DNA of 30,413 bases from a virus. Below the pieces are notes generated by a model that was not told where the DNA came from, made no database searches, and saw nothing but the letters and a program-made list of their open reading frames with translations. Where the stretch lies: IMG/VR virus record IMGVR_UViG_3300033182_000528, positions 1 to 30,413 of that record; one strand, written 5' to 3'. The position numbers and the translations under genes were made by a program. Below, piece by piece: positions 1 to 30,413 of the stretch. Position 1 is the stretch's first letter; every line of letters starts with the position of its first letter.

Positions 1-34
1 AAACCGGATCATTGGTCCGTAACAATTCTTCCAT
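1..34 (-). CDS. Partial 5' end of a divergent host gene, probably DUF2007 protein
   Basis: Only the first 11 codons are inside the window. They read MEELLRTNDPV on the minus strand from an ATG at 34. A strong Shine-Dalgarno (GGAGGGTG) sits just upstream. The peptide resembles the start of the small DUF2007 (putative signal-transducing) proteins, which are often encoded divergently from the polyprenyl synthase gene in Alphaproteobacteria. The start and strand are well supported by the ribosome-binding site. The family call rests on 11 residues and gene order, so it is tentative. Confidence 0.55.
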   Translation of the reverse strand, partial: MEELLRTNDPV

Positions 35-66
35 ATCACCCTCCGGTGAGACGCGCCGGGTTGCGC

Positions 67-96
67 TTGACCACAGGGGAGCGCGCCACCTATGCT
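67..96 (+). promoter_or_regulatory. Sigma-70-type promoter for the polyprenyl synthase gene
   Basis: TTGACC at 67-72 and TATGCT at 91-96 are separated by 18 bases, close to the housekeeping consensus. The site lies between the divergent partial gene and the polyprenyl synthase start, leaving a leader of about 50 bases. This is seen directly; activity is inferred. Confidence 0.5.
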
Positions 97-155
97 TCGG
101 CTTATACATACAACCAACAGGCCGGATACGAAACACCGGCGGAGGAAATCTACCC

Positions 156-1172
156 TTGGGAGTGGTCGTAAATCTTGAGAGCGGAAAGGACGCTTCACCG
201 TCCCTTGATGCCCTCACCCAACTCACGGCAGAAGATCTCGTCGAGGTGAACGAACTTATTGTCCGGGCAATGGACAGTCAGGTCGCTCTAATTCCTCAAC
301 TCGCGGGTCATATTGTCGCAGCGGGCGGCAAACGGATCCGGCCCATGATGACCTTGGCCTCTGCGCGTCTCTGTGGCTACCAAGGCAAGCGCCATATTGG
401 CCTCTCCGCCTGCGTGGAATTCATTCACACGGCAACGCTCCTGCATGACGATGTTGTCGACGAAAGCGAACTCCGCCGGGGATCTGCTTCCGCAAATGCG
501 GTATGGGGCAACCAGGCGAGTGTCCTGGTTGGCGATTTCCTCTTTAGCCGCGCCTTTGAACTCATGGTGGCGGACGGTTCTCTTGATGTGTTGCGGGTTC
601 TGTCCAAAGCGTCTTCTGTGATCGCGGAGGGGGAAGTCCTCCAGCTCACCACGTCGAATGATACCGAAACCGGTGAGACGGCCTATCTGGAAGTGATTCA
701 AAGTAAAACGGCCCAACTCTTCTCCGCTGCCTGCCGCATCGGTGCCCTGGTCGCGGACCGGCCCAAGGTCGAAGAAGACGCCCTCGAAACATTCGGAATG
801 AATCTGGGCATTGTCTTCCAGCTCATTGATGACGCCCTAGACTATTCCGCCAAGCAGGCAACCCTCGGCAAAACAGTGGGCGACGATTTCCGCGAAGGGA
901 AAATTACCTTGCCGGTGATCCTGGCGTTTCGCCGGGGCTACGACGAAGAACGGGCCTTTTGGCGGCGCACCCTGGAAGATCTCGACCAAACCGAAGACGA
1001 TCTGGGCCGCGCAATCGAACTCATGAACAAACATGGCGCTCTCGAAGACGCTGTGGAGCGGGCGCGGCATTACGGCGCCATTGCCCGCGATGCCATGGGC
1101 ATCTTTGAAGATGGTCCCGAAAAACAGGCCTTGCTCGATGCCATCGATTTCTGCATCGACCGGGCGTATTAA
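156..1172 (+). CDS. ispB: Polyprenyl (octaprenyl/decaprenyl) diphosphate synthase
   Basis: A trans-prenyltransferase that lengthens farnesyl or geranylgeranyl diphosphate with isopentenyl diphosphate to make the ubiquinone side chain. It is cytosolic or membrane-associated. Both aspartate-rich motifs are present: DDVVD in the segment LLHDDVVDES and DDALD in LIDDALDYS, with GGKRIRP upstream for diphosphate binding. The residue five positions before the first DDxxD is a small alanine, typical of long-chain enzymes. The start chosen is TTG at 156, preceded at good spacing by GGAGGAA (141-147), giving 338 residues, a usual family length. The frame stays open upstream to 12 but without a comparable signal; GTG at 162 is an alternative start. 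This is a host gene, separated from the prophage by the tRNA fragment. Confidence 0.93.
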   Translation: MGVVVNLESGKDASPSLDALTQLTAEDLVEVNELIVRAMDSQVALIPQLAGHIVAAGGKRIRPMMTLASARLCGYQGKRHIGLSACVEFIHTATLLHDDVVDESELRRGSASANAVWGNQASVLVGDFLFSRAFELMVADGSLDVLRVLSKASSVIAEGEVLQLTTSNDTETGETAYLEVIQSKTAQLFSAACRIGALVADRPKVEEDALETFGMNLGIVFQLIDDALDYSAKQATLGKTVGDDFREGKITLPVILAFRRGYDEERAFWRRTLEDLDQTEDDLGRAIELMNKHGALEDAVERARHYGAIARDAMGIFEDGPEKQALLDAIDFCIDRAY

Positions 1173-1187
1173 TTTAAATCACCGAAC

Positions 1188-1216
1188 TTGCCGTTTCGGC
1201 GGGCTGGCGCTATAAA
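1188..1216 (+). promoter_or_regulatory. Strong sigma-70-type promoter of the tRNA-Pro gene
   Basis: TTGCCG (1188-1193) and TATAAA (1211-1216) are spaced by exactly 17 bases. Transcription should begin near 1223, about 20 bases before the tRNA 5' end. No terminator is visible between this promoter and the plus-strand phage genes starting at 1434, so it may also drive them. Confidence 0.6.
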
Positions 1217-1243
1217 CCGGCCCTCAAATTCAGTTCCCACGGT

Positions 1244-1286
1244 CGGGGAGTGGCGCAGTCTGGTAGCGCACTTCGTTCGGGACGAA
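1244..1286 (+). tRNA. Truncated tRNA-Pro(CGG), 5' fragment only; prophage attachment junction
   Basis: The sequence matches the 5' half of a bacterial tRNA-Pro. It has acceptor strand CGGGGAG (1244-1250), a D-arm with paired GCGC/GCGC (1253-1256 and 1266-1269), anticodon stem CTTCG (1271-1275), loop TTCGGGA (1276-1282) with anticodon CGG (1278-1280), and the start of the 3' stem CGAA (1283-1286). The expected G at 1287 is A, and no variable loop, T-arm or acceptor 3' strand follows. Phage-type sequence begins here instead. tRNA anticodon loops are known integrase crossover sites. Usually the phage restores the 3' half at this side; here it does not. Confidence 0.8.
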
Positions 1287-1433
1287 ATCAAAGCCCCCTG
1301 ATTCCACACAGTTTCTTTAAATTACAATTACTTAGCAATGCACGGCAGTGTAGAACGCCACGTGAACATTGCCCATCGGGCAGTTATCGGGCGGAAATAG
1401 CTGTGGCGCAATCGTCGGGGAAAGGGGAATCCA

Positions 1434-1955
1434 ATGGCTGAGGTTTTTGTAATCAGCGACACGCACCTAGGTCACGACAATATTCTGACCTTTGAGCATG
1501 ACGGACAGCCACTCCGGCCCTTCAAATCGCTAACCGAAATGCACGTTGAAATCATCGAAAGGTGGAACCGCACAGTCTCTCCTGGAGACAAGGTTTATCA
1601 CCTGGGCGACGTGGCCTTTACGAAAGAAGGTCTGCACTTGCTCAAGATGATGAACGGCAAAAAGCGGTTAGTTCGGGGCAACCACGACCTATTCAAAACC
1701 AGCCTGTATTCCCAGTATTTCCAGGAGATTTACGGTGTCAGGCACATTAACGGGATATGGCTTACTCACGTCCCGATGCACGAAAACTCGATCAACGAAC
1801 CACGAGTAAAGATGAACATCCATGGTCATCTCCACGCCAACAAGATTGACCACCCCAAGTATTTCAACGCTTCGGTGGAGTGCATCGATTACACGCCGGT
1901 CTCTATCGACCAAATCTCCCCCATAAGCGACGGAGAAGATCATGGAACGGACTGA
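1434..1955 (+). CDS. Phage calcineurin-like metallophosphoesterase
   Basis: A 173-residue protein with all the motifs of a two-metal phosphoesterase: D9-x-H11 (SDTHLGH), G58-D59, GNHD at 82-85 and GHLH at 131-134. The substrate cannot be read from sequence; relatives hydrolyse nucleic acid or nucleotide phosphoesters. A GGGGAA ribosome-binding site lies just before the ATG. It is the first gene of a short plus-strand operon next to the attachment junction, oriented against the rest of the prophage. A second, larger metallophosphoesterase lies on the minus strand at 5031-6194. Confidence 0.85.
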   Translation: MAEVFVISDTHLGHDNILTFEHDGQPLRPFKSLTEMHVEIIERWNRTVSPGDKVYHLGDVAFTKEGLHLLKMMNGKKRLVRGNHDLFKTSLYSQYFQEIYGVRHINGIWLTHVPMHENSINEPRVKMNIHGHLHANKIDHPKYFNASVECIDYTPVSIDQISPISDGEDHGTD

Positions 1956-2259
1956 GTTTATGGCACACGTCTTCAAGACAATTGAGGCTCACCCTGATTG
2001 GCTACAAGACACCCTAACTATGGCCTCGGGTGCGGCAATGGGAAGAATGCGCCAGCGAATAGCAGAAAAGGATGTTGCGATGATGGGGGCGTTGATGCTG
2101 GCAAAAGATGGGCGATTAACCAAGGAGGTCCGGGATGCTGTGACAGAGAACATTCTTCCGGGTCTGGCACCATATGACACCGCCAGCCCAATAGAGAAAG
2201 CAATGCATGATGCGGCGCGCTCGGCCACATCAAACGAGACGGGACAGGAGCCCAAATGA
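1942..2259 (+). CDS. Hypothetical phage protein, 105 aa
   Basis: I do not recognise this protein. It overlaps the end of the metallophosphoesterase by 14 bases and has GGAG six bases before the ATG, so translation is probably coupled. The sequence looks mostly helical, methionine- and alanine-rich in the middle, with no membrane segment or metal motif. Its context suggests an accessory protein co-produced with the phosphoesterase. Confidence 0.65.
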   Translation: MERTEFMAHVFKTIEAHPDWLQDTLTMASGAAMGRMRQRIAEKDVAMMGALMLAKDGRLTKEVRDAVTENILPGLAPYDTASPIEKAMHDAARSATSNETGQEPK

Positions 2260-2332
2260 CCAGATCGGCAGATATCCGGGCAGTGTCGCGTGGTTATTCC
2301 CGTTTGCCATACGAGATTATCCCACACCTGAA

Positions 2333-2551
2333 TTACGCCTCACCATGCCCCCGAACCTGTGCCGCCCCGTCAACGGATGGTGGCCGGAGATTGGCAAAAC
2401 CGACGTTCGTCTTGTTCGCTTCCTTGATGAAATCGCGGACATACCGGTGCCAATCGTCATCGGTCATCTGCTTTCTGAGGCGTTTTGGAAAGGTTTTTTT
2501 GAGCGGCCAGAGGATGGACGGCTCAAGGTGGTCTGGATGGATTTCAAACAT
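2333..2551 (-). CDS. Possible small antisense gene, 72 aa
   Basis: On the minus strand, opposite the surrounding operon, an ATG at 2551 is preceded by a good Shine-Dalgarno (AGGAG, about six bases away). The predicted 72-residue protein has a normal mix of charged and aromatic residues, including the stretch MTDDDWHRYVRDF. The exactly opposed plus frame (running to 2599) is also open and looks protein-like. Base use at codon positions 1 and 3 does not separate the two. The ribosome-binding site favours the minus reading, but this is uncertain. No function is suggested. Confidence 0.4.
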   Translation of the reverse strand: MFEIHPDHLEPSILWPLKKTFPKRLRKQMTDDDWHRYVRDFIKEANKTNVGFANLRPPSVDGAAQVRGHGEA

Positions 2552-2612
2552 AGAGCGCTCCTATTCAGCGCTCGCCCTATCAACGGTTTAGCGACTTAGG
2601 AGGTCTGAGACA

Positions 2613-2834
2613 ATGCCAGAGCAATTGAGTGACGCCCAACTACGGGCGCTGAAATGGCTTAAGGAGCGGGGCGGTTCCGGTGTCATCAATCGTTACGGGC
2701 GGTTGCTGGCGGCAGGCGAGGTTGCCCGCCAATTCGACGCATCAACATGGCTGCGCCTTGCCGTAGCCGGTTACGTCCATTGTGCAGACTATCGAGTGAG
2801 CCTTTCCGCTGTCGGCTCAGATTGTGTCGAGTGA
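2613..2834 (+). CDS. Small winged-helix-like phage protein, 73 aa
   Basis: Preceded by an excellent ribosome-binding site (AGGAGG, about nine bases before ATG). The sequence begins with a helix (DAQLRALKWLKERGG) and continues with a pattern like small phage proteins: a conserved-looking RYGRLLAAGE, then STWLRL and GYV near a beta-hairpin. The layout suggests a winged helix, but this is an impression from the residue pattern. It is part of the plus-strand accessory operon. Confidence 0.7.
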   Translation: MPEQLSDAQLRALKWLKERGGSGVINRYGRLLAAGEVARQFDASTWLRLAVAGYVHCADYRVSLSAVGSDCVE

Positions 2835-2852
2835 ACCAGGAGATCGCGGGAA

Positions 2853-3185
2853 ATGATGAAGCTTTCAATATTTCATGACGACGAGAAGGTCTTAGTTGGG
2901 CTACCCCATTCAGAGGGCGGCGCTCAAATGATCGGAGATATCACCAGGGATTTTAGAAGCGCTATGGCAGAGGCCGAAAACTTGACCGCCCTGAAGAAAG
3001 AGCCAGTGCCAATGCGGATCACCTGCCCAGAGTGTGGGACGCTCCACATTGATGAAGGCGAGTTTGCGACAAAGCCACACCACACCCACGCCTGTCAGTC
3101 ATGTGGCCATGTGTGGAGACCGGCAATCGTGCCAACGGTCGGAGTCCAGTTTTTGCCGGGCTTCAAAAACAGTCCCGCAGACTAG
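2853..3185 (+). CDS. Zinc-ribbon phage protein, 110 aa
   Basis: The C-terminal half carries two CxxC knuckles, C58-P-E-C61 and C81-Q-S-C84, about 20 residues apart. Between them lies a GEFATKPHHTHAC segment, and the following HVWRPA is typical of small zinc-ribbon proteins common in phage genomes. Zinc binding and nucleic acid or protein contact are inferred. The N-terminal half is unrelated and helical. ATG at 2853 follows AGGAG; the second Met, one codon on, is equally possible. It is the best-recognised member of the plus-strand operon after the phosphoesterase. Confidence 0.8.
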   Translation: MMKLSIFHDDEKVLVGLPHSEGGAQMIGDITRDFRSAMAEAENLTALKKEPVPMRITCPECGTLHIDEGEFATKPHHTHACQSCGHVWRPAIVPTVGVQFLPGFKNSPAD

Positions 3186-3194
3186 GCCGAAATC

Positions 3195-3518
3195 ATGCCA
3201 GATATTACCCTGACGAGCGACGACGCGGTGACAAGTGACCTGATGAGAAAGGTTGTAGACGATGTGGGGGCCGCGATTGAAAGGACAGTCACCATAGCAC
3301 CCCTGCCTATCCCGGTCGTAGCAAGTGGGGGTAGCGTCGCTATCGGAATGATGGCCGCTTTGCTGGAACAACTCGCCGACGATCATGTGCCGGGCAGCAA
3401 ACCAGACCCCGAGTGCATTTTTCTGGCGGCGCTCATTATCGCGCGCATGGGGACACAGCATGACGACCCCATCGGACAGGCTTACCGAGATTTGGAAGCC
3501 TTAAAACCTGTCGAGTAA
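3195..3518 (+). CDS. Hypothetical phage protein, 107 aa
   Basis: Not recognised. The gene follows the zinc-ribbon gene by nine bases and continues the plus-strand operon. The middle has a hydrophobic stretch (PLPIPVVASGGSVAIGMMAALL, about 38-59) which could be buried or a weak membrane segment, and the rest is acidic. The last 83 bases are overlapped by an opposite-strand ORF (3436-3669), because the plus and minus operons converge here. Confidence 0.6.
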   Translation: MPDITLTSDDAVTSDLMRKVVDDVGAAIERTVTIAPLPIPVVASGGSVAIGMMAALLEQLADDHVPGSKPDPECIFLAALIIARMGTQHDDPIGQAYRDLEALKPVE

Positions 3519-3669
3519 TGGAGCATGAAACGCCTGCTGAAATTTCTCCGATGGATCGCCGGAGGTTTCGGCTCAATGTGGGATGCCTGAACGGCCTCAC
3601 TAGGGACACCCACACGCCCATTAGATCCGGGATAATACCTCCGAGAAGAATAGCCAGGGCTTCAAGCAT
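3436..3669 (-). CDS. Possible small membrane protein at end of lysis operon
   Basis: The last ORF of a minus-strand chain. Its ATG at 3669 overlaps the stop of the preceding 18-codon ORF (TGATG). The first 26 residues (MLEALAILLGGIIPDLMGVW...) look like a transmembrane or amphipathic helix. The remainder is arginine-rich and overlaps the end of the plus-strand gene at 3195-3518, so that part may be a shadow or a genuine convergent overlap. Only the N-terminus looks convincing. Confidence 0.33.
   Translation of the reverse strand: MLEALAILLGGIIPDLMGVWVSLVRPFRHPTLSRNLRRSIGEISAGVSCSITRQVLRLPNLGKPVRWGRHAVSPCAR
3525..3590 (+). CDS. Possible 21-aa basic amphipathic peptide
   Basis: A short frame starts with ATG at 3525, seven bases after the previous stop. 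It begins MKRLLKFLRW and ends GSMWDA: a basic, hydrophobic start and a short acidic tail. Such tiny terminal ORFs occur in phage operons, but a competing frame starts at 3518 (TAATG) and there is no spaced ribosome-binding site. Treat as a candidate only. Confidence 0.3.
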   Translation: MKRLLKFLRWIAGGFGSMWDA

Positions 3670-3725
3670 CAGCCGTAAGACCCGCCGATGTCGTTGGTGC
3701 CGCCGACAAACTCTGAATTTTTCAT
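3669..3725 (-). CDS. Possible 18-aa micropeptide
   Basis: ATG at 3725 is preceded by AAAGG about eight bases upstream. The frame encodes MKNSEFVGGTNDIGGSYG and stops in a TGATG that is the start of the next ORF. It is glycine-rich and soluble-looking. Support comes from the ribosome-binding site and the stop/start overlap; it could instead be a leader peptide for the next ORF. Confidence 0.33.
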   Translation of the reverse strand: MKNSEFVGGTNDIGGSYG

Positions 3726-3737
3726 ATCACTTGCCTT

Positions 3738-3833
3738 TCACACAACAATTTCAGGATTGAACGCCCACACAATAAATCTGAGGGCTTGGTAAATGAGGTA
3801 GCTGGCAAAGAACCAGTCAGCCACGTAGACCAC
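3738..3833 (-). CDS. Possible 31-aa hydrophobic peptide
   Basis: A GTG start at 3833 shares its first base with the TAG stop of the preceding 26-aa ORF (TAGTG). The product is rich in aromatic and aliphatic residues (DWFFASYLIYQALRFIVWAF), consistent with one membrane-spanning helix. It sits directly downstream of the holin and another tiny membrane peptide, so a lysis or membrane role is inferred. It has no recognisable family. Confidence 0.42.
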   Translation of the reverse strand: MVYVADWFFASYLIYQALRFIVWAFNPEIVV

Positions 3834-3913
3834 TAATCACCGCCATAGATGTGGATTAAGACGGCCACCCCAATCAGAAGAATGAGAATGAACACGAATA
3901 AGAGTCCGTCCAT
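3833..3913 (-). CDS. 26-aa single-pass membrane peptide next to holin
   Basis: ATG at 3913 overlaps the holin stop (TAATG), so it is translationally coupled. The product is almost all membrane helix: MDGLL, then about 15 aliphatic residues, then a polar HIYGGD end. Its position right after the 3TM holin suggests a helper or regulator of lysis (an inference). It is too short for most gene callers, but the stop/start overlap and perfect hydrophobic profile make it credible. Confidence 0.5.
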   Translation of the reverse strand: MDGLLFVFILILLIGVAVLIHIYGGD

Positions 3914-4311
3914 TATTTGCCGCTCTTGCTGAATAGATTGGTGACGCCTTTAACGGCAGGTTTGACCCCGAAACTCGCGCTAAACGCTATAATTAAGAGT
4001 ATCCAGTATTTCTCCGGCACTTCGCTCTCAAGGATTTGAAACGCCGATTTAGTCCGCTCCACCAATTCGGGGATGTCTAACAGAACACCCAAAAAAAGCG
4101 TCACGAAGGGCGTGGAAATCATCACCGTGAACCATTCATCCTTCCAGGACTTAATAGAGCCCTCCGCCATTTTCTGTTCCCAGTTGGCGGTGGATTTAAT
4201 GGCTTCCATGTGGGCTTCATGCTTCGCCTTGCCGATTTCTCGTTTCTTGGCGATATATTCCTTGCCGATGCTAAATAGGCCCCCGGCGAGGGATGTGATG
4301 AGTGATATCAT
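3913..4311 (-). CDS. Holin of the 3TM (gene-transfer-agent release) type
   Basis: A 132-residue protein with a hydrophobic N-terminus (MISLITSLAGGLFSIG), a long charged helix, and two clear membrane segments near 80-100 (VMISTPFVTLFLGVLL) and 107-125 (WILLIIAFSASFGV). This matches the holins described as 3TM, GTA-release type. Holins form inner-membrane holes that let the endolysin reach the cell wall. It lies downstream of the endolysin-like gene and upstream of two tiny membrane peptides, a lysis cassette layout. The name rests on layout and recognised composition. Confidence 0.78.
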   Translation of the reverse strand: MISLITSLAGGLFSIGKEYIAKKREIGKAKHEAHMEAIKSTANWEQKMAEGSIKSWKDEWFTVMISTPFVTLFLGVLLDIPELVERTKSAFQILESEVPEKYWILLIIAFSASFGVKPAVKGVTNLFSKSGK

Positions 4312-4385
4312 TGCTTAAAATCCATTCTAGGGTCGTTTTTCGGGCCGCTGGTGCGTATCTCTGGTTTTTTAGGGTAGTGGAGTAC

Positions 4386-4414
4386 AAAACAAGAACAATC
4401 GCCCTCAGAAGGGC
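4386..4414 (-). terminator. Weak intrinsic terminator or attenuator after endolysin gene
   Basis: On the minus strand GCCCT-TCTG-AGGGC (4401-4414) forms a short GC-rich hairpin right after the endolysin stop. It is followed by a T-rich but interrupted run (4386-4400). The stem is only five pairs, so partial termination is the most that can be claimed. About 75 bases without any ORF follow before the holin start. Confidence 0.3.
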
Positions 4415-4828
4415 TTAAAATGCCCGATTAATTCCGTCCAAAAGCTGCTCTTGTGAGTAGGGCATTACACCGTTCTCGTGGTGGATGATCGCGGAGACCA
4501 TCGGGAGCGCGTATCTCATTTCCGTCACGTCAAACGCCTCACCGGGATCAAGGTGCATACAATCCGCCACGTGCTCTATATATGAGTCCGTCTCGTTCTC
4601 CACCGGGGGTGCCCAGCGGTTAATCATGTCCCGCACATTCCAGAGTTTGTGCTTCCGCTGGTAGGTCTGGAGGATTTTATGGATCGCCCTAATCCCCATT
4701 TCGGAGCTTTCGAACTGGCAGAACCTTTCTTCCCCGTTCGTCTGGGGGTATATCTCGCCGTCCCATAGGAAACGGTCAGAGTGTTCTATGTTGCCGGGGT
4801 TATTGTTTCTAATTCCACGGGGTGTCAT
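4415..4828 (-). CDS. Phage peptidoglycan hydrolase (structural protein P5-like endolysin)
   Basis: The N-terminus RGIRNNNPGNI and the later segments GIRAIHKIL, INRWAPPVEN and IIHHENG are the hallmarks of the lysozyme-like family often annotated as structural protein P5 or phage lytic transglycosylase. The 137-residue length fits the single catalytic domain; there is no separate wall-binding domain or signal peptide. It overlaps the upstream gene by four bases (ATGA) and lies upstream of the holin, so it is most likely the endolysin. A virion-bound muralytic role is also possible. Confidence 0.82.
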   Translation of the reverse strand: MTPRGIRNNNPGNIEHSDRFLWDGEIYPQTNGEERFCQFESSEMGIRAIHKILQTYQRKHKLWNVRDMINRWAPPVENETDSYIEHVADCMHLDPGEAFDVTEMRYALPMVSAIIHHENGVMPYSQEQLLDGINRAF

Positions 4829-5034
4829 AGGTCTTCCCTAATTATGTCTCTGGTGGTCTGGGAAAGCTGATCCAGCATGTTCCCTATTTCGGTGTCTTCA
4901 AACTTGCCGGGGTAACTGATACTCATCCCCGTTACGTTCCCCTCCCCGTCTACATCAATGTGCTGGTACACCGTCCCGAATGGTGTCTTTACGCCGCGTC
5001 CAAAGCATTGATGCCTACTCACTTCATACCTCAT
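4825..5034 (-). CDS. Hypothetical protein, 69 aa
   Basis: Not recognised. Starts with an ATG overlapping the upstream stop and ends overlapping the endolysin start, so it sits inside a coupled operon. The pattern FGTVYQHIDVDGEGNVTGMSISYPGKF suggests a small beta-sheet domain followed by an acidic helix. No membrane segment. Such proteins accompany the HTH-phosphoesterase in some phages, but that link is contextual only. Confidence 0.6.
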   Translation of the reverse strand: MRYEVSRHQCFGRGVKTPFGTVYQHIDVDGEGNVTGMSISYPGKFEDTEIGNMLDQLSQTTRDIIREDL

Positions 5035-6194
5035 TGTTTGAATATCTCTGGCGTCACGTAGCCCGAGCCCTGTTCGCCGTACTCATCATGGTAGGCTATC
5101 CACATTGCCCGTCGTTCCGAGTGCCACCCTCCCCTGGCGCTGTGGGCGTCCTTGGCCGAGAGCGTAGGGTGTTGGGTGATTGTCATGCCCATATCTTCTT
5201 TGACGTGAACATGATGGAGGTGGCCGGAATGACCGTATCGATGTTTGGTGGCCCCCCAGACTTCAGGAAACTGCGCCGCAAACTGCGCTGTTAGGGCGGG
5301 CACTTTCTTTAGGTGCCCATGGTGGAACCCCAGCATGGTTAGGCCGTGCTGGTGGACGTAATACGGCAGAGGTGACGTATCCACGGTCACTCTCGACTCC
5401 TTCTCATAAAGAACAGAGAACATTTCCCGGAGCCAGACTGAGGACGCTATGTCGTGGTTGCCCTCCGCATTTAGGAGGTGAACCTCCTCGTGTTTCTCAA
5501 GCGCCATATCAACCACCATGCGAATAAGCTTGATGGCTGTTCTCACCACTTGCGTATACCGAGAGTCTGAATCCAAAAGGTGTCCGGAGGTGGGCGTGAC
5601 AGAATGTAAGGAGTCGTAGTGCAGGAAGTCGCCAAGCTGGCAAATGATCGCCTTCTTTGCATCGGGCGCTCGATTGACCATTTCAGCGAAACACCTGGCT
5701 AACGTGCTCTCAGCTATTTCGGTGTCCCAATTGTCCTGAAGCGTCTCGTCTTCCCATGCCAGAGATCCAACATGGTAATCCGTGATCGTGTAGAGGTTTA
5801 GAATGTGGTCGTTTGTATCTTTCGGGGCCTTTATGGGCTTTGCAGGTTTGATGCTCTCACAAAGGGCCTGAATACCCTCCCGCATCAGTTCAAGTTGTCT
5901 GTCCCGGTCAACCTGAGACTTGACCCACTGAGCCTTAATCTCCCCGTCCGGCCCGTACATGGTCGACGTGCCCTTGACTTGGAACCCGTCAGGGACTGGA
6001 TGAGTCATGTCATGCTCTGGAGAATAGCCACCCCGAGCAGCCTTCAAGTTAAGGGCGTTTATCGAGCTGTCTACGGTTGAACCTTGGACCCCCAACACTT
6101 TAGCCGCGGCCCGGTTTGAGCCATTTACTTCAACCGCACAGAGGATTTCCCACTGTCGGTCGGTGGCATACTGCCTTAAAGCCTGATCCGGCAT
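5031..6194 (-). CDS. HTH-domain calcineurin-like phosphoesterase, 387 aa
   Basis: Two parts. Residues 1-60 look like a helix-turn-helix (TDRQWEILCAVEVNGSNRAAAKVLGV), followed by a conserved-looking linker with THPVPDGFQVKGTS and AQWVKS. Residues from about 135 form a metallophosphoesterase with TDYHVG (about 140), QLGDFLHYD (about 188), EGNHD (about 245), HHGHL and GHSGHLHHVH (about 325-335). A nucleic acid substrate, possibly guided by the HTH, is inferred. It lies in the lysis segment, which is an unusual place for an enzyme like this. Confidence 0.83.
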   Translation of the reverse strand: MPDQALRQYATDRQWEILCAVEVNGSNRAAAKVLGVQGSTVDSSINALNLKAARGGYSPEHDMTHPVPDGFQVKGTSTMYGPDGEIKAQWVKSQVDRDRQLELMREGIQALCESIKPAKPIKAPKDTNDHILNLYTITDYHVGSLAWEDETLQDNWDTEIAESTLARCFAEMVNRAPDAKKAIICQLGDFLHYDSLHSVTPTSGHLLDSDSRYTQVVRTAIKLIRMVVDMALEKHEEVHLLNAEGNHDIASSVWLREMFSVLYEKESRVTVDTSPLPYYVHQHGLTMLGFHHGHLKKVPALTAQFAAQFPEVWGATKHRYGHSGHLHHVHVKEDMGMTITQHPTLSAKDAHSARGGWHSERRAMWIAYHDEYGEQGSGYVTPEIFKQ

Positions 6195-6212
6195 TAAATG
6201 ACCTGAAGGTTG

Positions 6213-6410
6213 TTAATAGGAGTCGCGCCGCCTCTCGGGAAGATTTCTGCCCGTCCATCCTCGGACGGTGTCGGTCTCCCATAGACGAATGGCCATCCAG
6301 ATAAGGGCGAGTAGCGCCGTGATATTAGGCACGGCCTCCATGAAAGAGGCGATAATCACGCCAACGGAACCCAGGTCCAGGACGGACTTAAACTGCTCAT
6401 CGTGTATCAT
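6213..6410 (-). CDS. Small phage membrane protein, 65 aa
   Basis: The start chosen is ATG at 6410 because it overlaps the preceding stop as ATGA; the frame stays open to 6515 but that would overlap the upstream gene by over 100 bases. A hydrophobic stretch (about 12-40, with SVGVIIASFM and ITALLALIWMAI) gives one or two membrane passes. The end is basic (WTGRNLPERRR). Its place next to the lysis genes allows a holin-like or antiholin role, which is not proven. Confidence 0.6.
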   Translation of the reverse strand: MIHDEQFKSVLDLGSVGVIIASFMEAVPNITALLALIWMAIRLWETDTVRGWTGRNLPERRRDSY

Positions 6411-6706
6411 ATTTCTAATCTCGTCTTTTCGGGTTTTGGATTGTCTTTCATCCAGTGTTTGCCTGAGCCGACCAAGAAGCTTCTCCCGTTCGGCATGGTA
6501 AGAATAAGCGTCCACGTACTGCCGCTTTTTGTGGTGAATAATTCCAACACCCCACCGTTGTCAGCGATACCCAATTGAGTCGGCTTCTCCCCATGCTTTT
6601 CAAGTAGCTCCTTGGCTACTTTGTCTCGGGACATGGGTGCCCCTGCTACCTGAGCCAGTACGGGAGTAGATACAAAAATGGCCGCCACGAGGACGGCCTT
6701 GGTCAA
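6407..6706 (-). CDS. Exported small protein with signal peptide, 99 aa
   Basis: The N-terminus MTKAVLVAAIFVSTPVLA followed by QVAG is a typical cleavable signal peptide, so the product should be periplasmic. The mature part holds LLEKHGEKP, GGVLELFTTKSGSTWTLIL and GRSFLVGSGKHW, a small beta-domain pattern common to uncharacterised alphaproteobacterial and phage proteins. The only start in this frame is TTG at 6706, which lacks a well-placed ribosome-binding site. An ATG at 6714 with AAGGA upstream is out of frame by one base, separated by a run of five T. Confidence 0.65.
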   Translation of the reverse strand: MTKAVLVAAIFVSTPVLAQVAGAPMSRDKVAKELLEKHGEKPTQLGIADNGGVLELFTTKSGSTWTLILTMPNGRSFLVGSGKHWMKDNPKPEKTRLEI

Positions 6707-6738
6707 AAAGACATGGGGTGTTCCTTTATATGTTTTTA

Positions 6739-7299
6739 CTACCAGTGCGTGTCAGCAGTTGGGTCAAAATCTGCGGGTAAGGTGCCGGCCTCTGCTTGTT
6801 TCTGGAGGCTGGCCGACGTGGAAAGGATATGTGTGGCGAACCCGAGGGCAGCGACACGAAGCGCCTGCACCTCGGCAGAAGAGGTAATGGGCACATACGC
6901 GCCGCCCTCTGTCCGGAACTCGATGCTTACAGGTAGCGAATTGGCTTCAAGATAAAGCGCCTGGGCTTCAAGTTCCGACAACCGCGTGAAATCATCGTTG
7001 CGACACTTGACCTGCACACTGTTGATCACCGTACCCTCAACCAAACGGCGTTCGGCCTCCGCAGAAATTGCCCTTCGCACTCGTTCTTTAGCCGCGTTGT
7101 CGTTTGCCGCTGTGTCGAGAACTAGCGTCTTAGCTACAGGATCTGCCACCCAATGCTTCCAACTGCCGGATGGCGTCGAAGTTGAAAACCCGCCGTGTAC
7201 AACCACATGAGAGTCGGCTTCAGATAACAAGTCGAAATCCTGGAACTTCTCTACTTTTCCTTCAGCGGAAACGGCGACTACGGCCACATAATCTTTCAT
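6739..7299 (-). CDS. DUF4376-like tail fibre-associated protein, 186 aa
   Basis: The C-terminal half has the pattern of the DUF4376 family found next to tail fibres: a helical segment with RVRRAISAEAERR, a VQVKCRNDDFTRLSELEAQ strand-helix unit, FRTEGGAYVPITSSAE and a final helix with HILSTSASLQKQAEAG. It directly follows the tail fibre gene with AGGTG before the ATG. A role in fibre assembly or as a distal fibre part is inferred from family context. Confidence 0.65.
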   Translation of the reverse strand: MKDYVAVVAVSAEGKVEKFQDFDLLSEADSHVVVHGGFSTSTPSGSWKHWVADPVAKTLVLDTAANDNAAKERVRRAISAEAERRLVEGTVINSVQVKCRNDDFTRLSELEAQALYLEANSLPVSIEFRTEGGAYVPITSSAEVQALRVAALGFATHILSTSASLQKQAEAGTLPADFDPTADTHW

Positions 7300-7306
7300 G
7301 CTTCAC

Positions 7307-8473
7307 CTACATATAACTAATGTTCACAGCGCCAGCGTCGAACGTGCCGCCTTCTATTCTGATTTGAGTAAGCTCTCCGCTGAGAGATTTTCTCCCAGAT
7401 CCAGAGCTGGAGGTCGGCTGGTTGGTGGATGCCATGCACCACATCGCGGTCCAGGTATGATCAGAACTGTCTTCAAGCGTAAGAATGACGGTCCCGGAAA
7501 TCAGGTCATTTCCATTGGTGGCTACATGCACCATGAAATCGTCGGTGTTGCCTGAATCCGTGCCTGCCGTGCTATCCCAATCAACGCCAACATACCCGGA
7601 GGTCTCAATGCCGCCGGAGTCTCCCAATAACACTTCAGCTTCAGCACCCGCTGAGAAAGACACACCCACAAACATAACAATGATCATCTTCGTGCCTGAG
7701 GGGATGCTGCTAAACGTAACGGATGTCCCAGACGTTGTGGCCTGCTCTGTGCCAAGCGTAAGACCGGCAGCATTGGCCCACTGAGGGTTAGCCCCCGCAC
7801 CTTGTGTTTGGAGTACCTGGCCAGACGTTCCGGGGGCAAGTACTGACCAAGCCGACCCACTGCGGTAAAGCACGTTTCCTTGCGTATTGCCTATTGCGGA
7901 GTCCAATAAGCTGGTAAGCGTCTCATAATTCGGATCAGTGCCATCTGATGCGAAAATTGTGTTGTCAGCACCCAGGGGTACGCGCTCATCTGCTGAAGCC
8001 CCTCTGCGAATTATATCGCCGCGTGTGGTCGTTGGAGTAGAAGACGGCTCGTTACTCACCGGGGAGAGAAGCTGGAAATTATCGGCAGTCGCCTCATAAG
8101 CGACGACATAAATACCACCCGCTTCTATATCATTCGCGACAAGAGCATGGTTGCGGTGCTTAACCACTGACTTGGCACCGATGGAATCCACGTTCAACGT
8201 AACCGCGCCCGTGTTCGTTCCGCCCGCTTCAAACGCGAACAATTGAGACTGTTCGTAAGCCGTCAAGGAAAGCCCGGAGGTGAGGGTAACCGTATCCGTA
8301 CCGCTGGAAATCTTCGCACCGCCAAGGAACTCCACCCAAGCCGAAATATCGGACATCATTTGACGGGCAGAATTATTCACCGTTGAGGGTGATTGGTTCT
8401 CCGCGAAGTTAATAGAACCCTGCGTTGCGTTGTTTCCGGGCGTCGTTGCGTCCCAATCATATACTGAAGCCAT
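7307..8473 (-). CDS. Tail fibre protein, 388 aa
   Basis: The N-terminal 60 residues (YDWDATTPGNNATQG...NFAENQSPSTVNNSARQMM) resemble the virion-attachment end of phage tail fibres. The middle has the fibre motif RGDIIRRGASADERVPLGAD and YRSGSAWSVLAPGTSGQVLQ, typical of repeating shaft units. The last 150 residues form a serine/threonine/glycine-rich beta domain likely to bind the host surface. It overlaps the upstream internal-protein gene by one base (TAATG). It is predicted to recognise the host; specificity cannot be read. Confidence 0.78.
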   Translation of the reverse strand: MASVYDWDATTPGNNATQGSINFAENQSPSTVNNSARQMMSDISAWVEFLGGAKISSGTDTVTLTSGLSLTAYEQSQLFAFEAGGTNTGAVTLNVDSIGAKSVVKHRNHALVANDIEAGGIYVVAYEATADNFQLLSPVSNEPSSTPTTTRGDIIRRGASADERVPLGADNTIFASDGTDPNYETLTSLLDSAIGNTQGNVLYRSGSAWSVLAPGTSGQVLQTQGAGANPQWANAAGLTLGTEQATTSGTSVTFSSIPSGTKMIIVMFVGVSFSAGAEAEVLLGDSGGIETSGYVGVDWDSTAGTDSGNTDDFMVHVATNGNDLISGTVILTLEDSSDHTWTAMWCMASTNQPTSSSGSGRKSLSGELTQIRIEGGTFDAGAVNISYM

Positions 8474-10005
8474 TATTTAATGCCTTTTTCATCCTGAATG
8501 TTTTGCATCCTGCCCGCCTGATAACCGACCGGCCCAAGCAAGCCGGGCGGGAGGTATTTGTGCATTTTGCCTGCGTGGTACGCCGCCTCGCCCATAATCC
8601 GTGGCGACATCATAGGCAGAAGAGGAGAGACATACCCCGCGCCCTGCGCTAGGACATTGTTGCTCGCCATGGCCGCCTGTAGTCCTCGAGGTGTCCAAGT
8701 GTTTAAGGTCTCACCGGTAAGGGCTGGCATGAGCGGCTTGCCGCCACGCTTCTCGAGCTCTTGCAGTAGGGTGAGGCGCTGACCGAAATTCGCGTTCACA
8801 TTATTTCTGAGGGATGAGAGCAGTTTACGGATTGACGTGTCTTTTGACTTCGCTCCCAGAGACAATGTCTGTTCGATGTCCTCGAGCAGCTTCATCGCGG
8901 TTTCGTATCGCTCCATCGTCTGAGCGTATTCAGGGACCTCTTCAATGATAAGCTCTCTGATAGTGTCCGCCGTTTCCTTCACAGCCCTCTTCAGTTGCTT
9001 ATCCTTGCCCACTGCGCGTGGGTAAATACTGTTCACCCGTTGCTTCAGGGCGTCCAACTCTATTGCCGTGTGGAGCTTCGGATTGTTCGATCGGCGCTTA
9101 ATCTCTTTTCCGATTTTACCGATCTTTTTTAGTTCCTTCCCTCCGACCTTCGGGAGACCGGCGGGCGACCGCATCGATTTCAGCGTGTCTTTATAAGACT
9201 GCTCGACCCGTCCGAAATCCAGCGGCTGGGTGGCGGCCTTTGCCCCCTCCATACCCTGGACGTAGTCGTTCGACGCCGCCTCTTTCATCGTCCTGAAATT
9301 GTCTCGAGCAGTGTCGACAAGATCTGTCAGAGAGGCGTTGCCCCTCATGTGTGACTTGAACGCAGCGGCGTCATCGCCGCCTGCCCGGCCTACCCTGTAA
9401 GCCTCTTTAATGGCATCGCCGCCAGTACCGGACATGGCACCGGCAATAGGTGCCACGCCTTTTGCGATTACGTTCCCCACGGCCTGGGCGGGGTCCACGG
9501 CCCGTGCGATTTTATTACTCGCCCTTGCGACTTTGCCAAGCGTCCCCGGAGCTTTAAGGGCGAGGCCGGACCCCCCAGAGAAAACACCGGCAATGTCAGA
9601 TATGAAGCCGACAGGGTCGTTGGCTATCGTGTTTTTAAACGCGTCGATAGAGCCATACCGATCCTTGAAAAACTGCACCATCGCGTCGACGGCTTTTTCG
9701 CTCGGCTGCTCGCCTGGCGTCAGTTTGTTGTATAGGCCAGACGCAAGGTTTGCGATACCCTCCGCCGTATCAACCGGACTTATAAATGGTTGTACCATAT
9801 CGAGAACAAATTGCCGCCCGCTGGGGAGTATGTTCGAAAACCCCTCCGCTATGGCGGCGTCCCAGCCCATACCCTCTTGGGGGGCGGCGTCTCGAGGTGC
9901 CTTTGAAATCTTTGCGAGCTCCGTCTCGAGGTGCTTGACCGCATCGTCGTCCCCCGCGTTCTTATAGTAATCAATCGCCTGGCGCAGTTCCGTAGCTGTG
10001 GCCAT
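8473..10005 (-). CDS. Large internal/ejection virion protein, 510 aa
   Basis: A long helical protein whose N-terminal half has the pattern EGFSNILPSGRQF..VQPFISPVDTAEGIANLASGLYNKLTPGEQ and DRYGSIDAFKNTIANDPVGFISDIAG. I associate this pattern with internal proteins of P22/SU10-like podoviruses. A glycine/alanine-rich hydrophobic patch follows (about 130-150). Such proteins are packed in the head and ejected with DNA to span the periplasm. Its place between tail and fibre genes fits. No enzymatic domain is visible. Confidence 0.65.
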   Translation of the reverse strand: MATATELRQAIDYYKNAGDDDAVKHLETELAKISKAPRDAAPQEGMGWDAAIAEGFSNILPSGRQFVLDMVQPFISPVDTAEGIANLASGLYNKLTPGEQPSEKAVDAMVQFFKDRYGSIDAFKNTIANDPVGFISDIAGVFSGGSGLALKAPGTLGKVARASNKIARAVDPAQAVGNVIAKGVAPIAGAMSGTGGDAIKEAYRVGRAGGDDAAAFKSHMRGNASLTDLVDTARDNFRTMKEAASNDYVQGMEGAKAATQPLDFGRVEQSYKDTLKSMRSPAGLPKVGGKELKKIGKIGKEIKRRSNNPKLHTAIELDALKQRVNSIYPRAVGKDKQLKRAVKETADTIRELIIEEVPEYAQTMERYETAMKLLEDIEQTLSLGAKSKDTSIRKLLSSLRNNVNANFGQRLTLLQELEKRGGKPLMPALTGETLNTWTPRGLQAAMASNNVLAQGAGYVSPLLPMMSPRIMGEAAYHAGKMHKYLPPGLLGPVGYQAGRMQNIQDEKGIK

Positions 10006-11117
10006 TATCGCTCGCCCTTTTTGCTTTCCTTGTTTGCGTCTCGGATCAGCCTTTCAGTCCTCTCTCGGGCTTCCTTCTCTTCAGCCGTTTCCGCAATGGA
10101 CCCAGCCCGATTAAACCGGGGGACCGGAGACAAAATATCATCGATGTTCAGCTTGTGCTTTTCAGCGCGGCCAGTGAAATAGTCGATGTCCTTCTGAAGG
10201 GAGTTGTCGGCACTCTCGCCGATCCCAACAATCGCCTCCAACATCTCTTGTGCGACACCGTCCTTAAACAGCCGTGCCTTACCCTCCTCGTCTCCAAGGA
10301 TGTTGTTAAGCTGTTTCGTGAATTGATTGATGAGGGACATGGCGTTATTTGTGAGCGCGATTTCACCCTCTCGCACGACACTGTCTGGGTCTAGAGAGCT
10401 GATGAACTTATAAACGATCTCAACGTCGTCGATCCCGTTCAACTTGCCGTTCCTTAGATCTTCCAGCATCTGCGCGGCACGGTTGGCGTTCCCAATCAAT
10501 TTTGAATACGCGTCGCCCTTCCTCTCGAACCGCTTGTTTAATTTCTCGGCGGCGTCTCGTTTTACGCCCGCGATCTTCTCTAGCTGGGTGTTAAACCGCT
10601 CCGAATCCCCGGAAGAATATGCAATACGCAACCGCTTCAATTGATCCTGAGTGAAGACCATACCCGTGTCGGCCTCGAGCTTCTCTTGGAATGAGCCCGC
10701 TGCACCGTCTCCCAGCATCGACTTCATCGCCGCCTGTCGTAATTTCAGATCGTTAGCAGCTTTAATCTTTGCGGCCAGGACGCCAGGCACAAGTGCTTCC
10801 GGACCGTACTCCTTGATCAACGCCTCTTCCCGTGCCTTCTTCTCCGCGAGAGCCTTGCCTGCCGCGAATTTCTCACCAAAGGCAGACAGCGCCGGTCCAA
10901 TTCGGTCGCCGATGCTCACCGGCATCGATGTCGGTCCGCCGGGAGACATAGCCCCGGCTGCCCCCAACAACCCGGAACTAACCGCGCTCGACGGTGCTTT
11001 TAAAAGACCGCCCGCCTGTTGCGGCAGAGTTGGAAACTGAGGTGCATACGACGCCGCCATTGGTCGGGGCGTCGGAAACTGTGGTGCCGCTTGCACCGGT
11101 GGTTTAGGATAAATCAT
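10005..11117 (-). CDS. Internal virion protein, 370 aa
   Basis: The first 60 residues are proline- and alanine-rich with the repeated motif PQFPT (PAAPQFPTPRP and YAPQFPTLPQQ). After that the protein is highly charged and helical, ending in basic sequence. No enzyme motif is seen. It is sandwiched between two other probable internal proteins and overlaps the next gene by TAATG. A role as an ejected or scaffold-like virion component is inferred from position only. Confidence 0.55.
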   Translation of the reverse strand: MIYPKPPVQAAPQFPTPRPMAASYAPQFPTLPQQAGGLLKAPSSAVSSGLLGAAGAMSPGGPTSMPVSIGDRIGPALSAFGEKFAAGKALAEKKAREEALIKEYGPEALVPGVLAAKIKAANDLKLRQAAMKSMLGDGAAGSFQEKLEADTGMVFTQDQLKRLRIAYSSGDSERFNTQLEKIAGVKRDAAEKLNKRFERKGDAYSKLIGNANRAAQMLEDLRNGKLNGIDDVEIVYKFISSLDPDSVVREGEIALTNNAMSLINQFTKQLNNILGDEEGKARLFKDGVAQEMLEAIVGIGESADNSLQKDIDYFTGRAEKHKLNIDDILSPVPRFNRAGSIAETAEEKEARERTERLIRDANKESKKGER

Positions 11118-11996
11118 TTACAGCAACCCTCCCAGAGCGCCGAGACCTCCCAGCGCCCATGTTCCAAAGTCGCCCATGCCTCCGCCAAGAGAACCGGCAG
11201 CGCCAAGGCCACCGAGAGCACCTGACAGAACATTGGCACCAGTGTTTCGGAAATAGGGTTGCGTTGATGTAGCCGTCGATCCGTATCCACCGGAAACCAG
11301 CCCGGAATACTGGGCCAGTTTGTTGAACGGCTTCATCTGCTCGAAATTGAACCGATCGATCTCGGACGCGAGCTCCGCCTGGTTCTGGGCGTCATAAATC
11401 GAACCGGCCTTGGCAAGCTGAGCTATATCGTTGTAGTCCGACTGGCTGAGAGAATCGGCGAGTTGGATGGCATTATTCATGAAGCCACGTTCGCGGTTAT
11501 AGTCACCGTAAGCCATCTGAGACGACATCCGCCCCAAACTATCGGCGAGCTCAGCCTCGGAGTTTTTCTTCATCGTCTGATAGGCGTTGGACCCGTACCG
11601 ACCGGCCCGCTCGAATGCGCTGTCGATGCCGGGAGACGTGGCCGTTTGATAGTTCCTGACCACGCCCTCACTTGCCGCGTCAATGGCGTTTTGGAGGTGT
11701 GGGTTGTTGTTCAGGTAGCCACCGGAGAGCGTCGTGCTGAGTTGGTCCTGCGCTTGATTTACTAATGGCGAGCCCTGCAACGCCCGCGCCTCTTGGAGGT
11801 CCAGGGCGGTCTTTGTCTGGTCGGACAGCCCGGCGACTGTGTTCCCCTCAAAGTATTGAGGCGTCTCCGAGTTATATAGGTTCTCAGCCTCAGAGAATAT
11901 ATTCTTCAAATGAGGTTGCTGGTGCGTCCACGGTTCCTGCACGTTCTGAGTTACAACTTGACCTGAAGGTCGATCATTCCCGCCAAAACTAGCCAT
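11118..11996 (-). CDS. Glycine-rich internal virion protein, 292 aa
   Basis: The start is set at ATG 11996 (MASFGGN), which overlaps the preceding stop by eight bases; an in-frame ATG at 12032 would overlap further. The middle is helical with repeated asparagine/glutamine-rich segments. The C-terminus is almost all G, A and L (GALGGLGAAGSLGGG...), a hydrophobic tail seen in several podovirus internal or tail proteins and plausibly membrane-inserting. No family name can be given with certainty. Confidence 0.58.
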   Translation of the reverse strand: MASFGGNDRPSGQVVTQNVQEPWTHQQPHLKNIFSEAENLYNSETPQYFEGNTVAGLSDQTKTALDLQEARALQGSPLVNQAQDQLSTTLSGGYLNNNPHLQNAIDAASEGVVRNYQTATSPGIDSAFERAGRYGSNAYQTMKKNSEAELADSLGRMSSQMAYGDYNRERGFMNNAIQLADSLSQSDYNDIAQLAKAGSIYDAQNQAELASEIDRFNFEQMKPFNKLAQYSGLVSGGYGSTATSTQPYFRNTGANVLSGALGGLGAAGSLGGGMGDFGTWALGGLGALGGLL

Positions 11997-12435
11997 CGAT
12001 TTCTGCAAGCCATTCTTCGAACGGCTCTCCATGTTGCTTGTGATAAAAGTCGTTCACGTCTTTCGCAACCCATGCCGCGTGGTCTTGACCTCCAACCAGC
12101 ATGGCGACGACGTGAATAATTTGCTCGAGTGCTTCGCGATAAACGAAGCCGAACTCGTTGTGCCAATCGTTCGATGCGTTCCATAAGTGCATCGACGACG
12201 ACATGACAGGTACCAGCCAGGATTGGTGGGCCTGAAAAAACGGATTGGTCGGGACCGCGACAAGAGCGAGGTGAAGCATCCTCGTCATATCGTCCGAACC
12301 CGAAGTATCGCCGTCTGCGTAGTCGTCGGCGATTTGTGAAATCTCCGCCAATGAACGGAGAAGCGACATCGCGTCCACGTTACCTTGGCACCACTCGTCC
12401 AGCTTGGCCATCTCCTCACTAGCCGAGAACGACAT
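11989..12435 (-). CDS. Hypothetical virion-associated protein, 148 aa
   Basis: Not recognised. All-helical appearance with tryptophan-rich segments (HQSWLVPVM, LWNASNDWHNEFG, EWLAEID). ATG at 12435 lies inside the end of the preceding gene (17-base overlap), so expression is coupled with the tail proteins. It could be a chaperone or a minor structural protein. No signal peptide or membrane helix is seen. Confidence 0.58.
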   Translation of the reverse strand: MSFSASEEMAKLDEWCQGNVDAMSLLRSLAEISQIADDYADGDTSGSDDMTRMLHLALVAVPTNPFFQAHQSWLVPVMSSSMHLWNASNDWHNEFGFVYREALEQIIHVVAMLVGGQDHAAWVAKDVNDFYHKQHGEPFEEWLAEIDG

Positions 12436-12751
12436 ACCGGAAGTCCCGATCTGTCTGAGAGTTGTTCGCGTGGGTTATCGTAAACGTCTGCTTCCCCACG
12501 CTAGAAACGTACATGCCGCCAGCGCCTACCTCTGCCGCCGCGTTCGCAGTTTCGGGCATAAAAAATATTCCTGAATCTGCACCAACCCTGGCGTCGGTCA
12601 CCACTGTCGTGGCCGATGACTGTGTCAGCGTCACCGAACCGACAGAGTTTACTTTGCCGTCGCGCAAACTGTTTGTGGCGTTTGCTATAAGCCGCCGGTG
12701 CTCTGTTTCGTTGCCGTGAACGACCGGTACCGGCAGGAAGCCCTGCGTCAT
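12419..12751 (-). CDS. Small beta-rich tail-associated protein, 110 aa
   Basis: The pattern of a recurring small phage structural protein: N-terminal RRLIANATNSLRDGKVNSVGSVTL, threonine-rich strands, SGIFFMPETANAAAE and a final TITHANNSQTDRDFRYVVLG. These occur next to tail-tip and fibre genes in many phages. The start overlaps the gp10-like gene by four bases (ATGA). It probably forms part of the tail or of a receptor-binding complex. Confidence 0.65.
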   Translation of the reverse strand: MTQGFLPVPVVHGNETEHRRLIANATNSLRDGKVNSVGSVTLTQSSATTVVTDARVGADSGIFFMPETANAAAEVGAGGMYVSSVGKQTFTITHANNSQTDRDFRYVVLG

Positions 12752-14208
12752 CTATGCCCCCGACCTTTCCACGTCACGTCCACGCCCTGTGCGTGATCAA
12801 ACCCGCCAGTGATATTTACGCGGACCCGGTGATAGCGGGCGTCCTCTCTTACGGGAGCATCGCCGCTTCCGTTCAGGGAGACCGCGCTGCCGAACGAAAC
12901 GGTGTCGGTGCCGATGTTTCTTCCGGCCATCTGGACCGTGGATGTTGCCGCCGATCCGTCAACGATTGGCCTGACCTTATTGATGAATGACCGGCGGCCG
13001 GGCAGAGGTTGAAATTCCGCCGTCTCTAAAGTGGCATCCAGGCCGGTGCCGGTAAAGTATGCGAGGTTGTTGCTTGTGTTGAACGCGGAAAGTAGGACCG
13101 AACCGCCAACCCAGGCCCGGCTGTCCAGGCTAAAGGCCAAAGAGTCAATCGACGATGAAACGGAATCAAGGCCGTCCAACGTGTAGCCGGTCGACAGGGA
13201 CCGTGAGATCAGTTGGTGCTGGAATGACGCCGTCGACCACTTGTTGTTTACCCAATCAAATATGATCAGTTTGTTTGGGGTTCCGGATGAATGACCGCTG
13301 CCGGGGTAACTCACAATATACAAGTGATTGATTGGATCGATTGCCGACGTGACCCGCGAGGCATACGCAGTGTCCAAGTCTTCCGCAAATGTCTTATCGA
13401 CCTTGTTCGCGCCGATCGGGGTGACTTTCGTTCCGTCTTCCAGAGCATAAAAGCCATCGTCCGACCAGAAGAATATCGTCCGGCCAAGTGCCGCAATTGA
13501 ACCAGTGACCTGAGTGCCGCGTGTCTGAGACACTTCGTTCGCCGTAAAAATCAAAGGGGTGCCAGCGTAGTCAAGGCGGAATATAGAGCGTTCCAAAAAC
13601 ACGATTCCGTATTCGCCGCCGACTATGCCCATCACCGCGCCGCCGTTGCCGACAAAGTCTTGGAAGTCTGACTGTGTTGTCTGCGACGCCGCCCACGTCT
13701 CAGCGTTATCCAGGCCGGACCAGCGGACCCGGTTCTGGTAAGCCGTGCCGCTCTCGACGAGATCCCCCAGAAAAACGAACCCGCGAACAATGGCAATGTG
13801 CCGCGCTCGAGGTGGCGTGCCTCCTAAAGCCGACCAACTTGAACTCGTGCCGAGCGTCCACTTCTGAGGCGCGTCGTCATAGTTGGTGGCGATCACGGTG
13901 TCGCCGAATTGCCCGAACCGCCAGACCGAGTCTTCGGCAGTCGTGAACCCGGTGTCTGTCGAGGTCCAGGCCGTATCGACTAGCTGATACAGATCAGTGT
14001 CGTCACCGGCAAAAACCGTGACCGAGCCGTCAGACGCCTGTCCCGCGCCGGTTCCTTGGCACCGGTTCGTGAGCGCCGTCGTGCTGTACGCTGACAGGGA
14101 CCCCAACTCACGATAGCCGACAGCCGTCGGGATAACCCCGTCGGCAACTGTAGCGCCGGGATTATTGAAGGCCGGTAAGTCTGGCAGATATTCGCCGAAC
14201 TGGATCAT
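12748..14208 (-). CDS. P22 gp10-like tail / packaged-DNA stabilisation protein, 486 aa
   Basis: A beta-rich protein whose repeated elements look like propeller blades: the start FGEYLPDLPAFNNPG, then AGDDTDLYQL, GQFGDTVIATNYDDAPQKW, ARHIAIVRGFVFLGD, WSDDGFYALEDGTKVTPIG and NHLYIVSYPG. This fits the hub family that closes the portal after packaging in P22-like phages. Length is similar to gp10. It follows the adaptor gene with an ATGA overlap, as expected for head-to-tail genes. Confidence 0.72.
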   Translation of the reverse strand: MIQFGEYLPDLPAFNNPGATVADGVIPTAVGYRELGSLSAYSTTALTNRCQGTGAGQASDGSVTVFAGDDTDLYQLVDTAWTSTDTGFTTAEDSVWRFGQFGDTVIATNYDDAPQKWTLGTSSSWSALGGTPPRARHIAIVRGFVFLGDLVESGTAYQNRVRWSGLDNAETWAASQTTQSDFQDFVGNGGAVMGIVGGEYGIVFLERSIFRLDYAGTPLIFTANEVSQTRGTQVTGSIAALGRTIFFWSDDGFYALEDGTKVTPIGANKVDKTFAEDLDTAYASRVTSAIDPINHLYIVSYPGSGHSSGTPNKLIIFDWVNNKWSTASFQHQLISRSLSTGYTLDGLDSVSSSIDSLAFSLDSRAWVGGSVLLSAFNTSNNLAYFTGTGLDATLETAEFQPLPGRRSFINKVRPIVDGSAATSTVQMAGRNIGTDTVSFGSAVSLNGSGDAPVREDARYHRVRVNITGGFDHAQGVDVTWKGRGHR

Positions 14209-14819
14209 GCGGCGGTTACCGTGAGAGGTGAACCACTCAACGCCTCGTCGTCGTCCTGATCCTGGGCTTGCTTAATTATCGCCTGATACTTGGATTCCCA
14301 GAGAGGGACACGCTCGTCGTTTTGGATGAACGGCTCAGCCTCAACAAGAGACCCGAACAGTAATGCCTGGGGAATATCATCGGTGATAAAGTTCGTCTCG
14401 TTTGTGGTCGCGGCCAGGACATCGAGTTTCTTATAAAACACGCCCTTGATTGCATAGTCGCTATCCGGGAACGGCCCAAAGATAAAGTTCCCCGCCTCGC
14501 GAGCGTAGAACTCGGGCTTACCGTCCGCCGACCGGGTCGGGTAGTTCTCATAAATGAACGACAGGTCTTTTCGTTGCAGCCCCTGCGTCGGCGACGTGTC
14601 GATGTACATGTATTTCATCTCGAGGTAACCGGTCGGAACCGAAATAACCCCGGAAGATGTCGTGGCCGACAACGCCGTCTCCATCGCACGAATACGAAGG
14701 TCGCGGTATATCCGGTTCTCCGCCATCGTCATGAAGTCTGCAATCTGCGTAGTGAGGTCGGAGCGATCCAACCAGTCCGCAATAGCCGCTTTGATGTTCG
14801 TGTAATTATTCAGCGCCAA
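14205..14819 (-). CDS. Head-tail adaptor protein (SU10/P22 gp4 type), 204 aa
   Basis: The N-terminus (YTNIKAAIADWLDRSDLTTQIADFMTMAENRIYRDLRIRAME) and later segments (PTGYLEMKYMYID, YAREAGNFIFGPFPDSDYAIKGVFYKKL) match the adaptor family of short-tailed phages that joins portal to tail. The start is TTG at 14819, supported by AAGGA eight bases upstream; no ATG fits. The gene overlaps the glycosyltransferase by 14 bases. Confidence 0.78.
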   Translation of the reverse strand: MALNNYTNIKAAIADWLDRSDLTTQIADFMTMAENRIYRDLRIRAMETALSATTSSGVISVPTGYLEMKYMYIDTSPTQGLQRKDLSFIYENYPTRSADGKPEFYAREAGNFIFGPFPDSDYAIKGVFYKKLDVLAATTNETNFITDDIPQALLFGSLVEAEPFIQNDERVPLWESKYQAIIKQAQDQDDDEALSGSPLTVTAA

Positions 14820-15423
14820 CGCTCAATTCCTTCGAACTTATGTGCCGGACCTCTTTTGAGAGGTCGTGGTCAACAAAAACCTCGACGCCTGCGTTGTGCC
14901 ACTTGATGCAGCAAAACCCATCGTCGATGACATACTCGTCATTTTCAGGATCAAACCCGATCACAAACCAAGGCCGATCTATTTTCTCAAACGCCTCGCG
15001 CCTACAAAGAAGCGCACCAAATCCACAGGACGTAACCTGTTCTAAACCCTCGCTCTGATCCGTCGTCGGGATGTATCCGCCAACATCGGACCTGTAGGCC
15101 GTGAACTGCTCCGGCGTGTTCCGCATCCGGTAGTTCGCGCAGACAACGTCTTTGTCCCTTGCCAGTAGCCGAACGATTGTGTCCTTCGGAAACCTCATAT
15201 CGTCGTCGAACCACATGAAATGTGTCGCGCCGGATTCCAGGGCCGCCGTTGCTAGGTGGTCTCTGTTTCGCGGCAGGATCGACCCCTGCACATTCCAGAT
15301 AGAAACCGGTATTTTTGCTGTGGCCGTGTATGCCATGCAGAGCGCCAGGTCATAGCCGAAAGACGCCTGCCATAAACCGCCTGACGGTATCAGGACGGCG
15401 ACACGGGGTTGTGGGGTTGTCAC
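14806..15423 (-). CDS. Phage glycosyltransferase-like protein, 205 aa
   Basis: Starts with an IPSGG nucleotide-binding-like beta strand. It continues with ILPRNRDHL, a metal-binding candidate FDDDMRFP (about 71-78), CANYRMR, CGFGALLCRREAFEKI and DDGFCCIKWHNAGVEVFVD. This is the outline of a compact GT-A (family 2-like) sugar transferase. The start is GTG at 15423 with a purine-rich Shine-Dalgarno upstream. It lies between capsid/decoration genes and the adaptor, so it may modify virion proteins or the host surface; which is not known. Confidence 0.75.
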   Translation of the reverse strand: MTTPQPRVAVLIPSGGLWQASFGYDLALCMAYTATAKIPVSIWNVQGSILPRNRDHLATAALESGATHFMWFDDDMRFPKDTIVRLLARDKDVVCANYRMRNTPEQFTAYRSDVGGYIPTTDQSEGLEQVTSCGFGALLCRREAFEKIDRPWFVIGFDPENDEYVIDDGFCCIKWHNAGVEVFVDHDLSKEVRHISSKELSVGAE

Positions 15424-15426
15424 GTT

Positions 15427-15744
15427 TTATAGCCTTCCACCTCCGTCAGTCCGAAGGAAGTTGTTGTCGCTGTCGTTTAATTTCTTGCGGATATATTTTT
15501 CCCGCTCGGGGCCGTGGGGCATTGCGAGAAAGTTCACGCCGTCCTGTTTCATCCATTGCTCAATTACGACCAACGGTATCGATGCGACGTGCTTCAAATC
15601 TTTGCTTGGGGTGTAACCGTCTGTTCCGTCGTTCTGACGGATCTTGTTCATATCAAGGATTGGCTCAACATCCTGAACCCGTTCGATGATATATTGACCC
15701 GCCGACACGTCTTCGTGCCAGCGGGTCTCAATCCAATCGCTCAC
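15427..15744 (-). CDS. Hypothetical small virion protein, 105 aa
   Basis: Contains the pattern HVASIPLVVIEQWMKQDGVNF and a C-terminal KKLNDSDNNFLRT, which recur in small proteins encoded among podovirus head genes. The GTG start shares one base with the upstream TAG (TAGTG). Function unknown; a head completion or minor structural role is inferred from position. Confidence 0.6.
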   Translation of the reverse strand: MSDWIETRWHEDVSAGQYIIERVQDVEPILDMNKIRQNDGTDGYTPSKDLKHVASIPLVVIEQWMKQDGVNFLAMPHGPEREKYIRKKLNDSDNNFLRTDGGGRL

Positions 15745-16043
15745 TAGTCTTCGACCGGTGTGATTGTAATGACAGGACTGGTCGAGCGTTGGATGTACGC
15801 AATGTGCGTGAACCCTTGAACGTGCAAAAAGATTGCATCGCCCGGCTGAACCAGAATGTCGTTAGCTGTCGCCGCCGTTCCCGTCAGCACCGGCTTAACG
15901 TGGGCCGTGCCGGTCGCAGTAATGCGGACGACTTTGGCCGTGTTGCCGGACGAGTCATTCGGGATGGCGGTTTCCGCGCTTGTGCCGGAAGCCGTAACCG
16001 AAGTCCCGGCAGCGCCGTTTGAAAATACAGGATACGGGTGCAT
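15744..16043 (-). CDS. Beta-rich small structural protein, 99 aa
   Basis: Rich in T, A, S and V with alternating hydrophobic residues (VVRITATGTAHVKPVLTG, DILVQPGDAIFLHV), suggesting a small beta-sandwich such as a capsid decoration protein. It follows another beta-rich protein and precedes an unknown head protein. No cysteine, membrane segment or enzyme motif. The assignment is by composition and place. Confidence 0.58.
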   Translation of the reverse strand: MHPYPVFSNGAAGTSVTASGTSAETAIPNDSSGNTAKVVRITATGTAHVKPVLTGTAATANDILVQPGDAIFLHVQGFTHIAYIQRSTSPVITITPVED

Positions 16044-16051
16044 AGTCCCTC

Positions 16052-16399
16052 CTAGCGGCGGATAATGATGACGCCGTCGACGCTGATCGTGTTCGTTGAT
16101 GCGCCGTCGGTTTCGATTTCAATGGCATCACCCTCGACGACGCTGTTGGCGGCTGTCGGAACGCAAGAGTCGACATCCCCGGCAGCGGAGCCGGATTGAG
16201 TGATCGTGATAGTTCCGCCGGTCACGGCGGTGCCACCAATCTTCAAGGTGAGGCCAGCATCTGCCGTACCGATAGCGCCATTGAGCGCCGTCAGGACTTT
16301 GATGATTTTTCCATCGTCGGGAACAGGCACGTAAACCTGACCGGCTGTGGAAACGTCCTCGATTTTAAAATTGATGAAGTAATCATTGAGAGTACGCAT
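16052..16399 (-). CDS. Beta-rich capsid decoration-like protein, 115 aa
   Basis: The N-terminus MRTLNDYFINFKIEDVSTAGQVYVPVP is followed by strands with threonine and glycine (LTLKIGGTAVTGGTITITQSG) and a final ISVDGVIIIRR. The pattern resembles decoration proteins encoded next to SU10-like capsid genes. It has AAGGGA about eight bases before ATG and comes just after a strong terminator and a small hairpin. Confidence 0.6.
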   Translation of the reverse strand: MRTLNDYFINFKIEDVSTAGQVYVPVPDDGKIIKVLTALNGAIGTADAGLTLKIGGTAVTGGTITITQSGSAAGDVDSCVPTAANSVVEGDAIEIETDGASTNTISVDGVIIIRR

Positions 16400-16412
16400 T
16401 TTATATTCCCTT

Positions 16413-16428
16413 CACCCGCTACCGGGTG
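16413..16428 (-). promoter_or_regulatory. Hairpin in the leader of the decoration-like gene
   Basis: On the minus strand CACCCG-GTAG-CGGGTG forms a perfect six-pair stem just upstream of the AAGGGA ribosome-binding site. It lies between the capsid terminator and the next gene, so it may protect a processed 5' end or tune translation. No promoter is obvious. Confidence 0.4.
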
Positions 16429-16445
16429 TTCCGAGTGCTTGAATC

Positions 16446-16473
16446 AAAAAGGGCGGCCACTAGGACCGCCCTT
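16446..16473 (-). terminator. Strong intrinsic terminator after the capsid gene
   Basis: On the minus strand AAGGGCGG (16473-16466) pairs with CCGCCCTT (16456-16449), an eight-pair stem with a nine-base loop, followed by five T in a row. It lies about 25 bases past the capsid stop codon. Partial read-through would lower expression of downstream tail genes relative to capsid. Confidence 0.82.
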
Positions 16474-16498
16474 CCGATTTGATTATGACCGACAGCTA

Positions 16499-17443
16499 CT
16501 AGCTGGTGGTCAGGTCCGCGACGAGGCCGGACGCTTTTTCCTGACGGGAAACGAGCGTGTATTCGGCCAGCATTTGCCGCTTTTCACTGTCGCCAGTTTT
16601 GGACAGTTCGAACTGCTGGAACGGACGCAGATATTTTACTTCCCACATCTCTTTGTCCAGCACCCAGGCGTCACGATCCCGGCTGAACCGGTTCGGGACG
16701 ATTTCGAACGCGCCGAAATCCGACTCATAGACATCGATGGCCGCGACCAGCTTTTTGTCTTCGCCTTTGTCAAAGCGAGTGCTGTTGCCGGTGAAGCCAG
16801 AGATGACCGTCTTGTTGTGCGGACCAACCATTACGCAAGACGGGTTACCGCCTTCGGTCCAGCAGTTTTGGATGACGGTTTTCAGTAAGCTCTCAGTGAG
16901 GGCGCGCTGCGTGCCGTCAGTCCGGGCGTCGGTGCCGTCACCCGTGGGAGACGAGCCGGAAGCGCCCAAGCTGTCATTCTGCGCGACCCAGGAACCGAGA
17001 GACCCCAGCTTCCGAGCGGTCGTGCTGTTACCAGCAACTTGCGCTTGGTTCGTGCAGAGAACAGTTTCCATGTCGCGCTTGAGCTCTTTGCCCTTCTTCG
17101 CGACTTGGTATGCGATCTCAGATTTGCGACCGGCTTTGTTGACGGCTTCCTGAGTGCCGGAAATCGTCACAGTCTTGTCAGAAATCTGCGTGTAGTTACC
17201 GACCCGAGTGGTCGCCGCGCTGGCGTCCATCGTGGCCTCGTCACCTTCGATCACGGCATTGGTGGAAACCGCTGCTGCGAGTTCGTCGGTTTGCCATTCT
17301 TCGTATGTGGCAGAGGCTTTGCCCCGTGCCGCCATCGTCATGAAAGGCGTGTCAGTCGGCGAGATGTTATAAATAATATCTGCCAAAGATTCGCGATTGC
17401 CCTTGGCATCATACGAATCGAACGTGTTGCTCGGTTGAGCCAT
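16499..17443 (-). CDS. Major capsid protein, SU10 type (DUF5309), 314 aa
   Basis: The N-terminal pattern TFDSYDAKGNRESLADIIYNISPTDTPFMTMAARGKA, then YEEWQTDELAAA, GDEATMDASAATTRVGNYTQI and GTQEAVNKAG, is that of SU10-type major capsid proteins, an HK97-fold family. Length is normal. GGAG precedes the ATG at good spacing. Its order after the scaffold and before a strong terminator fits a capsid gene. This is one of the safest calls in the window. Confidence 0.88.
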   Translation of the reverse strand: MAQPSNTFDSYDAKGNRESLADIIYNISPTDTPFMTMAARGKASATYEEWQTDELAAAVSTNAVIEGDEATMDASAATTRVGNYTQISDKTVTISGTQEAVNKAGRKSEIAYQVAKKGKELKRDMETVLCTNQAQVAGNSTTARKLGSLGSWVAQNDSLGASGSSPTGDGTDARTDGTQRALTESLLKTVIQNCWTEGGNPSCVMVGPHNKTVISGFTGNSTRFDKGEDKKLVAAIDVYESDFGAFEIVPNRFSRDRDAWVLDKEMWEVKYLRPFQQFELSKTGDSEKRQMLAEYTLVSRQEKASGLVADLTTS

Positions 17444-17455
17444 TGCTTTGTACTC

Positions 17456-18496
17456 CTAGAGTAAGTCGACTAAAGCAGCAGCCGCGTCATTTATATGACC
17501 GGTCGCTTTAGCCCGTTTCATCTTGGCAGCACGTTGCTCAGCTTCATTATCAACCTTGGCCTTCTGAGCCGATGGCTTGACGACCTTCGGCAATGTTTGA
17601 ACCTTCTTTGTCGTCACTGTCTTGGACGATTGCAGGTTCCGCCATTGCATCGCGTCGTGGATCAACTGCACGTGACGCGCGTCGACCACTGACCCGATTT
17701 CGTTGTCAGTAAAGCCACCATAATTTGACTTCAAAAATGTGCGGATGTCTCCGCGAATTTTCTCAGCCTTTTCCTCATCTGCAAAATCGGGCATCGCCTC
17801 AACCAGTTTTTGAGACTGCTGCGCCAAAACAGCGCGATGCTGTTCAGCCGCTTTCGCCTGGTGCTCTGCTTGAAGCCGTCCGAGTTCCTCTTGCGAGGCC
17901 CGGTACTGCTCGACCTTACGTTGATGATCGGCCCACTTGGCCGCGAACTCGATCGGGTCTTCTTCCTTCAGTGTATCCCAATCAATGTTCTGGTCTTCTT
18001 GAAGCTGAACGCCTACCGCTTGCCCTAATTCCGCAAGGCGATTTGCATATTGCTGCCGCTCAGCTTCGACGGCTTGAATCGCTTTTTCGCGTTCAGCCGC
18101 CAACTCTCGACGTTGCACCGCAAGGTCTTCGGTCTTGCGGGTGTAATCGGATTGGCGTGAGTAGCCGCGCGTGAGCTCCTCGAGGGTGACCTCGGCCCTT
18201 TCGCCACCCGGTAGGGTGACCTCATAGACCTCGACGGGTTCCTCGTCGGACTCATGCTCGACAACCTCGACCTCTTCCGTTACGTCGCCGTCGTCAGCGA
18301 CTTGAACAACCTCAACCTCAGTATCGTCCTCGACGGTAACCTCAGTCTCTTGCTGCTCTTCAACCGCGTCGTCGCTTTCGGGTTGTTCTGGCGTGTCGCC
18401 AAAATCCAATAAGCCTTCCAACGCTGTGGACGCTGAATCAACGTCCGTGACATTTACAGTTTCCGGCTCTGCCGGGGTGACTGCTTCGTCTGCCAT
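17456..18496 (-). CDS. Capsid scaffolding protein, 346 aa
   Basis: The first 110 residues are extremely acidic (long E/D/V runs). Residues about 110-225 form a charged, alanine/glutamine-rich coiled coil (REKAIQAVEAERQQYANR and AEHQAKAAEQHR), and the C-terminus is basic (KMKRAKATG). This is the normal architecture of a phage scaffold that is lost after assembly, with a basic C-terminus touching the coat. It lies directly upstream of the capsid gene. GGAG precedes the start. Confidence 0.8.
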   Translation of the reverse strand: MADEAVTPAEPETVNVTDVDSASTALEGLLDFGDTPEQPESDDAVEEQQETEVTVEDDTEVEVVQVADDGDVTEEVEVVEHESDEEPVEVYEVTLPGGERAEVTLEELTRGYSRQSDYTRKTEDLAVQRRELAAEREKAIQAVEAERQQYANRLAELGQAVGVQLQEDQNIDWDTLKEEDPIEFAAKWADHQRKVEQYRASQEELGRLQAEHQAKAAEQHRAVLAQQSQKLVEAMPDFADEEKAEKIRGDIRTFLKSNYGGFTDNEIGSVVDARHVQLIHDAMQWRNLQSSKTVTTKKVQTLPKVVKPSAQKAKVDNEAEQRAAKMKRAKATGHINDAAAALVDLL

Positions 18497-18523
18497 TTTA
18501 AAAAACTCCTAAATAAAATTGAC

Positions 18524-18775
18524 TCACCTGTTGAGCCGTTGAAGTTCCTTGCTGGCCACAGCGCCATTGCTGACAGCCGACACAAGGGTCGCCTCAAAAC
18601 GCGGCATCATCTGAACCATAAGCCAGAGAGCTTCGCGTTGTTTTTCATCTTTTGAGAGTTTCCACTCATCAAAAATGGCGCTCTCCATAATGGGGAACGC
18701 CTCCTTAAAAACCTCGTTTTCTAGTATCTGTTTTGCTAAATCACCGCGTCTACGGTCGTTAGGTAGATTCGACAT
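18524..18775 (-). CDS. Small helical protein between portal region and scaffold, 83 aa
   Basis: The start is placed at ATG 18775, with GGAG three bases upstream; a GTG at 18784 is possible. It overlaps the end of the 488-aa gene by 17 bases. The protein is helical and charged (NEVFKEAFPIMESAIFDEWK, QREALWLMVQMM). Small proteins in this position are common in SU10/P22-like phages, but I do not know the function. Confidence 0.6.
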   Translation of the reverse strand: MSNLPNDRRRGDLAKQILENEVFKEAFPIMESAIFDEWKLSKDEKQREALWLMVQMMPRFEATLVSAVSNGAVASKELQRLNR

Positions 18776-20225
18776 TTTCTCCACGGGGGTTGTTGAGTTT
18801 TCCTAATAACTTGCAAACCGGAGCGAACGTATAGAGATAGGCCGCGCCGATTTTGTTGCCCTTGCCGATTCCACGAGACCGGAAGGCCATCTCTTCCGCC
18901 CAAGGCAGGGCAAACGGTTTTACGAGGTGCGTAATAGTCTTGGACTTCCGCATCAGTTTAACCAGGGGCCTAGCCCACAAAAGATAACCGGCCTTGGTCG
19001 CGTCATCAACGTGGAGGCGCTGATATTCCAAGTCGCCTTCATAAATGTCATCTGGCATTAAGCCCTGACGGTTTAACTCGCCGCAAATAACTTTGCCGTC
19101 TCCGCCGCCGTCTCCGCCGCCGGGGTCGAACGCCCACATGTTGTCAGTTGCGGCCATGTTCGCGGCAGCCGCCTCCTGCATCCCGTCCGGGTCTTCAACG
19201 TCAAACGCTGTCAATGAGCCTACAGTCCCGTCCGCCTTCACACCAACCCCGTAGCCGTGAGCGCCGCCCTTATACCCCACATCGTCAAACATGGCGGGCG
19301 TGGCTGACTTGCCGGTGTTCCCGACAGTCCCCAAGCCAAACGCACCCATGTGGTCGTTCATGGCCGGGCCGCCCCACTGGTAATTGTCAGGCGTCACCAT
19401 TACGCCGACCGGAGACATCATCGTCCCCATCGGGCCTTTGGCATCAAAACGGAAGTTTCCGTAAGCGTCCTGCGTGTAAGGGCCGACCTTAGACAAGTCA
19501 CCTACGCGTGAGTATGCGATCATCGGAGACCACACAGCCCCGGCAGGGAACGCCCTAGCCGCCCACGATGCTGCCGTCCTCGCCGCCTTGTCGCTTTTGT
19601 AGTCGGGGTGGTCCGTGCGCTGACCGTTTTGGTCGTACAGTCCGCCTTTGTAGGTGTTGCCAGCAGTCGGGAACCCTAAGTGCGATGACATTTGATCAAA
19701 TAGACCTTGGGGAGCGTCGGAGCCTACGGCATACGCCCGACCACTTTCGTCATAATGCAGCGCGCCGTCCGTATAGCCGGTAGAGGCGTGTTCTACTGCG
19801 AAAGAATCGGGGGAGACGCTACCAAGGTGTGAATACGAATGCGGCTCGCCCGCCTCCGCATAATTTTGCGCGGGGGCGTTCCCGTAACTTTGCACGCCAA
19901 TCGTGGGTGCGCCTACGGACGTGTCGTCCGGCGCGACATAAGACCCGGAAGGTAGCCCGGCGGACCAGTCCCCATAAGTCTCCGCGCTGGGCTCTGCCGC
20001 CTCTACCGGAGAATCGGTCCCGTCAAATCCTGAATCCGCCGCCGCCACTAGCTGGTGGTTATACTGGGGCTGGGTCGCCTGTTGCGGTGTCACCGCGTCG
20101 ACTTGCCCCGACTGCGTATTACCTACATAGGCAGTGTAAGGCCCGCCCACGCTACGGGGTTGGTAAACCGGCCTCGACGCAATAATTTCTTCCCGCGCCT
20201 GCCGCCAAGGATCAAGCAGCCCCAT
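18759..20225 (-). CDS. Two-part protein next to portal, 488 aa
   Basis: Residues 1-380 are rich in G, S, A, Y and P with many short polar segments and no clear domain, possibly disordered or beta-rich. A GGGDGGGDG linker precedes a compact C-terminal helical domain beginning VICGELNRQGLMPDDIYEGD and containing GYLLWARPLVKLMRKS and WAEEMAFRS. That C-terminal pattern is seen at the end of various tail and virion proteins. The gene abuts the portal stop/start (20225). A virion or assembly role is inferred. Confidence 0.55.
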   Translation of the reverse strand: MGLLDPWRQAREEIIASRPVYQPRSVGGPYTAYVGNTQSGQVDAVTPQQATQPQYNHQLVAAADSGFDGTDSPVEAAEPSAETYGDWSAGLPSGSYVAPDDTSVGAPTIGVQSYGNAPAQNYAEAGEPHSYSHLGSVSPDSFAVEHASTGYTDGALHYDESGRAYAVGSDAPQGLFDQMSSHLGFPTAGNTYKGGLYDQNGQRTDHPDYKSDKAARTAASWAARAFPAGAVWSPMIAYSRVGDLSKVGPYTQDAYGNFRFDAKGPMGTMMSPVGVMVTPDNYQWGGPAMNDHMGAFGLGTVGNTGKSATPAMFDDVGYKGGAHGYGVGVKADGTVGSLTAFDVEDPDGMQEAAAANMAATDNMWAFDPGGGDGGGDGKVICGELNRQGLMPDDIYEGDLEYQRLHVDDATKAGYLLWARPLVKLMRKSKTITHLVKPFALPWAEEMAFRSRGIGKGNKIGAAYLYTFAPVCKLLGKLNNPRGENVEST

Positions 20226-22399
20226 TAGTCAATCTCCGTCATGATGAGGGGTTCCCGGTCTTTGTTCTTTTCATGCGTCTCATGTTCCAGACGCTCTCGC
20301 GCCATTTCAGCCTCAATCGCCAGTTTAGTTGCACCAGCTTCCGCGTCTGCGGCAATCTTCGCCGCTGTCTGCTCCATCTGCGCCGAAATCTTTTCACGCT
20401 CAATCGCCATCTTCTGGTCAAGTTCCGTGAGCTTGATGTCGAACTCGCGACGTTTCATTTCCATCTCAGCCTGCATCTCGTGCATCTTGTGCTCGTGTTC
20501 GATCTGCATCTCTTGCTGCTTGACCTCGAGTTTCTTACCTTCAATGGCAAGCTGGGATTCCATGAACATCTGGTTGGGGTCCGGCTGTGGCGCAGGAACG
20601 TCGGAATTGTCCGGCGCGGGTGCCGTGAAATACTTCGCCCCTTCAACGCCGCCTTCCTTGGTCATATCCATCAAGGCCGCGTATACGTTATTCCGCTGAA
20701 CAAGAGACCCCTGACCGAATCCCATATTCGCCGCCAGGTCCTTCTGCGCCGCCAGGACATTAGACAGAGCGACGGCCCGCTTCTCGTCGTTGCCGTGACC
20801 CAAGCCGACCAATATCGAGACATCGTACTGCGTCGACCAATTGCTGGGGTCGATCGGCACCCAACTGTTCTGAATGCGGACGATGCGTTCTTGTTGTTGG
20901 TGCTGAACGACCAGCTTCAAAATTTTCTTGAACAGATCTTTAACGCCGCCCTCGGCAAATATCCGACCGATCATCTCAATCCGCTGTTGAGACATCGTCA
21001 GCATCAACTGGATGCCGGTCGCCGTCTGGTTCGGGTTTAGCGAATCCTGATCCAGGCCCTGAGAGTGACGCGTGACGCCGGTCCGGACCTCTTTAACCTC
21101 GTCGGCATATCGCAGACCTTCCAAGATCTGCCCGCCGATTGGCGTGGTCGTGAGCTCACGCATCATGCCGGGCTGCTTCACCCGAACGACGCCGCCGGGA
21201 CGCGAGTTTAACGCATCTTCCATGTTGACCATACCCTCAACAACCTCAACCCGGTGATTGGACTGAACGTAAATGTTGTCGAGGTAGTTCCGCCACAGCG
21301 ACGTTTTCATGTCCTGAATCTCGAATAACTGATCGGCCAGAGACATGCCAAAAAACCGGTGCGGCATCGGGATTGGTATCAATACTGAGAACGGCGGTTC
21401 CGTCACTTCTTCTTCATCTAATATGGTGTATGAGCCTGAACCGGCTGCCAGCACCCGAACCCACTCGGCGATCCCGTCGCCGTTTCGGTCCGTCTTAATA
21501 TAACAATCATAAAGCCAAATTTCGCGCCGCGTCGGGTCGTGGGCGTCTTCACCAATCTGCGTATTCCCAAAATCGGAATCATCGATCTGCTCGCGCAGTA
21601 ATTTCTCCGTAGAAAAGTCTTCCTCATCCAGGGACGGAATGCCGTCGATCACCGACCGCTTATATCCCATCGCGACCAAATCCGACGCCGTATAGCGAGA
21701 CCGGTGAGCAATGAAATTCGCCTCGTCGATGTTTCGCGCCCGACGCTCAATATAAAAATCTTCCGGCGCTACCGTCTCAACGACGACCCGTTTGTTCCGT
21801 TTCGTCCGGCGGATCTTTAAGTCATGAAAGCGTGAGGCGGGAGCCATGGGAGCGCCTTCGACCAACCCCATGCCGGACGCTTCTTCCACTGAGTGCTCAA
21901 CCGCCTCAACCTCGGGATCGTCCAACAGAAGAACCATCTCCTCTTCCGTCAGACCTTCATACGTTTCGGTCGTAACGTCGACCTTCTCGTCCCAATAAGT
22001 CTTGAAACAGCCAAATCCGGAAAGAAGAGCATCCTTGAATGCTTCGTGCATCAGAAGAATGCCGGGGTTGTCTTTCAGAAATATATGATTGCAGTAATCC
22101 GAAACCATCTCAGCCGCCGCCTCGTCTTCAGGCCCGACCGGCTCAAATTTCACGACCTTACTTGAACCCGCGAATGCCTTCAGCATCGACGGCAGCATGG
22201 ACTCGACAGTGTCCATAATATCGGTCGAGATAACCTTAGAACGCCCCTCGACCTCATTGCCCATCGGGTAGCCAAGATAATACTCGAGAGCCTTCTCGCG
22301 ACGACGCTGCAACTCCCCGCCGTAATACCCGGCGGAGTTTCGCAGCCCGTCGGCGATCATCGCCTTGAGGGCTTCTTTGGTTACTTTTTTCTTTGCCAT
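20225..22399 (-). CDS. Portal protein, 724 aa
   Basis: The dodecameric gate through which DNA is packaged. Typical segments are MVSDYCNHIFLKDNPG, ALLSGFGCFKTYWDE, RVVVETVAPEDFYIERRARNIDEANFIAHR, HRFFGMSLADQLFEIQDMKTSLWRNYLDN and TGVTRHSQGLDQDSLNPNQTATG. The last 120 residues are a long E/K/Q/M-rich coiled coil, reminiscent of the P22 portal barrel extension. ATG overlaps the previous stop (TAATG). Size and order relative to terminase and capsid agree. Confidence 0.88.
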   Translation of the reverse strand: MAKKKVTKEALKAMIADGLRNSAGYYGGELQRRREKALEYYLGYPMGNEVEGRSKVISTDIMDTVESMLPSMLKAFAGSSKVVKFEPVGPEDEAAAEMVSDYCNHIFLKDNPGILLMHEAFKDALLSGFGCFKTYWDEKVDVTTETYEGLTEEEMVLLLDDPEVEAVEHSVEEASGMGLVEGAPMAPASRFHDLKIRRTKRNKRVVVETVAPEDFYIERRARNIDEANFIAHRSRYTASDLVAMGYKRSVIDGIPSLDEEDFSTEKLLREQIDDSDFGNTQIGEDAHDPTRREIWLYDCYIKTDRNGDGIAEWVRVLAAGSGSYTILDEEEVTEPPFSVLIPIPMPHRFFGMSLADQLFEIQDMKTSLWRNYLDNIYVQSNHRVEVVEGMVNMEDALNSRPGGVVRVKQPGMMRELTTTPIGGQILEGLRYADEVKEVRTGVTRHSQGLDQDSLNPNQTATGIQLMLTMSQQRIEMIGRIFAEGGVKDLFKKILKLVVQHQQQERIVRIQNSWVPIDPSNWSTQYDVSILVGLGHGNDEKRAVALSNVLAAQKDLAANMGFGQGSLVQRNNVYAALMDMTKEGGVEGAKYFTAPAPDNSDVPAPQPDPNQMFMESQLAIEGKKLEVKQQEMQIEHEHKMHEMQAEMEMKRREFDIKLTELDQKMAIEREKISAQMEQTAAKIAADAEAGATKLAIEAEMARERLEHETHEKNKDREPLIMTEID

Positions 22400-22641
22400 T
22401 AAGCTGCCAATTCAGCGGCCTTTTGCGCCGCCTCTTTTGAATACGGACCCTTATCGATCCAATTTCCGTTCTCGTCGACCAAGCCCCATTTCCCGAAGTG
22501 CATATGCTTCGGGAACGCCTGACCGGACGGTTCCGCCGGTTGCTCCGGCTCCGACACCGGGACCATCGAGGCAACAATCGCCTCGAGGTTCGCGACGCGT
22601 TTCAACAAATCTTGGTAGGCGACTTCTAACCGAATGCTCAT
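22399..22641 (-). CDS. Small coiled-coil protein upstream of portal, 80 aa
   Basis: The start is ATG at 22641, with AGGAAG about seven bases upstream, rather than the longer open frame to 22845, which would run back across a terminator-like hairpin into the upstream gene. Residues 1-22 form a heptad-like helix (LEVAYQDLLKRVANLEAIVASM). A P/E-rich linker follows, then a small motif GKWGLVDENGNWIDKGPYSKEAAQKAAELAA. Function unknown; it is coupled to the portal gene. Confidence 0.6.
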   Translation of the reverse strand: MSIRLEVAYQDLLKRVANLEAIVASMVPVSEPEQPAEPSGQAFPKHMHFGKWGLVDENGNWIDKGPYSKEAAQKAAELAA

Positions 22642-22674
22642 TTGGGGCTTCCTATTTTGGGTTAAAATTGCTAT

Positions 22675-22703
22675 AAAAAACGCAGGCGAAGGCACCGGCT
22701 GCG
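22675..22703 (-). terminator. Intrinsic terminator before the small portal-leader gene
   Basis: On the minus strand CGCAG...CTGCG (22703-22681) closes a hairpin with one internal mismatch, followed immediately by six T (22680-22675). A second upstream CGCAG could compete for the same CTGCG. It sits in the 124-base gap between the 500-aa gene and the portal-side genes and could set their ratio. Confidence 0.5.
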
Positions 22704-22765
22704 AGAGGTTAGGTGTCTGCGTTCGCAGGGTACTCTCACCGCTGTAAACCCAGTAACCGAACCGC

Positions 22766-24268
22766 CTACTCTTCGTCCGATCCCAAAAGTCCCGCCAGTC
22801 CAACCGCCCCCACAGGAACGGCCAGAGGTTGCGCGCGACGGGCAAAATTCTTGAACACCTGTTTCTTGGTCAGGCCGCGCTCTTCGGCCCGCTTCGCCAG
22901 GATGTCGTTAAAGATTTCCATGAACGTGCGCTGCGACCCGAGATCGACGCCGGTGTCGGCAGCCGCGCCCATCCAAAACGCCGCCTGCAATTGCGGGCCG
23001 GTCATGCCCATCTCTTTGGCGAGCTCGTTCACAAAACCTTCGAATGCTTTGTACTCATTATCGGCGGGCATATCGTCCCAAGCCGACTTGATTTTTTCAT
23101 CCTTGATGAAATCAAACATACCCTCGACCGGGTCCGCCGCCTTCACCTTCTTGGAGCCCTTCTTGCCCAGGACCGCGGCCTTGGCGTTAAAGTTATATGC
23201 TGGCTTACCGTTGACTGTGCGCTCAGAGAGAAACGGCTCGACAGCGTCGCCAAACCGATCCCGTAATTTCTCGAGCGTCTCTTTTGAGATCTCCGCCGAC
23301 CCATGCAGAAACGCGGGGTCGTCCGACATCATCGACATCAACCGCATAAAGTGCTTGTCCGCCGCAATGTTCTGATGCCCACCCAATAACGACTGCGCGA
23401 AGCCTCGAGGCTTGGGGTTCAGTTTCGGGTCCGCCGTTGCGCCCCAATTACCAGAATAGTAATTACCGACGTTCTTCGCCTGGTTCTTCTGCATCTTGTG
23501 GCCGTAGCCGGACCCCTTCGGCGGGAGCATGTCACCGGCAATCAACTCGTCGGTCTTGTAAGCCAGAGCGCCGGGGCCGCCGTTATGACCAGGGGCGTTC
23601 TCGGTGAAGTAATACGACGCGTTCCGCAAATTAGGCTCAACCTTGGAGCCGGTCGAAGTCGCGCCGACGAGCATGATGTATTCACGCCACGCCTTGTCGC
23701 CTTCCTTCTTTCCGAGTTCTTTTATGAACATGTCGCGGAGGTCTTCGGTATTATACCACTCGCGCCCGACATCCTCACCGGCGCGAACAATGCGGCGCAT
23801 GTCGTCGGCCAGTTCCGGATGCTCATGATAGCGGGTCATTAACCTCTGAATACGAGCGGAATCCCCCTTGGGGGCCATATGCCGGACCAGAGAATATTCC
23901 GTCCGGTCAGGCGCGGCACCCTTCGGAGACGGGAGACCCATCGCCGAGCGCATCGGCGCGACGGTTCCCGGCCATGCCATCATAGCAAGAGACGTGGGGG
24001 CCAGTATGCCGTGCAACGCAGCGTTCTTGTAATTTCCGGCCTTCAAATTCGGCATAATCTGCCCAGCGTCGTAGACCATAGCCTCAACGTCACCGGCGAC
24101 CGTAAACTGTGGGGCCGCCAAAACAGCCGGAAGCGCCGGACCCAACAACCCACGCGCAGCCTTCTCAGGCCTGGTCACGACATCAGTGACGATGTCCAGC
24201 AAGCCTCGAGGCATACGCTTCAGCGCAGACCACGAATCCGAAAAATATGTGTCCCAAGGAGACGGCAT
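22766..24268 (-). CDS. Unknown large phage protein between terminase and portal, 500 aa
   Basis: I cannot name this protein with confidence. The N-terminal 100 residues are hydrophobic/alanine-rich (AARGLLGPALPAVLAAPQF), the middle has helical charged segments, and a stretch near 280-310 reads KPRGFAQSLLGGHQNIAADKHFMRLMSMM. A final region has GPQLQAAFWMGAAADTGVDLG, then a hydrophobic tail. The HQNIAADKH and AFWMG segments recall an uncharacterised domain seen in other podovirus proteins. It may be a virion protein. A GAGG site precedes the start. Confidence 0.55.
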   Translation of the reverse strand: MPSPWDTYFSDSWSALKRMPRGLLDIVTDVVTRPEKAARGLLGPALPAVLAAPQFTVAGDVEAMVYDAGQIMPNLKAGNYKNAALHGILAPTSLAMMAWPGTVAPMRSAMGLPSPKGAAPDRTEYSLVRHMAPKGDSARIQRLMTRYHEHPELADDMRRIVRAGEDVGREWYNTEDLRDMFIKELGKKEGDKAWREYIMLVGATSTGSKVEPNLRNASYYFTENAPGHNGGPGALAYKTDELIAGDMLPPKGSGYGHKMQKNQAKNVGNYYSGNWGATADPKLNPKPRGFAQSLLGGHQNIAADKHFMRLMSMMSDDPAFLHGSAEISKETLEKLRDRFGDAVEPFLSERTVNGKPAYNFNAKAAVLGKKGSKKVKAADPVEGMFDFIKDEKIKSAWDDMPADNEYKAFEGFVNELAKEMGMTGPQLQAAFWMGAAADTGVDLGSQRTFMEIFNDILAKRAEERGLTKKQVFKNFARRAQPLAVPVGAVGLAGLLGSDEE

Positions 24269-24281
24269 CTAATACAAAACC

Positions 24282-25607
24282 TCAAACAAATTGTCCAGAG
24301 TTGGGATACTCAATCTTTTGCGCCCACGGCTTACGATACGCGCCAAACGACGACATACCTTCCCGGTAACCGACCGCCAAATATCTGAAAGCGTCCGCAA
24401 AGTGCGAGTTATCATCATGAAGCGGAAGCCCCGAACTCTCTTTAACCCTATAATGCCGTAGCGCCTTCAATCCCTCGGCGCAGTTCTCAGCATCAAACCA
24501 ACAACGCGGCAATATCGCCCGAACCGCCTCAATCCCTTCCGCCACTTTCCGCATCGGAACGATCGTCGGCATAATCCCCAGCTGCCGCAAAATATCCGAC
24601 CGCCTCTGAGCCGAAGCGGCTAAAACCCGAGAATCGGTATCATGGGGGAATAAATGATCACCGTAGGAATAACCCCTATCAAAAGCACGCTGCTGCAAAA
24701 CCTGTACATAATGCGCCAAACCCTCCCCCGACGCTTGATAGCAGTCGATGATCCGTATCGAGGCACCGGCAGACTCCTGCCAGAAAAAACACGACGTTTT
24801 ATCCCGCACCCCAAGATCCCAGGCCGTATTTACCAGCATCGTCTCGTCGTGCGGAACGTTGCCAATCCGCTCTTCAGCCTCGGCCTTGCTCAACAACTCG
24901 CCGTAATACGCCCCGGTAATATGAGCCCCAAAATCGCAGAGCAGCTCTTGCCTAAATTCATTGTCCGACATTTGCGACCGGAGCTCGTCGAGCTCAGTCT
25001 CAGACAAAACACCCGTCTTGTCCGCCGGGAATATGCAGGCATACCAATCCGGATTGCCCGCCTTCACCTCATCAAGCGCCTGGTCGTAAACGGCCTTAAA
25101 CGCGTCCTCACCCTTCGGCGTGCCTATCCAGGTGCATTTGCCCCGCCGGTCAGCCAAGGCAGGCCTCACAATCTGAGGAAACACCTTCGCGGGGATGTCG
25201 GCGTATTCATCAAAAACGACGGCGTCGAGGTAAAGGCCGCGAATCTGCTCACTGGACTCGTTGGAGCCGGACAACAAATGGATCGTGACCTTGTTATTCT
25301 TCCCAAGCGGAAATTCGCATCGCAGTTTGGCGGCGTTGTATTTGACGCCAGGGAAGACCGACGTGGCTTGCTTTAAATACTCAAAAGCGACCCGCTCAAC
25401 TTGTGAGAACGTCGGCGCTATAAAGGCCCCTTGGGGGTTCTTGTGGGGGCACTCCACTAAAGCTCGAACGAGCCAGTGAATTGCCATAAACGTCTTCCCA
25501 AAACGGCGGTGACAAATCGCAACATTCCAGCGCCGCGCGTTCTCGTGAAACTGCTTTTGCAGCGGTCGCGGGGTGTAGTCGATCGTCAGTCTTTTTATTT
25601 CGGCCAT
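24282..25607 (-). CDS. terL: Terminase large subunit, 441 aa
   Basis: The packaging motor. The ATPase part has an arginine-rich Walker A, C32-HRRFGK-T39, and Walker B ending VVFDE (D133-E134), then a coupling TWIGTPKGED segment. The nuclease part shows WDLGVRDKTSC, PHDTDSR and HDDNSHFADAFRYL with the acidic residues expected for an RNase H-like fold. The start is ATG at 25607, inside the end of a 42-aa gene; TTG at 25640 is possible but less likely given that overlap. Confidence 0.9.
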   Translation of the reverse strand: MAEIKRLTIDYTPRPLQKQFHENARRWNVAICHRRFGKTFMAIHWLVRALVECPHKNPQGAFIAPTFSQVERVAFEYLKQATSVFPGVKYNAAKLRCEFPLGKNNKVTIHLLSGSNESSEQIRGLYLDAVVFDEYADIPAKVFPQIVRPALADRRGKCTWIGTPKGEDAFKAVYDQALDEVKAGNPDWYACIFPADKTGVLSETELDELRSQMSDNEFRQELLCDFGAHITGAYYGELLSKAEAEERIGNVPHDETMLVNTAWDLGVRDKTSCFFWQESAGASIRIIDCYQASGEGLAHYVQVLQQRAFDRGYSYGDHLFPHDTDSRVLAASAQRRSDILRQLGIMPTIVPMRKVAEGIEAVRAILPRCWFDAENCAEGLKALRHYRVKESSGLPLHDDNSHFADAFRYLAVGYREGMSSFGAYRKPWAQKIEYPNSGQFV

Positions 25608-25723
25608 TCGATGTGGTGCCGATGTCCGCAACGCACGCAAGCGCCCAACGCGGTGTTGTCAGGCTGCCTATCCTCAATCGGTTTATAGGTGTGGCCTATC
25701 AGCCAACAGAGCCAATTGAACAT
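25595..25723 (-). CDS. 42-aa zinc-knuckle microprotein (DUF1660-like)
   Basis: An ORF starts at ATG 25723, three bases after the upstream stop, and ends TAA at 25595, overlapping the terL start by 13 bases. It begins MFNWLCWLIGHTYKPIE and ends ACVRCGHRHHIEWPK: a GH after a cysteine, then CxxCGH, the pattern of the small DUF1660-type prophage proteins. Cysteines and histidines could bind one zinc. It is too short for most gene callers. Tight packing between neighbours supports it. Confidence 0.65.
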   Translation of the reverse strand: MFNWLCWLIGHTYKPIEDRQPDNTALGACVRCGHRHHIEWPK

Positions 25724-25725
25724 AG

Positions 25726-25932
25726 CTAGGGTGTCGGGGTTTCGCGGATAGTTAAAACAAGACGCGTGGAACCGTTTCCGCGCATCGGGGCGACGGTCGA
25801 GGGGCCGACGGGGAGCGGGCCGTCCTGGGCCTCTGAATACGCCCTGAGAGCGGCGATGACCTCGTTCCAGGTGAACGATACCTTTGTCATAGGACGTTCT
25901 GAGCGGGCCGGTGTGCGGTTCCTGTTAGGCAT
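25726..25932 (-). CDS. Hypothetical protein, 68 aa
   Basis: Start at ATG 25932 shares a base with the preceding stop (TAATG); an internal ATG at 25890 (MTKVSFTW) could be used instead. It has a helical segment (NEVIAALRAYSEAQDG) then GSTRLVLTIRE. Not recognised. It lies in the segment between small and large terminase genes. Confidence 0.5.
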   Translation of the reverse strand: MPNRNRTPARSERPMTKVSFTWNEVIAALRAYSEAQDGPLPVGPSTVAPMRGNGSTRLVLTIRETPTP

Positions 25933-26114
25933 TAGTGGATCGATCCTGTCGGGTTGAAGTCTGGGTCCATGCTTTTGGCGAAGCCCCTCGCGAACTCGTC
26001 GGCGGCCTCCGGTGTGTGGCAACCGATGACGATGTGCACCTCATGGGCGACCGTACCGTCTTCCAATTCGATGTCGATGAGGTCGATCCTCATCAATCTG
26101 GGGTCGTCTTCCAT
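25932..26114 (-). CDS. Hypothetical protein, 60 aa
   Basis: ATG at 26114 (a second possible start lies seven codons in). The sequence LIDIELEDGTVAHEVHIVIGCHTPEAADEFARGFAKSMD suggests a small alpha/beta fold. Not recognised. It is the first gene after the 250-base leader that carries a promoter-like site, and is coupled to the next gene by TAATG. Confidence 0.5.
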   Translation of the reverse strand: MEDDPRLMRIDLIDIELEDGTVAHEVHIVIGCHTPEAADEFARGFAKSMDPDFNPTGSIH

Positions 26115-26159
26115 AGGTTGTTTTGACCTGTCCGTTTGTATCCTACCATCTCCGCCGAC

Positions 26160-26179
26160 GCCGCCGGTCGGCCAGCGGC
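26160..26179 (-). promoter_or_regulatory. Stable leader hairpin upstream of terL segment
   Basis: On the minus strand GCCGCTGG-CCGA-CCGGCGGC forms an eight-pair stem (one G-T wobble) with a four-base loop. There is no T-run after it, so it is probably not a simple terminator. It lies about 45 bases before the 60-aa ORF, inside a leader that could run from the promoter-like site near 26309-26337. Confidence 0.4.
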
Positions 26180-26308
26180 TTGCGGGGGTTGCAGGAAGGG
26201 GGTGCCTTCGCTACCTGGAGGTGTAATGAGAGCCGGGTTCGCCAGATTTTCGCGGTAAATGGTTAACGCGAGGCATTAAGTATTGTGTAATATCAATGGG
26301 TTAGCGGT

Positions 26309-26337
26309 ATATTGTCGCATAATATGTATTATGACAA
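26309..26337 (-). promoter_or_regulatory. Promoter-like site with embedded palindromic operator
   Basis: On the minus strand TTGTCA (26337-26332) and CAATAT (26314-26309) are spaced by 17 bases. Between them lies a perfect inverted repeat CATAATA-TG-TATTATG (26318-26333) whose dyad extends imperfectly as TTGTC/GACAA. A regulator bound there would block polymerase. It is in the 250-base, AT-rich gap after terS, placed to drive terL and downstream virion genes. Confidence 0.45.
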
Positions 26338-26365
26338 AATGTGATCTGCATGACATTCCGGCCGT

Positions 26366-26845
26366 TTACGCGCGCGAGGTTTGTGTTTCTTCTGCTCGAT
26401 TTTCGCGCTCAGATACGACGGGATCGATGCGCTGCTTCACATCTTCCGGTTGAGGTTTGTTCTCTTGATCCTCATCTGCCCAACCGATTGAGAACTGTCC
26501 GACGGCACCAGATAGTTCGACGTTCGTCTTGTTCTCAGGCTTGAACGCAGCTAACAGTTTCTCAGCCTTCCATCGATAATGGTTCAGCGTCTTGTCAGCT
26601 TTGAGTATCTCGTCGCGGGTCTGAGCCGCTTCCATCAAATCCTCAGAGCGTTGAAGCATCGCCTCAACATTGCGAAGCAACGCGTCTTGATACTCACGCT
26701 GCAAGTCTGGATCGTTCTTGCGCCAGGCCCAAAATCGAGATTGGTCAGGGTATTCACCTTGGGCGTTGCAGATTTTATTGAGCGGTTCACCGTTGGCAAA
26801 CCGATCCAATATCTTCTCAATAATCTCCGGGCAGCGCTTGGTCAT
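26366..26845 (-). CDS. terS: Terminase small subunit, 159 aa
   Basis: DNA-recognition partner of the large subunit. The N-terminal part has a helix-turn-helix-like pattern (EIIEKILDRFANGEPLNKICNAQGEYPDQSRFWAWRKNDPDLQREYQDA) typical of small terminases. A helical middle (LMEAAQTRDEILKADKTLNHYRWKAEKLL) and a polar, acidic tail follow. ATG at 26845. It lies upstream of terL, separated by three small genes and a leader. Confidence 0.78.
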   Translation of the reverse strand: MTKRCPEIIEKILDRFANGEPLNKICNAQGEYPDQSRFWAWRKNDPDLQREYQDALLRNVEAMLQRSEDLMEAAQTRDEILKADKTLNHYRWKAEKLLAAFKPENKTNVELSGAVGQFSIGWADEDQENKPQPEDVKQRIDPVVSERENRAEETQTSRA

Positions 26846-26939
26846 CCTCGTTTCCCAAATGAAAATGGACGCCGCCAGAATTTAGGCGCACGTCCTCGCC
26901 CGTGTCTATATCAGAAATATGGTTGGGGCGAAACCCCAC
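26817..26939 (-). CDS. Possible 40-aa protein overlapping terS start
   Basis: A GTG-started frame (26939) encodes 40 residues with a soluble, mixed composition (HISDIDTGEDVRLNSGG, then LGNEDDQALPGDY) and overlaps the first 29 bases of terS. There is no good ribosome-binding site. It fills the gap between terS and the 15-aa ORF. Candidate only. Confidence 0.28.
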   Translation of the reverse strand: MGFRPNHISDIDTGEDVRLNSGGVHFHLGNEDDQALPGDY

Positions 26940-26942
26940 GAA

Positions 26943-26990
26943 CTAAATTAAATGAACAATGAGCTCAACGACCAGCATGATCAGGTCCAT
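26943..26990 (-). CDS. 15-aa hydrophobic micropeptide
   Basis: A perfect Shine-Dalgarno (GGAGG) lies five bases before ATG at 26990. The frame encodes MDLIMLVVELIVHLI then stops. The product would be a short amphipathic membrane helix with two acidic residues and one histidine. It starts about 20 bases after the preceding gene's stop. The ribosome-binding site is the main evidence; it could instead be a translated leader for terS expression. Confidence 0.4.
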   Translation of the reverse strand: MDLIMLVVELIVHLI

Positions 26991-27010
26991 AATACCCTCC
27001 AATATCTCTG

Positions 27011-27418
27011 CTAAAATACTCTCAGACTTTCCTTCATCAATGGTAGCGGACAGTACGACCCTTCGACAATGCAATCCACGACCATCGTCAATCCTCGAGA
27101 TCCGAACCGTCCGATCATCACAGTTGACCAAACCATATAACGCTTGACCTCCGGAGGCTCTCGCTCGTCATCGACAACTCGGTTGTGCCGTCCGCCGGGC
27201 GCATCCAACTCGAGATAGTTCACGCCCTTCTGGTCAACGTCCGATCGAATATACTTCACCGCCTTGCGGATCATGAACGCCGATTCCAACAACACCGAAT
27301 TGAGTTTCTTGCTCTCAGCCCACTCGAGCAGCGGTTCGGGCTTGGCTCTCAGCCGCGTCTCGTCGGTCGCGAACTGATACGGTTCCTGTGATACTTCGCT
27401 TAAATCGAGGTCAGACAT
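27011..27418 (-). CDS. Paralogue B of an unknown early-operon pair, 135 aa
   Basis: ATG at 27418 has GAGG six bases upstream and overlaps the preceding stop by eight bases; the longer frame to 27523 is rejected for that reason. Its pattern LLEWAESKKLNS...IRKAVKYIRSD and EPPEVKRYMVWSTVMIGRFGSRG matches the gene at 28158-28592 along its length. The fold appears helical. It lies upstream of terS, a position often used by late-gene regulators, but no DNA-binding motif is certain. Confidence 0.7.
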   Translation of the reverse strand: MSDLDLSEVSQEPYQFATDETRLRAKPEPLLEWAESKKLNSVLLESAFMIRKAVKYIRSDVDQKGVNYLELDAPGGRHNRVVDDEREPPEVKRYMVWSTVMIGRFGSRGLTMVVDCIVEGSYCPLPLMKESLRVF

Positions 27419-27794
27419 CCAACACCTCATGCTCAAAATAAAACTCAACCTTGGGCCAGTCTCTCTCTTGCAAGTCGAGCGCCAGGCGTCTGATCCAGTC
27501 GGGGTCGAACCCCGCAAAATCACAGACCATCCGGAAGTCTTCGTGGTCTTCGGTCAGCCACTCCTGCGCGTCCATCTTGTCCTGGCGTCGTATCTTGCGC
27601 TCTCTGAGATAAGTCCTGCGCCGCTTCTCAAACCGTTCTTGGTTCTCGCCGTGCTTCTTCACCGGGTAGACGAACCCGAGCGGTCTGGTCGCGTCGGCAA
27701 TGAGCCGGTAGATCACCGCCTGCCATAATCTACGGTCTCGGCTGTAATCTTCGCTGTGTTCCTGTCCGTCGTTTAAACTGCTGCGCCATTTCAT
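27411..27794 (-). CDS. Hypothetical early protein, 127 aa
   Basis: ATG at 27794 overlaps the previous stop (ATGA). It contains DRRLWQAVIYRLIADA, a basic ERFEKRRRTYLRERKIRRQDKMDAQEWL stretch, then DFRMVCDFAGFDPDWIRRLA. The pattern WL...DF..VC..AG.DP..IR recurs in small proteins of alphaproteobacterial phages, whose function I do not know. Basic regions allow nucleic acid contact. Confidence 0.65.
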   Translation of the reverse strand: MKWRSSLNDGQEHSEDYSRDRRLWQAVIYRLIADATRPLGFVYPVKKHGENQERFEKRRRTYLRERKIRRQDKMDAQEWLTEDHEDFRMVCDFAGFDPDWIRRLALDLQERDWPKVEFYFEHEVLDV

Positions 27795-28147
27795 AGTGGA
27801 ATTTCGTCCCCCTTCTCCCAATCAATCTCCGGTTTCTGGATCGAAAGCAGTTCTGCGCCCGGGAACACATCCCGCGCCTCAGACACCACCGTGCCCCGCT
27901 CAAACGCTCCCACAATGCGTGAGATTTCTTTGAAGGTGACCACACGCACGCCGGCGCCCTCCTCGCTCCTGGCGTAACTGATCGCCTCTGCGTTATCTTT
28001 GAACAGGGCATAGGGCCGCCCGTCGTCATCGCGCCAGGTTTCAATCACGTTCGGGTCTATGGGCTTGGCGCCGAGTTTTGTGGCTTCTGCGTCCAGGGCC
28101 TTCCAGCCGCGCAACATCACCCCTGTTCGGTGCTTCACATCGTCCAC
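27791..28147 (-). CDS. Hypothetical early protein, 118 aa
   Basis: Start is GTG at 28147, ten bases after the preceding stop, with no clear ribosome-binding site; ATG at 28117 is the next option. The middle reads ETWRDDDGRPYALFKDNAEAISYARSEEGAGVRVVTFKEIS, suggesting a small alpha/beta protein. It sits between the two paralogues' flanking genes in the coupled early operon. Not recognised. Confidence 0.6.
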   Translation of the reverse strand: MDDVKHRTGVMLRGWKALDAEATKLGAKPIDPNVIETWRDDDGRPYALFKDNAEAISYARSEEGAGVRVVTFKEISRIVGAFERGTVVSEARDVFPGAELLSIQKPEIDWEKGDEIPL

Positions 28148-28157
28148 ATCATTCGCA

Positions 28158-28592
28158 TCAATACGCCCGCATGGCTAATCGGAACAGACTGTAATCGCAA
28201 GGCGTTCCATCTAGAATCGCATCTTGAACGCGGTACAGACCGGCATAGCCGACCCCCTTCCGCTCAATCAGGCTGCGGGACCAACTGAGATAACGGGAAA
28301 CCTCGGGCGGCTCCGGCTCGTCGCTCAACGACCCCCCGGACGAATGGGTGCGGTCTCCGTAGTATTGGGATTTTAACCCCGTCCCCTCCCGAACGATGCT
28401 GATCGCGTTTCGAATATCGGTGATAATATCCTCCCAGGTTGCCGGAAGCTTTCCAGATTCCGCCCAGATTAAAAGCTGGTCCGTCCGGGTGGCCAGCTTG
28501 CCCTTGGTGGTCAACATGGTCGCCCGGTCCATCGTCTCCGGCGTGACGAATGCGTAAGCGTCTTGGCTCTGTTCTGTTCGGTCTTCGATCAT
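28158..28592 (-). CDS. Paralogue A of an unknown early-operon pair, 144 aa
   Basis: ATG overlaps the preceding stop (ATGA). It shares with the gene at 27011-27418 the segments LL.WAES.KL, a helix with IRNAISIVRE versus IRKAVKYIRSD, and EPPEVSRYLSWSRSLIERKGVG versus EPPEVKRYMVWSTVMIGRFGSRG, ending DAILDGTPC versus DCIVEGSYC. The two are therefore homologous but diverged, separated by two unrelated genes. Function is unknown. Confidence 0.72.
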   Translation of the reverse strand: MIEDRTEQSQDAYAFVTPETMDRATMLTTKGKLATRTDQLLIWAESGKLPATWEDIITDIRNAISIVREGTGLKSQYYGDRTHSSGGSLSDEPEPPEVSRYLSWSRSLIERKGVGYAGLYRVQDAILDGTPCDYSLFRLAMRAY

Positions 28593-28765
28593 AGGTCATA
28601 CGCCTCCACCCCGTAGGGGATGGTTGCTATGCCAGCAGCAATTTCATCTCTCACCCTCTCCGGCAGGTGGCCCGTTGATCTAAACTGGAACTGGTCCCGT
28701 TCTCCGGCCCGCCTGTACCAACCGTTTGTTATTTCCGTGGCTCGGTTCAGTGCTTCGGTGTTCAT
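28589..28765 (-). CDS. Hypothetical early protein, 58 aa
   Basis: The start is ATG at 28765, with a perfect GGAGG five bases upstream and an ATGA overlap with the preceding stop, so the longer frame to 28807 is rejected. It has a helical N-terminus (MNTEALNRATEITNGWYRRAGE) and an ERVRDEIAAGIA helix. No family recognised. Confidence 0.68.
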   Translation of the reverse strand: MNTEALNRATEITNGWYRRAGERDQFQFRSTGHLPERVRDEIAAGIATIPYGVEAYDL

Positions 28766-29025
28766 GCCGCCCTCCGTATCGCGTTCTCGAACTCGCCATT
28801 GGCCCACCCCTTACTCGCAACGTCCTTTTTCCATTCGTTAATCCTCCAGTCATCCAGGGGAGGAATGTTGGGTTTCTGTCCCCGCTTCAGGGCGTCCGTG
28901 GCGTGGCGCACAAGGAACCTCTTGGCCTCCACAAACCACATTTCCTCATACGGTCGCGTTCCGTATTTCGCCAGATAATTCCGGGCGTACACCCGCGCCT
29001 CCTGTGCCATTTCGGACTGGTTCAT
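28762..29025 (-). CDS. Hypothetical early protein, 87 aa
   Basis: Overlaps neighbours at both ends by ATGA, with AAAGGTG before the start. Helical and basic, with YARNYLAKYGTRPYEEMWFVEAKRFLVRHATDALKRGQKP, then a tryptophan-containing DDWRINEWKKD. Not recognised; it immediately follows the DUF1376 gene. Confidence 0.65.
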   Translation of the reverse strand: MNQSEMAQEARVYARNYLAKYGTRPYEEMWFVEAKRFLVRHATDALKRGQKPNIPPLDDWRINEWKKDVASKGWANGEFENAIRRAA

Positions 29026-29828
29026 GCCGATTCACCTTTCGGAAAAAGTTTCTCAAACGCCCAATCCTCTCGGCGCTTCCAGGCCTCCAACACCTCATTG
29101 GCGTATGGCCACCCGGCGGTTTTTGCCAACTCCCGCGCACCCCGCTCCGCCTTCAGCTTTGTGAACTCCTCTTTGCCTTCAGGGGTTCCGGTATGCCCCA
29201 GCGCCGCAGCCTGCCGACACGCGGTCACCAGATACGCCACCCGCTTCCCCAGCGGCGGCGGGTCGCCACGCCCCACCACCTCGAATCCGTTGAAGAGGTC
29301 TTCAGGGGAGAATGACGCCAGGGGTGCCCGGTACAACGCCCCAGGGTTCTCGTTCCCTTCCAAAATCCACCCCTTGATTTCAGAAAAATCTGGAGGGGGC
29401 GGAGCCCCTATATCTTTTATCTGGTTATCTAGTTCCCTAGTTCGCATGTTCTGGGAACATGCTTCTGCATCGGCGGTTTCGTTATTTTTCAACGTCTTAG
29501 CACGCTCCAATGCCCATCTTTTCTCCGCTTTTTCTCGCGCATTCAGCGACTTTTCAGCCGCTTTTCGGAGAGTTTTCGTCGTTTTATCGTTTTTATAGTA
29601 CCCGTCCTCGACATAAATTTTACCCATTTCGATGAGTTCTTTTTTGATTGTTCGGAACTTCCGGGTGGAGCAATTACAGATGTGGGCGCACATCCTATCG
29701 TCGTCTGGGAGGGCCCCATCAAGGTCGTATAATTTCGTGATGAGGGTCACATATACCCCCCTCTGTTCGAGGGAAAGATTTTGAGTCCCTACTAGCCAAG
29801 CCTCTACATCCCATTGAGCAAATTTCAT
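29022..29828 (-). CDS. DUF1376-type phage replication protein, 268 aa
   Basis: The first 100 residues (MKFAQWDVEAWLVGTQNLSLEQRGVYVTLITKLYDLDGALPDDDRM) are the winged-helix-like DUF1376 domain found in phage replication modules. A basic helical linker with KSLNAREKAEKRWALERAK follows, then an acidic hinge and a C-terminal part of unknown fold. Initiation or replisome-loading help is inferred from family context. It overlaps the DnaA-like gene as TGATG, so the two are made together. Confidence 0.78.
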   Translation of the reverse strand: MKFAQWDVEAWLVGTQNLSLEQRGVYVTLITKLYDLDGALPDDDRMCAHICNCSTRKFRTIKKELIEMGKIYVEDGYYKNDKTTKTLRKAAEKSLNAREKAEKRWALERAKTLKNNETADAEACSQNMRTRELDNQIKDIGAPPPPDFSEIKGWILEGNENPGALYRAPLASFSPEDLFNGFEVVGRGDPPPLGKRVAYLVTACRQAAALGHTGTPEGKEEFTKLKAERGARELAKTAGWPYANEVLEAWKRREDWAFEKLFPKGESA

Positions 29829-30193
29829 CAGATAAACCTCAGTTGAAGACGGCGAACGCGGGCGGAAAATACCGGGTCGTTCTCCATGTGTGTCTCACAG
29901 GCAGTTATTCCGTAAGAAATCGTGGTGTGGTCCCTGCCTCCTACAAATCGTCCTATCTCCGGCAAGCTCTTGCCGGTGCAGTTACGGGCCAGCAGATAAA
30001 ACGCTTGGCGCGGGCGGGCGACGTTACGGCCCCTCCGGCTTGATTTGAGATCCCTTTCAGAAACCTCAAACTCCTTGGAGACAGCGTTTAAAATGGCGTT
30101 GAGTTTTTTGGCAAATGGGCGCACCTCAACCCGCACACGTGGCGCGGGGATACCTAGATAGTGAGCCACGTCGGATTCAGTAAACAGCGTCAC
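29828..30193 (-). CDS. Stand-alone DnaA domain IV DNA-binding protein, 121 aa
   Basis: The whole C-terminal 75 residues match DnaA domain IV: ILNAVSKEFEVSERDLKSSRR, then PRQAFYLLAR, SLPEIGRFVGGRDHTTI. The DnaA-box contact signature GGRDHTT is intact, but the following His of DnaA is Tyr (ISYG). No ATPase domain (III) is present. The start is GTG at 30193, coupled to the preceding stop by GTGA. It could direct phage origin recognition or compete for host DnaA boxes; both are inferences. Confidence 0.85.
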   Translation of the reverse strand: MTLFTESDVAHYLGIPAPRVRVEVRPFAKKLNAILNAVSKEFEVSERDLKSSRRGRNVARPRQAFYLLARNCTGKSLPEIGRFVGGRDHTTISYGITACETHMENDPVFSARVRRLQLRFI

Positions 30194-30327
30194 TCTTCAC
30201 TCTCCTCAATAAGCTTTATTAGCCGCCCATATCTTGAATGGCGGCTCTCTGATTCATTTGCTAATTCCCACCCTTCCGGTATGGGGTCGTTTAGTCCTAT
30301 CCATTGGTAAGTGCCTTCGGGGTTCAT
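30190..30327 (-). CDS. Small conserved-type phage protein, 45 aa
   Basis: ATG at 30327 overlaps the methyltransferase stop (ATGA) and its own stop overlaps the DnaA-like start (GTGA). The sequence reads MNPEGTYQWIGLNDPIPEGW, then a helix with RYGRLIKLIEE. The PIPEGW...YGRLI pattern recurs in tiny phage proteins of unknown role. It is shorter than common ORF cutoffs, but both overlaps support it. Confidence 0.65.
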   Translation of the reverse strand: MNPEGTYQWIGLNDPIPEGWELANESESRHSRYGRLIKLIEESEE

Positions 30328-30413
30328 GATTCTAGGATTGCCCTTCCAATGAGTTCTGGGATTTGGGGGACGACGGCATTTCCGAGTCCTTTAAGTCTGT
30401 CCACCCTTCGGGG
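30324..30413 (-). CDS. C-terminal end of a phage DNA cytosine methyltransferase (partial)
   Basis: Only the last 29 residues are inside the window. They include RLKGLGNAVVPQIPELIGRA, the well-known C-terminal signature of C5 DNA methyltransferases (the LGNAVVPQ motif), followed by ILES and TGA. The gene continues beyond the right edge. Target sequence cannot be known. It may protect phage DNA from host restriction. Confidence 0.78.
   Translation of the reverse strand, partial: PRRVDRLKGLGNAVVPQIPELIGRAILES

Follow-up and report, generated by a model that had tools for sequence, protein, structure and literature searches.

Results

Host flank and the interrupted tRNA gene

The window, by which we mean the whole 30,413-base stretch of DNA that was analysed, is a linear record from a virus collection, a metagenomic fragment that ends short of the second prophage junction. 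The DNA to the left of the junction that it does contain (~1.3 kb) belongs to the host, a marine alphaproteobacterium, and the best family-level match of this flank has ~77% identity. The left flank of the host attachment site (attB) is occupied by a polyprenyl synthetase gene (168–1172, + strand; PF00348, E=2.9e-75), the product of which shows 93% amino acid identity to that of L002, which on this measure is the nearest of the host relatives. Its nearest relatives are found in Rhodospirillaceae/Rhodospirillales MAGs, and in most of these the synthetase gene has a complete tRNA-Pro(CGG) after it, often within ~100 bp. This arrangement corresponds to the empty site, and the synteny of the two genes is conserved in the window.

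Behind the synthetase gene, a motif search located the ancestral host promoter of tRNA-Pro(CGG), TTGCCG-17-TATAAA (1188–1216, + strand), which now serves a displaced 5' half only; the motif TTGCC(N)-17-TATAA precedes the intact gene in five sister loci (L006, L008, L010, L012 and L013). The half itself (1244–1286, + strand) comprises the 5' acceptor strand, the D arm, the anticodon loop and most of the 3' strand of the anticodon stem, and holds the att core. Positions 1244–1285 match the 5' halves of tRNA-Pro(CGG) of sister genomes with best identities of 95–98% over 41–42 nt, and both the D arm and the anticodon loop TTCGGGA are intact. A 42-nt match at a conserved syntenic place puts the tRNA identity far beyond chance. 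The original prediction, which described a 5' part intact through the anticodon loop and still provided with its promoter, was thus correct on both points.

The identity to the tRNA ends after CGAA (1283–1286), in the anticodon stem, where the host gene would continue as ...CGAAG GGGTC. The putative crossover core is the anticodon stem-loop CTTCG-TTCGGGA-CGAA (1271–1286, + strand): the identity ends alike in the attP sequences of L104 and L098 and in the attL sequences of L002, L237 and L208, and the exact strand-exchange points would fall within these positions. To the right lies the phage P' arm of attL (1287–1433), which holds no tRNA 3' half. ARAGORN and the Rfam tRNA model found no tRNA over the whole window, and a search of the whole window for a T-arm, a tRNA 3' half or a second 5' half likewise returned none, in agreement with the claim that the sequence diverges right after CGAA and that no T-arm follows. 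Elements that restore the gene in the classical way carry a 3' half straight after the crossover; here there is none from 1287 on or elsewhere in the window. At the distal end, the displaced piece of the tRNA comes from its 5' side (1244–1286), as in islands of the 5'-fragment type.

Phage part of the window

From the crossover to the end of the record (1287–30413) the window consists of prophage DNA, which is broken off before an integrase gene (int) and attR are reached. The phage genes to the right of the junction include those for terminase, portal, major head protein and endolysin, and with the host synthetase gene on the left and the 5' half at 1244–1286 they confirm the proposed prophage junction inside tRNA-Pro(CGG). 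Between attL and the lysis genes there is a block of small + strand genes (1434–3518), the first of them coding for a calcineurin-like phosphoesterase; the block is missing at the corresponding place in L104 and L140. The lysis genes (3913–4828, - strand) are on the att side, as in L104 and L140; they consist of a holin-like gene (3913–4311, - strand), so called from its position and size alone, and an endolysin-like gene (4415–4828) assigned by PHROG 873. Amid the tail and head genes there is a glycosyltransferase-like gene (14806–15423) with a weak match to Anp1, under the curated cut-off.

The gene for the terminase large subunit (24282–25640, - strand) ties the window to the L068 and L073 phages. 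The replication end (29022–30413, - strand) contains a primosomal-like gene (29022–29828, - strand), a gene for a DnaA-domain protein (29828–30193, - strand) and, at the end of the record (30413, - strand), the C-terminus only of a methyltransferase-like gene. The DnaA-domain protein, at 121 amino acids, has the DNA-binding domain (Bac_DnaA_C, E=1e-22) with no space for the ATPase part, and homologues of it are present in L139 and L140. The left end of the phage DNA is without an integrase, which is consistent with an int at the right end, beyond the record.

attP in related viral contigs

An exact search of 2.9 million viral contigs with the first 28 nt of the tRNA returned nine stretches, namely one complete tRNA-Pro(GGG) and eight stand-alone 5' halves of tRNA-Pro(CGG) (L098 and L100–L106), in which the identity to the tRNA stops at GGGACG. 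A ninth contig with such a half, L142, was reached through its integrase. In 9/9 contigs the stop codon of a tyrosine integrase lies 11 bp ahead of the 5' half. These integrases have 335 residues where complete, and in L104 the one directly upstream of the half contains PF00589. Arm-type repeats (17/19 nt identical) are found on both sides of the L104 core, TGTACACACCGTGTACATT inside the 3' end of int and TGTACACACTGTGTTCATT beyond the core. Judged by sequence, the layout of integrase and 5' half together with the arm repeats is that of an attP with the 5' half as its tRNA portion, and the attP sites of these relatives have 41 nt in common with the tRNA. A related contig carries a damaged half (L143:3799–3839), with 8/41 nt unlike the other phages and the loop TTTGGGA (a UGG-like anticodon), although its integrase is nonetheless 84% identical; evidently a usable half is not kept by every such phage. 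Named phage records were also considered as carriers of the 5' half and were set aside, as most of what matched the tRNA half in them was already annotated as a tRNA gene.

Two of the nine contigs, L139 and L140 (~20 kb each), are collinear with both ends of the window. With its replication end they have in common the genes at 27011, 29022 and 29828 and the methyltransferase-like C-terminus at 30413, and with its left-end tail genes those at 7307 and 11118 and, in L139, also the one at 8473. Their int and attP with the 5' half sit between these two matching ends, ~6 kb beyond the position that corresponds to the right end of the window. A tRNA gene was sought in both contigs and none was found.

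The P' arm of the window is unlike any of the known P' arms: an exact search for it in other viral contigs gave no match. A 26-mer search for the tRNA half with the window's own anticodon stem met complete tRNAs only, in unrelated viral contigs. Arm-type repeats were sought at 1180–1500 of the window, where a weak 11-nt pair was all that appeared. The dissimilar P' arm means that the integrase of the window's phage may be only a distant relative of the known 5'-half integrases.

In the structural genes, the closest phages are L068 and L073, with ~65–81% amino acid identity in head and packaging proteins. Their attP is of the classical kind, with 48 nt that match the 3' half of tRNA-Glu(TTC) exactly (L093:5479–5526 and L094:19629–19676; G002 and G007), and their integrase is of a different type. 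This integrase was rejected as a model for the window's phage, given the tRNA-Glu 3' half and the position of int on the side of the lysis genes, where the window has none. That structural relatives use a tRNA-Glu 3' half indicates a probable exchange of integration modules among these phages. In the genome of the host relative G001, an integrase fragment (G001:C8:53426–53593) that contains a TAG in frame lies ~2 kb from the host tRNA-Glu(TTC) (L097:10415–10492) and is perhaps the remnant of an L068-like prophage.

Both junctions in host relatives

Two related bacterial genomes, L002 and L237, show the locus in the order 5' half, element, complete tRNA-Pro(CGG). In L002 the 5' half is at 13020 and the complete tRNA at 15288; the element contains a truncated integrase (48% identical to that of L104 over 101 residues), and an arm repeat, TAGGCCAA(T/C)TGGCCTAAAACGA, is present near each of its ends. 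In L237 both arms resemble those of L104: behind the 5' half at 3357 comes a P' arm with 75% identity over 138 bp, and ahead of the complete tRNA (11089) stands a P arm with 93% identity over 75 bp. A third genome, L208, shows a 5' half and its adjoining phage P' arm where one of its contigs ends.

The ancestral promoter is missing ahead of the rebuilt gene in both L002 and L237, its place being taken by element DNA, and scans for consensus promoters upstream of the rebuilt tRNAs gave nothing above chance level, all matches being weak or on the wrong strand. The gene next after the rebuilt tRNA is of the DctP type in both. In L002 the tRNA gene is now 4.3 kb from the synthetase gene that it normally follows. 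The same locus contains a 91-nt direct repeat (12971–13061 versus 15239–15329, 85%) that takes in DNA upstream of both tRNA copies, and this extension of the repeat suggests two successive insertions at one tRNA, the left copy marking a similar, earlier event.

Conservation of the half and the integrase tree

Among five phages, variable sites number 1/41 in the half versus 17/60 upstream and 28/120 downstream of it; the corresponding Fisher p-values (0.0005 and 0.0017) serve as guides only, the counts coming from few, related sequences. The conserved stretch extends past the anticodon-arm core to the D arm and the acceptor strand, and low variation there is in keeping with a half that has to go on forming a functional tRNA. 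In a tree of 19 integrases with an identifiable adjoining tRNA, one branch (support 97/94) splits six integrases of the same-strand 5' layout from 13 classical convergent ones, a topology that fits a single switch of the tRNA half carried. The integrase fragment of L002 (L136) forms a long branch.

Discussion

These observations are best explained by a phage-borne tRNA 5' half that is swapped in at the anticodon loop, the gene being rebuilt at attR; we put the probability of this explanation at roughly 0.86. A temperate, podovirus-like phage would integrate by means of a tyrosine integrase at the anticodon loop of the host tRNA-Pro(CGG). Its attP would consist of phage DNA upstream, followed by the tRNA 5' half joined to ATCAAAGCCCCC. 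Recombination between attB and such an attP, with the crossover in the anticodon loop, would leave the host's own 5' half and its promoter stranded at attL (positions 1244–1286 of the window), and would join the phage 5' half to the host 3' half at attR, producing a complete tRNA-Pro(CGG) downstream of int and in the same orientation. The rebuilt gene would then be served by a phage or integrase-side promoter. From the collinear relatives we infer that the window's own phage has such an attP and attR, and its rebuilt gene would likewise be transcribed from phage DNA.

The original prediction had left open whether the gene was broken or was put together again at the opposite end with a 5' half brought by the phage. 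The attP halves in the phages and the loci of L002 and L237 with their complete tRNAs make it most likely that the gene of the window was rebuilt at attR from the phage 5' half and not lost, so that the second of these options is upheld and nothing supports the first. Plain loss, in which the prophage broke tRNA-Pro(CGG) and a tRNA-Pro(UGG) reads CCG by wobble, seems to us the least probable of the explanations considered. Genes for tRNA-Pro(UGG) and tRNA-Pro(GGG) are indeed present in the nearest genome used for comparison, G001. However, the complete tRNA-Pro(CGG) is kept in 2/2 relatives in which both ends of the element are visible, and the gene is present in most relatives, so the suggestion that its loss could be tolerated through wobble is not needed. 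The further statement that the gene shows no visible repair is true only inside the window, given that the record ends before the other junction.

The main rival is tRNA-dependent lysogeny, a real mechanism in mycobacteriophages (PMC10865867), in which phage and host share a short core only, the gene is really destroyed, and a complete phage-encoded tRNA-Pro compensates. An attL without a 3' half is what it would produce, and several kilobases of phage DNA that could hold such a gene lie outside the record. Yet the 29 kb of phage DNA yielded no tRNA gene with ARAGORN, and the phages that match the window at both of its ends carry 41 nt of the tRNA as a 5' half in place of a short core, with no tRNA gene that could be found, which makes this alternative improbable. 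An assembly artefact that fused a contig of the host with one of free phage, as could happen in a metagenomic fragment, is more improbable still: the junction sits where attL and attP junctions occur naturally in relatives, and L104 and L140 likewise have their lysis genes on the att side. Moreover, an overlap chimera at this place would itself require a phage-borne tRNA 5' half, and so would lead to the same conclusion about attP. The swap of the 5' half with rebuilding at attR accordingly remains our preferred reading.

Phage 16-3 of Sinorhizobium meliloti reportedly uses the alphaproteobacterial tRNA-Pro(CGG), with a minimal attB at the anticodon arm. Its integrase is distantly similar to those described here (24% identity over 78% of the query; record AP-16-3). 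The prediction that supply of a 5' half would be a less usual arrangement agrees with the Islander database, where 5' tDNA fragments occur in 159/3,919 mapped islands and anticodon-centred sites are one recognised class (PMC4383910). In those islands, as here, the element supplies the 5' part anew and a 5' fragment stays behind; unlike the catalogued islands, the present case is a phage group at tRNA-Pro(CGG) of Rhodospirillales-like bacteria, for which attP sequences are known. Archaeal integrases of the pTN3 type have the same 5' arrangement, and a review calls a similar situation seldom met in bacteria (PMC8371274). The archaeal integrase gene, however, is split on integration, whereas the int of these bacterial phages stays whole and ends 11 bp before the half. 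Same-strand pairs in which the integrase comes first, as in our contigs, are the SIT class of an earlier survey, in which SIT and OD together made up <8% of 1,273 integrase-tRNA pairs (PMC2951348); that survey dealt with orientation only, and this phage group is not described there. The mycobacteriophage system, with its core of ~10 bp and a whole phage tRNA that compensates, also splits the host tRNA and leaves it unrepaired at the junction seen, but the relatives of the window's phage differ from it in having a 41-nt half and no tRNA gene.

Textbook phages that target tRNA genes restore the 3' half, and the host promoter stays in charge. The marine alphaproteobacterial phage group described here does the reverse. 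The swap of a 5' half is a known but minority arrangement, of which this group is a further case, and for annotation it means that a tRNA cut at one end of a prophage should be followed by a look for a rebuilt copy at the other end. Related integrases with opposite att layouts offer a clean comparison for the evolution of the choice of tRNA half, and the same comparison bears on whether the 5' layout puts the host tRNA under phage control. Since the ancestral promoter stays behind at attL and 11 bp separate the end of int from the half, transcription from the integrase region is possible. We therefore raise, tentatively and as something that we hold to be rather unlikely at present, the idea that the sole tRNA-Pro(CGG) of the lysogen is transcribed from phage integrase-region promoters, so that the prophage controls a host tRNA. 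If this is true, loss of the prophage other than by precise excision would harm the host, and repeated insertions, of which the L002 locus gives a hint, would place the gene under one new promoter after another.
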